Source: Aeromicrobium sp. CnD17-E (GTDB lineage Bacteria; Actinomycetota; Actinomycetes; Propionibacteriales; Nocardioidaceae). Taken from it: 51,891 nucleotides of DNA. The translations under genes were made by a program, and so were the position numbers. The notes under the pieces are model-generated. The model saw nothing but the letters and a program-made list of their open reading frames with translations. It did not search any database and had not been told where the DNA came from. This document shows positions 1-51,891 of the stretch, piece by piece (the first letter of the stretch is position 1; every line of letters starts with the position of its first letter). The stretch covers positions 1 to 51,891 of the forward strand of contig NZ_JAMXRU010000013.1 of the NCBI RefSeq assembly GCF_024124745.1. Direction: 5' to 3'.

Positions 1-317
1 GTCGCTGCGTATCGAGACCACCCGGCAACGGATCAGCGCGAACCGGCTCCCAGCGACAGCCCAGAGTGGTCTCGATACACCTCCCCTCGCTGGCGCTCGT
101 GGAGGCACTCGACCAGCGGTGGATACTGCTGGTCGAGTAGCAGCGACGGCGAGCGCCAGCGAGCTCGTCGCTGCGTATCGAGACCACCCGGCAACGGATC
201 AGCGCGAACCGGCTCCCAGCGACAGCCCAGAGTGGTCTCGATACACCTCCCCTCGCTGGCGCTCGTGGAGGCACTCGACCAGCGGTGGATACTCCTGGTC
301 GAGTAGCGGCGACGGCG
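1..317. repeat. Two-copy 166-bp direct tandem repeat with internal dyads
   Basis: The block starting at base 1 recurs at 167 with a period of 166 bp and only a few mismatches up to about 317. Each copy contains inverted segments: TATCGAGACCACC near its start opposes GGTCTCGATA in its middle, and CTCGACCAGC opposes a TGGTCGAG motif nearby. It could fold on either strand. No gene is seen before 320. It resembles the intergenic palindromic repeats common in high-GC actinobacteria. The first copy begins at the window edge, so more copies may lie outside. Confidence 0.75.
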
Positions 318-319
318 GG

Positions 320-1264
320 TCAGGCGGCGGCGTCGAGGCGGGCGGCGCGGCTGCCGCGGGGGACGGCGACGCGCAGGACGTTGCGCTCGACCGTGACCTC
401 GGCGGGGGTGGTGGCGGCGATCTCGCCGTCGAGGTTCACCGGCAGCGGCACGTCGGTGACTACCCGCACCCTGCGGGTCGTGAGGTGGTGCACCCGCTCG
501 TGCTCGACGAACCGGCCGCTCTTGAGCAGCCGCGCGATCGACACGTGGTCGGCGAGCCGGCCGCGCTCGATGGCGTAGACGTCGAGCAGGTGGTCGTCGA
601 GCGACGCGTTCGGCGCGACGGTGTTGCCGCCGCCGTAGTGCCGACCGTTGCCGACCGCCAGCTGGAGGAGGTCGGTCAGCTCGACCGGGTCGTGGTCGCC
701 GTCGGGGAACTCCAGGCGGGCCGCGAAGCCACGGTGCTGGCGGAACGCGCCGAGCGTGGCCACCGGGTACGCGACGGGTCCCAGACGACGCTTCAGGCCC
801 GGGGTGAGCCGCTCGGTGACGGCGACCGACAGACCGATGGACGCGACGTTGACGAACGCGCGCCCGTCGACGCGCCCGAGGTCGACGTCGACCACCTCGC
901 CGTCGAGCACCGACGCGACCGCGGCGCCGACGTCGGCGGGGATCTCGAGGGTGCGGGCGAAGTCGTTGGCCGTGCCGAGCGGCAGCACCGCGAGCACCGT
1001 CGACGTCCCCGCGACGCGAGCCGCGGCCGCCGAGACGGTGCCGTCACCGCCGCCGACCACGAGCAGCTGCGGCGCGTCGGCCGCGACGCGGTCGAGCGTC
1101 TCCACCAGCTCGGCGCCGGAGTGGACGGCGTGGGTGCGCACGACGGCGCGGTCACCGACGAGCCGCGTCGCACGCTCCAGCGCCGTCGCCCCCTGCCGGG
1201 CCCCCGTGTTCACCACGAGGTCGACGACGGCGTCCGGGCGGGCGAGGAGCGTGCTGAGATCCAT
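320..1264 (-). CDS. Diacylglycerol kinase family lipid kinase (YegS/DagK-like)
   Basis: A protein of about 314 aa with the lipid-kinase catalytic domain: nucleotide-binding GGGDGT around residue 75, then LPLGTANDFAR, and a C-terminal beta-sandwich half carrying NGRHYGGG and VNLDGE. Family members phosphorylate diacylglycerol or related lipids at the membrane, but the substrate cannot be read from sequence. The ATG at 1264 is preferred: a TAGCGT -10-like hexamer (1277-1272) lies seven bases upstream, suggesting a leaderless mRNA. A GTG at 1273 would add three residues. The gene converges on the repeat block at the window start and follows the glycosyltransferase on the same strand with a 40-bp gap. 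Confidence 0.85.
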   Translation of the reverse strand: MDLSTLLARPDAVVDLVVNTGARQGATALERATRLVGDRAVVRTHAVHSGAELVETLDRVAADAPQLLVVGGGDGTVSAAAARVAGTSTVLAVLPLGTANDFARTLEIPADVGAAVASVLDGEVVDVDLGRVDGRAFVNVASIGLSVAVTERLTPGLKRRLGPVAYPVATLGAFRQHRGFAARLEFPDGDHDPVELTDLLQLAVGNGRHYGGGNTVAPNASLDDHLLDVYAIERGRLADHVSIARLLKSGRFVEHERVHHLTTRRVRVVTDVPLPVNLDGEIAATTPAEVTVERNVLRVAVPRGSRAARLDAAA

Positions 1265-1304
1265 GACCTCCACGCTAGGCGCCGTCGATGAGCAGACGAT
1301 GAGG

Positions 1305-2486
1305 TCAGGATGTGGATCCTCTCAGGATCTCCTCGACGATCTCCACGGCACGCGCGGCGCCTCCCGCCCGGTCCAGCTGCGCGGCGACCTCGCGCGACCG
1401 TGCGCGCACCGCCTCCGACGTGACCGTCGCGTAGGCGTCACGCAGCGCGTCGACGGTGGCGTCGGCGGTGTCCAGCCGGACGGCCACGCCGAGGGACACG
1501 AGCGCGTCGGCGTTCTCGAACTGGTCCACGGCCTGCGGCACGGCGATCATCGGCGTCCCCGTCACGAGGCCCTCGCTGGACCCGCCCATGCCGGCGTGGG
1601 TGACGAACACGTCGGCGACCTCGAGCATCTCGCGCTGGGCCACCCACGGGTGGACCTCGACGTGAGCGGGAAGGGGCGTCCCACCGGACACCTCCTCGAC
1701 CGTGACGTCGCGACCCACCTGGAGCACGAGCCGCGTGTCGGGCAGGTCGGCGAACGCGGCGAGGCAGGCGCGGTAGAACGCCGGCTGGCGGGTGAAGGCG
1801 CTGCCCAGGGAGACCAGGACCAGCCGACGGTCGTCCGACGGCGACCACAGCGTCGGGTCGGCGCGCCGGACGGCCGGACCGACGAACGTGTACACGTCAC
1901 GGTCGACCCGATCGGCGTACGGCTGCAGGGCCTCCGGCACGACCACGACGCTGCGCGCCGGGTGCGCCACCCACAGGAGCGGGTCCGCGTCGACGCCGTG
2001 GTCGGCCAGCATCCGTGCGGCGTCGGCCAGGTACGCCTGACCCCGCCGGTCGGCGCGGACGCCGTCCAGGAACTCTGCCATGTCGTCCTCGTAGCCCTGC
2101 CAGGCGACGTAGGTGGGCGACAGCTGCAGCTCCGGCACGCCACGCTCGACCGCCAGGAGACGTGCGGGGACGCCGGCGATGTCGTGCAGCACGAGGTCGG
2201 CCGGGTCGCGGTCGAGCAGGCTCTCGACGGCGGGCAGCATCGCCTCGTACTCGCGCTGGAAGAGGGCCAGGTGGTCGACGGCGTCGGCCTGGTCGTCGAA
2301 GGCGTGGTCGGCCAGGACGGAGGGGTAGGGCACGCAGGTCGCGCCGAGCGCCTCGACCTGCGCGGCCCAGGACGCTTCCTGGACGTAGCTCACCCGGTGC
2401 CCCCGCTCGACGAGGCGGCGCACCACCTCGGCGTGCGGGTTGACGTGGCCGGGCGCGGGGATGCTCGCCATCACGACGTGGGCCAT
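1305..2486 (-). CDS. MGT-family glycosyltransferase (GT-B fold, family 1)
   Basis: 393 aa, full length for macrolide-type and UDP-glucuronosyltransferase-like enzymes. The N-terminal half starts with APGHVNPH, the acceptor-side motif. The C-terminal half carries HPWVAQREML and FVTHAGMGGSSEGL, the nucleotide-sugar binding signature, followed by PQAVDQFENA. It should transfer a sugar to a small-molecule acceptor in the cytoplasm; the acceptor is unknown. It is transcribed away from a TetR gene whose probable operator lies just upstream, so it is likely an inducible detoxification or tailoring gene repressed by that regulator. An RBS-like GAGAGGAG lies before the ATG. Confidence 0.88.
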   Translation of the reverse strand: MAHVVMASIPAPGHVNPHAEVVRRLVERGHRVSYVQEASWAAQVEALGATCVPYPSVLADHAFDDQADAVDHLALFQREYEAMLPAVESLLDRDPADLVLHDIAGVPARLLAVERGVPELQLSPTYVAWQGYEDDMAEFLDGVRADRRGQAYLADAARMLADHGVDADPLLWVAHPARSVVVVPEALQPYADRVDRDVYTFVGPAVRRADPTLWSPSDDRRLVLVSLGSAFTRQPAFYRACLAAFADLPDTRLVLQVGRDVTVEEVSGGTPLPAHVEVHPWVAQREMLEVADVFVTHAGMGGSSEGLVTGTPMIAVPQAVDQFENADALVSLGVAVRLDTADATVDALRDAYATVTSEAVRARSREVAAQLDRAGGAARAVEIVEEILRGSTS

Positions 2487-2506
2487 GGCCGGCTCCTCTC
2501 AAACTG

Positions 2507-2522
2507 AACGATACGTTTCGTT
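2507..2522. promoter_or_regulatory. Probable TetR operator between divergent genes
   Basis: AACGATACGTTTCGTT is a 16-bp inverted repeat with a single T/T mismatch pair. It lies between the glycosyltransferase start (2486) and the TetR start (2544), immediately upstream of the regulator's -10 hexamer TAGCAT at 2532-2537. Position and symmetry fit autoregulation plus control of the divergent gene. Confidence 0.6.
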
Positions 2523-2543
2523 TCATCACGGTAGCATGGTCCC

Positions 2544-3131
2544 GTGCCTGCCTCGCCCTCGCGCCGGTCCGACCGCGCCCGTACCGCCGTCCTCGACGCG
2601 GCACTCGCCCTCGTCGTCGAGGTGCCGTACGCCCGGCTCACCATGGAGGCCATCGCCGGTCGCGCGGGGGTCAGCAAGGCCACGCTCTACCGGTGGTGGA
2701 CGTCGAAGGGCGAGGTCGTCGTCGAGGCGCTGGCCGAGCAGAACCGGCAGCAGTCGGCCTACGCGCTGCCCGACACCGGCGACCTGCGCACCGACCTCGG
2801 CGCGGTCCTGCGCGCCATCGTCGACGAGCTCGCCGACCCGACCTACGACGCGCTGCTGCGGGCCCTCAGCGTCGAGACGCTCCTCGACCCGCGCCTGCGC
2901 GACCAGGTGCTCGAGACCATCTTCCGGCCACAGCTGGCGACGTTCGCCGACCGGTTCGCGGTCGCGCGCGAGGCAGGCCAGATCGGTGACGTCGACCCGC
3001 TCGAGGCGATGGAGCTGTTCGTCGCGCCCGTCTTCCACCGCTGGCAGCAGGGCACCGCGCCCCTCACGCACGCCTACGCCGACCGCGTGGCGGCCCGCGC
3101 TGTCAAGGCGCTCGACATGCGAAGTTCCTGA
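2544..3131 (+). CDS. TetR/AcrR family transcriptional regulator
   Basis: 195 aa. The N-terminal helix-turn-helix spans about residues 10-55, with TMEAIAGRAGVSKATLYRWW as recognition region. The C-terminal ligand domain resembles the TetR_C family that often follows this type of HTH. The GTG start at 2544 is chosen because TAGCAT (2532-2537) sits six bases upstream, implying a leaderless mRNA; it also trims the upstream extension. It is divergent from the MGT glycosyltransferase and likely represses it and itself through the palindrome at 2507-2522. The ligand is unknown. Confidence 0.87.
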   Translation: MPASPSRRSDRARTAVLDAALALVVEVPYARLTMEAIAGRAGVSKATLYRWWTSKGEVVVEALAEQNRQQSAYALPDTGDLRTDLGAVLRAIVDELADPTYDALLRALSVETLLDPRLRDQVLETIFRPQLATFADRFAVAREAGQIGDVDPLEAMELFVAPVFHRWQQGTAPLTHAYADRVAARAVKALDMRSS

Positions 3132-3192
3132 GAATCCCTAGCGTGGAGGTACCGGGCGCGATCCGTCCGGTACCCAACCGAAAGGAACTGTC

Positions 3193-3447
3193 ATGGGACT
3201 CATCTGGCTCCTCATCGTCGGCCTCGTCGCCGGCCTCCTCGCCCGCGCGATCGTCCCCGGCAACGACTCGATGGGCATCCTTGCCACCATCCTGCTCGGT
3301 GTCGTCGGCTCGTTCGTCGGCGGATTCATCGGTGCGCTCTTCTCGAGCAGCAACGTGCTGGACTTCAACACCAGCGGCTTCATCCTGTCGATCGTCGGCG
3401 CCATCGTGGCGCTGCTGGTCTACCGTCAGGTCCGCGCGCGCGCCTGA
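3193..3447 (+). CDS. GlsB/YeaQ/YmgE family small membrane protein
   Basis: 84 aa with three hydrophobic helices rich in small residues: LIWLLIVGLVAGLLARAIVPG, then ILATILLGVVGSFVGGFIGALF, then the C-terminal ILSIVGAIVALLVYRQVRAR. This is the transglycosylase-associated or GlsB family, small inner-membrane proteins linked to general stress, with unclear molecular role. The length is normal. An AAAGGA-type RBS precedes the ATG. A strong terminator follows directly, so it is a single-gene transcript. Confidence 0.88.
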   Translation: MGLIWLLIVGLVAGLLARAIVPGNDSMGILATILLGVVGSFVGGFIGALFSSSNVLDFNTSGFILSIVGAIVALLVYRQVRARA

Positions 3448-3458
3448 CCAGTGACCCC

Positions 3459-3491
3459 GAGACCCCGCACCGGACGCCGGTGCGGGGTCTC
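3459..3491 (+). terminator. Intrinsic terminator hairpin
   Basis: A perfect 15-bp stem (GAGACCCCGCACCGG pairing with its complement at 3477-3491) with a 3-base loop ACG, placed 12 bp after the GlsB-family stop codon. No U-tract follows, as is common in high-GC actinobacteria. Confidence 0.8.
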
Positions 3492-3533
3492 GCAGCGTCC
3501 CGCCCTGTCGGCGGTCGCTGCCATCCTGAGGAC

Positions 3534-4049
3534 ATGAGGGTCCACCTGCTCCGCGCGGTCAACGTCGGCGGTGCCACCCTGCCGATGGCCGACCTGCGCG
3601 CACTCGCCACCGACCTGGGCGCGAGCGACGTCCGCACGCACATCGCCTCCGGCAACCTGCTGTGCACGCCACCCACCGAGCCCGCCGTCTTCGACCGCGC
3701 CCTCGAGCAGGCGATCGAGGCGCGCTTCGGGTTCTTCCGCGAGGTCGTGTCACGCTCGCCCGACGAGCTGCGCGCCGCCCTGGCCGACCACCCCTTCGAG
3801 GTGGACAAGCCCCAGCTCTCGCACGTCTACTTCCTGCTCGACGAGCCGACGCCCGACGCCGTCCGCGCGTTCGAGGCGGAGGACTGGCGCGGCGACGACG
3901 TCCGGGTGCTGGGTCGCGACCTGCACGTGCGCTACCGCGACGGGGTGGCCGGCTCCCGGATCACGCCGGCGCGCGTGCAGCGACTCCTCGGGCACCACGG
4001 CACCGGACGCAACCTCACCACGGTGCAGAAGCTGATCGACCTCGCCTAG
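3534..4049 (+). CDS. DUF1697 domain protein
   Basis: 171 aa covering the whole DUF1697 fold, starting MRVHLLRAVNVGG and including the family segments for the threshold-like THIASGNLL and the C-terminal RYRDGV and GTGRNLTTVQKL. The biochemical function of the family is not established. The start is placed at the ATG at 3534 because the family begins there; upstream codons overlap the terminator. CATCCT six bases upstream is a weak -10 in the same position used by leaderless genes here. Its stop codon TAG forms the -10 of the next gene. Confidence 0.85.
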   Translation: MRVHLLRAVNVGGATLPMADLRALATDLGASDVRTHIASGNLLCTPPTEPAVFDRALEQAIEARFGFFREVVSRSPDELRAALADHPFEVDKPQLSHVYFLLDEPTPDAVRAFEAEDWRGDDVRVLGRDLHVRYRDGVAGSRITPARVQRLLGHHGTGRNLTTVQKLIDLA

Positions 4050-4058
4050 GGTCGGAGC

Positions 4059-4931
4059 ATGCTGCCGTTCCACCAGGTCGACGTCTTCTCCGACACGCTC
4101 GGCCTGGGCAACCCGGTCGCCGTCGTCCACGCGGCCGACGACCTCGACGACGCCACGATGGCCGCCTTCGCCCGGTGGACGAACCTCAGCGAGACCACGT
4201 TCCTGCTCCGCCCGACCGACCCGGCGGCCGACTACCGCGTCCGCATCTTCACGCCCGGTCGGGAGCTGCCGTTCGCCGGCCACCCGACGCTCGGCACGGC
4301 ACGCGCCTGGCTCGAGACCGGCGGCGCGCCTCGCTCGGACGACGCGCTGGTGCAGGAGTGCGGGGTGGGGCTCGTGCGCGTCCGACGCGACGGCGATCGG
4401 CTGGCGTTCGCCGCCCCCGATCGTGCTCGCTCAGGACCGGTCGACCCCGCCGAGGTGGCCGCCGTCGTCGCCACGCTCGGCCTGGGGCCGTCCGACGTCG
4501 TCAGCGCCCACTGGTGCGACAACGGCCCGGGCTGGATGGGCCTCCTGCTGCGCGACGCCGACCTCGTGCTCGGGGTCGACGGTGCGCGCGCCCACCTGCT
4601 CGGCGCGTCCGGCGCGCACGACAAGGTCGGGCTGGCCGGGCTGCACGCCGACGGCTCCGACGTCCAGCTCGAGGTGCGCGCGTTCTTCCCCGGCGGCGTC
4701 GGCGAGGACCCCGTGACCGGCAGCCTCAACGCCGCGCTCGCCCAGTGGCTCGTGGCCGACGGTGTCCTGCCCGAGCACTACGTCGCCGCCCAGGGCACCG
4801 CCCTCGGCCGCCGCGGCCGGGTGCACGTCGACGTCGTCGACGGCACCGTCTGGGTCGGCGGGCACACCGTCGTCGGCGTGACCGGCACGGTCGCGCTGGG
4901 GCAGCCCAGCGACCGACCCTCACGCGACTAG
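4059..4931 (+). CDS. PhzF family isomerase-like protein
   Basis: 290 aa. It has the PhzF/diaminopimelate-epimerase-like double fold: FHQVDVFSDTLGLGNPVAVV at the start, the catalytic-glutamate motif NLSETTFL near residue 47, GHPTLGTA near residue 75, and the second-half signature FFPGGVGEDPVTGSLN. Family members isomerise small metabolites; phenazine synthesis is not implied, because no other phz genes are nearby. TAGGGT (4047-4052) lies six bases before the ATG and overlaps the previous stop codon, so a leaderless transcript probably starts here. Confidence 0.86.
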   Translation: MLPFHQVDVFSDTLGLGNPVAVVHAADDLDDATMAAFARWTNLSETTFLLRPTDPAADYRVRIFTPGRELPFAGHPTLGTARAWLETGGAPRSDDALVQECGVGLVRVRRDGDRLAFAAPDRARSGPVDPAEVAAVVATLGLGPSDVVSAHWCDNGPGWMGLLLRDADLVLGVDGARAHLLGASGAHDKVGLAGLHADGSDVQLEVRAFFPGGVGEDPVTGSLNAALAQWLVADGVLPEHYVAAQGTALGRRGRVHVDVVDGTVWVGGHTVVGVTGTVALGQPSDRPSRD

Positions 4932-4940
4932 CGTGGTCCC

Positions 4941-5552
4941 GTGACCCGCACCTGGCACGCCCTGACCGCCGTCGTCGGACTCGTCGCGCTCGTCGGGCAG
5001 ACGATCGTGTCGGCTCGACGAGGCGACGACCTCGTCAACCTGTTCAGCTACTTCACCATCGAGTCGAACATCCTCGTCGTCGTCACGTGCACCCTCCTCG
5101 CGCTGCGACCGGACCGGGGTGGGCGGGCCTTCGGGATGCTGCGGCTCGCCAGCCTCACCGGCATCACCGTGACCGGCGTCGTCTACGCCACCGTCCTGGC
5201 GGGCAACGTCGACCTCTCCGGTGCCGAGTGGTGGTTCGACAAGGCCTTCCACTACGTCGTGCCGCTGCTGACGGTGATCGGCTTCGTCGCGCTGCGGCCC
5301 CGGACCCACCTCGCGTGGTCGGCGCTCGGCGGGCTCGCGTTCCCGGTCGTCTGGCTGGCCTACACGCTCACGCGCGCCGAGGTCGTCCGGCCGACGTTCA
5401 CCCTGACCCCGACGACCACCGGTCCCGTGCCCTACGGCTTCCTCGACGCCGGCGAGCTGGGCGCCGGGACCGTCGCGGTCACGTGCGTCGTGCTCACCCT
5501 CGTGTTCGTCGCCCTCGGCTCGGCCGCCGTCGCGTGGAGCCGACGCGGCTGA
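4941..5552 (+). CDS. Pr6Pr family membrane protein
   Basis: 203 aa with about six predicted transmembrane helices, and the family landmarks FSYFTIESNILVV, FDKAFHYVVPLL and PYGFLDAGELG. The Pr6Pr family is widespread in actinobacteria, but its function is unknown. The GTG start at 4941 is six bases after TAGCGT (4929-4934), supporting a leaderless mRNA. It lies 9 bp after phzF-like but has its own promoter. Confidence 0.82.
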   Translation: MTRTWHALTAVVGLVALVGQTIVSARRGDDLVNLFSYFTIESNILVVVTCTLLALRPDRGGRAFGMLRLASLTGITVTGVVYATVLAGNVDLSGAEWWFDKAFHYVVPLLTVIGFVALRPRTHLAWSALGGLAFPVVWLAYTLTRAEVVRPTFTLTPTTTGPVPYGFLDAGELGAGTVAVTCVVLTLVFVALGSAAVAWSRRG

Positions 5553-5591
5553 GGGTCGATGCCGGGGCCTCGACCGTCGTAGCCTGGGCCC

Positions 5592-6026
5592 ATGTGGTGC
5601 AGGCAGGTCGGCGTCGACGACGCACCAGACGTGGCCGTGCTCCTCGGCGAGCTGGGCTACCCCACCACCGTCGGACGCGTCACCGAGCGCCTGCGGAAGC
5701 GACCGAGCACGGACGACGCCGCGTGGGTCGCGGTCACCCGACCCGGTGGAGAAGTGATCGGATTCGCTGCCGCCCACACCTTCTGGCCCTACGAGCTCGA
5801 CCATCCCGTGGCCGAGCTGACGGCGCTGGTCGTCAGCGCCCAGCATCGTCGCGCGGGCGCCGGAGGTGCGTTGGTCGACGTCGTCGAGCAGTGGGCCGAC
5901 GCACGGGGCTGCGTGCGTCTGACGGTGGCGTCGGCCCTCGACCGTCACGGCGCCCACGCGTTCTACGCGGGGCGCGGCTACGCACAGCTGGCGAAGAAGC
6001 TGGAGAAGTCCCTCCCGTCGACCTGA
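5592..6026 (+). CDS. GNAT family N-acetyltransferase
   Basis: 144 aa, a single GNAT domain. The acetyl-CoA site is seen as AELTALVVSAQHRRAGAGGALV (the Q/R-x-x-G-x-G/A loop), followed by HGAHAFYAGRGYAQ near the C-terminus. The substrate is unknown. TAGCCT (5580-5585) sits six bases before the ATG. It is convergent with the TetR gene that follows. Confidence 0.85.
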   Translation: MWCRQVGVDDAPDVAVLLGELGYPTTVGRVTERLRKRPSTDDAAWVAVTRPGGEVIGFAAAHTFWPYELDHPVAELTALVVSAQHRRAGAGGALVDVVEQWADARGCVRLTVASALDRHGAHAFYAGRGYAQLAKKLEKSLPST

Positions 6027-6044
6027 TCGGGCGGCCGCGACGCC

Positions 6045-6641
6045 CTACGCTCGACGCGGCGGGGCGGCGAGCTCGCGCAGCGCGTGCTTCCACGCCTCCA
6101 CCACCGAGGAGGTGCCGGAGCGCGACCGCAGGATGCCGGCGAGGTGGGCACCGGTCAGCAGGTTGATCGTGAACTGCACCAGGATCGGTCCGCGGGGGTG
6201 GGACGGTCCGACCAGCCGGACGACGCTGCGGTGCACCGTCTCGTAGATGCGCTCCTGCATCGGCAGCAGCGCCTCCCGGAGGTCGTCGTCGGTGCGCGCC
6301 GCGACCCACAGCTCGAGCAGCACCGCGAAGGCGGGCGAGCGGAGCTCCGTCCACACGAGGTCGACGACGTCGTTCCACCCCGCCGGCGCCGACGCGTCGT
6401 CCGCCGCGGCCGACAGCTTGAGCCGCCGGTCGACGACGTCCTCGAGCACCCCTGCCATCAGCAGGTCACGGGTCGGGAAGTGGTGCAGCAACGTGCCCCG
6501 GGCGACCCCAGCACGCTGCTGGACGTCGCCCACGGTCGCTGCACCGTAGCCACCCTCGAGCAGGCTCGCGTACGCCGCCTCGAGGAGGCGTTCACGCATC
6601 GCCACGGACCGCTGCTGCTGGGGCCTGCGGGCGGTCGGCAT
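6045..6641 (-). CDS. TetR/AcrR family transcriptional regulator
   Basis: About 198 aa. The HTH covers roughly residues 15-60, with TVGDVQQRAGVARGTLLHHF as the DNA-contact region; the C-terminal ligand domain is helical. The ATG at 6641 is preferred because TAGGGT (6654-6649) lies seven bases upstream; an in-frame ATG at 6662 would add seven residues. It faces the Sir2 gene across about 100 bp, so it may control that gene or itself, but no clear operator palindrome was found. Confidence 0.83.
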   Translation of the reverse strand: MPTARRPQQQRSVAMRERLLEAAYASLLEGGYGAATVGDVQQRAGVARGTLLHHFPTRDLLMAGVLEDVVDRRLKLSAAADDASAPAGWNDVVDLVWTELRSPAFAVLLELWVAARTDDDLREALLPMQERIYETVHRSVVRLVGPSHPRGPILVQFTINLLTGAHLAGILRSRSGTSSVVEAWKHALRELAAPPRRA

Positions 6642-6747
6642 GGCGGCGACCCTACCCGTCATCCCCGGACCTGGCAGGAAACTCCGGTTTTCCCTCCGGA
6701 CGGACGTTCGACCTGAACACCGCGGTGCCCCGACCTACGCTGGACGG

Positions 6748-7581
<834 letters not shown>

Positions 7582-7601
7582 CCTCAGGAAAGGCAACGCC
7601 C

Positions 7602-8234
7602 ATGACCACCCTGCCCCCTCAGCCTGCAGCCGCGGCCGGGCCCCCGGCCCCCGCCTACCCGGCGACCCTCACCTACGACCTGCCCGACCGCGTGGCGCGC
7701 TGGCGTCCACTCGTGCACTGGCTGCTGCTCCTCCCGCACTTCGTGGTCCTCGTCGTGCTCACCGTTCCCCTGTACTTCGTCCTGATCGCCTCGTGGTTCT
7801 GCGGTGTGGTCCTGGGCAAGGTGCCGCGGGCGTTGCTCAACTACTCGGCCATGTACCTGCGCTACAACGCGAGCCTGACCGCCTTCTACTACTTCCTGCA
7901 CGGCACCTACCCGCCGTTCGCCTTCGCGGCGGACACGACGGACCCGGGCCGCGACCCGCACGTGCGCTTCGACGTCGAGCCGCAGGTCGAGGGACGGAGC
8001 CGGCTGACGATCTTCTTCCGCGCGATCATGGTGATCCCGCACTTCTTCGTGCTGTACTTCCTCGGCATCGCGGCGGCAGTGCTGACCTTCATCGGCTTCT
8101 TCGCCGTCCTCTTCACCGCCCACTGGCCGAGTGGACTGCGCGACTTCGTCGTGGGGTACCTGCGGTGGGGCCAGCGGGTCGGCGCGTACTACCTGCTGCT
8201 GACCGACGAGTACCCGCCGTTCAGCCTCGACTGA
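7602..8234 (+). CDS. DUF4389 membrane protein
   Basis: 210 aa. A proline/alanine-rich N-terminus leads into two hydrophobic hairpins, LLLLPHFVVLVVLTVPLYF near residue 45 and IMVIPHFFVLYFLGIAAAV near residue 145. Both begin with the DUF4389 motif P-H-F, and each hairpin ends in a similar Y-x-L-x-x-x-x-Y-P-P-F block (YPPFAFAAD and YPPFSLD), so the protein is an internal duplication. The function is unknown. AGGAAAGG forms the RBS. The 3' end overlaps the convergent manA gene by 14 bp. Confidence 0.82.
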   Translation: MTTLPPQPAAAAGPPAPAYPATLTYDLPDRVARWRPLVHWLLLLPHFVVLVVLTVPLYFVLIASWFCGVVLGKVPRALLNYSAMYLRYNASLTAFYYFLHGTYPPFAFAADTTDPGRDPHVRFDVEPQVEGRSRLTIFFRAIMVIPHFFVLYFLGIAAAVLTFIGFFAVLFTAHWPSGLRDFVVGYLRWGQRVGAYYLLLTDEYPPFSLD

Positions 8235-9231
8235 CGCCGGGGCGGGCGACGAGCACGCGCGCGTCGCCCGCCACCGTCCAGTCGCCCGTCGCGGCAGGGA
8301 CGGCGAGCACGTCGCCGCGCCGCAGCGACGTCGAGCCGTGGTCCACGACCAGCTCCCCGGTGCCGTCGAGCACCACGAGCGCCGCGAAGCCGGCGTCGAG
8401 CTCCGCGCCCTCGGTGGCGAGGTCGAGGCGGAAGAACGGGTCCGCCTCGGTGGGCAGCAGCGACGTGAGCGGACGGGTCGGCCCGTCGAGGTCCGTCCAG
8501 GTGGCGACGGACGAGAGCCGGTCGGCGGTCATCGCCTCGTGCCCCAGCGCCTGCATGGCGAGGTCGAACCCGAGGCCGAGGTGCGACTCGTCGCGCGTCG
8601 ACGTCGTGACCGACCACTCCAGCAGGATCGAGAAGTCGGTCGGCTCCTGCGCCTCGGCCACGAAGACCCCCGCACCGATCGCGTGCGGCGTGCCGGCCGG
8701 CACCAGGAACGCGTCGCCTCGTCGCACCGGCAGCCGGTGCATGCGCTCGAGCATCCAGGCGCCGTCCTGCTCGTCGCGCGCCCGGACCACGTCGGCCGGG
8801 TCGACGTCGCGGTCCCAGCCGAGGTGCACCGCCGCTCCCGGCTCGGCGTCGAGGACCAGCCAGGCCTCCGTCTTGCCGTAGGGGCAATCGAGGTGCCGCG
8901 CGGCGAACGCACGGTCGGGGTGCACGTGCACGGGCAGCCGCTGACCCGCGTCGAGCAGCTTGAGCAGCAGACCCGTGTCACCGGGCCAGGCGCCCGCGGT
9001 GCCGGTCCAGCCGACCGGGTCGGCCGCCACGAGGTCGCGCAGCACGGTGCCGTCCTCGGTCGAGGACAGCCCGAGCGTGGCGTGGCCGTCGCGCGACACC
9101 GTCGCCGCGATCCACTCCTCGGGCTGGCGCGGCGACGTCGTGACCACGCCGCGCAGGTCCGCGATCCGCCGACCACCTCGGTAGAAGTGGTCGATCAGGT
9201 TGGGTCGAAGGCGGACCGGCGCGGCGGGCAC
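8221..9231 (-). CDS. manA: Mannose-6-phosphate isomerase, class I
   Basis: 336 aa of type I phosphomannose isomerase, interconverting fructose-6-phosphate and mannose-6-phosphate for mannose donor synthesis. Zinc ligands are visible in HVHPD near residue 100, KTEAW (Glu) soon after, and PAGTPHAIG further on. It is slightly short for the family (about 390 aa), with a compact C-terminal cupin. The GTG start lies four bases after the serA stop, so the two genes are co-transcribed. Confidence 0.85.
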   Translation of the reverse strand: MPAAPVRLRPNLIDHFYRGGRRIADLRGVVTTSPRQPEEWIAATVSRDGHATLGLSSTEDGTVLRDLVAADPVGWTGTAGAWPGDTGLLLKLLDAGQRLPVHVHPDRAFAARHLDCPYGKTEAWLVLDAEPGAAVHLGWDRDVDPADVVRARDEQDGAWMLERMHRLPVRRGDAFLVPAGTPHAIGAGVFVAEAQEPTDFSILLEWSVTTSTRDESHLGLGFDLAMQALGHEAMTADRLSSVATWTDLDGPTRPLTSLLPTEADPFFRLDLATEGAELDAGFAALVVLDGTGELVVDHGSTSLRRGDVLAVPAATGDWTVAGDARVLVARPGVSRG

Positions 9232-9235
9232 GAGG

Positions 9236-10492
9236 TCAGCTCAGCAGCCTCAGCCGGACCGTCTCGGGCAGTTCGGCCAGCTCGGTGAGCACCTCCGACG
9301 GCACGGCGTCGGCGACGTCGGTGACCACGTAGCCCAGCGGGCCGCGCGTCGACAGCGACTGCGCCTCGATGTTGACGTCGTGCTCGCCCAGGAGACCGTT
9401 GATCCGCGCGAGCACGCCGGGAGCGTTCTCGTGCACGAGCGCCAGGCGGCAGCGCGTGTCGTCGGCCGGGAGGTTCATCTCCGGGAAGTTGACGCTCAGC
9501 GACGTGCTGCCGAACGCGGCGTAGGAGCGCAGCTTCGAGGCGACGAAGCGGCCGATGTCCTGCTGGGCCTCCTCCGTCGAGCCGCCGACGTGCGGCGTGA
9601 GGATCACGTTGGGGATGCCGCGCAGCTCGGACTCGAACGGGTCGCCCTGACGCTTCGGCTCCACCGGGAACACGTCGAGCGCGGCGCCGGCGATGTGCCC
9701 CGACTCCAGGTGAGCGCGCAGGGCGCTCGTGTCGACCGCGATGCCGCGGCTGAGGTTGAGGAACAGGGCGCGCGGCTTCATGAGGCGCATCTGCTCGTCG
9801 CCGAACAGGCCGGCGTTGCCCGGTCGGCCGTCGACGTGCAGCGTCACGACGTCGGCCTCGGCGAGCAGCTCCTCCAGCGTCGAGCAGCGCTTCGCGTTGC
9901 CGAGGGCGAGCTTGTCGTCGATGTCGAAGAAGATCACCTTGAAGCCGAGCGCCTCGGCCACGACCGACAGCTGGCTGCCGATGTTGCCGTAGCCGACGAT
10001 GCCGAGCGTGCGACCGCGCACCTCGTGGCTGCCGGCCGCCGACTTGTTCCAGACGCCGCGGTGCATGTCGGTCGACTTCTCGTGCAGACGCCGGGCCAGG
10101 GAGATGATCTCGGCGATCGCGAGCTCCACGACCGAACGCGTGTTGGAGTAGGGCGCGTTGAAGACGGCGATGCCCCGCTGCGTCGTGGCCTCGAGGTCGA
10201 TCTGGTTCGTGCCGATGCAGAACGCGCCGATGGCGATCAGGTCAGGGGCGGCGTCGAGCACCCGCGGCGTGATGTAGGTGGTGGAGCGGATGCCCAGCAG
10301 GTGCACGCCCTGGATGGCCTCGATCAGCTCGTCCTCGCCGAGCGCGCCGGCGTTGGTCTGCACGTCGTAGCCCTTGCCGCGCAGGAAGTCGCGGCCGTCG
10401 GCGTGGATGTTCTCGAGCAGCAGCACCTTCACGTCGGCGTCGTCGAGCGTCGTGGGCGTCTGGGTGGCGAGTGCGTTCACGGTCATCATCAT
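9236..10492 (-). CDS. serA: D-3-phosphoglycerate dehydrogenase
   Basis: 418 aa, the short E. coli-type form with a C-terminal ACT domain. It oxidises 3-phosphoglycerate, the first step of serine synthesis. Visible landmarks are GIRSTTYIT, NAD-binding GIVGYGNIGSQL, NLSRG, and the catalytic-histidine motif ILTPHVGGSTEEAQ; the ACT domain ends the protein with VHENAPGVLARINGLL, likely serine feedback binding. GGAGGAA precedes the first of three consecutive ATG codons. Many actinobacteria carry the long serA form, so the short form here is a family choice worth noting. Confidence 0.93.
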   Translation of the reverse strand: MMMTVNALATQTPTTLDDADVKVLLLENIHADGRDFLRGKGYDVQTNAGALGEDELIEAIQGVHLLGIRSTTYITPRVLDAAPDLIAIGAFCIGTNQIDLEATTQRGIAVFNAPYSNTRSVVELAIAEIISLARRLHEKSTDMHRGVWNKSAAGSHEVRGRTLGIVGYGNIGSQLSVVAEALGFKVIFFDIDDKLALGNAKRCSTLEELLAEADVVTLHVDGRPGNAGLFGDEQMRLMKPRALFLNLSRGIAVDTSALRAHLESGHIAGAALDVFPVEPKRQGDPFESELRGIPNVILTPHVGGSTEEAQQDIGRFVASKLRSYAAFGSTSLSVNFPEMNLPADDTRCRLALVHENAPGVLARINGLLGEHDVNIEAQSLSTRGPLGYVVTDVADAVPSEVLTELAELPETVRLRLLS

Positions 10493-10588
10493 GGGGGATT
10501 CCTCCGGTCAGCGTGGTGGGGGCTGACGCGGGGCCCAGGCGAACGGTCCCTTGTCGGGTGGTGCAGTCGATGCGGTGCCGGGCTCCCT

Positions 10589-10634
10589 GGTGGATGTCCA
10601 CCTCAACGCCAGTCGCGCCGACGACCCCAGACTA
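10589..10634 (-). promoter_or_regulatory. Possible serA promoter and leader palindrome
   Basis: On the minus strand TAGTCT (10634-10629) is a plausible -10, giving a leader of about 130 nt before serA. Within that leader lies the perfect inverted repeat GGTGGA-TG-TCCACC (10589-10602), which could be an operator. No known riboswitch was recognised in the leader. Confidence 0.35.
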
Positions 10635-10655
10635 CCGGGTCGTGGACGGCCCCGT

Positions 10656-10991
10656 TCAGACGACGACCACGGCGAGACGGTCGTCGACCGCGAACTCCTC
10701 GTTCACGATCCAGCTGATCTCGAGCGTCACACGGTCGAGGTCCTGGAGGTCGCGCTGCCACCAGCGGCGCCGCCTCCAGGGCAGGCCCAGGGCCGTGCGG
10801 TCGCTGAGCCGCAGGGCCCAGGGCGGCTCCAGCGCGTGTCCCAGGTACGACGTGATCAGGATGCTGCGGGTGCTCTCGTCCCACCGTCCCTCGGGCGGCG
10901 CCTGCATGCTCCACCGTGCTGGGTCGAGGAACCGCTCGGTCAGCGCGCGCCCGACGGCGTCGGCCTCGGCCGGGGACGGCGCGCGGCGCAC
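10656..10991 (-). CDS. Small conserved-looking protein of unknown function
   Basis: 111 aa if started at the GTG at 10991, two bases after the stop of the thioesterase gene. It begins RRAPSPAEADAVGRALTERF, has a basic WRRRRWWQRDLQ stretch, and ends with a beta-rich LAVVVV. No family is recognised and no membrane segment or signal is seen. The tight coupling to the thioesterase suggests one transcript and related use. The start is uncertain because no good RBS is present. Confidence 0.6.
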   Translation of the reverse strand: MRRAPSPAEADAVGRALTERFLDPARWSMQAPPEGRWDESTRSILITSYLGHALEPPWALRLSDRTALGLPWRRRRWWQRDLQDLDRVTLEISWIVNEEFAVDDRLAVVVV

Positions 10992-10993
10992 GG

Positions 10994-11422
10994 TCAGCCG
11001 GTCGTCGTCCCCGTGAAGGCGGCGAGCGCCTCCGGCGGGACGGGCTGGTCGAGGTTGGCCAGGCGCACCTGGCCCTGCGCGACGAGCCGGCCGTCGGCGC
11101 CGACGGAGTCGAGGTGCCACAGCTGCTGGGTGCGGCCGCGGTGGATCGGGGTCGCGGTCACGGTGATCGTGTCGCCCAGCTTCGCCTGCCGGATGAAGTC
11201 GGTCGAGTTGTTGGTGCCGACCACGACACCCTTCTCGCCGAGCCAGATCTGCGCGGCCACGCTGGCAGTCGACTCGTGGACGGCGCAGTAGATTCCGCCG
11301 TGCGGGATGCCGAAGGGCTGCAGGTGCTTCTCGGTGATCGTGAAGCGCACGACCACCTTGTCTGCCGTCAGCTCGACGTGCTCCACGCCGAGCACGCCGT
11401 CGAGTCCGGGGAGGTCGCTCAT
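10994..11422 (-). CDS. Hotdog-fold thioesterase (PaaI-like)
   Basis: 142 aa single hotdog domain of the acyl-CoA thioesterase type related to PaaI and MenI. The active-site region reads PFGIPHGGIYCAVHES, where the acidic residue after the His-Gly-Gly loop is the catalytic base in the family. It should hydrolyse a small acyl-CoA; the substrate is unknown. TAGGCT (11434-11429) lies six bases before the ATG, consistent with a leaderless mRNA. Confidence 0.86.
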   Translation of the reverse strand: MSDLPGLDGVLGVEHVELTADKVVVRFTITEKHLQPFGIPHGGIYCAVHESTASVAAQIWLGEKGVVVGTNNSTDFIRQAKLGDTITVTATPIHRGRTQQLWHLDSVGADGRLVAQGQVRLANLDQPVPPEALAAFTGTTTG

Positions 11423-11444
11423 GGGGCGAGCCTAGACCTCGGCA

Positions 11445-12296
11445 TCAGTCGAGGACCCAGACGGCGACCGCGTGGGCCACGGCCAGCCACCCGACCAGCA
11501 GCAGGGTCACCGCCAGCATCGCCCCGCCGACCACCGCGTCGCCGACGACGAAGACCCGCGCCGACACCCACAGCAGGACGAAGCAGCCCGCTGCGGCCCA
11601 GCCCGGGTGCACGCGCAACGCCGGGAGCAGCAGACGCCCGGGGTAGCGGTCCAGCACGCCCGCCTGGCGGGCCCGGGCGACGGTGGACCGGTCACCGAAG
11701 TCGTCGAGCGCGGCACGACGCAGGTGGCCGACTCCGGCCACGTCGCCGGACCGTGCCGTCAGCTCGCCGAGCATTGCTCGGGCCTGCGGGTCGGCAGGGT
11801 CGACCTCGAGTGCCTCCAGGACGTGACGCCGGGCGTCCTCGCGACGTCCGAACTCCAGGTGCCAGTGCGCACGCAGCCGGGCGACGCGCGCCGACCCCGG
11901 CTCGAGCGCGGCGAGCGCCTCGACCGCCCGCTGCGACTCCTCGCGGAGCCGGCGGGCGACGAGGTTGGCCGCGAGCTGCGCGCGCACGTCGACGTCCTCC
12001 GGGGCGTCGGCCACCGTCGAGGCGAGCACCTCGGCCGCCTCCTTCAGACGCCCGGAGCCGGTGAGCGCGTGCGCGAGCACGCGGCGCAGCTCGACCGAGC
12101 CGGGATCGTCCGCGAGACCCGACCGCGCGGCAGCCTCGGCGTCGGCCCAGCGCTCGAGCCCGGAGAGCGCCCACGCCCGCAGCAGTCGCACCTGCGGGTC
12201 GGTCGGGTCGGCACCGTCGAGGACCTCCAGGCAGCGGTCGGGACGGTCGGTCTGCAACCAGTGCCAGGCGAGGGCCAGGGTGCGCTCGTCGTCCAC
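11445..12296 (-). CDS. TPR protein with C-terminal membrane hairpin
   Basis: 283 aa. Residues 1-200 are degenerate TPR helices rich in Ala-Glu-Ala (for example AWALSGLERWADAEAAARSGL). The C-terminus has two hydrophobic helices, WAAAGCFVLLWVSARVFVV and AMLAVTLLLVGWLAVAHAV, so the TPR part is probably cytoplasmic and membrane-anchored. The GTG at 12296 is one base after the ATPase stop. It is a paralogue in layout of the TPR protein at 13533-14402, and both flank the AAA+ gene. It is the last gene of the four-gene operon. Confidence 0.75.
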   Translation of the reverse strand: MDDERTLALAWHWLQTDRPDRCLEVLDGADPTDPQVRLLRAWALSGLERWADAEAAARSGLADDPGSVELRRVLAHALTGSGRLKEAAEVLASTVADAPEDVDVRAQLAANLVARRLREESQRAVEALAALEPGSARVARLRAHWHLEFGRREDARRHVLEALEVDPADPQARAMLGELTARSGDVAGVGHLRRAALDDFGDRSTVARARQAGVLDRYPGRLLLPALRVHPGWAAAGCFVLLWVSARVFVVGDAVVGGAMLAVTLLLVGWLAVAHAVAVWVLD

Positions 12297-12297
12297 G

Positions 12298-13536
12298 TCA
12301 ACGACCCGTGAGCCGCCGCCGCACGGCACGCTGGCCGAGGTAGGACTCGACGTCCGCCCACTGACCACTCGCGTTGGAGAACTCGACGTAGTCACGCGCC
12401 CGCGCCAGCCAGTCCAGCGCCGACGGGGTGACCTGCGCCAACGCCGACGTCAGGTGCTGCTGGCCGACGGGGATCTCCTCGCCGGTGTCGAGCACCGTCT
12501 CGATCACCTCGTCCAGGGCACGCTCGACGGTGGCGCGCAGATCGGCACCGGTGAACAGCTCGCTGGCTCGCGCGAGCGCGCGCAGGTCCACGCCCGAGGT
12601 CTCGACACCCCGCAGCCTGACGTCGAGGATCGCCTCGCGCGCCGCCTCGTCGGGCGGCGGCACGAAGACGCGACGGTCGAAGCGGCCGGGCCGCAGCAGC
12701 GCGCTGTCCACGTCCCAGGGGGCGTTGCTCGCCGCCAGCACGAGCAGACCCTCGGTCGAGCGTCCGACGCCGTCGAGCTCCTGCAGGAGGGCGTTGGTGA
12801 GCCGGCGGCCCATCTCACCCTGCGCCCGCTGACGCGCGTAGCCGATGGCGTCGATCTCGTCGATGAACACGACCGCCGGCCGCAGGTCGCGCGCCTGGGA
12901 GAAGATCTCGGAGACGTTCAGCTCGGCCTGGCCCTGGAAGGGCGAGACGACGTCGTCGATGCCGACCGAGAAGAACGGCAGGCCGCACTCCCCGGCGATC
13001 GCCCGGGCGAGCAGAGTCTTCCCGCACCCCGGAGGCCCGTAGAGGAGCACACCGCCGCCGGCGCTGCGGTTGTACTTCGCGTACAGCTCGGGCCGGACGA
13101 ACGGCAGGATGATCATCCGGTGCAGCAGCTTCTTCACGTCGTCCATGCCACCGACCTCGGCGAAGGTCAGGTTGACGTCCTCGGCCAGGCTCGGCGCCGT
13201 GTCGGGACCGGCGTCCAGCGCGACGCCCCGCCGCGCGATCGCCTGCTGCAACGAGGCCTCCAGCTCGGCCAGGCCCTCGACCAGTCCACCCCCGCGTGCC
13301 ACCTCCAGCGCGCCACGGGCCACGTCGAGCCGGTCGACGTCGAGGGCGCGCCGGGTGAGCACGAGGGCGTCCTCGGGTCCGAGGTCGCCGGCGGCCATGA
13401 GGCCGGCCTGCAGCGTGACCGCCTCGTCGATCCGACCGGCGTCGACGAGCAGGTCGGCGAGGAGCCCCACCAGCGCGACGTTGGTCGGGTCGGCGGCGAC
13501 GGCGGCCTGCAGCGCGTCGATCCTCGGATCGGTCAT
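12298..13536 (-). CDS. AAA+ ATPase with N-terminal TPR-like region (SpoVK/VCP-like)
   Basis: 412 aa. Residues 1-110 are TPR-like helices; residues 125-380 form one classic-clade AAA+ domain with Walker A GPPGCGKT near 172, Walker B VVFIDEID near 226, sensor-1 AASN, arginine-finger region RPGRFDRRVF, and the sensor-2 segment TGADLRATV. Such ATPases form hexamers that remodel proteins. There is no protease domain or second AAA ring. AGGAGGA lies close before the ATG, which overlaps the stop of the upstream TPR gene (ATGA). The neighbours suggest that it acts on or with the two TPR-membrane proteins. Confidence 0.85.
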   Translation of the reverse strand: MTDPRIDALQAAVAADPTNVALVGLLADLLVDAGRIDEAVTLQAGLMAAGDLGPEDALVLTRRALDVDRLDVARGALEVARGGGLVEGLAELEASLQQAIARRGVALDAGPDTAPSLAEDVNLTFAEVGGMDDVKKLLHRMIILPFVRPELYAKYNRSAGGGVLLYGPPGCGKTLLARAIAGECGLPFFSVGIDDVVSPFQGQAELNVSEIFSQARDLRPAVVFIDEIDAIGYARQRAQGEMGRRLTNALLQELDGVGRSTEGLLVLAASNAPWDVDSALLRPGRFDRRVFVPPPDEAAREAILDVRLRGVETSGVDLRALARASELFTGADLRATVERALDEVIETVLDTGEEIPVGQQHLTSALAQVTPSALDWLARARDYVEFSNASGQWADVESYLGQRAVRRRLTGR

Positions 13537-14402
13537 CGGTTCCTCCTGCTGGCGGCACGACTGACGAGCACGGCGACCCAGAACCATGCGACGAAGACCA
13601 GGAAGGCCGCGAGGAGCACCGCGCCGGCCGCCTGGGTGGGACGGTAGCCGAGGAGGAGAGCCGCGGCGAGGACGACACCGAGCTGGGCCGGCACGACCGC
13701 CGCGTCGGGGAGACGTCGGACGAGCCGCAGCGGCCAGGCGAACCAGCGCGCCTCGCGGCCGACCTCCCGCGCTCCGCTCGCGAGCTCGCGGTCGTCCAGG
13801 TTGCTGAGCGCGGCACTGCGCAGACGGGGTGCCGCCTGCCTGCTGAGACCCCGCTCGTGCTCCAGCGCGCCCAGCAGCCACAAGGCATCCGCACGTGTGG
13901 GGTCCTGGGCGAGCACCTGGCGGACCACCTCGACGGCGTCCGCGTCGCGCCGCCGGGCCATCAGCAGGCGGGCCCTGGCCATCTCGACGTCGGGCGAGCC
14001 CGGTGCCTCCGCGGCGGCTCGCGTGAGCACCCGCTCGGCCTCGTCGGGATGTCCGTGGCGCAGCAGCAGCGACGCGTAGCCGGTCAGCAGGACGACGTGG
14101 CGAGGCTGCGCCTCGAGGCACGAGAGGAGGAGCCGTTCTGCCTGCGCGACGTCGCCCAGCTGCTCGACGGCGACGGCGCGCTGGAAGCGCAGCTCGAGGT
14201 CGTCGGGGGCGAGGGCCAGACCACGCGCCGTGACGTCGACGCACTCCTGCCACCGCTCGAGCTGACGTAGCGCCATCGCCTGCAGGGCGAACCCGTGCGG
14301 GTCGGGCTCCGCACCCGCCCGCGCGAGCTCCTCGAGGCACCGCTCGGGGCGCCCGACCTCGAGCCAGTGCTCGGCGCGCGCCAGCGCGGACTCGCTCGTC
14401 AC
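13533..14402 (-). CDS. TPR protein with C-terminal membrane hairpin
   Basis: 289 aa. Several TPR-like repeats span residues 1-200 (for example LARAEHWLEVGRPERCLEEL and ALWLLGALEHERGLSRQAAP), followed by two transmembrane helices near 225-245 and 250-275 (QLGVVLAAALLLGYRP and AGAVLLAAFLVFVAWFWVAV). The basic tail is SRAASRRNR. The GTG start overlaps the stop of the preceding membrane gene (GTGA), and its own stop overlaps the ATPase start, so the operon is translationally coupled. No family name is recognised. Confidence 0.75.
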   Translation of the reverse strand: MTSESALARAEHWLEVGRPERCLEELARAGAEPDPHGFALQAMALRQLERWQECVDVTARGLALAPDDLELRFQRAVAVEQLGDVAQAERLLLSCLEAQPRHVVLLTGYASLLLRHGHPDEAERVLTRAAAEAPGSPDVEMARARLLMARRRDADAVEVVRQVLAQDPTRADALWLLGALEHERGLSRQAAPRLRSAALSNLDDRELASGAREVGREARWFAWPLRLVRRLPDAAVVPAQLGVVLAAALLLGYRPTQAAGAVLLAAFLVFVAWFWVAVLVSRAASRRNR

Positions 14403-14845
14403 AGCGTGTCCCGGATGCCCGGGACGGAGAGACCGATCACCACCGTCGCCAGGAGGCCGGCGATCGTCGCCGCGACGCCGACTCCCCAGAACGACGCCAC
14501 GTCGTCGCCGCGCGCCTGCCAGGCGCGGAAGGGTCGCAGCAGGAGCGGCAGCTGGCCGGCGAAGGCGGCCAGCCCGCCCGCGCGGAACGACACGGCGTTG
14601 CTGAGCGTCGTCCCGAGCGCGAGCGCGACACCGATCGCCACCCCGACGACCCCGATCCCGACGATGGCGGCCTGGACGGCAGGCGACACCCGCAGCCGGC
14701 GCGCGATCGCCAGCATGCCGAGCGTCGTGCCGACGCTGCCGCCGATGATGGCGGGGAACACCCCGGAGAACACGTTGTAGGACGGTTCGACCGGCTGGTG
14801 GTCCTGCAGGACTGGGCGGAACGGACCGTCGACGGCGTCGGGCAT
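14399..14845 (-). CDS. Four-helix membrane protein of unknown function
   Basis: 148 aa from the ATG at 14845 (a GTG at 14851 would add two residues). It has about four hydrophobic helices: VFPAIIGGSVGTTLGMLAIA, AAIVGIGVVGVAIGVALALG, a weaker glycine-rich segment near residue 95, and GVGVAATIAGLLATVVIGLS. No family is recognised. It is the first gene of the TPR-AAA operon and overlaps the next gene by four bases. It runs divergently from the copper block, with about 95 bp between them. Confidence 0.7.
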   Translation of the reverse strand: MPDAVDGPFRPVLQDHQPVEPSYNVFSGVFPAIIGGSVGTTLGMLAIARRLRVSPAVQAAIVGIGVVGVAIGVALALGTTLSNAVSFRAGGLAAFAGQLPLLLRPFRAWQARGDDVASFWGVGVAATIAGLLATVVIGLSVPGIRDTL

Positions 14846-14905
14846 GCGCACATTCCACCACGCCGGTCGCTCGGGTCCGGGACGTTTCCCTCAAACGGCT
14901 ACGAC

Positions 14906-14934
14906 TTGAAACCCGTACCCCCTAGGGGTATACA
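14906..14934 (+). promoter_or_regulatory. Copper-responsive promoter with CsoR-type operator in the spacer
   Basis: A near-consensus -35 TTGAAA (14906-14911) and -10 TATACA (14929-14934) are separated by 17 bp. The spacer holds the perfect palindrome CCCCTAGGGG (14919-14928) inside a wider TACC...GGTA dyad, as in known CsoR operators. Transcription would begin at or next to the ATG at 14941. CsoR is encoded two genes downstream position-wise, so autoregulation by copper is likely. Confidence 0.7.
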
Positions 14935-14940
14935 GAAGAC

Positions 14941-15486
14941 ATGAACCGACGCCTCCTCGCCATCGTCTTGGCCGTCTCGGCCCTTCTGCTGGCCGGCTGC
15001 GGCTCGCCCAACACCAGCGACGAGGGCCACGACGGCGCCGACGTCACCTTCGCGCAGCAGATGATCCCGCACCACGAGCAGGCCGTGGAGATGAGCGACC
15101 TCGCGCTCGACCCCGCCCGCGGAGCCTCCGCCGACGTCACCGACCTCGCCACCCGTATCCGCGCCGCCCAGAAGCCGGAGATCGAGGAGCTGACCGGCTT
15201 CCTCGAGGGCTGGGGCGAGGACGTGCCCAGCGGGCACGGCGAGCACGCAGGCCACTCGATGACCGGGATGATGAGCGAGGACCAGATGGATCGGCTCGCC
15301 GACTCCGACGGCGCGACCTTCGACCGGCTCTGGCTCGAGATGATGGTCGAGCACCACGAGGGCGCCGTCGAGATGGCCCGGACCGAGATCGCCGACGGCC
15401 AGGACTCCCGCGCGAAGGCGCTCGCGCGCGCCATCATCGACGCGCAGACCGCCGAGATCACCCAGATGAAGGGGCTCCTCGGATGA
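14941..15486 (+). CDS. DUF305 lipoprotein
   Basis: 181 aa. It has a signal peptide with lipobox LLLAGC, so Cys20 is probably lipidated and the protein exported. The mature part contains two DUF305 ferritin-like helical pairs, each with a metal-type cluster: FAQQMIPHHEQAVEMSDLA and EMMVEHHEGAVEMARTEI. The family is found with copper resistance genes and probably binds metal. It is the first gene after the copper promoter and overlaps csoR by ATGA. Confidence 0.87.
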   Translation: MNRRLLAIVLAVSALLLAGCGSPNTSDEGHDGADVTFAQQMIPHHEQAVEMSDLALDPARGASADVTDLATRIRAAQKPEIEELTGFLEGWGEDVPSGHGEHAGHSMTGMMSEDQMDRLADSDGATFDRLWLEMMVEHHEGAVEMARTEIADGQDSRAKALARAIIDAQTAEITQMKGLLG

Positions 15487-15791
15487 GCGCCACGCCCGAG
15501 CACCCCGAGGCGCCGGGCTACTCCGACGACAAGAAGGCGGTCCTCGCGCGACTGCGCCGCATCGAGGGCCAGGTCCGCGGCCTCACCCGGATGGTCGAGG
15601 ACGACACCTACTGCATCGACGTGCTCACCCAGGTGAGCGCGACCACCAAGGCGCTCGAGGCGGTGGCGCTCAAGCTGCTCGACGAGCACCTCGCCCACTG
15701 CGTCGTCAACGCGGCGCGCGCGGGCGGGCCGGAGGCCGACGCGAAGGTCAAGGAGGCCTCCGACGCCATCGCCCGACTCGTCCGCTCCTGA
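15483..15791 (+). CDS. csoR: Copper-sensing transcriptional repressor
   Basis: 102 aa, all-helical CsoR/RcnR family. The Cu(I) ligand set Cys-His-Cys is visible as Cys44 (YCIDVL), His69 and Cys73 (EHLAHC), the copper rather than nickel pattern. It binds operator DNA without copper and releases it when Cu(I) is bound. The likely target is the palindrome at 14919-14928 controlling this operon. The N-terminal arm begins SATPEHPEAPGYSDDKKAVL. Confidence 0.9.
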   Translation: MSATPEHPEAPGYSDDKKAVLARLRRIEGQVRGLTRMVEDDTYCIDVLTQVSATTKALEAVALKLLDEHLAHCVVNAARAGGPEADAKVKEASDAIARLVRS

Positions 15792-15834
15792 ATTGACCCG
15801 AACCCACCCGACCCCGTCCCGAGAGGGGACCAGC

Positions 15835-16038
15835 ATGACCACCACCTACGACGTCACCGGCATGACCTGCGCCCACTGCGTCGCCGCCGTCACCGAGGAG
15901 CTCACGGCCCTCGACGGCGTCACCGACGTCAGCGTCGACCTCGTCGCCGGCGGCACCTCCCACGTCACCGTCACCGGCGACCCCTCGTCCGACGCGGTCC
16001 GCGAGGCCGTCGCCGAGGCGGGGTACGCCCTGGCCTGA
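15835..16038 (+). CDS. copZ: Heavy-metal-associated copper chaperone
   Basis: 67 aa, a single HMA domain with the Cu(I) motif GMTCAHC at residues 8-14 and a normal beta-alpha-beta-beta-alpha-beta length. It carries Cu(I) to the CopA pump in the cytoplasm. The ATG at 15835 follows GAGAGGGG; an upstream in-frame ATG would add an unstructured stretch not found in the family. The next gene is copA, 10 bp away. Confidence 0.87.
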
Positions 16039-16048
16039 GGAGGCCACC

Positions 16049-18265
16049 GTGAGCACCCACGACACCGACCACGACACCGACCAGGTCATCGGCCAGGAGA
16101 CCGTCCGGCTCGACGTGCACGGCATGAGCTGCACCGCCTGCGCAGCACGCATCGAGAAGCGGCTCAACCGGCTCGACGGCGTGGAGGCGAGCGTCAACTA
16201 CGCCACCGAGAAGGCGACCGTGCGCGTGCCCGAGGGCACCGACCACCAGGTGCTGCTCGACACCGTCGCCGCCACCGGCTACTCCGCGACGCTGCCGCAC
16301 CAGCACCACGGCGGTGGTCACGACCACACGGGCGGTCCTCACGGTGACGGTCTCCACGGGGCGGCGTCCATGCGTCGACGCGCGCTCGTCTCCGGCGTGC
16401 TCAGCCTCCCGGTCCTCGTCCTGTCGATGGTGCCGGCGACCCAGCTCCCCGGCTGGCAGTGGCTGGCCCTCGCCCTGGCAACCCCCGTCGTCACCTGGGG
16501 CGCCTGGCCGTTCCACCGCGCCGCCGCCACGAACCTGCGCCACCGCGCCGCCACGATGGACACCCTCGTCTCGGTCGGCGTCGGCGCGGCGTACCTCTGG
16601 TCGCTGTGGGCCCTCCTCCTGGGCGGCGCCGGCGAGATCGGCATGCGCATGCAGTGGTCGTTCACCGGCGGTGGGGCACACGAGATCTACCTCGAGGTCG
16701 CGACCGTCGTGACCACGTTCGTGCTGCTCGGCCACTACCTCGAGGCCAACGCGAAGCGTCAGTCGAGCGCCGCGCTCCGAGCGCTGCTCGACCTCGGCGC
16801 CAAGGACGTCGCCGTGCTGCGCGACGGGCGGGAGACGCGCGTGCCGGTCGACGACGTGCGCGTCGGCGACCACTTCGTCGTCCGGCCGGGCGAGACGATC
16901 GCCACCGACGGCGAGGTCGTCGAGGGGGCCTCGGCCGTCGACGAGTCGATGCTGACGGGCGAGTCCGTGCCCGTGGAGGTCGACGAGGGTCGCGCGGTCA
17001 CCGGCGCGACCGTGAACGTGGGCGGACGGCTCGTCGTCCGCGCGACGGCCGTGGGCGCCGACACCCGGCTCGCGCAGATGGCGCGGCTGGTCGAGGAGGC
17101 CCAGGAGGGCAAGGCGGAGGTGCAGCGGCTCGCCGACCGCGTCGCCGCCTGGTTCGTGCCCGCCGTGATCGCCCTGGCCGTGGTCACGTTCCTCGGCTGG
17201 GCCCTGCTCGGGGGCACCGTGACGCAGGCGTTCGTCGCGTCCGTGGCCGTGCTCATCATCGCCTGCCCCTGCGCACTCGGGCTCGCGACGCCGACCGCCC
17301 TCATGGTCGGCACCGGCCGCGGTGCGCAGCTCGGCGTCCTCATCAAGGGTCCCCAGGTGCTGGAGTCGACCCGCCGCGTCGACACCGTCGTCCTCGACAA
17401 GACCGGCACCGTCACCACGGGCGAGATGCGCGTCGTCGACGTGCGTCCCGCGCCCGGCGTCGAGGTCGGACGCCTGCGTGCCCTCGCGGCCGGCGTCGAG
17501 CACGCGTCGGAGCACCCGGTGGCCCGCGCCGTCGCCGCCCTCGTCGACCAGCCGCTCCCCGTGCACGACTTCGTCAACCACCCCGGCCGGGGTGTGAGCG
17601 GCGTCGTCGACGGCAGCCGCGTGCGCGCCGGCCGCGCGTCGTGGCTCGGGCACGACGTCGAGCCCACCGACGTCGTCGGCACGACGATCGTGGTGGAGGC
17701 CGACGGCAGGCTCGTCGGCACCGTGACGGTGGCAGACACGGTCCGGCCGTCGTCGCGGCAGGCGGTCGCGGACCTGCGCGACCTCGGGCTCGAGCCGGTG
17801 CTGCTGACCGGCGACGCGCGCCGCGTCGCCGACGCCGTGGCCGCCGAGGTCGGGATCGAGCACGTCGAGGCCGAGGTGACGCCCGACGACAAGCTGCGCG
17901 CGGTCCAGCGGCTGCAGGCCGAGGGTCGCGTGGTGGCCATGGTCGGCGACGGCGTGAACGACGCCGCGGCCCTCGCCGCCGCCGACCTGGGCATCGCCAT
18001 GGGCACCGGCACCGACGTCGCGATCGCCGCGTCGGACCTGACGCTCGTCTCCGGCGACCTCTCGGCGGCCGTCGTCGCGGTGCGGCTGTCGCGGGCCACG
18101 CTGCGCACCATCCGGACCAACCTCGTGTGGGCCTTCGGCTACAACGTGGCCGCCCTGCCCCTCGCCGTCGCCGGCCTCCTGAACCCCATGATCGCCGGCG
18201 TCGCGATGGCGGCCAGCAGCGTGCTCGTGGTGACCAACAGCCTGCGCCTGCGCCGCTTCGACTGA
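16049..18265 (+). CDS. copA: Copper-exporting P1B-type ATPase
   Basis: 738 aa. The N-terminus has one HMA domain ([15 protein letters not shown], from about residue 25), then a His-rich linker ([13 protein letters not shown]). Eight transmembrane helices follow, with the CPC translocation motif in ACPCALG, TGES in the actuator domain, DKTGT phosphorylation site, EHPVA, and [10 protein letters not shown]. It pumps Cu(I) out of the cytoplasm. GGAGG precedes the GTG start. Length and motifs are complete. Confidence 0.95.
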
Positions 18266-18299
18266 CGTCGAGGTTAGCCGGGCCACGACCCTCGCTCGT

Positions 18300-18321
18300 C
18301 TACGACGACGCGTAGTACCGT
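18300..18321 (+). promoter_or_regulatory. Promoter with inverted repeat before the small membrane gene
   Basis: CTACG-N6-CGTAG (18300-18315) abuts TACCGT (18316-18321), which acts as a -10 six bases before the GTG at 18328. The dyad could be an operator; the binding protein is unknown and the sequence differs from the CsoR site. Confidence 0.45.
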
Positions 18322-18327
18322 GTGCCG

Positions 18328-18846
18328 GTGAGCGCAGACCGCCGCCTGACCTCGGGCCACGCCCGTACGGTCCGTGCTGCGTTCGTCGGCGCGCTCACCA
18401 CGGGCCTCGGCGTCGGGGCGCACGAGGCCGCCGGGGGCGCCGCGCCCTCGCTGGGTGCGCTGGGTGCGATCACGGTGGGCGTCGGTGCGCTCGCGTGGAT
18501 GCTGAGCGGCCAGCGCTGGACCCCTCGCACGCTCCTCGCGGCCTTCCTGCTCACGCAGGGCGCCGTCCACGGCGTGTCGATGGCGCAGCACCCCGCCATG
18601 GGCGGCGGCGGCACGCTCATGCTGCTCACCCACGGCCTGGCCGCCGCGCTCCTCGTGGCCGTGGTCCCCCGCGCCGAGCGCGCCCTCCTGTCGATCCTCG
18701 ACCACCTCGCCCTGCGGGCGCTGCGCATCCGGCGCGTCCTCACGCCTGCGCCGCGCACCGTCCTCCTCGTCTCGACGACGTCGTCGCTGCACGCCGTCGC
18801 GCGCATCGCGCTGCCTCCCGGAAGGGCACCCCCGGCATCGGTCTGA
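18328..18846 (+). CDS. Small membrane protein in the copper block, unknown function
   Basis: 172 aa from the GTG at 18328, selected because TACCGT is six bases upstream. Four hydrophobic segments occur: around VRAAFVGALTTGLGVGAHEA, ALGAITVGVGALAWMLSG, TLLAAFLLTQGAVHGVSMAQ and LLTHGLAAALLVAVVP. His residues at helix ends (VHG, AQHP, LTHG) could bind metal. The C-terminal part is basic and cytoplasmic-like. No family is named with confidence. Its position before copC suggests a copper role. Confidence 0.65.
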   Translation: MSADRRLTSGHARTVRAAFVGALTTGLGVGAHEAAGGAAPSLGALGAITVGVGALAWMLSGQRWTPRTLLAAFLLTQGAVHGVSMAQHPAMGGGGTLMLLTHGLAAALLVAVVPRAERALLSILDHLALRALRIRRVLTPAPRTVLLVSTTSSLHAVARIALPPGRAPPASV

Positions 18847-18866
18847 CCACCGATCCACCCCCTTCC
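18820..18866 (+). other. Two-stem imperfect hairpin across a stop codon before copC
   Basis: An outer stem GGAAGGG (18820-18826) with CCCTTCC (18860-18866) encloses an inner stem ATCGGT (18837-18842) with ACCGAT (18849-18854). The TGA of the upstream gene is in the inner loop and the copC RBS lies just after. It could tune translation of copC or attenuate transcription; this is inference. Confidence 0.4.
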
Positions 18867-18880
18867 CGGAAGAGACACCC

Positions 18881-19435
18881 ATGCACCCGACCCTCCGGGG
18901 TCGGTCCGTGCTGCTGTGCCTGCTCACCGGCCTGCTCGTGCTGCTGCCCGGGCTCGCCGCGTCGGCGCACAGCGCACTGATCGGCTCCAACCCCCAGACC
19001 GGCTCGACCGTCCAGGCCCTGCCGGAGCAGCTCGAGCTGCGCTTCAACGAGCCCGTCAGCGACATCAGCCCTGCCATGGTGCTGCGCCGTGACGGCGACA
19101 CCGTGGCCACGCTGACGCCTCGTGCCGACGGCACCCGGCTCCTGGCCGACGCACCCGACACCACGCTGCCCGACGGCCGCTACACGCTCGTCTGGCGCGT
19201 CGTGTCGGCCGACGGACACCCGGTCGACGGCGTCGTCGCGTTCTCCCTCGGCGACGGTCGGACCCCGGCCACCGCCGCACCCACCCAGCGCACGGCGACC
19301 GACGTCTCCTCGACGTCGCGCTACGGCGCGTACGCGCTGGGCGGCCTCGCTGCCCTCGTGCTGCTCGCCGCCGTCGTCGTCCTCGTGCGCCGCTCCCGCA
19401 CCACCCCGACCTCCGACAAGGACCACACCCGATGA
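18881..19435 (+). CDS. copC: CopC-domain copper resistance protein
   Basis: 184 aa. A signal peptide ends near ASAHS, leaving His as the probable first mature metal ligand. The CopC beta-barrel follows with LRFNEPVSDI, DGRYTLVWRVVSADGHPVDG and FSLG, the usual family signature with the second His ligand. A C-terminal transmembrane helix (YALGGLAALVLLAAVVVLV) and basic tail anchor it. It binds copper outside the membrane. The stop overlaps the next start by ATGA. Confidence 0.88.
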   Translation: MHPTLRGRSVLLCLLTGLLVLLPGLAASAHSALIGSNPQTGSTVQALPEQLELRFNEPVSDISPAMVLRRDGDTVATLTPRADGTRLLADAPDTTLPDGRYTLVWRVVSADGHPVDGVVAFSLGDGRTPATAAPTQRTATDVSSTSRYGAYALGGLAALVLLAAVVVLVRRSRTTPTSDKDHTR

Positions 19436-19986
19436 AGCGACTCACCACCCTCCTGCTCGTCACCGTCACCGCCGTCGGCCTGACCGCCTGCGGCTCCTCC
19501 ACCGACGCCTCGACCGCCACCCAGGCGTCGACCGTCTCGGTGCAGGACCCCTGGGTCAAGGCCGCCGACTCCGGCATGACCGCCGCGTTCGGCACCTTCC
19601 GCAACGCCGCCGACCGCGACGTCACGATCGTCTCCGCCACGACCGACGGCGTCGCGGGCCGCGTCGAGCTGCACGAGATGGCCACCGACGAGGACGGACA
19701 GATGGTCATGCGTCAGAAGAAGGGCGGCATCGTCGTCCCCGCCGGGAAGACCCACACGCTCGAGCCCGGCGGCGACCACATCATGCTCATGGACCTCACC
19801 CGACCGGTCGAGCCCGGGCAGGACGTGCGCGTGACGATCCGGTTCTCCGACGACTCGACGATGTCGTTCACGGCTCCGGCCCGCTCCTTCTCCGGTGCCG
19901 AGGAGGACTACCAGGGCGGCACCGACCACGGGGACATGGACCACGGGGACACCGGCGAGCACGCGGACCACGGCGACCATGGGTGA
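19432..19986 (+). CDS. PCuAC-type copper chaperone lipoprotein
   Basis: 184 aa. The lipobox VGLTAC gives a lipid-anchored exported protein. The PCuAC domain shows its Cu(I) ligands in VELHEMATDEDGQMVMR and GGDHIMLMDL, the H-x-M and H-x-M type pattern. The C-terminal tail is rich in His and Asp (DHGDMDHGDTGEHADHG), an added metal-binding tail. It likely delivers copper to extracytoplasmic sites. Its end overlaps the peroxidase start by eight bases. Confidence 0.88.
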   Translation: MKRLTTLLLVTVTAVGLTACGSSTDASTATQASTVSVQDPWVKAADSGMTAAFGTFRNAADRDVTIVSATTDGVAGRVELHEMATDEDGQMVMRQKKGGIVVPAGKTHTLEPGGDHIMLMDLTRPVEPGQDVRVTIRFSDDSTMSFTAPARSFSGAEEDYQGGTDHGDMDHGDTGEHADHGDHG

Positions 19987-21175
19987 GCCGCGTCGCGGAC
20001 TCTCGCGGCGGGCGCTCCTGACGTCCGGCTCGGTCGGTGCGGCCGGTGTCGTCGTGGGCGCGGCCGGGGCGTCGGCCGTGGCCCACGAACCGCCCGCCGC
20101 CGACCCCGGCACGCGGACCGTCGCGTTCCGTGGGGCGCACCAGGCCGGCGTCGTCACCCCGCCGCAGGACCACGGCCTGCTCGTCGCCTACGACCTCCGC
20201 GACGGTGTCGACGCCGACGCCCTCCGCCGGCTGTTCGCCATCTGGACCGACGACGTGGAGCGTCTGACGGCGGGACGCGCGGGCCTCGCCGACACCGAGC
20301 CCGAGCTGGCCCTGCGCCCGAGCGGACTCACCGTCACGCTCGCCGTGGGGCCCGGCGCGGTCGAGGCCGCCGGCGTCGCCGTGCCGTCGTGGCTCGGTCC
20401 CTTGCCGGACTTCACCGTCGACCGGCTCGAGGACCGGTGGAGCGGGGGCGACCTGCTGCTGCAGATCTGCTCCGACGACGAGCTCGTCGTCTCGCACGCC
20501 CTCCGTCTGCTCACGAAGGAGGCACGCACGTTCACGACCGTCCGGTGGGTGCAGCGTGGCTTCCGCGGCCCACTCGGGCGTGACCGCACGCCACGCAACC
20601 TCATGGGCCAGGTCGACGGGACGGCCAACCCCCGGCCCGCCGACCACGACGCACTCGTGTGGCGCAGCGCCACGACCACGCCCGACGGTCCGGCCTGGCT
20701 CGACGGCGGCACGACCATGGTGGTGCGGCGCATCCGCATGGAGCTCGACACGTGGGACGAGGTCGACCGGACTGCGCGCGAGCGCACGATCGGGCGCCGG
20801 CTCGACGACGGGCGGCCGCTCACCGGCGGACGCCTCGAGGACGACCCCGACCTCGACGCGCTCGACGCCAACGGGCTGGAGGTCATCGACCCCTTCGCCC
20901 ACGTCCGCCGGGCCAGGACGAAGGACCGTCGTCAGCGCATCCTGCGCCGGCCGTACAACTACGACGACCCGCCGCCAGCCGGCGAGCTGACCGACGCCGG
21001 CCTCGTCTTCGTGTCCTTCCAGGCCGACCTCGAGGCGCAGTTCGTACCCCTCCAGCGTCGGCTCGCCGAGCTCGACCTGCTCAACCAGTGGACCACCCCG
21101 ATCGGCTCCGCCGTGTTCGCGGTGCTGCCCGGCGCCCGCCGCGGCGAGCAGCTCGGCCAGTCCCTCCTCACCTGA
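19979..21175 (+). CDS. Tat-exported Dyp-type heme peroxidase (EfeB-like)
   Basis: 398 aa from the ATG at 19979. The twin-arginine signal is SRRALLTSG followed by a hydrophobic Ala/Gly-rich stretch, so the folded enzyme is exported with heme. Dyp landmarks are GQVDGTANP (the distal GxxDG Asp) and the proximal heme histidine in PFAHVRRA. EfeB homologues act in iron or heme handling or in oxidant removal. It overlaps the PCuAC gene, tying it to the copper operon; the family more often sits beside efeU/efeO, which are absent here. Confidence 0.88.
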   Translation: MGEPRRGLSRRALLTSGSVGAAGVVVGAAGASAVAHEPPAADPGTRTVAFRGAHQAGVVTPPQDHGLLVAYDLRDGVDADALRRLFAIWTDDVERLTAGRAGLADTEPELALRPSGLTVTLAVGPGAVEAAGVAVPSWLGPLPDFTVDRLEDRWSGGDLLLQICSDDELVVSHALRLLTKEARTFTTVRWVQRGFRGPLGRDRTPRNLMGQVDGTANPRPADHDALVWRSATTTPDGPAWLDGGTTMVVRRIRMELDTWDEVDRTARERTIGRRLDDGRPLTGGRLEDDPDLDALDANGLEVIDPFAHVRRARTKDRRQRILRRPYNYDDPPPAGELTDAGLVFVSFQADLEAQFVPLQRRLAELDLLNQWTTPIGSAVFAVLPGARRGEQLGQSLLT

Positions 21176-21199
21176 CCTCCTCTCCTGCGAAGGACCACC

Positions 21200-22633
21200 A
21201 TGACCTCCACCACCGACGCCCGACCGGGCGTCTGGGCGCAGCTCAAGCCCCTCGTGCTGCGCCTGCACTTCTACGCCGGCGTCCTCGTCGCGCCGTTCAT
21301 CCTCGTCGCCGCCGTGACCGGGCTGGTCTACACCGCGGCACCGCAGATCGAGCGCGCCGTCTACGCCGACGAGCTCACCGTCGAGCCTCGCGGTGCGCAG
21401 CTGCCGCTCTCGGAGCAGTTCGCCGTCGCCCGCGAGGCGCACCCCGACGGGACCCTCGTCGAGATCCGGCCGCCCGCGACCCCCGACAGCAGCACCCGGG
21501 TCGTGTTCACCGACGCCGACGTGCCCGAGAACTCCTACCGCGCCGTCATGGTCGATCCCTACACCGGCGAGGTGCTCGGCCAGGAGCGTCAGTACGGCCA
21601 GTGGCTGGGCGTGCGCGCCTGGCTGAACGAGCTGCACAGCAACCTGCACCTCGGCACCGTCGGGCGCTACTACAGCGAGCTCGCCGCCAGCTGGCTCTGG
21701 GTCGTCGTGCTGGGCGGCCTCGCCCTCTGGTTCACCAAGCGGCGCACCGACCGACGCGCACGCCGCCTGCTGCTGCCGGAGCAGTCGGCGACGGGACGCC
21801 GCCGCACCCTGTCGTGGCACGCGACCCTCGGCGTCTGGCTGGCCCTCGGTGCCCTCTTCCTGTCGGCCACCGGACTCACCTGGTCACGCTTCGCCGGCGA
21901 GCACGTGGCCGAGGTGCGCACGGCGCTCTCCTGGACCGGCACGACCCTGACGACGTCGCTCGACGGCGAGGACAGCGGGTCGTCGGGCCACGGTGCGCAC
22001 GGGGGTCACGGGGGACCCGGGTCGGGCGTCTCCGACGACGTCGTGAGCCGCGGCGTCGGCGTCGACGGGGTGCTCGCGGCGGCGCGCGCGGCGGGGCTGC
22101 AGGACCCGCTCCTCCTCACCGCGCCCGTCGACGACGCGTCGGCGTGGACCGTCGCCGAGAAGAAGCGCAGCGCGCCCACGCGCCTGGACTCCGTGGCCGT
22201 CGACCCGCGTGACGGGTCCGTGGTCGACGAGATCCGCTTCGCCGACGAGCCGCTGGCGGCGAAGCTCACCCGCTGGACCATCGACGCCCACGTCGGCGTG
22301 CTGTTCGGGCTGCTCAACCAGCTGGTGCTGGCCGCGGTCGCGCTCGGGCTGATCGCCGTGACGCTGCTCGGCTACCGGTCGTGGTGGCAGCGTCGTCCCA
22401 CGCGCGGCACGGCCCGGGTCGGGCGCGCGCCGGCACCCGGCACGTGGCGACGCCTCTCGCCGGGGGTGCTCGTCGGTGTCGTCCTGGTGACGCTGGCGGT
22501 CGGGTGGTTCGTGCCGCTGCTGGGCGTCTCCCTGGCGGTGTTCCTGCTCCTCGACCTCGTGCTGGCCGCCCGCGCTCGTCGGTCCGCGGCCGACGAGCGC
22601 GACCGCCCGCGGGAGGACCTGCCGGTCGGCTGA
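21200..22633 (+). CDS. PepSY domain membrane protein
   Basis: 477 aa. PepSY-associated membrane protein with four main helices: LRLHFYAGVLVAPFILVAAV near the N-terminus, SWLWVVVLGGLALWF, ATLGVWLALGALFLSATGLT, and FGLLNQLVLAAVALGLIAVT; two more (VLVGVVLVTLAVGWFVPLL and following) end the protein. PepSY parts lie in extracytoplasmic loops. A His/Gly-rich stretch (SGHGAHGGHGG) occurs near residue 260. Homologues are tied to iron or copper uptake or reduction. GAAGGA precedes the ATG, 24 bp after the peroxidase stop. Confidence 0.85.
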   Translation: MTSTTDARPGVWAQLKPLVLRLHFYAGVLVAPFILVAAVTGLVYTAAPQIERAVYADELTVEPRGAQLPLSEQFAVAREAHPDGTLVEIRPPATPDSSTRVVFTDADVPENSYRAVMVDPYTGEVLGQERQYGQWLGVRAWLNELHSNLHLGTVGRYYSELAASWLWVVVLGGLALWFTKRRTDRRARRLLLPEQSATGRRRTLSWHATLGVWLALGALFLSATGLTWSRFAGEHVAEVRTALSWTGTTLTTSLDGEDSGSSGHGAHGGHGGPGSGVSDDVVSRGVGVDGVLAAARAAGLQDPLLLTAPVDDASAWTVAEKKRSAPTRLDSVAVDPRDGSVVDEIRFADEPLAAKLTRWTIDAHVGVLFGLLNQLVLAAVALGLIAVTLLGYRSWWQRRPTRGTARVGRAPAPGTWRRLSPGVLVGVVLVTLAVGWFVPLLGVSLAVFLLLDLVLAARARRSAADERDRPREDLPVG

Positions 22634-22651
22634 GCGCTCCGTACGGCTCGT

Positions 22652-22677
22652 CTCGCCCGTCGTTCCAGGCGGGCGAG
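22652..22677 (+). terminator. Hairpin after the PepSY gene
   Basis: CTCGCCCG (22652-22659) pairs with CGGGCGAG (22670-22677) over a 10-base loop, 19 bp after the stop codon. It probably ends the copper-block transcript. It touches the first iron-box-like site of the dps upstream region. Confidence 0.5.
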
Positions 22678-22705
22678 GCAAGCCTGGGCTCCGTGAGGCG
22701 AGCCT
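22676..22705. promoter_or_regulatory. Two iron-box-like sites upstream of dps
   Basis: AGGCAAGCCT (22676-22685) and AGGCGAGCCT (22696-22705) are 20 bp apart, two helical turns. A third copy, AGGTAAGCCT, sits in the -10 region of the siderophore-interacting gene at 23864-23873. The shared AGG[CT][AG]AGCCT resembles the core of DtxR/IdeR boxes. Placement about 80-110 bp before dps would fit activation or distal control rather than simple repression. Confidence 0.45.
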
Positions 22706-22760
22706 GATCTACGTTGCACACGATGGAATTCTTGGGAACGATGTGCGTTGTAGAGATCAG
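22704..22760. promoter_or_regulatory. Long imperfect dyad in the dps promoter region
   Basis: CTGATCTAC (22704-22712) pairs with GTAGAGATCAG (22750-22760) with a two-base bulge, and GCACA (22716-22720) pairs with TGTGC (22742-22746), leaving a 21-base loop. It may be an operator or a fold in the dps leader. No clear -10/-35 pair was found. Confidence 0.4.
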
Positions 22761-22787
22761 AGACCCTGACTGAGAAGGACGTGCACC

Positions 22788-23282
22788 ATGACCTCGACCA
22801 CCCACACCGACGCCCCCTCGGCCCTCGCGACCACGTCGGAGATCGCGGCCGGCGTCGCCCAGTTCCTCACCCCCGTCGTCCACGACCTCGAGGCCCTCGT
22901 CGTCGACGGCAAGCAGGCCCACTGGCACGTGCGCGGCAGCGCCTTCGCCGGCGTACACGAGACGCTCGACCAGCTCGTCGCCCACGCGCAGGACTACGCC
23001 GACACCGCCGCCGAGCGCATCGTCGCCCTCGGCCTGCCGCTCGACTCGCGTCTGGCCACCGTCGCCGCGAAGTCGACGCTGCCCGCGCTGTCCGACGGCT
23101 TCCAGCCCTGGCAGACCACGGTCGCGCAGGCCGTCGCCCAGATCGACGCCGCCCTCGTCACGATCCGCACCGCGATCACCGGCCTGGACGACATCGACCT
23201 GTCGAGCCAGGACGTCGCCATCGAGATCGAGCGCGGCCTGACGAAGGACCGCTGGCTGCTCCAGGCGCACATCGCCGCCTGA
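22788..23282 (+). CDS. dps: Dps-family DNA-protecting ferritin
   Basis: 164 aa. Four-helix ferritin-like fold with the Dps ferroxidase signature: KQAHWHVRGSAFAGVHETLD followed by DYADTAAERIVALG. Subunits form a 12-mer shell that oxidises and stores iron and shields DNA in stress. GAAGGAC lies before the ATG, and the codons before it are not part of the family. A terminator follows. Nearby iron-box-like sites suggest iron control in addition to stress control. Confidence 0.9.
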   Translation: MTSTTHTDAPSALATTSEIAAGVAQFLTPVVHDLEALVVDGKQAHWHVRGSAFAGVHETLDQLVAHAQDYADTAAERIVALGLPLDSRLATVAAKSTLPALSDGFQPWQTTVAQAVAQIDAALVTIRTAITGLDDIDLSSQDVAIEIERGLTKDRWLLQAHIAA

Positions 23283-23294
23283 TCGCCCGGTCGT

Positions 23295-23327
23295 CGAGCC
23301 CGGTCCGCCACGCGCGGGCCGGGCTCG
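23295..23327 (+). terminator. Terminator hairpin after dps
   Basis: CGAGCCCGG (23295-23303) pairs perfectly with CCGGGCTCG (23319-23327), 12 bp after the stop codon, with a GC-rich 15-base loop. Confidence 0.65.
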
Positions 23328-23381
23328 CTGCGTCCTCGGCCGCGGTCTGCCCTCGGCGCCGTCGACAGCTTCGGGTCGGGA

Positions 23382-23769
23382 CTGCGTTGGTGCGGCCGGT
23401 GCCGGGGGCGGTCTCCGAAAGGCCGCGACGGAGCAGGCGCGCCCCGCGTGGTCGGCCGTCCCGGCCTTCGCCCCCATCGGTGGATCTGCAACCTCAGAGA
23501 GGCCGCTGCGGTTGCTGAGCCACCCATGCCGGGGCCATGGTGCGTCCTCCACCGAATCCCCGCCCCGGGTGGCGACTCCTCCACCGTCCCAGCGCTCAGA
23601 GGGTGGAAACCACACCGCGCACCCCGGCCGACCGGTCCATTCGGTGGAGAAGTCACCGCCCGACGAGGGAACAGCGCAGCGGCAGCCCCCAGGCCCGGTC
23701 GAGGCGCTGGGGTCATCCGGTCGAGGCCCCTGCGGAGGCCCCCGCCCCGTACCGGCCGCACCAACGCAG
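23382..23769. repeat. Inverted-repeat element, non-coding, MITE-like or structured RNA
   Basis: CTGCGTTGGTGCGGCCGGT (23382-23400) is exactly complementary to 23751-23769, with imperfect pairing continuing inward for about 17 bp. Nested within it, CTCCACCGAAT (23547-23557) is complementary to 23639-23649, and pairing continues for about 30 bp with mismatches (23554-23587 against 23642-23672). I see no credible gene in 23283-23884. There is no obvious target-site duplication. It could be a mobile palindromic element or a folded transcript. Confidence 0.6.
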
Positions 23770-23838
23770 CCCCGCGCCCACGACGGTCGGAAGCGACGCA
23801 ATCCGCGCCACAAGCAAACCGAACCGCTCGTGTGAGAT

Positions 23839-23880
23839 AGGCAACCCTTGCCTCAGACGGCGCAGGTAAGCCTATACTCA
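23839..23880 (+). promoter_or_regulatory. Promoter with iron-box-like operator before the SIP-like gene
   Basis: A perfect palindrome AGGCAA-CCC-TTGCCT (23839-23853) is followed by a 19-bp DtxR/IdeR-like box (23862-23880) that matches about 13 of 19 consensus positions and covers the -10 TATACT (23873-23878). The start codon is six bases after the -10. TTGCCT inside the first palindrome may act as a -35 with a 19-bp spacer. Iron repression is the likely outcome. Confidence 0.65.
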
Positions 23881-23884
23881 CCTC

Positions 23885-24232
23885 ATGAGGTCCCACCGTC
23901 GCCGCGTCCCGCTGCAGCACGTGCTGCTCGCCGGCTGCGCCGACGACCTCGTGGTGCTGCAGTCGGCGCTGGCCCTGCTGCCCGCCGACGTGTACGGCCA
24001 GGTGGTCGTCGAGATCGATCCCGACGTCGACCTCCCCGTCCTCGAGACGCCCGCCCGTGTCACCGTCCACCGCGTCTGGCCTGGCACCGCCGACCGCGCC
24101 GTCGCCGCGTGGATCGCGGAGTGGATCCCCAGCGAGCCCGACGCCGCCCGCACCGTCGGGCTGTGGATCAGCGCCGGGTCGAGCGCCCGTAGCGTGCCGG
24201 TCGAGCTCGACGTCGTCGCCCAGACGATCTGA
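23885..24232 (+). CDS. Siderophore-interacting protein, C-terminal domain only
   Basis: 115 aa matching the NAD(P)H-binding C-terminal half of siderophore-interacting (ViuB-type) ferric reductases: LQHVLLAGCADDLVVLQSAL, LLPADVYGQVVVEI and the closing LWISAGSS. The FAD-binding N-terminal half is missing, so it cannot be a complete reductase; small stand-alone versions exist in actinobacteria. The iron-box-like promoter supports an iron-starvation role. TATACT is six bases upstream of the ATG, so it is leaderless. Confidence 0.78.
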   Translation: MRSHRRRVPLQHVLLAGCADDLVVLQSALALLPADVYGQVVVEIDPDVDLPVLETPARVTVHRVWPGTADRAVAAWIAEWIPSEPDAARTVGLWISAGSSARSVPVELDVVAQTI

Positions 24233-24254
24233 GCGGCGCCTTGAGCGGTGCCTG

Positions 24255-24737
24255 TCAGCGCAGGTGCAGCGCCATCCACGTGTCGTCCACGGGTGAGCCG
24301 TCGATGAGGAACTCGCCAACGAGCACCCCCTCGACGCCGAAGCCGCAGCGCTCGTAGAGCCGCTGCGCCGCCGGGTTCGTGCCCAGCACCCGCAGCGTCA
24401 CCTTCGCGGCGCCCACGGCGCGCGCCCGCTCGACGGCCGCGCGCACCAGCAGCTCGCCGATCCCCCGGCCCTGGGCCGACGGGTCCACCGCCAGGCCGTC
24501 GATCGTGCGCACGTGCGCGTGCGTGGCCAGGCCGCCCGCCGGGTGGAGCGCCACGTAGCCGACGACCGCACCGTCCCGCTCGGCCACGAGGAAGCCGCCC
24601 GGACCGCCGTTGCGCTCGCCGAAGAACGTGTCGCGGGCCGGCGGCTCGCCCGGCGACCACCGCGGGCTCCACGTCGCGAGGTCGAGACCGAGCAGCGCGG
24701 CATCGTCGGCGAGCACCGCAGGACGGACGTGGGTCAT
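24255..24737 (-). CDS. GNAT family N-acetyltransferase
   Basis: 160 aa, one GNAT domain with the acetyl-CoA loop in GLAVDPSAQGRGIGELLV and the C-terminal NPAAQRLYERCGFGVEG. The substrate is unknown. It is convergent with the SIP-like gene and divergent from the PPTase transcript. No good RBS is visible. A weak GAGGAT lies seven bases upstream of the ATG. Confidence 0.85.
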   Translation of the reverse strand: MTHVRPAVLADDAALLGLDLATWSPRWSPGEPPARDTFFGERNGGPGGFLVAERDGAVVGYVALHPAGGLATHAHVRTIDGLAVDPSAQGRGIGELLVRAAVERARAVGAAKVTLRVLGTNPAAQRLYERCGFGVEGVLVGEFLIDGSPVDDTWMALHLR

Positions 24738-24764
24738 GGGCCCGATCCTCGCACTGGCGCCGAC

Positions 24765-24776
24765 TAGCCTGTCGGC
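24765..24776 (+). promoter_or_regulatory. -10 element of the PPTase transcript
   Basis: TAGCCT (24765-24770) is followed by six bases and then GTG at 24777. By comparison with the other leaderless genes in this window, transcription should start at or near that GTG, the first codon of a 14-codon ORF. Confidence 0.55.
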
Positions 24777-24821
24777 GTGGACCGTCCCCGCCGACCTGCC
24801 GTCCGCAGGGTCGAGCCGTGA
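24777..24821 (+). CDS. Possible leaderless 14-aa leader ORF coupled to the PPTase
   Basis: GTG at 24777 opens MDRPRRPAVRRVEP and ends in TGA at 24819-24821, overlapping the PPTase start codon GTG (24818) as GTGA. It lies exactly six bases after a TAGCCT -10. The peptide is rich in Arg and Pro. It is too small for its product to be judged; it could act by translational coupling or as an arginine/proline-sensing leader, which is inference. Confidence 0.45.
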   Translation: MDRPRRPAVRRVEP

Positions 24822-25501
24822 CCCCGCTCGTCGCGTCGCTGCTGCCGGACGAGGTGGTGGTCCACGAGACGCGACGGTCCGGCACGACCGGTCAGGCGTG
24901 GGACCTCCTGGCCGAGGAGGAACGCCGTCAGGTGCCCGGCGCGGGGGAGCGGCGCCGGGACGACTGGGCCACCGGACGACTCCTCGCGCACGCAGCCCTG
25001 TCCGAGCTCGGCCGGGACGTGCCCGTCCTCCCGCGAGGCGACCAGGGCGAGCCGCTGTGGCCGACCCCCGTGGTCGGCAGCATCACGCACTGCGACGACT
25101 ACGCGGCCTGCGCCGTGACGCAGGCCGGGGAGGTCCGGGGGCTCGGGATCGACGTCGAGCCGAGCCTGCCGCTGCCACCCGGCGTGCTCGAGGTGGTCGC
25201 CTCGCCGGCGGAACGTCGCCACCTGGCCGAACGAGCCGACCAGGACGGCTCCGTCCCCTGGGACCGACTGCTGTTCTGCGCCAAGGAGGCCTGCTACAAG
25301 GTCTGGTTCCCCCTGGAACGGCGGTGGTTGGGCTTCGAGGACGCGACCGTGCACCTCGACCTCGACGGCACCTTCGAGGTCACCCTCGACGCCGACCTCC
25401 GAACGTCGCTCCCGGCCCGTCTGCCGGGGTGCTGGGGCGCACGCGACGGTGTCGTGGCGGCGGCGATGCACTGGCGTCCTGCCGTCCACGGGCGGTGTTA
25501 G
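24818..25501 (+). CDS. 4'-phosphopantetheinyl transferase (EntD/Sfp-like)
   Basis: 227 aa. It moves the phosphopantetheine arm from CoA onto carrier-domain serines, activating the NRPS. EntD-type motifs are GSITHCDDYAACAV, GIDVEP (Mg2+ ligands) and FCAKEACYK. It is the first gene of the NRPS cluster. The GTG at 24818 overlaps the stop of the short upstream ORF; no separate RBS is clear, so translation is probably coupled. The stop codon TAG lies in a TAGGGT that could be the promoter of the next gene. Confidence 0.9.
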   Translation: MTPLVASLLPDEVVVHETRRSGTTGQAWDLLAEEERRQVPGAGERRRDDWATGRLLAHAALSELGRDVPVLPRGDQGEPLWPTPVVGSITHCDDYAACAVTQAGEVRGLGIDVEPSLPLPPGVLEVVASPAERRHLAERADQDGSVPWDRLLFCAKEACYKVWFPLERRWLGFEDATVHLDLDGTFEVTLDADLRTSLPARLPGCWGARDGVVAAAMHWRPAVHGRC

Positions 25502-25514
25502 GGTCGTCACGACC
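25499..25514 (+). promoter_or_regulatory. Possible promoter and operator before the PhyH oxygenase
   Basis: TAGGGT (25499-25504) could serve as a -10, and the perfect 13-base inverted repeat GGTCGT-C-ACGACC (25502-25514) overlaps it. The ATG follows at 25539 after a run of Gs. The bound factor is unknown. Confidence 0.4.
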
Positions 25515-25538
25515 GATGCATCCCGGGGGGGGACTTCG

Positions 25539-26348
25539 ATGACCGGTTTCGACCAGGCCGCGTACGACCGCGACGGATTCGTGGTGCTCCAGGACCACCT
25601 CGCACCCGCCGAGGTGGACGTGCTCGTCACGGAGTTCGAGCACCTCGTCGCGACGCCGTCACCCGCGCTCATCCTCGAGTCGGACGGCACGACGGTGCGG
25701 GGTCACCACGGCGGCCACCTCGTCAGCGACGTCTTCGCCGACCTCGTCAGGCTCCCGCGGTTCCTGAGCCTGTCCGAGGACGTGCTCGGCGGCCCGGTCT
25801 ACGTGCACCAGTTCAAGATCAACGCCAAGCGCGCGCTCGTCGGGGACCACTGGGAGTGGCACCAGGACTTCACCTTCTGGCACCTCGAGGACGGGATGCC
25901 CCGGCCCCGTGCCGTCAACTTCGCCCTCTTCCTGGACGACGTCACGGAGTTCAACGGACCACTGACGTTCGTGCCCGGGTCGCACCGCGGCGGGCAGGTC
26001 TCGACCGAGACGCGGGCCGGGACCTCGTGGACGGACACCCTGTCCTCGACGCTGCGCCACCAGATCACGCCGGCGACGCTCGAGGCCGCTCTCGCCGGCC
26101 GGGAGATGGTGGCACCGAAGGGGCCGCGCGGCACCGTGGTGATGTTCGACAGCCTCCTGCTGCACGCGTCGTCGTCGAACCTGTCGCCCTTCGACCGCCG
26201 GATGGTGGTGCTCACCTACAACAGCGTCGAGAACGCGCTGGCGACCGTCGAGGACCCCCGTCCGGAGTTCGTGGCCGCCCGCGACGTCGACCCGCTCGAG
26301 GCCGTCCCCGACCACGCGCTGGAGCGGCGCGTCGGATCGAGCCGATGA
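25539..26348 (+). CDS. PhyH-family Fe(II)/2-oxoglutarate dioxygenase
   Basis: 269 aa. Phytanoyl-CoA dioxygenase fold related to ectoine and amino-acid hydroxylases. Iron ligands are His108 and Asp110 in WHQDF and His209 in LLLHASS; Arg220 or Arg221 (FDRRM) is positioned for 2-oxoglutarate. It would hydroxylate an amino acid or a carrier-bound residue in the peptide pathway. It sits between the PPTase and the first NRPS gene, 22 bp from the latter. A free amino acid such as proline is one possible substrate, but this is not shown. Confidence 0.85.
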   Translation: MTGFDQAAYDRDGFVVLQDHLAPAEVDVLVTEFEHLVATPSPALILESDGTTVRGHHGGHLVSDVFADLVRLPRFLSLSEDVLGGPVYVHQFKINAKRALVGDHWEWHQDFTFWHLEDGMPRPRAVNFALFLDDVTEFNGPLTFVPGSHRGGQVSTETRAGTSWTDTLSSTLRHQITPATLEAALAGREMVAPKGPRGTVVMFDSLLLHASSSNLSPFDRRMVVLTYNSVENALATVEDPRPEFVAARDVDPLEAVPDHALERRVGSSR

Positions 26349-26370
26349 GCTGGTCCTCCGGAGGACCTCG

Positions 26371-29300
26371 ATGACGACGATCCCCCTCACCCCTGGCCAG
26401 GAGGGGATCTGGATCCAGGACTCGCTGGGCCGGGGCGCGGCCTACCACGTGCCCTTCGCCTACGCGATCGGGCACGGCCTCGACCCCGACCGTCTGGTCC
26501 GTTCCGTGGAGACCGTCCTCGACGCCCACGTCGCGTTCCGGATGCGGGTGCGCAGCGAGGGGGGTCGTCCGTTCGGGTGGGCCTCGGAGCCCGGCACCGG
26601 GGCCCGGGTCGAGCGGCGCCGCGTCCACGCGCACGAGGTCGATCGTGTCCTCGACGAGCTGGCGGACCGGCCCTTCGACCTCGCCCACGACCTCCCCGTC
26701 CGAGCGCTGCTGCTCGAGGCGGAGGACCGCCACGTGCTCGCCGTCGTCGTGCACCATCTCGTCTTCGACGACTGGTCCATGGACCTCGTGCTCGAGGAGG
26801 TGGCCCGGTGCTACCGCGACGGGGCCTCCGCGGCGCCGCCCTCGGACGACGAGATCCTGCCCACCCACCTGCGCGCCTGGCAGGAGGAGCTCCAGGCACG
26901 TGGTCCGGGACGGGACGACCGGATCGCCCGACGCGCACGGGCCTTCGCGGACCCGCCGGCACGGCTCGACCTCCCGCGTCGCGACACGAGCGGGAGCGGT
27001 CCCGACGTCGGTGGCGCACACGCCACCTCCACGGTCGACCTCGCGACCAGCGCCGCGGTCCGCGACCTGGCCGCCGCCCACGCCTGCACGGAGTACGTCG
27101 TGCACCTCGCTGCCTGGGCGACGCTGGTCGCCTTCCACGGCCAGCACGACGACGTCGCCGTCGGCACCCCCCTCGCGCAGCGGTCCCGTCCCGGCGCGGG
27201 CGACCTCGTGGGCTACTTCCTCGACACCCTGGTGGTCCGCCCACACCTCCCGGGGCACCGGACGTTCGACGACGTCGTGGAGTCCACGCGGGACGCGTTC
27301 TTCGCCGCGCTCGAGGCCTCGACCGAGATGGCGTACGAGGAGGTGGCGCGCGCGGTCACGGGCCGCGAGCCGGACGGGCCGCTCTTCACGGTCTGGTTCG
27401 CCTGGCAGCCCCCCGGTGACGGTCTCGTGCTCGAGGACGTCGCGGACGTACGACGGATCGACCTGCCCACGCGGACGGCGAAGTTCGACCTCGCCCTCTT
27501 CGTCGAGCCGACGGACGAGGGCCTGCGCCTGCACCTCGAGCACCGCGCCGACGCCGTCGACACCGCCACGGCGGAGTCGCTGCTGCGACGCTACGGTCGC
27601 CTCCTGCGGGAGGTCACCGGGTCGCCCGGCACTCCCCTTGCCCAGATCGACCTCCTCGACGACGCCGAGGAGCGCCGCCTGCTCGACCTCGGCCGAGGTC
27701 CGGACGCCGGACGGGGCCCGGTCGCCCACCAGCTCGACGAGCCGATCCTGCGCTGGGCGCGCGCCCGGCCGGACGACCCGGCCGTCCTGCACGAGGGGCG
27801 GACGACCAGCTACGCCGAGCTCCTCGACCAGGCGTCCCGGTGGACCGCCGCCCTCGTCTCGCGCGGGGTCGCCGTCGGTGACGTCGTGGGGGTGTCCGTG
27901 CCCCGTTCGCCCGACATGGTCGCGGCGGTCCTCGGCGTCCTCGGCGCGGGCGCAGGCTACGTCGCACTCACGCTCGACCATCCCGCAGCGCGTCTGCGTC
28001 ACGTCGTGACGGACTGCGCCGTCCGGGTGGCGCTCACCGGCGAGGACGTCGGAGTCCTTCCTGCGCTCGGCGTCGAGACCATCGACCGCCCAGCCCTCGA
28101 CGAGGCGCCGCTCCCGGTACCCGAGGTCGCGAGGAGGCCCGCGGGAGAGGCCCTCGCCTACGTCACCTACACGTCCGGCTCGACCGGGCGACCGAAGGGC
28201 ATCCGCATGACCCACCAGGCGGTGGGGAACCTGCTCGACTGGCAGGAGCGGACCTACCCCGGGATCGGGGCCGGCGACCGGACGCTGCAGTTCGCGTCGC
28301 TCGGCTTCGACGTGTCCGCGCAGGAGATCTTCGGGACGCTGCAGACCGGCGGCACGCTCGTGCTCATCAGCGAGGAGCAGCGCGACGCGGTCCACCAGAC
28401 GATGCGTCTGGTGCAGGAGCACGAGGTCTCGAGGCTGTTCATGCCCGCTCCCGCACTCCTGGAGGCGACCGCTGGGGCCGTGGCGCAGGGTGTCGCACCC
28501 GCGAGCCTGCGGGTCGTCGTGTCCGGCTCCGAGCAGCTCGTGGTGACCGACGCCCTCCGCGCGTTCTTCCGGTCCGTGCCGGCGGCTCGCCTCCACAACG
28601 AGTACGGACCCAGCGAGACGCACGTCGCGACGATGTACGCCGCTGCGCAGGACCCGGACACGTGGCCGGCGTGGCTCCCGATCGGCGCTCCTGTCGGCGC
28701 CACGTGCGTGCACCTGCTGGACGACCACGGTCGACTGGTGCCCCCCGGTGCCGTCGGGGAGGTGTACCTGAGCGGCCCCGGCCTCGCGCAGGGATACGCG
28801 GGCATGCCGGTCGCCACGGCGCGCGCGTTCGTGCCCCACGCCCGCGGGACTGGACCGGGCGAGCGGGCCTACCAGACGGGTGACCTCGCGCGCTACACCG
28901 AGGACGGTGCACTGGAGTACCTCGGCCGCCGCGACTCCCAGGTCAAGATCCGCGGTTTCCGGATCGAGCTGGAGGAGGTCCGCACCGTGCTCGACGCCGC
29001 CGACGGAGTCGCCCAGGCGTACGTCACGACGCGTGGCGCGGGAGGTCACGCGGAGCTGCTCGGCTACTGGCGGCGGTCCGGCGAAGGTGCGACCACCGAG
29101 GAGGACCTGCGCCGCCACCTCGCGGACCACCTCCCCCCGGCGATGCTCCCCGCCAGGCTGTACGAGGTCGAGAGCTTCCCGCTCACCCCGAACGGCAAGA
29201 TCGACGCGCGTGCCCTCGAGGACCGCTGGGCCCGCACCGACGTCGAGCGCGAGCCCGTCGCACCGGCCGACGATCCACTCGTGGCCGCCGTCGCCAGCAG

Positions 29301-29568
29301 TATCGCGAGCGTCCTGGAGAGGCCCGCCGTCGGCCCGACGAGCGACTTCTTCGACCTCGGCGGCAACTCGCTCCTGGCCAACCGCCTCGTGTGGACGCTC
29401 GCCGCCGACGGTGTCGCTGCGGTGACGCTTCGCGACGTGATGGACGGACGGACGGCCACCGCGATCGCCCACCGCGCCCGACCGGTCGAGGTCGAGACGA
29501 CGCGAGCCGACACCGCGCAGGCGCACGAGCGACTCGACACCCTGATGAGAGACCTGGAGGACGTCTGA
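26371..29568 (+). CDS. NRPS module C-A-T
   Basis: 1065 aa. The condensation domain (1-430) has VHHLVFDDW at 127-135, so the usual HHxxxDG reads HHxxxDD. The adenylation domain (about 450-945) has YTSGSTGRPKG near 600, FDVSAQE near 646, NEYGPSE near 743 and the catalytic lysine in TPNGKID near 941. The carrier domain has DFFDLGGNSLL near 997. By alignment to GrsA the pocket residues are D, V, Q, F, V, G, E, V, A; the D-V-Q start recalls proline-type codes, but the rest differs. GGAGG precedes the ATG. The tail ERLDTLMRDLEDV is a short acidic helix, perhaps for docking. Confidence 0.92.
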   Translation: MTTIPLTPGQEGIWIQDSLGRGAAYHVPFAYAIGHGLDPDRLVRSVETVLDAHVAFRMRVRSEGGRPFGWASEPGTGARVERRRVHAHEVDRVLDELADRPFDLAHDLPVRALLLEAEDRHVLAVVVHHLVFDDWSMDLVLEEVARCYRDGASAAPPSDDEILPTHLRAWQEELQARGPGRDDRIARRARAFADPPARLDLPRRDTSGSGPDVGGAHATSTVDLATSAAVRDLAAAHACTEYVVHLAAWATLVAFHGQHDDVAVGTPLAQRSRPGAGDLVGYFLDTLVVRPHLPGHRTFDDVVESTRDAFFAALEASTEMAYEEVARAVTGREPDGPLFTVWFAWQPPGDGLVLEDVADVRRIDLPTRTAKFDLALFVEPTDEGLRLHLEHRADAVDTATAESLLRRYGRLLREVTGSPGTPLAQIDLLDDAEERRLLDLGRGPDAGRGPVAHQLDEPILRWARARPDDPAVLHEGRTTSYAELLDQASRWTAALVSRGVAVGDVVGVSVPRSPDMVAAVLGVLGAGAGYVALTLDHPAARLRHVVTDCAVRVALTGEDVGVLPALGVETIDRPALDEAPLPVPEVARRPAGEALAYVTYTSGSTGRPKGIRMTHQAVGNLLDWQERTYPGIGAGDRTLQFASLGFDVSAQEIFGTLQTGGTLVLISEEQRDAVHQTMRLVQEHEVSRLFMPAPALLEATAGAVAQGVAPASLRVVVSGSEQLVVTDALRAFFRSVPAARLHNEYGPSETHVATMYAAAQDPDTWPAWLPIGAPVGATCVHLLDDHGRLVPPGAVGEVYLSGPGLAQGYAGMPVATARAFVPHARGTGPGERAYQTGDLARYTEDGALEYLGRRDSQVKIRGFRIELEEVRTVLDAADGVAQAYVTTRGAGGHAELLGYWRRSGEGATTEEDLRRHLADHLPPAMLPARLYEVESFPLTPNGKIDARALEDRWARTDVEREPVAPADDPLVAAVASSIASVLERPAVGPTSDFFDLGGNSLLANRLVWTLAADGVAAVTLRDVMDGRTATAIAHRARPVEVETTRADTAQAHERLDTLMRDLEDV

Positions 29569-29569
29569 C

Positions 29570-29758
29570 ATGAGCACCGACGTGACACCGGAGGAGCACG
29601 CCGTCGTGGTCAACCACGAGGAGCAGTACTCCACGTGGCCCACGAGCCGACCTCTCCCTGTCGGCTGGCAGGCCGAGGGGTTCGTCGGCTCGAAGGAGGC
29701 GTGCCTCGACCATGTCGAGTCCGTCTGGACCGACATCCGGCCCGCGTCGGCCCGCTGA
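29570..29758 (+). CDS. MbtH-like NRPS accessory protein
   Basis: 62 aa, a complete MbtH domain: VVVNHEEQYSTWP, PVGW and VWTDIRPAS. It binds adenylation domains and supports their folding or activity. It lies one base after the first NRPS stop codon and 19 bp before the next NRPS gene, so it is co-produced with both. Confidence 0.93.
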   Translation: MSTDVTPEEHAVVVNHEEQYSTWPTSRPLPVGWQAEGFVGSKEACLDHVESVWTDIRPASAR

Positions 29759-29777
29759 TCGAGAGACGAGACCCCTC

Positions 29778-32700
29778 ATGGTGGACCAGACCTCCGTCGT
29801 CGAGCACTTCGCCGCGGCCCTGCAGCGCGACCCCGACGCGGTCGCCGTCGACGGCGTCGACGGCCGGTTGAGCTTCGCCGACGTCGACCGTCGCGCCGAG
29901 CGGGTCCGGCACGAGCTGGAGGCGCTCGGCGTCACGCCCGGCGACCCGGTCTTCCACGTCGGCACGAGAGGTCCGCACTTCGCCGCGGCCCTGCTCGCCA
30001 CCTGGCGGCTCGGGGCGGTCTGGCGGCCGCTCGAGCCCGACGCGGCCCCGGCGCGACACGCACGTGTGGTGGGCCGTGACCGCGGTGCCGTGGCCCTCGT
30101 GATGGGCGGGCCCGACGAGGACCGCGCCCGTGACCTCGGGCTCCGCCCCTTGCGGGTCGACCTCGCGGACCCTGCGGCGCAGGGGACCGCCGGCACCCGC
30201 TCCCCAGGAGCGACCGATGCGGCCTACGTGACCCTGACCTCGGGGACCACCGGCGAGCCGAAGGGAGTGGTCAGCTCGCACCAGGGTCTGGCGCGCCTGG
30301 CGACGCGACTGGCCACCCACCTGCGGCTCGTCCCGGACGACGGGGTGCTCCAGCTCCACCCGTCGTCCGTCGACATCTCGCTCGAGGAGGTCGTCACCAC
30401 CTGGCGCGCCGGGTGCCGCAGCGTTCCCGTGCCCGACGACGTCCGCACCGACCTCGTCGGGCTCGACCGGCACCTGCGCGACCACCGGGTGACGGTCGTC
30501 GACCTGCCCACGTCCCTGTGGATCGTCTGGCTCGAGGCCATCGAACGGGGGGAGGTCCCCCGCCCGCCGACCCACCTGCGGGTGGTCGGCGTCGGGAGCG
30601 AGCCGGTGCCGCGCGACGCGATCGCGCGGTGGCTGCAGACCTGCGGGCCCGGCCCCGCCCTCTACAGCCTCTACGGCTCCACCGAGACCGGCATCACGAC
30701 CCACGCGGCGGGCCCCCTCACGCTCCAGGACGACACCGAGGAAGGCACGCCGCTCGGTCACCCGCTTCCCGGGGTGGTGGGCTACGTGCTGGACGAGTCC
30801 CTGACGCCGGTGGCGGCAGGCGGGCGCGGCCAGCTGTACGTGCGAGCCGACGTCGCCGCGCTCGGCTACCGCCAGGCTCCTGCGGCGACGGCTGCGGCCT
30901 TCGTGCCCGACCCGTTCGCCGTCGAGCCCGGCGGGCGCATGTACGCCACGGGAGACTGCGTGAGCGAGACCGCCACCGGTGCCCTCGTCCACCACGGCCG
31001 GATCGACGCCACGCTCTCGGTCAACGGCTTCTCCGTCCGTCCCGAGGGCGTCGCCCGTGTGCTCGGCCAGGTCCACGGCATCGAGTCCGCCCGGGTGCAC
31101 ACGGTGCGCGAGGGCGGCGTCACGACGCTGGTCGCCGACCTCCAGCCCAGCCCGCCCGGTGACGACGACTGGAGGCCCGTCTACGAGGCGCTCTACGCCG
31201 ACGACCGGACGTCCTACCCTCTCGGTCTCGACGCGACGTCGTGGCTCAGCGCCGTGGACGGCTCGCCCGTGCCGCTCGCGACGATGGAGGCGTGGCGCGA
31301 CGCCGCCGTCGCGCGGGTGCTCGACCTGGAGCCCCGCCGGGTCCTGGAGCTGGGCTGCGGCACCGGGATGGTCCTGCACGGCATCGTGGACCACGTCGAG
31401 CGCTACGTCGGCATCGACTTCGTCCCGGACGTGGTGGAGACCCTCGAGACGCAGGTCCGGGAGCGTGGCGTCCGCGCCTCGGTCGAGCTCCACGTCGGCG
31501 ACATCCGGTCGAGCCTGCCGATCAGGGACGAGACCTTCGACGTCGTCGTGCTCAACTCGGTCGTGCAGTACCTGCGCGGCGGGCGCGAGCTGCGCGCCGT
31601 GCTGGATCGCGCGGCCGCTGCCCTGGCGCCGGGGGGACACGTCGTGGTCGGCGACGTCCGCAACCTCGACCTCGACCCCGCCTACCGCGACTGGCTCGCC
31701 GCCCAACCAGGCTTCTCCCCGCAGGGCGCACGGTCGGGCGCGGAGATCGAGCTGCAGCTGGCACCGCGCTGGTTCCACGACCTCGCCGTGCTGGACGACA
31801 GGCCCGTACGGGTGGCGACGCGGAGCAAGGACGTCGACACCGTCGACGAGATGTCGCTGTTCCGCTACGACGCGGTGCTCGAGCTCGACGCCGACCCTCG
31901 TGCCACCCGCCCCGTCCGCGAGCTCGCCGCAGCGGACCTCACCGTGCATGATCTCCAGCAGCACGTGCAGCCCGGCGCCCCCATCGTGGCGCGTGCCCTG
32001 CCGCGGGGCGCGGGCGTCGCCACGCTACGGTCGCAGGCGCAGGCGCTCGGACTCTCGTGCGAGGCCGCGCCGCACCCGCTGTCGCCCGACCACCTCGACG
32101 TGGTGCTGTTCACGGAGCAGGACCGGGCGGAGGCCGAGGAGGCGCTGGCGACCGTGGCGCGCTCCTACGCGGCGCCCCGCACCGTCAACCAGCCGCAGGT
32201 CGACGACGACTCCACGCTCGTGCACCGCGCCGCGGAGCAGGCACGTGATGCCCTGGCGCCCCACGAGCGCCCCTCGGTCTACCGGGTCGTCCGGGACGGC
32301 ACGCCGGTCGTCGTGCCTGTCTCGCTGCGCACCGAGTCGGCGACCGCCGAGACGGGTGCGGGCAGCACGCCGCTCGAGCGCGAGGTCGCGGCGGTGTGGT
32401 CCGAGGTGCTCGGTCAGCTGCCGGGCCCGGACGACAACTTCTTCGACCTGGGTGGCAACAGCCTGAACCTCGCCCGCGTCCTCGTGCGGCTGCGGTCGCA
32501 GTACTCCACCGACCTCGCGGCCGAGCAGTTCTTCGCCGCCCCGACCGTACGCGGCACCGCCGCCCTGCTCGGCGACGTGCGTCCATCGACCGGCGGGCCC
32601 GAGGACGCGCCGTCGGTCACCACCGGGGGCCGGGACGCGCCCGTCGCCCAGGGCCTCTCCGTCGGCCCCGCGTCCTTCGCGCAGGAGCGGCTGTGGCTGC

Positions 32701-35426
32701 TCGACCAGCTCGCCCCGGGCTCCCGGGCCTACCACTCACCCTTCGTGTTCGACGTCGACGGCGAGGTCGACGTCGACGTGCTGGAGCAGGCGGTCCGCGC
32801 CGTCGAGCAGACGCATCCCGCGCTCCGAACGGCACTGCGCATGGTCGACGGCACGCTGCAGCAGCAGGTGGTCGAGAGCGCAGCAGCCGAGAACCCCACG
32901 ACGGTGACCCGGGTCGACGCGACCGTCGCGGACGACCGGTCCGGCCTGTCCGTCGGGGAGCAGGCGTTCGTCGACGTCCCGTTCGACCTCTCCTCCGGAG
33001 CGCTCCTGCGGGTGGGCGTCCTTCCCCGAGCCAGCGGCGGGACCCGGATCCTCTTCGTCCTGCACCACGTGGCCGTCGACGAGCTGTCCCTCGGCCGGCT
33101 GTTCGACGACGTCGCCTCGGCCTACACCGCCATCGCCCGCGGCACGACGCCCCGACTGCCCACGCCAACGGTCAGCTACCTCGACGCAGCGATCCACGAG
33201 CGGTCGTCCGGCCCGGCGCGGACGGCGGGGCGGACGTTCTGGCACGACCTCCTCGCGGGAGCGCCGACCGCGCTCGACCTCCCCGTCGACCGCACGACCG
33301 CAGTCCAGCGCAGCGGGCGCGGCGCACGCCGACCCGTCCCACTCGGGTCCGACGCTCTCCGCCGCGCGGAGGCGTCCGCGCGACGCGAGGGCCTGACGAC
33401 CTACCAGTGGTGGTTCGCGTTGTTCTCGCTGTTCCTCGCACGTGAGTGCGGCGCAGACGACCTCGTCGTGGGAGCACCGAGCGCCAACCGGCCGCCCGGC
33501 ACGGAGGACGTCGTCGGCTTCTTCGTCAACACGTTGCCCGTGCGCTGCCACCGACCGACGAACCCGACCGTCTCCGACCACCTGCGCAGCACCGCCCGCG
33601 AGCTGCTCGCCGCGCAGCAGCACGAGGACGTCCCGCTGCAGGAGGTGCTCAGGGACCTCGGCGTCGGTCGCAGCGCCGACACGAACCCCCTGTTCCAGAC
33701 GATGGTCGTGCTGGAGCCGGCCGAGCCGCTGACCATGCGCCTCGACACCCTCGAGGCCGTGGCCTTCGACCTGCCGGAGTCGACGTCGACGATGGACCTC
33801 ACCCTCGTCGTCCGGCCCACGCCGGGCGACCCACGCATCCACCTCGTGCACGACCTCGACGTGGTGTCCGAGGAGGAGGCGGAGCGCATGGCCACCACGT
33901 TCGCGCTCCTGGTGGACGCGGTGCTCAGCGATCCGGAACGACGTTGCCTCGACCCCGTCGACCTGCCCGACGACCTCGCCTCGGTGCTCGGGGGCGGCGA
34001 TGGCGACGTCCCCTCCCGCACCGTGGCCGAGGCCTTCCTCGACGGTGCACGGGACCATCCTGAGGCGACGGCCGTGGTCTCGGGTGGCCGTTCCGTCACG
34101 TACGGCGCGCTGCGCGACCTCGTGGCCGACGTCGTCGGCCGGCTCCGCGAGGCCGGTGCCGTACCGCCACTGGTGCCTGTGGTCCTCCCGTCGTCGCCCG
34201 AGCTCGTCGCGGCGATGCTGGCGGTCAACACGGCGGGCTCGGCGTTCGTCCCGCTGGCGCCCGACTGGCCCGCCGCGCGACTCGAGCGGGCCCTGGAGAA
34301 CATCGGCAGCCCGGTCGTCGTCGGGGACGAGGAGGTCCTGTCGGCTCTCGACGGCTCGCGGACCGTCGTCACCGTGCCTCGACACGCCCGCCCGACCCCG
34401 CCGTCCGGACTCGCGGCCTCGTTCGTCGGCGCGCTCGACGAGCCCATGTACGCGATGTTCACGTCCGGCACGACGGGCGAGCCGAAGGCGGTGAAGATCG
34501 CTCACCGGGGCGTCCTCAACCGGCTCGCGTGGATGAGTCAGGAGCTGGGTACCCGAGCAGCCCGACGCGTGCTGTGGACCACCGCCCCGCAGTACGACAG
34601 CATGGTCTGGGAGTCCCTGTGGCCGCTGACGCTCGGCGGCGCGACCGTCGTCGGCGACCCGACGCTGCAGGCGAGACCGGAGGCGTTCTGCCGCTCCGTG
34701 GCCGAGCACCAGGTCTCCACCATCGACCTCGTGCCCGGGGTCCTGCGCGGTCTGCTCGAGCACGCCGCGCACGACCCAGCGGCCGCGTCGATGCTGCGGG
34801 CGCTCGAGGTCGTGGTCGTGGGCGGCGAGGAGCTGACCCCAGGGGTCGCAGCCCTCCTCCCGCGGCTCGACCTCGGGGCGCGGTTCCTCAACCTCTACGG
34901 CCCCACGGAGGCCACCATCGGCTCCGTCGCCCATGAGCTCCACCCCTCCGAGCACGGCGACGTGCCGATCGGGCGACCGATCACGAACACCTCCGCGGCC
35001 GTCCTGGACGAGCACCTCCAGCCGGTCCCGCGGGGCGTGCGGGGCGAGCTCGTGCTGGGCGGCGCCTGCGTCGGGCTCGGGTACCACCGCGACGCCGCCC
35101 GCACACGAGCGCGCTACCTGGACCACCCGTCCCTGGGCCGTGTCTACCGCACGGGCGACCTCGCCCGCGTGCGCCGCGACGGGTCGCTCGCGTTCCTCGG
35201 ACGCGATGACGACCAGCTGTCCATCAACGGTGTCCGCGTCGAGACCGCCGAGATCGTCCGCGCCCTGGAGGACCTCGACGGCGTGGCCGACGCGGGCGTC
35301 ACGTCCGTGTCCCTGAAGAACGACGTCCTGCGCCGCCTGGGCACGCACCTCGCCGCCCGGTCCACCGACCCCGAGCTGCACGACCTGCTCGACTCGATCC
35401 TCGACCAGCTGGAGACCGACACGTGA
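29778..35426 (+). CDS. NRPS: A(N-MT)-T-C-A(N-part), ends inside an adenylation domain
   Basis: 1882 aa. It opens with an adenylation domain (TSGTTG near 154, VDISLEE near 198, YGSTE near 299) interrupted near 470 by a SAM methyltransferase (LELGCGTG near 524), then degenerate A9-A10 without the NGK lysine, a carrier domain (FFDLGGNSLN near 890) and a condensation domain (HHVAVDE near 1096). A second adenylation domain follows (TSGTTGEPK near 1562, YGPTEA near 1708, GRDDDQLSINGVR near 1808). It stops after A8, without A9, A10 or a carrier; these lie two genes downstream. Pocket residues read D, I, E, D, V, V, L, I, T for the first and D, S, W, D, V, G, L, I, G for the second. The second shares D..DVG.I with arginine codes. 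The ATG at 29778 is set by the domain start. The stop overlaps the next gene as GTGA. Confidence 0.92.
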   Translation: MVDQTSVVEHFAAALQRDPDAVAVDGVDGRLSFADVDRRAERVRHELEALGVTPGDPVFHVGTRGPHFAAALLATWRLGAVWRPLEPDAAPARHARVVGRDRGAVALVMGGPDEDRARDLGLRPLRVDLADPAAQGTAGTRSPGATDAAYVTLTSGTTGEPKGVVSSHQGLARLATRLATHLRLVPDDGVLQLHPSSVDISLEEVVTTWRAGCRSVPVPDDVRTDLVGLDRHLRDHRVTVVDLPTSLWIVWLEAIERGEVPRPPTHLRVVGVGSEPVPRDAIARWLQTCGPGPALYSLYGSTETGITTHAAGPLTLQDDTEEGTPLGHPLPGVVGYVLDESLTPVAAGGRGQLYVRADVAALGYRQAPAATAAAFVPDPFAVEPGGRMYATGDCVSETATGALVHHGRIDATLSVNGFSVRPEGVARVLGQVHGIESARVHTVREGGVTTLVADLQPSPPGDDDWRPVYEALYADDRTSYPLGLDATSWLSAVDGSPVPLATMEAWRDAAVARVLDLEPRRVLELGCGTGMVLHGIVDHVERYVGIDFVPDVVETLETQVRERGVRASVELHVGDIRSSLPIRDETFDVVVLNSVVQYLRGGRELRAVLDRAAAALAPGGHVVVGDVRNLDLDPAYRDWLAAQPGFSPQGARSGAEIELQLAPRWFHDLAVLDDRPVRVATRSKDVDTVDEMSLFRYDAVLELDADPRATRPVRELAAADLTVHDLQQHVQPGAPIVARALPRGAGVATLRSQAQALGLSCEAAPHPLSPDHLDVVLFTEQDRAEAEEALATVARSYAAPRTVNQPQVDDDSTLVHRAAEQARDALAPHERPSVYRVVRDGTPVVVPVSLRTESATAETGAGSTPLEREVAAVWSEVLGQLPGPDDNFFDLGGNSLNLARVLVRLRSQYSTDLAAEQFFAAPTVRGTAALLGDVRPSTGGPEDAPSVTTGGRDAPVAQGLSVGPASFAQERLWLLDQLAPGSRAYHSPFVFDVDGEVDVDVLEQAVRAVEQTHPALRTALRMVDGTLQQQVVESAAAENPTTVTRVDATVADDRSGLSVGEQAFVDVPFDLSSGALLRVGVLPRASGGTRILFVLHHVAVDELSLGRLFDDVASAYTAIARGTTPRLPTPTVSYLDAAIHERSSGPARTAGRTFWHDLLAGAPTALDLPVDRTTAVQRSGRGARRPVPLGSDALRRAEASARREGLTTYQWWFALFSLFLARECGADDLVVGAPSANRPPGTEDVVGFFVNTLPVRCHRPTNPTVSDHLRSTARELLAAQQHEDVPLQEVLRDLGVGRSADTNPLFQTMVVLEPAEPLTMRLDTLEAVAFDLPESTSTMDLTLVVRPTPGDPRIHLVHDLDVVSEEEAERMATTFALLVDAVLSDPERRCLDPVDLPDDLASVLGGGDGDVPSRTVAEAFLDGARDHPEATAVVSGGRSVTYGALRDLVADVVGRLREAGAVPPLVPVVLPSSPELVAAMLAVNTAGSAFVPLAPDWPAARLERALENIGSPVVVGDEEVLSALDGSRTVVTVPRHARPTPPSGLAASFVGALDEPMYAMFTSGTTGEPKAVKIAHRGVLNRLAWMSQELGTRAARRVLWTTAPQYDSMVWESLWPLTLGGATVVGDPTLQARPEAFCRSVAEHQVSTIDLVPGVLRGLLEHAAHDPAAASMLRALEVVVVGGEELTPGVAALLPRLDLGARFLNLYGPTEATIGSVAHELHPSEHGDVPIGRPITNTSAAVLDEHLQPVPRGVRGELVLGGACVGLGYHRDAARTRARYLDHPSLGRVYRTGDLARVRRDGSLAFLGRDDDQLSINGVRVETAEIVRALEDLDGVADAGVTSVSLKNDVLRRLGTHLAARSTDPELHDLLDSILDQLETDT

Positions 35427-36277
35427 ACGACGACAGCACCGACAGGTCCCTGCGCGCGCGTCAGGTGCGCCGACGGCTGCGAGACGTCGAGATCACCCTC
35501 GAGTTCCTGCGGTCCTCCTACATCGGCGCGCCGCGCGGGGAACAGCGTCACTGGGTGACGAACCGCGCCGTCGACGAGCTCGTGGAGCAGCTGCACCACC
35601 TCGACCTCGTCGCCCCCGACTTCGTCGGCAGCGACACCCGACGCGCCATCAGCCCGGGTGCGTGGGAGAAGAGCGACGCCACCTACGTGGACGGCCAGCT
35701 GCTGATCGAGGACCAGCAGGTGATGCAGGACTGGGAGATCCCGCTCATGCGCCGGATGGCGGAGGTCGTGACCGCCTCGCACGGTGACGTGCTGGAGATC
35801 GGCTTCGGCCTGGGGCTCTCGGCGGGCTTCATCGAGGACTGCGGCGTGCGGTCCCACACCATCGTCGAGCTCAACGACCGCGTGGCCGAGGTGGCCCGCG
35901 ACTGGGCGGCCACGCGCCCCCACGCGGACATCGAGGTGGTGTCGGGCCACTGGCAGGAGCAGGTGCCTCGGCTCGGCCTCTACGACGGGGTCTTCTGGGA
36001 CGCCTTCCCGACGAGCGAGCAGGAGTTCGACGAGTTCGTCCTGCGCGACTCCACCGTGGCGGAGGCGTTCTTCCCGGCCGCAGCCAGTCGGTTGCGTCCG
36101 GGTGGCGTCTTCACCTACTACACCAACGAGCGCGACTCACTCAGCCGGCGACACCAGCGCAGCCTCCTGCGCTACTTCTCCTCCTTCGCCGTCGAGGTCG
36201 TGGACGGACTGGCTCCGCCACCGGACTGCGAGTACTGGTGGACCGACTCCATGTGCGTCGTCACGGCGGTGAAGTGA
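35423..36277 (+). CDS. Guanidinoacetate methyltransferase-like SAM methyltransferase
   Basis: 284 aa. Class I SAM methyltransferase most like the guanidinoacetate N-methyltransferase family. SAM loop EIGFGLGLSAGF near 124-135; the acids that hold the guanidine in GAMT are present as Glu105 (QVMQDWEIPLM) and Asp152 (IVELND). The motifs VFWDAFPTSEQE, LRPGGVFTYY and the ending PPPDCEYWW-MCVVTAVK also match the family. The expected reaction is methylation of a guanidine nitrogen, perhaps of an arginine residue. It is a free-standing gene exactly where an adenylation domain is broken between A8 and A9. The N-terminus is a basic helix (RSLRARQVRRRLRDVE). Starts and stops overlap with both neighbours. 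Confidence 0.85.
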   Translation: MNDDSTDRSLRARQVRRRLRDVEITLEFLRSSYIGAPRGEQRHWVTNRAVDELVEQLHHLDLVAPDFVGSDTRRAISPGAWEKSDATYVDGQLLIEDQQVMQDWEIPLMRRMAEVVTASHGDVLEIGFGLGLSAGFIEDCGVRSHTIVELNDRVAEVARDWAATRPHADIEVVSGHWQEQVPRLGLYDGVFWDAFPTSEQEFDEFVLRDSTVAEAFFPAAASRLRPGGVFTYYTNERDSLSRRHQRSLLRYFSSFAVEVVDGLAPPPDCEYWWTDSMCVVTAVK

Positions 36278-36900
36278 TGGGGGTCTCGATCGAGCAGTTC
36301 GTCGAGCGCCTCGGCGAGCTCGAGCCCGGACGGACCTTCCGCGCGTGGGAGCTGCTGACCGGGGAGCGTGTGCCGACCGTGCCCGTGGCCTACGTGGTCC
36401 CCGCACCTTCGGCAGATCTCGACGCCCTCGAGGTCCGACGACAGCTGCTCTCCACGCTGCCGCGCTCGAGCGTACCGGCGCACGTCGCGATCCTGCCCGA
36501 GGTGCCCCGCGACGCGCAGGGCAAACGTGACCGGGCCGCGCTGGCCCGCCTCGTCGATGCACAGGTGAGCGCGCCCCCGCCGCCCCCGCCGGCGACGACC
36601 TCCGTCGACCCTCTCGACCAGCTCGTCCGAGCGGTGTGGTCGGCGCACCTGCCGGGCACCGCGGCCACCGACGACGTCGACTTCTTCCGCTCCGGCGGCG
36701 ACTCGCTCACCGCGATCCGCGTGGTGAGCGCGTTGAACGAGGCGCTCGGCAGCTCCATCGCGCTGGTCACGCTGTTCCGCTTCCCGCGCACGGACCTCTT
36801 CACGACGCACCTGAGGACGGAGCCGACGGCCACCGGCCTCGCGCCGGAGGTCCTCCTGGCACGCGCCGCCGACACCGCCCCGCCGACGAGCGAGGTCTAG
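36277..36900 (+). CDS. NRPS fragment: adenylation C-terminal part plus carrier domain
   Basis: 207 aa. Residues about 30-105 match the mobile C-terminal subdomain of an adenylation domain: AYVVPAP, LPRSSVPAHVAILPEVPR and the A10 lysine in DAQGKRDRAAL. After a proline-rich linker (APPPPPPATT) comes a carrier domain with DFFRSGGDSLTAIRV; Ser near 142 takes phosphopantetheine. It has no catalytic core of its own, so it must work with the adenylation N-part ending the 29778-35426 gene. The ATG overlaps the methyltransferase stop as TGATG; an in-frame GTG one codon earlier is possible. Confidence 0.85.
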   Translation: MGVSIEQFVERLGELEPGRTFRAWELLTGERVPTVPVAYVVPAPSADLDALEVRRQLLSTLPRSSVPAHVAILPEVPRDAQGKRDRAALARLVDAQVSAPPPPPPATTSVDPLDQLVRAVWSAHLPGTAATDDVDFFRSGGDSLTAIRVVSALNEALGSSIALVTLFRFPRTDLFTTHLRTEPTATGLAPEVLLARAADTAPPTSEV

Positions 36901-36903
36901 TCG

Positions 36904-39900
36904 ATGGCGCTGCACGAGCAGTTCGAGTCGCTCCCGGCGGCCCGTCGCGCGACGTTCGTGGAGCGGGCGCTCGACGACCCCGTCACACGCGCCGCGATCA
37001 CGCCGTCCGCGGTGCAGGAGCGGATGATCGTGATGTCGTCCTGGAGCGGTGGTGCGGCGGCCTACAACCTGTCGACCGCCACCCGGTTCGACGGTCCGCT
37101 CGACGTGGTGGCCCTGCACGAGGCGTACCGACGGCTGCAGCTCCGGCACGAGCAGCTCACCCGGCGCTTCGTGCACCACGAGGGCATGCTGCTCGCCCTG
37201 CCGGGCGAGCCCCGGGAGGCCCGGCCGGTCCTCGACGTGGCGATCCCCGCCGAGGACCGGCCCGACGATGCACGCCGTCGGGCCCGCGCCGCCGCCGCGA
37301 CCCCCTTCGAGGTGCTCGGCGCACCGCTGACCAGGCTCCAGGTGGTGCGCTACGACGCCACCGACCACCTCGTCCTCCTCGACGTCCACCACGCCGTGGC
37401 GGACGGTCGGTCGCTCGAGATCATCGACCGCGACCTGGCCCGCTGCTACGACGACGCGCGCCGCCGGCTCGACAGCGTCTGGCCGGCACCGGCAGGACGC
37501 TACGCCGACTACGTCCTCGGGGAGCAGCAGGCCGAGCGGGACCAAGGCACCGAGCAAGCCTTGCGCCGCGTCCTCGACCGGCTCGCGGGCGCACCGGCGC
37601 TCCTGGACCTCCCCACCGACCGGCCCCGTCCGTCGACGCAGGACTTCGCGGGGGCCACCGTCGTGCGCGAGCTCGACCCTCGGACCAGCGCGGCACTCCT
37701 GCGACTGGCCCAGGCGGCGAGGACGACGCTCTTCTCCGTCGGGCTCGCGCTGTTCGCCGACGCGATCCGCCACACGAGCGGTCAGGACGACCTCGTCGTC
37801 GGCGTCCCGGTGCTCGGACGCCCCTCGCTGGGGCTCGACGACGTGGTCGGCATGTTCGTCAACACCGTCCCGGTCCGCCTCGACCTCACCGGGACGACCG
37901 TCCCCCGTGCCGTCGCCCGGCGCGTCCACGACGCCTGGGTCGACGCGGTGGAGGACCAGCTGGTGCCACTCGACGCCGTCGTCGACGCGGTCGGGGCCGA
38001 TCGTGACGCGAGCCGACCCCCCGTCTTCCAGGTGACCTTCGCCCTCGCCGAGGACACCGGGGAGCGGGCTGCGTGGCCGGACCTCGTGGCCGAGCCGGTC
38101 GAGGTCGACGGCGGGAGCGCGAAGTTCGACCTCGCGCTCACCCTGCACCGGCGGGGCGACCGCCTGCGTCTGGAGCTCGAGCACGCCACCTCCGTCGTCG
38201 ACCGCGCCTCGGCCGATCGTGTGCTCGACCTGGTCCAGCTGCTCGCCGACGCCGCCACGCAGGACCCCGACGACGACGTCCGCGGCCGCTTCCGCCACCT
38301 CCCGGGAGCACTGCCCCAGACCCCCGCCTGGGACACCGAGCGAGTCGACGTCGAGCTGCCGGCCGCGGACCACGTGTGGGACCTGGTGCGCGCCGCGGCA
38401 CGCCGCACCCCGGAGACCGTGGCCGTGCGCACGGCCACGACCTCGCTCACCTACGCCGGGCTCGTCGGACGCGCTGGGGTGCTGGCCCGCCGCCTGCACG
38501 CCGAGGGCGTGGCCCCCGGTTCGCGCGTCGGCGTGATGCTGGCGCGCTCCGAGGAGCTCGTCCCGGCGCTGCTCGCGGTCTGGGCCCACGGCTCCTCCTA
38601 CGTGCCCCTCGACCCGACCTACCCGACCGAGCGGCTCGCCTTCATGCTGCGCGACGCGGGATGCCGGGCCCTGCTCGTCGACGACGCCGTCCCCGAGCCC
38701 CTCGGCGAGGTGTGCGACCCGATCGACGTGCGCAACGCAGTCGGACCGACGACGGACGACCTCCCCGTCACCCAGGTCACGGCCGAGCACGAGGCCTACC
38801 TGCTCTACACCTCCGGGTCGACCGGCACGCCGAAGGGCGTGTCGATCCCGCATCGCGCCGTGCTGGCGATGGTCCGAGGGTCGCTGCAGGTCTTCGGCAC
38901 CGCGCCGCTGCGTCGCTCCCTCGCCGCGACCTCGATCTCCTTCGACGTCTCCACCGTCGAGCTGTACCCGACCCTGTCGACAGGTGGCACGGTGCACCTC
39001 GTCGACTCCCTGCTCGACGGCCCCCGCGAGGTCCCGGCGTCGACGTTCACCGCCGGTGTCCCCACGCTCCTGTCGGCCGCGCTCGACATCGGGTCGCTCG
39101 ACGTCTCCGGCATGGTCGTGGCGGCAGGTGGCGAACCCCTGCCACGCAGCCTGGTCGAGCGCCTGACGGCCGCCGGCGCGCAGCGGGTGGTCAACATCTA
39201 CGGGCCCTCCGAGGACTGCACCTACTCGACCGCAGCCGTCGTGGCCGCCGGCGAGGCGCCACCGATCGGATGGGCCGTTCCCGGCGGGCGGGCGTACGTC
39301 CTCGACCGCGACGGCTACGTGGTGCCTCCCGGCGCGGTCGGCGAGGTCCACCTGGCCGGCGCCGGGCTCGCCGACGGGTACGCGAGCCGCCCACGGCTGA
39401 CCGCCGAGCGGTTCGTGCCCGACCCCGTCGGGGACGAGCCGGGCGGACGCTGCTACCGCACCGGCGACCTGGCGCGGCTACGGCCGGACGGTGCACTCGT
39501 CTACCTGGGACGCTCCGACCGCCAGGTCAAGGTCAACGGGCTGAGGATCGAGCTCGGCGAGGTGGAGGCTGCGCTGCTCGCCTCACCGGGCGTCACCTCC
39601 GCCGTCGCGCTGGTGCAACGGGACGCTCGGTCGGCGCGCCTCGCCGCTGCCGTCACGGGGGACGTCGGACTCGACCCGCGGGCGTTGCGTCGCGACCTGG
39701 CCCGACGGCTCCCCCGAGCGCTCGTCCCCGCCGTCGTCGTGCCCGTCGACTCGCTCCCGCGTCTGGCGAACGGCAAGACGGACGTCACGGCCGTGCGCGA
39801 CCTCCTGCCGGCGTTCGGGACCTCGGTCCGGACGACCTCCGAGCCGCCGCCGACGGCGGTCGGCACGCAGCGTGAGGACGACGACGCGGAGCGACTCGTG

Positions 39901-41430
39901 CGCGAGTGCTGGATCGAGCTGCTCGGGTCCAGTCACGGAGGGGACTTCTTCGCCGAGGGCGGGACGTCGCTCACGGCCCTGCGCCTGGCACTGCGACTGA
40001 CCGACCGCTCCGGCACGCGCGTGACCCTCGCAGACGTCTTCACCGGGCGCACGGTCGAGGCGCTCGCCGTCCACGTCCGGGCCCGACCGAGGCCGGCCTC
40101 GGGGCCGGCGATCCGCACGGTGCCTTCCCAGGACCCCGTCGTCCTGTCACCCGCCCAGCAGTCCCTCTGGTGGGTCGAGGCGGCCCAGGACGTCGGCGCC
40201 GCCTACGTCATACCCCTGGCCTGGCAGCTCGAGGGGCCGCTCGACGAGCACGCGCTCGCGGCGGCCGTCGAGGCCCTGCAGTGGCGCCATCCGCTGCTGC
40301 GGCACCGGATCGACCCCGCCGCCATGCCGCCGGCCACCCGACCCGGGCCACCGACCCCGCTGCGGCGGGGCGAGCCGCTCGGCCCGAGCGACCTGCAGGA
40401 GCGGTTCCGGTCCTTCGCCGACGCACCGCTCGACGTGCACGGCGGACAGCCGCTGTTCGTCGCGGAGCTGTGGCCACGCGACACCAGGAACAACGCTCTC
40501 GCGCTGAAGGTCCACCACCTCGTCGCCGACGGCTGGTCCCTCGGCGTGGTGGCCGAGGACCTCGCCGAGCTCTACGCCCGGTGCCGCAGGGACGCCGTCG
40601 CGGTGCTCGCGGACGTCCGCCGGCACGAAGGACACTCCGTGACCACCAGGTCCTGGGACCCGACCGAGCTCGCCGACCTCGTGCGACGTCGTGCCGACGC
40701 CCTCGATGGCGCGCCGACCGTGCTGCACGTCGGATCGCTCGATCGCCCCGCCCGCCGTGCCTTCGTGGGCCGTGCCAGCGAGCACGACCTCGGCGTCGAC
40801 GCGGCGCGGGCCCTGACGACGCTGGCCCGTCGTGCCGACAGCACCGTCTTCGTCGTCGGCTCCCTGGTCCAGGCCCTCACGCTCATGTCCCTCACGGGTG
40901 AACGCGACCTCCTCCTCGGCACGCCGGCCAACGGGCGCGACGACCCCAGCCTGGAGCGCGTCGTCGGCATGTTCGTCGAGACCGCCGTCCTGCGCGTCCA
41001 CGCAGCGGACGACCCGGCGATCATCGACCTCGCCCTGGCACACGCCCGCCAGGTGCTCGACGTGACGAGCGCGCCGGTGCCGCTGGCCTCGCTCGTCGAC
41101 GCCGCGGCGCCGGAACGTCGACCGGGCACCAACCCGCTCGTGCAGGTGCTGTTCGCGCACGACCACGGCGCGGGTACCCCGCTGACGCTCGACGGTCTCC
41201 GGGTCACCCCCGTCACGGCACCTCAGGACACGTCCAAGTTCGACCTCTTCGTCACGCTGGACACCAGTGACGACGGCGCACGCCTCGTCGTCGAGCGTGC
41301 CGCGGACGCCCTCACGGACGAGGACGTCGCGCAGCTCGTCGACACCTACCGTCGGGTCCTCCTCGCAGCCGCGCTCGACCCCCACGCGACCGTCTCGACG
41401 ACGCTCGCCACAGCAGGACAGGACGCATGA
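36904..41430 (+). CDS. NRPS module C-A-T followed by a terminal C domain
   Basis: 1508 aa. First condensation domain (about 30-440) with canonical HHAVADG near 162; adenylation domain (about 470-965) with LYTSGSTGTPKG near 637, FDVSTVE near 680, IYGPSEDCTY near 766 and ANGKTD near 956; carrier domain with FFAEGGTSLTALR near 1019; second condensation domain (about 1075-1500) with HHLVADG near 1205. No thioesterase or reductase domain follows, so release is by the terminal condensation domain or through another carrier such as the one at 42650-42874. The ATG is three bases after the previous stop; the stop overlaps the exporter start (ATGA). Confidence 0.93.
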   Translation: MALHEQFESLPAARRATFVERALDDPVTRAAITPSAVQERMIVMSSWSGGAAAYNLSTATRFDGPLDVVALHEAYRRLQLRHEQLTRRFVHHEGMLLALPGEPREARPVLDVAIPAEDRPDDARRRARAAAATPFEVLGAPLTRLQVVRYDATDHLVLLDVHHAVADGRSLEIIDRDLARCYDDARRRLDSVWPAPAGRYADYVLGEQQAERDQGTEQALRRVLDRLAGAPALLDLPTDRPRPSTQDFAGATVVRELDPRTSAALLRLAQAARTTLFSVGLALFADAIRHTSGQDDLVVGVPVLGRPSLGLDDVVGMFVNTVPVRLDLTGTTVPRAVARRVHDAWVDAVEDQLVPLDAVVDAVGADRDASRPPVFQVTFALAEDTGERAAWPDLVAEPVEVDGGSAKFDLALTLHRRGDRLRLELEHATSVVDRASADRVLDLVQLLADAATQDPDDDVRGRFRHLPGALPQTPAWDTERVDVELPAADHVWDLVRAAARRTPETVAVRTATTSLTYAGLVGRAGVLARRLHAEGVAPGSRVGVMLARSEELVPALLAVWAHGSSYVPLDPTYPTERLAFMLRDAGCRALLVDDAVPEPLGEVCDPIDVRNAVGPTTDDLPVTQVTAEHEAYLLYTSGSTGTPKGVSIPHRAVLAMVRGSLQVFGTAPLRRSLAATSISFDVSTVELYPTLSTGGTVHLVDSLLDGPREVPASTFTAGVPTLLSAALDIGSLDVSGMVVAAGGEPLPRSLVERLTAAGAQRVVNIYGPSEDCTYSTAAVVAAGEAPPIGWAVPGGRAYVLDRDGYVVPPGAVGEVHLAGAGLADGYASRPRLTAERFVPDPVGDEPGGRCYRTGDLARLRPDGALVYLGRSDRQVKVNGLRIELGEVEAALLASPGVTSAVALVQRDARSARLAAAVTGDVGLDPRALRRDLARRLPRALVPAVVVPVDSLPRLANGKTDVTAVRDLLPAFGTSVRTTSEPPPTAVGTQREDDDAERLVRECWIELLGSSHGGDFFAEGGTSLTALRLALRLTDRSGTRVTLADVFTGRTVEALAVHVRARPRPASGPAIRTVPSQDPVVLSPAQQSLWWVEAAQDVGAAYVIPLAWQLEGPLDEHALAAAVEALQWRHPLLRHRIDPAAMPPATRPGPPTPLRRGEPLGPSDLQERFRSFADAPLDVHGGQPLFVAELWPRDTRNNALALKVHHLVADGWSLGVVAEDLAELYARCRRDAVAVLADVRRHEGHSVTTRSWDPTELADLVRRRADALDGAPTVLHVGSLDRPARRAFVGRASEHDLGVDAARALTTLARRADSTVFVVGSLVQALTLMSLTGERDLLLGTPANGRDDPSLERVVGMFVETAVLRVHAADDPAIIDLALAHARQVLDVTSAPVPLASLVDAAAPERRPGTNPLVQVLFAHDHGAGTPLTLDGLRVTPVTAPQDTSKFDLFVTLDTSDDGARLVVERAADALTDEDVAQLVDTYRRVLLAAALDPHATVSTTLATAGQDA

Positions 41431-42626
41431 GCGACTACCGCAAGATCTGGACCGGCAACGCCTCGTCGAACCTCGCCGACGGCGTCACGTTCGTGGCCCT
41501 GCCGCTGCTCGCCGTGACCCTCACCCAGGATCCCCTCGAGATCTCGGCGCTGTCGGTCGCCTACACCGTCCCCCGGCTGCTCTCGGTGCTGGGGATCGGT
41601 GTCCTCGTGGACCGCGTCGACCGGCGTCGCCTGCTCCAGGCAGCGAGCTTCTCGCGAGGCGTGCTCTTCGCGGCCCTCACGATGCTCGTCGTGAGCGGCC
41701 ACGTCTCGATGGTCGCGCTCTACGTCGTCTACGCGCTGATGGGTGTCGTCGAGACGCTCGCCGACAGCGCCGCCGTCGCCATCCTTCCGCAGGCCGTTCC
41801 GGCAGCGGGTCTGGACCGCGCCAACTCCCAGATCACCGGGACCCAGGTCGTCATCGACGAGTTCGTCGGGCCGCCGCTCGGCGGATTCCTCTTCGGGCTC
41901 GCCGCCTTCGCGCCGTCGCTGCTGAACACCGTCGCGTTCACCCTGGCAGGCCTGGCCTACCTGAGCCTGCGCGGGCACTACACCCTCCCGCCCCCGCAGG
42001 AGCACCGCAGGTTCACGCAGCAGATCTCCGACGGCACCCGGTGGGCGTGGCGCCACGAGCTGGTGAGGACCCTCGTCATCGTCGGCGGCCTCGCCTGCGT
42101 CGGGTACATGATCCCGTTCTCCTACCTCGTGCTGTACGCGAAGGAGGTGCTCGGGCTCGGTCCGGAGGGCTACGGGCTCCTGCTGTCGGTCTCGGCCGTC
42201 GGCGGACTCCTCGGCAGCCTGGTGGCGGCGCCGTTGAGACGTCGCCTGGGCTACTGCACCACGACCGTCGGGGCGTTGCTCGTCGGCGCCGCGTCCTTCG
42301 CCGTCATCGCTGTCGTCGACCAGGTCTGGGTCGTCGGCCTCGCGCTCGCCACCTACATCGCGCACTCCGTCGTCTGGAACGTCATGGCGGTGACGGTGCG
42401 CCAGAAGATCACACCGACCGACATGATGGGCCGGGTCGGGGCAGTGGGACGCTTCGTCGGCATCGCCGGTCTCGCTGCGGGTGCCGCCCTGGGCGGGCTC
42501 CTCGCCCGCTACCTCGGGTACACCGCGCCGTTCGCGGTGGCGGCCGGGTTCTTCGTCCTCGGCGCCGTCCTGGTGGCCGGCGCTCGGAGGAGCTTCGCCG
42601 TGGTCGAGGACCCGCAGGAGTCCTGA
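41427..42626 (+). CDS. MFS exporter (EntS-like)
   Basis: 399 aa with ten to twelve membrane helices, of the MFS_3 group that includes siderophore and peptide exporters such as EntS. It opens KIWTGNASSNLADG, and VLVDRVDRRRLLQA is the loop between helices 2 and 3. Translation is coupled to the NRPS gene by ATGA, so it very likely exports the peptide product and may give self-protection. Confidence 0.88.
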   Translation: MSDYRKIWTGNASSNLADGVTFVALPLLAVTLTQDPLEISALSVAYTVPRLLSVLGIGVLVDRVDRRRLLQAASFSRGVLFAALTMLVVSGHVSMVALYVVYALMGVVETLADSAAVAILPQAVPAAGLDRANSQITGTQVVIDEFVGPPLGGFLFGLAAFAPSLLNTVAFTLAGLAYLSLRGHYTLPPPQEHRRFTQQISDGTRWAWRHELVRTLVIVGGLACVGYMIPFSYLVLYAKEVLGLGPEGYGLLLSVSAVGGLLGSLVAAPLRRRLGYCTTTVGALLVGAASFAVIAVVDQVWVVGLALATYIAHSVVWNVMAVTVRQKITPTDMMGRVGAVGRFVGIAGLAAGAALGGLLARYLGYTAPFAVAAGFFVLGAVLVAGARRSFAVVEDPQES

Positions 42627-42640
42627 CCGGCCCGCGCCGG
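42627..42640. terminator. Short hairpin between convergent genes
   Basis: CCGGC (42627-42631) pairs with GCCGG (42636-42640) directly after the exporter stop and before the end of the convergent carrier gene. The stem is short, so the assignment is weak. Confidence 0.3.
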
Positions 42641-42649
42641 GGCATCGGC

Positions 42650-42874
42650 TCAGGCCGTCGGCCGCGCGGCCTCCGCGACGTCGAGCAGCCGCGTGCTCTC
42701 CACGAACACCCGCGCCGGGACGGCGACCCCGAGCTCACGCAGGCGACCGATCGCCTCCACGACGAGCAGCGACGATCCTCCCGCCTCGAAGAAGTCGTCG
42801 TCGAGGCCGACGTCGGCTCGTCCGAGCACGTCACGCACGACCGTCAGGACCGTCTCCTGCACCTCGGTGTCCAC
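42650..42874 (-). CDS. Free-standing peptidyl/acyl carrier protein
   Basis: 74 aa, a complete carrier domain with DDDFFEAGGSSLLVVEA; the first Ser after Gly-Gly accepts phosphopantetheine. It is transcribed opposite to the NRPS genes, 45 bp after the S66 peptidase gene and probably on its transcript. It could present an amino acid to the terminal condensation domain or to one of the oxygenases. The GTG at 42874 is the only start that keeps helix 1. Confidence 0.88.
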   Translation of the reverse strand: MDTEVQETVLTVVRDVLGRADVGLDDDFFEAGGSSLLVVEAIGRLRELGVAVPARVFVESTRLLDVAEAARPTA

Positions 42875-42919
42875 CGCTGCCCCCGATCTCTCCAGCGTCG
42901 CGCACCGCGACCTGGTGCG

Positions 42920-43918
42920 TCATCGGTCGATCGTGATGCCGCGAGCGGCGTCCACGACGACGACCTCACCGTACGGCAGCAGCCACGCGGGCTGGTAGTG
43001 CCCCAGGTCGCCACCGACCATGACCGGTCCGTCCACCCGCGGCCCACCCTCCCGAAGCCGCGCGCCGATCTGCGTGGTCCAGTCCTCGAACGGGAGCGAG
43101 GGGTTGTCCGCCACCAGCAGCGCCGCCACCGGCACGCCCTCCAGCAGCGGCCACAACCGGTCCAGCACCTCCTCGGCGTACTCGGGCCCGTCGTCGACCA
43201 CGTCGAGCCAGAGCACCGAGCCGGTCACGTCGAGCAGACCCGCCTCGAGCAGGTCGGCGAGGATGCCCGCCTCCGCGCCGAGCAGGCGACCGGCACTCCT
43301 GCCGTGCTGCAGCCAGACGTCCGTGCCGGCGCGTCCCCCCGACCACCGGTGGACCTCACCCGCGTAGCTGGCCGGCACGGAGTTCTGCGTGCGCACGGGT
43401 GAGCTCTCCAGCCGCAGCGGCCCCGACCCCAGCAGCACGTCCTCGACGGATCGCGACGTCTCCGGCGGGACGTCGGACTCCCCGAACTGCGTCACGAAGG
43501 AGGCGCCGGTGAACGACGTCAGCCCGGCCCGTGAGTAGAGGAAGGCGTTGAGGAAGGTGTTGTCGCTGCGTCCGACGAACGCCGTCGGGTGGCTGCGCAG
43601 CAGGTCGGCGTCGAGGTGGGGCAGCAGCTCGTGGCTGGCCAGGCCGCCGACGGCACTCATCACGACGCTGACGTCCGGGTCGAGGAACGCGCCGTGCAGG
43701 TCCTCCGCGCGCTGGGCAGCCGTCCCCGCCGACCGGCCGTCGTCGGAGATCTCGAACGCGTTCGGCGCGAAGTCGCACCGCAGACCCATGGCGGCCAGAC
43801 GCGCCACGGGCACGTCCACGACACCGCGGGAGTAGGCCAGCGACGGCAACGACGGGCTCACCACGCGGACCAGGTCGCCGCGACGAGGTCGTGGCGGTCG
43901 GACGATCTCATCGACCAC
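42920..43918 (-). CDS. S66-family peptidase (LD-carboxypeptidase / MccF-like)
   Basis: 332 aa from the GTG at 43918, chosen because AGAAGGG lies seven bases upstream; a GTG at 43948 would add ten residues. The family opening is GDLVRVVSPS, the nucleophile Ser lies in FVGRSDNTFL (usually GYSD), and a Glu and His follow in LLGAEAG and VGGDLGHYQPAW. The family covers cytoplasmic LD-carboxypeptidases and MccF, which detoxifies peptide-nucleotide antibiotics. Beside an NRPS cluster it may serve as immunity or to mature the peptide. Confidence 0.83.
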   Translation of the reverse strand: MVDEIVRPPRPRRGDLVRVVSPSLPSLAYSRGVVDVPVARLAAMGLRCDFAPNAFEISDDGRSAGTAAQRAEDLHGAFLDPDVSVVMSAVGGLASHELLPHLDADLLRSHPTAFVGRSDNTFLNAFLYSRAGLTSFTGASFVTQFGESDVPPETSRSVEDVLLGSGPLRLESSPVRTQNSVPASYAGEVHRWSGGRAGTDVWLQHGRSAGRLLGAEAGILADLLEAGLLDVTGSVLWLDVVDDGPEYAEEVLDRLWPLLEGVPVAALLVADNPSLPFEDWTTQIGARLREGGPRVDGPVMVGGDLGHYQPAWLLPYGEVVVVDAARGITIDR

Positions 43919-43966
43919 GGAGCGACCCTTCTGCCAGGACGCGCCCACCTGACGCCCCCGAGTGTG

Positions 43967-43989
43967 GAGTGGACTCGACTACCTTAGAT
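43967..43989. promoter_or_regulatory. Overlapping divergent promoter candidates
   Basis: GAGT-GG-ACTC (43967-43976) is a palindrome next to overlapping -10-like hexamers: TAAGGT on the minus strand (43986-43981) and TTAGAT on the plus strand (43984-43989). They would serve the peptidase/carrier transcript and the oxygenase. No -35 was identified with confidence. Confidence 0.3.
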
Positions 43990-44048
43990 CGCGGAGGCGT
44001 CTCCTCCTCGCCGCGTGCGCACCGGGACGCCACGACGATCGGGGGATC

Positions 44049-44993
44049 ATGAACGACCACGTCCGCGAGCACACCACGATGGAGCGCGCGAGCATCGAGC
44101 GGATCGAGCTGTCGGAGCAGGAGCGACACCAGGTCGCGATGCTCGCGACCGAGCTGGCTCCCGCCTTCGTCGGGGGGCAGTCGCCCCTGCCGACGCGCCT
44201 GCTCGGCGAGGCTGCAGGCCGGCTGCCGGCCCGGCTGGTCGCCGAGGTCGCGCAGGTGCGCGAGCGTCGCCTCCCCCACGCCTGCGTCGTCTCCGGTGCG
44301 CCGCTGCTCGCGGAGCGTCTCGAGCCCACGCCGCAGCACTGGCGCGAGGCCCAGACGGCGGGCTCCGTCGTCCACGCGTGCGTGCTGCTGCTCGTCGCCG
44401 ACCTCCTCGGCGAGTCGTTCGGCTGGGCCTCGCAGCAGGACGGTCGCGTCGTCACCGACGTGGTGCCCTCACCGGGGCAGGAGGACTCGCTCGTGAGCTC
44501 GTCGAGCCGCGCCGAGCTGGCCTGGCACACCGAGGACGCCTACTTCGAGCAGCGCGCGGACTTCGTCGGCCTCTTCTGCCTGCGCGCGGCGACCGGCGGC
44601 GCCACCACGGTGTCCTTCCTCGACCCCGCGCAGCTGTCGGCGGACGTCGTCGAGGTGCTCCAGCAGCCACGTTTCCTGCTGCGGCCCGACGACGCCCACG
44701 ACGTCCACCCGGACGACCTGGCGCGCACCTGGCTGGTCGACCCGTCCGACGCACGCAGGATCCGCGTCGACCGCGACTTCACCGACGCCGTCGCCGACGA
44801 CCCGGAGGCGGCCCGCGCGCTCGACGACCTCGTCGAGGTCCTCGACGCCAACCTCCAGGACCTCCCCCTCGCCCCCGGCGACATCGCCTTCGTCGACAAC
44901 GCGGTCGCGGTGCACGGTCGGCGCTCGTTCACGCCGCGCTTCGACGGGACGGACCGCTGGCTCAAGCGCGTCAACGTGAGGACGAGAGCGTGA
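44049..44993 (+). CDS. VioC/AsnO-like Fe(II)/2-oxoglutarate amino-acid hydroxylase
   Basis: 314 aa. Clavaminate-synthase-like family that includes arginine and asparagine beta-hydroxylases of peptide antibiotic pathways. The iron triad is His160 and Glu162 in WHTEDAYFEQRADFVGLFCL, and His289 in NAVAVHGRRSF; the His-x-Glu (not Asp) form is typical of this group. The ending PRFDGTDRWLKRVNV carries the 2-oxoglutarate arginine. It probably makes a beta-hydroxy amino acid for the peptide. GGGGGATC precedes the ATG; a second in-frame ATG lies at 44079. Confidence 0.87.
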   Translation: MNDHVREHTTMERASIERIELSEQERHQVAMLATELAPAFVGGQSPLPTRLLGEAAGRLPARLVAEVAQVRERRLPHACVVSGAPLLAERLEPTPQHWREAQTAGSVVHACVLLLVADLLGESFGWASQQDGRVVTDVVPSPGQEDSLVSSSSRAELAWHTEDAYFEQRADFVGLFCLRAATGGATTVSFLDPAQLSADVVEVLQQPRFLLRPDDAHDVHPDDLARTWLVDPSDARRIRVDRDFTDAVADDPEAARALDDLVEVLDANLQDLPLAPGDIAFVDNAVAVHGRRSFTPRFDGTDRWLKRVNVRTRA

Positions 44994-45060
44994 CGTGCCG
45001 TCGCCCTGCGTCCGTCCCCGGCGCGGAACATCGGGCCGGGCTCGTGTCGTTGCACCGGGC

Positions 45061-45897
45061 ATGACCACCATCGCCGTCACCGGCGCCACCGGGACCGTCG
45101 GCGGGCTCGTCGCCCGCCACCTCGCCAAGGCCGGGGCCGAGGCCCGCCTGCTCGTCCGCGACCCGAGCCGCGCACCCGACCTGGGGCTGCCGGTGTGGCA
45201 GTGCGCGTACGACGAGGGGCCGGCGCTCGGGGAGGCGCTGGCCGGCGTCGACGCCCTCTTCTTCGTCTCCGGGCACGAGAGTGCCGACCGGATGGCCGAC
45301 CACCGCTCCGTCGTCGAGGCTGCCGTCGAGGCCGGGGTCGGTCACGTCGTCTACACGTCGTTCGTGGGCGCGTCGGCCGACAGCACGTTCACGCTGGGCC
45401 GCGACCACGGCGCCACCGAGGACCTGCTGCTCGACGCCGGACTCGCGTGGACGTTCCTGCGCGACAGCTTCTACGCGGAGGTGTTCCCGCACTTCGCCGA
45501 CGAGGACGGCGTGATCCGCGGCCCCGCCGGCGAGGGACGGGTCGCGGCGGTCTCGCAGCGCGACGTCGCCTCCGTGGCCGCGGAGGTGCTGCTCCACCCC
45601 GACGACCACGCGGACCGCGCCTACGACCTCACCGGGCCCGAGGCGTTGACGCTCGCGGAGATCGCCACCGTCCTGACCCAGGTCACCGGCCGACCGCACC
45701 GCTTCCACGACGAGACGCTCGAGGAGGCCCGCGCCAGTCGCGCGCACTACGGCGCCCCCGACTGGCAGGTGGACGCGTGGGTGAGCACCTACACCGCGAT
45801 CCGCGACGGCGAGCTCGCCGCCGTCAGCGACGACGTCCCGCGCCTGCTGGGGCGGCCGGCCCTCTCGCTCGCCGAGGCCCTCACCGCGTCTCGCTGA
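45061..45897 (+). CDS. NmrA/SDR-type NAD(P)-binding oxidoreductase
   Basis: 278 aa. Atypical short-chain dehydrogenase fold with the nucleotide loop TGATGTVGGLVARHL at the start and VYTSFVGASADS; similar proteins are called NmrA-like or NAD(P)H:quinone oxidoreductase 2-like. The substrate is unknown. The ATG at 45061 opens the Rossmann fold directly; the frame extends upstream without homology-like sequence. It converges with the next gene, 4 bp apart. No sign ties it to the NRPS cluster. Confidence 0.83.
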   Translation: MTTIAVTGATGTVGGLVARHLAKAGAEARLLVRDPSRAPDLGLPVWQCAYDEGPALGEALAGVDALFFVSGHESADRMADHRSVVEAAVEAGVGHVVYTSFVGASADSTFTLGRDHGATEDLLLDAGLAWTFLRDSFYAEVFPHFADEDGVIRGPAGEGRVAAVSQRDVASVAAEVLLHPDDHADRAYDLTGPEALTLAEIATVLTQVTGRPHRFHDETLEEARASRAHYGAPDWQVDAWVSTYTAIRDGELAAVSDDVPRLLGRPALSLAEALTASR

Positions 45898-45901
45898 CGC
45901 G

Positions 45902-46879
45902 TCACGCCGTCGCGGCGGCCAGGACCGCCAGCTCCTCCTCGCGCGTCAGGCCCGCCAGGCGGGGTCGGTCCAGACCTCGTGCGCGCTCGTCGGCGAGCAC
46001 GTCGGCAGCCGTCTCCTCGAGCGGCCGTCGGACCAGCCCGGCAGCCTCCGCCCGGGCGGTGTCGATCCGCACCATGCCGCCGTAGTCGTCAGGCAGCCAG
46101 AGCGGCAGCGACCGCCCGCCCGACCACGGCCGCACGTCGAGCGCCTCCAGCCGATCCGGGCCGACGGGCACGAGCCGTCCGGGGAACCCGACGCTCTGCG
46201 CGACCCGGAGCAGCGCCTCCCCCAGCGCGACGCCCTCTCCGGCGACGTTCAGGACACCCGTGACGCCACCTTCGGCCGCATTCACCACGAACGTCGCGAC
46301 GTCGCGCACGTCGGCCACCTGGCACCGCGCTCCCGGCGGGTCGGGCACCAGCACGTCGCCCGTGTCGGCCCGGGCGAACCGGGCCGGCCAGTAGCCGAAC
46401 CGGTCGGACGGGTCGCCCGGGCCGGCCAGCAGGCCCGACCGCAGCACCAGCGGAGCAGCGTGCTCGAGGACCGCCTGCTCGCACGCGACCTTGCCCTCCC
46501 CGTACAGCTCGGCGTCCACCTCGTCCGTCGTCACCGGCTCGCGCAGCGGATCGTCCTCCTGCAGCGGTCCCGACAGGTCCGTGTAGACGTTGGCGGTGGA
46601 GACGAACGTCCAGTGGGCGCTCGTCGCAGCCAGCGCCGACAGGGCGGTCCGCACGTGTCCCGGCTGGCGGGCGACGTCGACGACGGCGTCCCACGGGCCG
46701 GCCACCTGGTCGTAGGCGTCGGCAGCGTCGCGGTCGGCGCGCACCCAGTGCGAGCCGTCGACGACCTCGCCGCTCTCGCCGCGCGCCAGGCACGTGACGT
46801 CCTGCCCCCGCTCCAGCGCGCTCCGCGCGACCTCGCGGCCGAGCCATGCCGTCCCACCGAGCACCAGCCACCGTCCCAT
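45902..46879 (-). CDS. NAD-dependent epimerase/dehydratase family protein
   Basis: 325 aa. Extended SDR fold with WLVLGGTAWLGREVA for NAD binding, FVSTANVYTD and the catalytic-type YGEGKVACE. Substrate unknown; such proteins in actinobacteria are often annotated reductases acting on sugar nucleotides or small alcohols. GGTGGAGG precedes the ATG. Confidence 0.82.
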   Translation of the reverse strand: MGRWLVLGGTAWLGREVARSALERGQDVTCLARGESGEVVDGSHWVRADRDAADAYDQVAGPWDAVVDVARQPGHVRTALSALAATSAHWTFVSTANVYTDLSGPLQEDDPLREPVTTDEVDAELYGEGKVACEQAVLEHAAPLVLRSGLLAGPGDPSDRFGYWPARFARADTGDVLVPDPPGARCQVADVRDVATFVVNAAEGGVTGVLNVAGEGVALGEALLRVAQSVGFPGRLVPVGPDRLEALDVRPWSGGRSLPLWLPDDYGGMVRIDTARAEAAGLVRRPLEETAADVLADERARGLDRPRLAGLTREEELAVLAAATA

Positions 46880-46952
46880 GCCTCCACCTGAGCAGCCCCG
46901 GCGCCGACTCGCCAGAGGTGTTCACCGAGGGCTGACGGCCTAGGCTCAGGGC

Positions 46953-47255
46953 ATGGCCTCCATCAGCACCCTCTCCGTCACCGGGACCGCCTCGACCCGC
47001 GAGAAGGTCGCGCTGCCCGACGGCGGCGTGCTCACGGTCAAGCTCGTCTCGCCCGACGGCGAGGTGCTGGCCGCCTCCGCCAGCGTCGCCGGCGACGGCC
47101 CCACGCCGTTCGAGCTGTCCGTCGACGCGGCGCTCGTCCCCGACGCCGACACGCTGCGTCTCTGGGCGATGCTGCGCACCGACGTCGGCGTGTGGGGCAC
47201 CCCCGAGCTGGTCACGGTGCGCGAGGAGCTGCAGCTGTCGCGAGTCGACGCCTGA
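46953..47255 (+). CDS. YbaY-family beta-barrel protein
   Basis: 100 aa matching the YbaY/YscW domain: SVTGTASTREKVALPDGGVL, GPTPFELSVDAALVP and TLRLWAML. Unlike E. coli YbaY it lacks a signal peptide and lipobox. The function is unknown. TAGGCT (46941-46946) is six bases before the ATG, so it is leaderless. Its stop overlaps the start of the ABC exporter (TGATG), implying coupled translation. Confidence 0.75.
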   Translation: MASISTLSVTGTASTREKVALPDGGVLTVKLVSPDGEVLAASASVAGDGPTPFELSVDAALVPDADTLRLWAMLRTDVGVWGTPELVTVREELQLSRVDA

Positions 47256-49216
47256 TGCCGCGGGGTGCCCAGGTCACGCACCTGTCGCGGGAGGAGGTCG
47301 CCGCCGCGGACAGCCCCGTGCTCGGACGCATCGCCTCCCTGCTGCGCCCCTACCGCCGGCAGCTGGTGCTCGTCTGCGTCGCCGTCGTCGCCGGCGCGGC
47401 GCTGACGTCGGTCATCCCGTTCCTCACCCGCGCCGTGTTCGACCAGGCGCTCTTCCCCACCGACGGAAGCCCCGCCGACCTCGGCCTGCTCGGGCGGCTC
47501 GTCGGTCTCATGTGCCTCATCCCGGTCGTGACCGCCCTGATCTCCGTCGGGCAGAACTGGCTCACCGCCACGATCGGGAACTCCGCGATGGCCGACTTGC
47601 GCAGCCAGCTGTTCGCGCACCTGCAGACGATGGAGCTGGCGTTCTTCACGGCCACGAAGACCGGTGCCATCCAGTCGCGGCTCGCCAACGACGTCGCCGG
47701 GGTCCGGACGGTGCTCACCGACACCGCGACGACGATCCTGCAGAACACGGTCACCGTCGTCGCGGCCGTGGTCTCGATGGTGCTGCTGTCGTGGCAGCTG
47801 ACGGTCCTGACCCTCGTGCTCATGCCCGCGTTCATCGCCATCCAGCTGCGGGTCGGCCGACGTCGTCAGAAGCTCGCGCGCCGCACGCAGGAGTCGCTGT
47901 CGGAGATGACGGCGATCACCGAGGAGTCGCTGAGCGTCTCGGGCATCCTGCTTTCGAAGGTGTTCGGCCGCGCCGAGTCCGAGACGGAGCGCTACCGCGA
48001 GGCCAACCGGGAGCAGGCGCGTCTGCAGGTGGCGCAGGCGATGACCGGCCGCACGTTCTTCGCGACGGTCCAGACGTTCTTCGCGATCACGCCGGCCCTC
48101 ATCTACCTGCTGGCCGGGCTGATGATCACCGGCAGCCTGCCCGGTGGGGCCGACACGCTCACGGCCGGGACGCTCGTCGCGTTCACGACCCTCCAGGCCC
48201 GCCTCCAGATGCCGCTGCTGCAGCTGATGCGCGTGACGCTCGACGTGCAGACGTCGCTCGCCCTGTTCCGCCGCATCTTCGAGTACCTCGACCTCCAGCC
48301 CGCCGTGGTCGAGAAGCCGGGCGCGGTCACCCTGCCTGCGGTGCGCGGCGAGGTCGAGATGCGCGGCGTCTGGTTCCGCTACCCCGAGCCGCGCTCGCTC
48401 AGCGGGGGCCGCACCGGTGACCGGTTCGGCGACTCGACCGTGCGCATCGACCGGCCCGACGGCGTCGCCGCTCCCGTGTCCGACGACGCCTGGGCGCTGC
48501 GCGACGTGTCGCTGCGCGTCGAGCCGGGCCAGCTGGCGGCCATCGTCGGGCCGTCGGGGTCGGGCAAGACGACCGCCACCTACCTCGTGCCGCGCTTCTA
48601 CGACGTCACGCGCGGTGCCGTGCTGATCGACGGGCACGACGTGCGCGACCTGACCCTCGACACTGTCACCGGCGCCGTCGGCATGGTCACGCAGGAGCCG
48701 TACCTGTTCCACGGCACCATCCGCGACAACCTCGCCTACGCCCGACCCGACGCGAGTGCCGAGGAGATCGAGCAGGCCGCCCGCGACGCCAACATCCACG
48801 ACCGGATCCTCAGCTTCGCCGACGGGTACGAGACCGTCACCGGCGAGCGCGGGTACCGGCTGTCCGGCGGCGAGAAGCAGCGGCTCGCGATCGCCCGCGT
48901 GCTGCTCGCCGACCCCCGCATCCTCATCCTCGACGAGGCCACGTCGGCGCTCGACACGGAGACCGAGCGGCTCGTGCAGCAGGCGCTCGAACGCGCCCGC
49001 GCCAACCGCACGACCATCGCCATCGCCCACCGCCTGTCGACCATCCACGACGCCGACGTGATCTTCGGCGTCGAGGACGGGCGGGTCGTCGAGCAGGGCA
49101 CGCACGACGAGCTGCTGGCCGCCGGCGGCCTCTACGCCCGGCTCTACGTCGAGCAGTTCCAGTCGGGCCGGGGCCCGCGGCGCGTCGACGAGCGTCGGGC
49201 CGACGTCAGCGTGTGA
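47255..49216 (+). CDS. ABC exporter, fused membrane and ATPase domains
   Basis: 653 aa half-exporter working as a dimer. The membrane domain (about 30-340) has six helices, starting LLRPYRRQLVLVCVAVVAGA. The ATPase domain (about 355-640) has Walker A GPSGSGKTT, Q-loop MVTQEPYLFHG, signature LSGGEKQRLAIARVLL, Walker B ILILDEATSALD and switch His in IAHRLST. An insert near residue 390 (SLSGGRTGDRFGDSTVRIDRP) between the first strands of the ATPase domain is longer than usual. The substrate is unknown. It is coupled to the YbaY-like gene. Confidence 0.92.
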   Translation: MPRGAQVTHLSREEVAAADSPVLGRIASLLRPYRRQLVLVCVAVVAGAALTSVIPFLTRAVFDQALFPTDGSPADLGLLGRLVGLMCLIPVVTALISVGQNWLTATIGNSAMADLRSQLFAHLQTMELAFFTATKTGAIQSRLANDVAGVRTVLTDTATTILQNTVTVVAAVVSMVLLSWQLTVLTLVLMPAFIAIQLRVGRRRQKLARRTQESLSEMTAITEESLSVSGILLSKVFGRAESETERYREANREQARLQVAQAMTGRTFFATVQTFFAITPALIYLLAGLMITGSLPGGADTLTAGTLVAFTTLQARLQMPLLQLMRVTLDVQTSLALFRRIFEYLDLQPAVVEKPGAVTLPAVRGEVEMRGVWFRYPEPRSLSGGRTGDRFGDSTVRIDRPDGVAAPVSDDAWALRDVSLRVEPGQLAAIVGPSGSGKTTATYLVPRFYDVTRGAVLIDGHDVRDLTLDTVTGAVGMVTQEPYLFHGTIRDNLAYARPDASAEEIEQAARDANIHDRILSFADGYETVTGERGYRLSGGEKQRLAIARVLLADPRILILDEATSALDTETERLVQQALERARANRTTIAIAHRLSTIHDADVIFGVEDGRVVEQGTHDELLAAGGLYARLYVEQFQSGRGPRRVDERRADVSV

Positions 49217-49234
49217 CCCGCCGTCCCTGGCGGG
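49217..49234 (+). terminator. Short hairpin after the ABC exporter
   Basis: CCCGCC (49217-49222) pairs with GGCGGG (49229-49234) over a six-base loop directly after the stop codon. It lies before the promoter of the hydrolase gene. Confidence 0.4.
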
Positions 49235-49269
49235 CGGCTTCCGTCGGAGGGCAGCGCTACCGTCGTCGC

Positions 49270-50070
49270 GTGATTGCTCGAGTCGAAGGGACGGGTCGCC
49301 CCCTCGTCGTGCTGCACGGCTTCGGGGTGGACCACCGGATCATGCTCCCGCTCGAGTCCATGGTGAGCGACGTGTCCTGGCGCCGCGTGTACGTCGACCT
49401 GCCATGGGCGGAGGCCGTGCACGACGCGGCCGCCTCGAGCGCGCAGGACGTGGCCGAGGGCGTCCTGGCCGAGGTCGAGGAGCATCTCGGCACCGAGCCG
49501 TTCGCCGTGATCGGGAACTCCTTCGGGGGGATGATCGCGCGGTGGCTCGCGCACGAGCGTCGAGACCGGGTCCTCGGTCTGGCCACCGTCGCCGGGCTGG
49601 TCCAACCGGACCACGCTGCACGCGACGTCCCGCCACGCACGGTCCTGCACCGCGACGACGCGGTCCTCGAGCGCGCCGGCGACGCACGCGACGACTTTGC
49701 GGCGGTGAGCGTCGTGCAGGACGCTCGTTCGCTGGAGTCGTTCGAGGAGTACGTCCTCCCCGGCCTGCGCGGCGCGGACCCGGGCGCCATGGAGCGCATC
49801 GCGTCGGCGTACGCCCTCCCCATGGTCCCCGAGGTGGCGCACCCGGAGCCCTTCGCCGCACCCACCCTGCACGTCCTTGGACGCCAGGACGACGTGGTCG
49901 GCTACGAGGACGCGCTCACCCTGCGCGACCACTACCCACGCGGCACCTACGCGGTCCTCGACACGGCGGGCCACAACGTCCACCTCGAGCAGCCCGGTGT
50001 CACGGGCGCCCTCGTCCGGGACTGGCTCGCGCGCGTCGACCGTCACGCAGCGCACCACGACGCGGCGTGA
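49270..50070 (+). CDS. Alpha/beta hydrolase
   Basis: 266 aa. Alpha/beta-hydrolase fold with the oxyanion motif LHGFGVDH, nucleophile elbow GNSFGG (Ser near residue 85), acid near LGRQDDVVG, and His in AGHNVHLEQP. The substrate is unknown. The GTG at 49270 is chosen because TACCGT (49258-49263) is six bases upstream. It is not close to the NRPS genes and shows no type II thioesterase traits beyond the fold. Confidence 0.84.
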   Translation: MIARVEGTGRPLVVLHGFGVDHRIMLPLESMVSDVSWRRVYVDLPWAEAVHDAAASSAQDVAEGVLAEVEEHLGTEPFAVIGNSFGGMIARWLAHERRDRVLGLATVAGLVQPDHAARDVPPRTVLHRDDAVLERAGDARDDFAAVSVVQDARSLESFEEYVLPGLRGADPGAMERIASAYALPMVPEVAHPEPFAAPTLHVLGRQDDVVGYEDALTLRDHYPRGTYAVLDTAGHNVHLEQPGVTGALVRDWLARVDRHAAHHDAA

Positions 50071-50085
50071 GCGGTCAAGCTGCGG

Positions 50086-51540
50086 TCAGAGGCCGCCGAG
50101 GCCCACGTACTTCGTCTCGAGGTACTCCTCGATGCCCTCGGCGCCGCCCTCGCGACCGAAGCCGGAGGCCTTGACGCCGCCGAAGGGGGCGGCCGGGTTC
50201 GAGACGATGCCCTGGTTCATCCCGACCATCCCGGTCTCGAGACCCTCGTAGACCTTCACCGCACGGGCGTAGTCGGTGGTGAAGGCGTACGCGACGAGGC
50301 CGTACTCGGTGTCGTTCGCCATGCGGATCGCGTCGTCGTCGTCGGTGAACGTGAAGACCGGCGCGACCGGGCCGAAGATCTCCTCGGTGGACACCTTCGC
50401 CGACAGCGGCACGTCGGTGAGGACGGTCGGCGGGTAGAACCAGCCGGGACCCTCAGGCACCTCGCCTCCGGTGACCACGGTGGCGCCCTTCTCGACGGCG
50501 TCGTCGACGAGCTCGGCCACCTTGTCGCGCTGCTTCTCCTCCACCAGCGGGCCGACCTTCACGCCGTCCTCCAGGCCGGGGCCGATCTTCAGGGCGCCCA
50601 TCTTCTCGGCGAGCTTGGAGGAGAACTCCTCGGCGACGTCGGCGTGGACGATGAACCGGTTGGCGGCCGTGCACGCCTCACCGATGTTGCGCATCTTCGC
50701 GAGCATCGCGCCCTCGACCGCCGCGTCGACGCCGGCGTCGGCGAAGACGAGGAAGGGCGCGTTGCCACCCAGCTCCATCGACACCCGCAGCAGGCCTTCA
50801 GCGCTCTGCTCGACGAGGGAGCGCCCGACCTCGGTGGAGCCGGTGAAGGTGAGCTTGCGCAGCCGCGGGTCGCGGATGATCGGCTCCATCACCTCGCCCG
50901 TGCTCTTCGTCGTGACGACGTTGAGCACGCCCTCGGGTACGCCCGACTCCTCCAGCACCTTCGCCAGCCACAGCATGGTGAGCGGGGTGAGTCCGGCGGG
51001 CTTCACGACCATCGTGCAGCCGGCGGCGATGGCGGGCGCGATCTTGCGGGTGCCCATCGCGAGCGGGAAGTTCCAGGGCGTGATCATGAGGCACGGTCCG
51101 ACGGGCTGCTTCAGGGTGAGCAGACGTGTGGCGCCGTTCGGGGCGACGGAGTAGCGGCCCGACACGCGAACGGCCTCCTCGGAGAACCAGCGCAGGAACT
51201 CGGCGCCGTAGGTGATCTCGGCCTGGCTCTCGCTGAGCGGCTTGCCCATCTCGAGCGTCATGATCGTGGCGAGCTCGTCGGCACGGTCGACGACCGTCTC
51301 GAACGCCGAGCGCAGGATCTCGCCGCGGTCGCGCGGCGGCACCTTGGCCCAGTCGGGCTGCGCGGCGACGGCTGCGTCGATGGCCGCCTTGCCGTCCGCG
51401 ACGGTCCCGTTCGCGACCTCCACCAGCGTCGAGCCGTCCGCGGGGTTCTCGACCGCGAAGGTCGCACCGCCGCTCGCGTCGCGCCAGGAGCCGCCGATGA
51501 AGAGCTGGGTGGGGACGTCGGGCAGTGCGGAGGCGGTCAT
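50086..51540 (-). CDS. gabD: NAD(P)-dependent succinate-semialdehyde dehydrogenase
   Basis: 484 aa, full-length aldehyde dehydrogenase. Landmarks are TPWNFPLAMGTRKIAPAIAA, the general base Glu in MELGGNAPF near 255, and the catalytic Cys in NIGEACTAANRF near 289, the form typical of actinobacterial succinate-semialdehyde dehydrogenases. It oxidises succinate semialdehyde to succinate in GABA use. TAGCCT (51552-51547) lies six bases upstream of the ATG, so it is leaderless. No gabT is visible in the window. Confidence 0.85.
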   Translation of the reverse strand: MTASALPDVPTQLFIGGSWRDASGGATFAVENPADGSTLVEVANGTVADGKAAIDAAVAAQPDWAKVPPRDRGEILRSAFETVVDRADELATIMTLEMGKPLSESQAEITYGAEFLRWFSEEAVRVSGRYSVAPNGATRLLTLKQPVGPCLMITPWNFPLAMGTRKIAPAIAAGCTMVVKPAGLTPLTMLWLAKVLEESGVPEGVLNVVTTKSTGEVMEPIIRDPRLRKLTFTGSTEVGRSLVEQSAEGLLRVSMELGGNAPFLVFADAGVDAAVEGAMLAKMRNIGEACTAANRFIVHADVAEEFSSKLAEKMGALKIGPGLEDGVKVGPLVEEKQRDKVAELVDDAVEKGATVVTGGEVPEGPGWFYPPTVLTDVPLSAKVSTEEIFGPVAPVFTFTDDDDAIRMANDTEYGLVAYAFTTDYARAVKVYEGLETGMVGMNQGIVSNPAAPFGGVKASGFGREGGAEGIEEYLETKYVGLGGL

Positions 51541-51650
51541 GTCCCGAGGCTACGACGGACGCGACGAGTCGGCACCTGGTGACCTTCGACTCCCTGCAAT
51601 GATGGCTTTGGTTGGTGTTGTTTCGCTGTGGTGTTCGATATCTTTGTTCC

Positions 51651-51891
51651 ATGTCCAGCACGCAGCTCGCCGACCGGCTCGAGGCCGTCGCTGCCGAGCT
51701 GCGCGCGTTCCCGACGAGCACGGATGCGCTGCGGCTGCTGCAGGGACTCTCGAACGCGATCGATGCGGAGAAGGTGGCGCTGGTCGCGGAGGTGGACGAG
51801 CATCGCGACTTCGAGACCGAGGGCTGCTCGAGCCTGAAGAACTGGCTACGTGACCAGCTGCACCTCGACGGCAGACAGGCGTCCCAGCTGG
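51651..51891 (+). CDS. DUF222/HNH (13E12 repeat) family protein, 5' part
   Basis: 80 codons are present before the window ends. The protein starts SSTQLADRLEAVAAELRAF and includes AEVDEHRDFETEGCSSLKNW, the DUF222 opening that usually precedes a C-terminal HNH nuclease domain, not seen here. These genes are multi-copy in actinobacteria. TATCTT (51639-51644) is six bases upstream of the ATG. The upstream 50 bp is less GC-rich than its surroundings. Confidence 0.8.
   Translation, partial: MSSTQLADRLEAVAAELRAFPTSTDALRLLQGLSNAIDAEKVALVAEVDEHRDFETEGCSSLKNWLRDQLHLDGRQASQL

Follow-up and report, generated by a model that had tools for sequence, protein, structure and literature searches.

The window, a 51,891 nt stretch of the Aeromicrobium sp. 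CnD17-E genome, probably encodes a naturally split, A8/A9-interrupted NRPS adenylation (A) domain that is distributed over three polypeptides, with its halves pairing and a methyltransferase (MT) at or near the cut methylating the amino acid. The gene layout, the cut inside the C-terminal subdomain, the retention of the active-site residues and the recurrence of the split in relatives are directly seen; complex formation, the methylation site and the substrate we infer. The features of the locus are as follows:

26371..29568, + strand: upstream NRPS gene, C-A-PCP
29570..29758, + strand: MbtH-like protein gene, immediately 5' of gene 1
29712..35426, + strand: gene 1 (NRPS), 1904 aa; A1 core, MT (Methyltransf_25), PCP, C, A2 core with A8
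34047..35255, + strand: gene 1 A2 core through A8, residues 1446-1848
35256..35423, + strand: gene 1 post-A8 tail, 56 residues; first part of the C-terminal subdomain and an LDxLE-type segment
35411..35414, + strand: GGAG, Shine-Dalgarno-like sequence, 8 nt 5' of the GTG of the MT gene
35423..36277, + strand: gene 2 (MT), GAMT-related, own ORF, 284 aa, GTG start
36277..36900, + strand: gene 3, 207 aa; N-terminal helical segment, second half of the A C-terminal subdomain (A9/A10), PCP
36523..36525, + strand: gene 3 A10 lysine codon (K83), invariant in 5/5 aligned
36703..36705, + strand: gene 3 PCP serine codon (S143, GGDSL), invariant in 5/5 aligned
36904..41430, + strand: downstream NRPS gene, C-A-PCP-C, beginning 3 nt past gene 3

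The start of gene 1 was taken as the first ATG of its ORF; because this ATG overlaps the MbtH gene, translation may really begin further downstream (e.g. 29778). The ORF coordinates agree with the sequence-only reading in placing a complete 284-aa MT gene (35423-36277) between the two A-domain genes, with a GTGA overlap at the gene 1/MT-gene junction and a TGATG overlap at the MT-gene/gene 3 junction. From these overlaps alone, 1:1:1 synthesis of the three proteins might be expected, as that reading proposed.

The cut falls inside the C-terminal subdomain of the second A domain of gene 1 (A2). The A core and A8 are on one gene, and A9/A10 and the carrier domain open another, as in a split interrupted A domain. 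Gene 1 does end without A9/A10 or a carrier for A2; it had also been said to stop right after A8, but the stop actually comes 56 residues later (counted on the alignment), at the end of a tail common to the relatives, and the LDxLE-type segment of this tail leads into the MT in the fused relatives. Gene 3 supplies A9/A10, the lysine and the carrier as described, although it holds the second half of the C-terminal subdomain and not the whole. It matches AMP-binding_C at profile positions 23-76 only (E 5e-4, 21.4 bits; Pfam cut-off 24.5) and PP-binding with E 4e-9 (Pfam). Joining the gene 1 tail to gene 3 gave a near-complete AMP-binding_C match (33.2 bits, positions 5-76); in the controls, the gene 3 part alone scored 23.7 bits (28-76) and the construct with the tail reversed 22.5 bits (27-76). 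With the tail alone, Pfam found nothing at E up to 10. That gene 3 would fit an A C-terminal subdomain was a point on which the earlier interpretation hung, and solved NRPS structures do align with it over their A-sub/PCP part (6lta the best, E 1e-15); its structure model is modest (pLDDT 66.9).

Five full-length relatives of the MT were found: two from the genus Nostoc and two from Acidobacteriota (L002, L003, L019 and L020) are joined to an A core, and the fifth is free-standing. All four of the joined relatives (4/4) are arranged as A core-MT, a stop, and a separate gene for the second half of A-sub and a PCP. Their MTs are 43-48% identical to the window MT, and the cut and the gene order are alike; however, the A core and MT are fused in all four and separate in the window. 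These four likewise have A9/A10 and the carrier in a gene of their own, none of them (0/4) having the A domain in one frame, which makes an assembly artefact an improbable source of the A-domain split. Judged by sequence, the split looks real, as relatives in other bacteria have the same cut. The A codes of L002 (DVEDLGCISK) and L019 (DVENIGAITK) both resemble DVEDIGAIEK, which PMC5311044 lists with Arg in anabaenopeptin synthetase, and close variants also with Lys or Tyr. The A2 specificity letters of gene 1, DSWDVGLIGK in our own reading of the motif alignment (the last K assumed from A10), differ from the Arg code, yet have Asp at position 278.

Regarding distribution, MT matches numbered 1/149 in the family, 1/362 in the order, 1/396 in the phylum and, at E <= 1e-3, 4/49 in the genus, three of them weak; the samples overlap. 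Across these genus, family, order and phylum samples, only one genome combines a divided A domain with an adjacent MT gene that is detached from it. The GAMT-like matches from viral contigs (7 loci), plasmids (2 records) and phages (1 record) are all partial and more distant. A tree of 17 MTs groups the window MT with the four fused ones (89/88), and a clade of the four fused MTs alone is not rejected (p-AU 0.244); with these values the tree is compatible both with an MT that split off and with one free from the start, and it was set aside as a test between them.

By its sequence and its modelled fold, the MT is a predicted member of the GAMT family. The sequence match is to 1xcj (E 9e-23, MT residues 80-234), and the five best PDB matches of the MT model (Foldseek; a modest model, pLDDT 52.7) are all GAMT chains, 3orh being the best (E 4e-11). 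In the 1xcj-match alignment, E105 and D193 of the MT align with GAMT residues 45 and 134 (Glu45 and Asp134), which we take to be a substrate-binding pair; a search of open-licence PMC papers for the role of these two residues found nothing. The E105 position is Glu in 3/6 and Gln in 3/6 aligned MTs, and the D193 position is Asp in 5/6 and His in 1/6, so that not all members need be guanidino methylases. There may be a pairing between position 278 of the A code and the 105-position of the MT, which read D/E in the window and L002, N/Q in L003 and L019, and S/Q in L020 (n=5). Compared with GAMT (PDB 1xcj, 3orh, 1khh), which gives the best sequence and fold matches and whose residue 45/134 equivalents are present, the MT differs by its NRPS setting and by an N-terminal extension of ~90 aa, in large part common to the five full-length relatives. 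We found no description of a GAMT-type NRPS methyltransferase in open-licence PMC papers.

GAMT itself is a free enzyme, and the window MT could be a free pathway enzyme too, acting on a free amino acid or a released peptide with no part in the A domain. The free-standing full-length relative (L021/L029), which lies away from NRPS genes, is in line with this: a Pfam scan of its 17 kb contig (L021) covered 13 of the 14 ORFs >120 aa and showed no NRPS gene among them. It is near an amidinotransferase-like gene (SxtG E 1e-161, AGAT E 1e-93). This is a single case; the neighbour is encoded on the other strand, beyond a transporter gene, and matched no Pfam or NCBIfam family at E <= 1e-5. L017, a further free GAMT-like gene that is shorter and more distant, adjoins an NRPS with one-chain A domains, and free GAMT-like enzymes therefore need not accompany split A domains. 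However, in 4/4 A-core-joined relatives the MT is fused at the same point, and gene 1 of the window retains the tail that leads into it, which makes a free pathway enzyme unlikely.

The A core, the MT and the A9/A10-carrier part are three ORFs in three frames and do not form one chain of the TioS type; in a GC-by-position plot the coding frame changes close to 35423 and a second time close to 36277. Were a single base wrongly missing from the assembly near 35423, this would mask an A core-MT fusion, the true layout then being the two-gene form. We take this as a serious rival, though an improbable one. In its favour, the genome is a draft of 219 contigs, one added base would fuse the gene 1 and MT frames, all four A-core-joined relatives have the fusion and the detached form is confined to a single genome. 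Against it, of the 14,919 nt that code for NRPS and linked proteins in the window, the break lies inside a linker of ~20 residues (60 nt, counted on alignments), and it coincides with the GTGA overlap, with GGAG 8 nt 5' and no other MT-frame start above: the MT frame 5' of 35423 is a 71-codon open stretch without any other ATG, GTG or TTG. The GGAG is mild support, because 4-nt Shine-Dalgarno cores also lie 5-15 nt upstream of 31/239 ATG/GTG triplets inside two NRPS genes (control); the ATG of gene 3 has no such core 5-15 nt upstream. L021 shows, in addition, that a full-length relative of the MT exists free-standing. Programmed frameshifting was also considered and rejected, as a simple XXXYYY-run scan of 35351-35450 gave none.

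A decaying module, with A2 broken and out of use, is very improbable. The A1 domain of gene 1 is without a recognisable A9/A10 half and is thus one unusual A domain that the cluster contains in any case; nevertheless, none of the three ORFs is interrupted, their third-position GC is strong, motifs and catalytic residues have been retained, and the A-domain split is alike in cyanobacteria and Acidobacteriota. The least credible account has the half-subdomain of gene 3 shared by the two A cores of gene 1, as neither has a recognisable A10 in cis: AMP-binding_C does not match residues 651-960 (post-A1-MT through PCP) at E up to 10, and the expected A1 A10 stretch, DGTPVVVP in our own reading, is without lysine. 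Against this, a PCP for A1 is present in cis, the AMP-binding_C profile may miss an A1 subdomain that has diverged, and we know of no precedent for one half-subdomain serving two A cores.

The sequence-only reading knew of no described enzyme built this way, a statement that finds no support: in the corallorazine pathway, Crz1/Crz2 form an A8/A9-interrupted A domain that is split and was shown to be active in trans (PMC11342130); Crz1.2 and Crz2 mixed 1:1 are active, with both proteins needed. The likeness extends to the cut after A8, the A9/A10 and T domain opening the next gene and the MT at the cut. The same account has the Crz1 MT as a fused type I nMT in a glycine module, whereas the window MT is separate and its GAMT kinship sets it apart from that description; Crz2 ends in a reductase domain, whereas gene 3 ends after the PCP. 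Ending the A core gene with a fused MT, as Crz1 does, is a trait of L002, L003, L019 and L020 and not of the window. One-chain A domains of the TioS type, as given in PMC8949500, also have an MT between A8 and A9, but in one polypeptide and for backbone N-methylation, in contrast to the three polypeptides and GAMT-related MT of the window. The two-gene split is thus already known; new here is that the MT is detached as well, and of GAMT type. No description of this third break, the separation of A core from MT, was found in open-licence PMC papers.

In the split A domain favoured here, gene 1 would contribute the A core together with the opening portion of the C-terminal subdomain, and gene 3 the remainder (A9, and A10 with the catalytic lysine) together with the carrier domain. 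Both subdomain halves would have to pair for an active A domain, which would then load gene 3's own carrier; that such a split can work in trans has been shown for a different system, Crz1.2 and Crz2 (PMC11342130). The GAMT-related MT, separate here and fused to the gene 1 C-terminus in four relatives, would sit at or near the cut and methylate the amino acid, most likely while carrier-bound, the methylated group being perhaps a basic or guanidino side chain. Indirect hints of a guanidino substrate are the Arg-like A codes of L002 and L019 and the amidinotransferase-like gene close to L021. More tentatively, and with some doubt, we propose a three-subunit adenylation enzyme in which a detachable GAMT-related MT binds the cut and methylates a guanidino or other basic side chain on the carrier, belonging to a split-A lineage of its own that extends to cyanobacteria and Acidobacteriota and whose split is linked to this side-chain MT.

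It appears that, in unrelated bacteria, the small C-terminal subdomain of NRPS A domains can be cut internally and the cut tolerated, and the locus offers natural pieces for the exchange of A-sub/carrier or MT units. It also points to NRPS methyltransferases of a type whose targets may be guanidino side chains, and its naturally detached MT would allow a direct test of whether the split A domain needs the MT to fold or work.

The split adenylation (A) domain, the second of its NRPS gene (A2), is distributed over three forward open reading frames, as the sequence-only reading had correctly described:

29712-35426, + strand: NRPS gene (gene 1), with Pfam order A, Methyltransf_25, carrier (PCP), condensation (C), A
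35423-36277, + strand: free methyltransferase (MT) gene (gene 2), without a Pfam family at E <= 0.01
36277-36900, + strand: A9/A10 and carrier gene (gene 3), with AMP-binding_C followed by PP-binding

In the Pfam search gene 1 has no AMP-binding_C and no second PCP, and the AMP-binding_C match of gene 3 covers profile positions 23-76 of 76, scoring 21.4 bits (cut-off 24.5). Regarding the junctions, G+C content by codon position shows that the coding frame shifts at approximately 35423 and again at approximately 36277. The 71 open codons upstream of 35423 in the MT frame hold no further ATG, GTG or TTG, and a GGAG is located 8 nt upstream of the GTG start. Taken alone, this motif is mild support for the start, because 4-nt Shine-Dalgarno cores were found 5-15 nt upstream of 31 of the 239 ATG/GTG triplets within two NRPS genes; the ATG of gene 3 has no such core in that interval. 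A1, the A domain that comes first in gene 1, likewise has an MT after A8. Residues 651-960 (31662-32591), after this MT, gave no AMP-binding_C match up to E 10, and the stretch where A10 is expected reads DGTPVVVP, without lysine. Judged from these residues, A1 may be without a working C-terminal subdomain in cis.

Analysis of the gene ends was used to locate the cut. A8 is indeed the last motif of gene 1, as had been claimed, but the gene does not stop immediately after it: the A core extends through A8 and is followed by a 56-residue tail (1849-1904, counted on the alignment with four relatives), in which D1898 and E1901 are invariant in the five aligned sequences. By itself the tail has no Pfam match up to E 10. 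Joined to part of gene 3, it gives an AMP-binding_C match of 33.2 bits (positions 5-76), compared with 23.7 bits (28-76) for the same part without the tail and 22.5 bits (27-76) for a control with the tail reversed. The corresponding stretch of L002, a relative described below, has a faint AMP-binding_C match (positions 1-18, E 0.13), and in the gene 3 counterparts of the four relatives the match begins at positions 15 to 27. These scores and start positions indicate, at the level of sequence profiles, that the cut falls within the small C-terminal subdomain of the A domain, so that the proteins of genes 1 and 3 would need to rebuild one subdomain fold together. The assignment of gene 3 to this subdomain held up: it aligns with the C-terminal A subdomain and PCP in NRPSs of known structure (6lta, E 1e-15), and NRPS structures are the first structural matches of its model (mean pLDDT 66.9). 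The query-normalised TM-scores are low (0.27-0.38 among the 50 matches listed), perhaps because a flexible linker places the PCP elsewhere.

The profile of relatives derives from a scan of genome contigs, which gave L002 (Nostoc sp. S4 MAG, G443) and L003 (Acidobacteriota MAG, G444). Genome searches added L019 (G949) from the phylum of G444, and L020 (G1234) and L021 (G1262) from the genus and order of G443, respectively. In L002, L003, L019 and L020 the MT lies downstream of A8 within one ORF and forms its end, with a WWADSM stretch near the C-terminus of this A core-MT gene. The next gene is separate and has a short helical-looking start segment, then A9/A10 and PCP. The A domain is therefore split in all four full-length relatives whose MT joins an A core, and this recurrence makes the original observation better supported than could be known from the window. 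A serious caveat, which we regard as improbable, is that the sequence is off by one base where the A core meets the MT; such an error would hide a fusion, and all four of these relatives are fused at that junction. On the preferred reading, the window has a two-gene split A domain, and a third break, present in this genome, sets the MT apart as its own gene.

The MT of L021 is free-standing, with no NRPS gene among the 13 Pfam-scanned of 14 ORFs >120 aa on its contig. Its surroundings include, on the opposite strand, an EamA transporter and an ORF that among PDB sequences matches two amidinotransferases, SxtG (E 1e-161) and AGAT (E 1e-93), itself without a Pfam or NCBIfam family at E <= 1e-5. 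L029:7694-13375, a stretch around L021, carries on the strand opposite to the MT this SxtG/AGAT-like ORF and the EamA transporter, and in addition genes for a class III aminotransferase and a radical SAM protein of the KamA family. In L003:1357-9810 the split A domain has two extra units: upstream of A3 the A core holds a radical SAM and a B12-binding domain, and after A8 comes the MT, which is related to guanidinoacetate methyltransferase (GAMT). A distant locus, L017, has a 238-aa GAMT-like frame adjoining an NRPS gene, both of whose two A domains carry AMP-binding_C in one chain; distant free GAMT-like genes near NRPSs thus need not go together with a split A domain. Short stand-alone GAMT-like proteins (29-40% identity in matched segments) also occur in the IMG/VR viral contigs L010, L014 and L016. 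Putative hydroxylase genes (TauD or Asp_Arg_Hydrox) were observed near the window cluster (43962-44993), by the clusters of L020 (L031:4760-5827) and L002 (L002:10734-11573), and near L017 (L032:14940-15920).

Matches to the MT were counted in genome samples, which overlap and are mostly draws from larger groups. For the window's genome, matches were found in 1/396 genomes of the phylum, 1/362 of the order, 1/149 of the family and, at E <= 1e-3, 4/49 of the genus, where three are weak (E 6e-6 to 1e-4) and the strong one is its own genome. Around G443, there are two in 386 for the phylum (one fused to an A core), two in 53 for the genus (both fused) and eight in 291 for the order at E <= 1e-30: one A core fusion (G443 itself), the full-length free-standing L021 and shorter GAMT-like proteins, of which L017 is the one whose surroundings were analysed. 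The phylum of G444 has 2/247, both fused, the class of G949 has 1/38 and the family of G1262 has 1/10. Across these samples the three-gene form occurs in the window's genome only.

In a tree of 17 MTs, the window MT clusters with the four fused MTs (support 89/88), and L021 joins this group of five with support 97/98. A constraint placing the four fused MTs alone as a clade was not rejected (p-AU 0.244), so the tree is compatible with an MT that split off from a fused ancestor as well as with one that began as a free protein. As the A domain split is common to all five (the window, L002, L003, L019 and L020), it probably predates the detachment of the MT or is independent of it.

MT insertions between A8 and A9 within one chain are described in the review PMC8949500. 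The closest precedent, reported in PMC11342130, is the pair of corallorazine NRPS proteins: Crz1 ends in an nMT directly after A8, and Crz2 starts with A9/A10. This two-gene split was already described, which lessens the novelty of the earlier claim that no enzyme built this way was known to be described. Our searches of openly licensed literature turned up neither a detached MT at an A8/A9 cut nor an earlier report of this MT type at this position.

Among PDB sequences (phmmer), the MT matches GAMT chains 1xcj, 3orh, 1p1b and 1khh (E 9e-23 to 5e-21), the next match having E 0.3. The top five Foldseek hits of its AlphaFold model (pLDDT 52.7 overall, weak over residues 1-103) are all GAMT. In NCBIfam the one match was faint, to a polyamine aminopropyltransferase family (24 bits vs a cut-off of 304). 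An N-terminal extension of about 90 residues is in large part common to the six full-length members. In the phmmer alignment E105 and D193 stand opposite GAMT chain residues 45 and 134, which we take to be the substrate-binding pair. The A codes were read by motif alignment, with the final K assumed.

A codes of the split A domains
Window: DSWDVGLIGK
L002: DVEDLGCISK
L019: DVENIGAITK
L003: DPENIGHIDK
L020: DSASIAEVWK

The codes of L002 and L019 look Arg-like, given their likeness to DVEDIGAIEK, which a table in PMC5311044 lists for the anabaenopeptin synthetase with Arg, near variants going with Arg plus Lys or Tyr. The window code keeps Asp at 278 and not Glu at 239. The second Nostoc-genus MT (L020:1378-2274) has His at the D193 position (Asp134 equivalent) and its A code differs; this MT may be inactive or of changed function. 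Taken together, the A codes and the GAMT-related MT suggest a basic, perhaps guanidino, side chain as the substrate.
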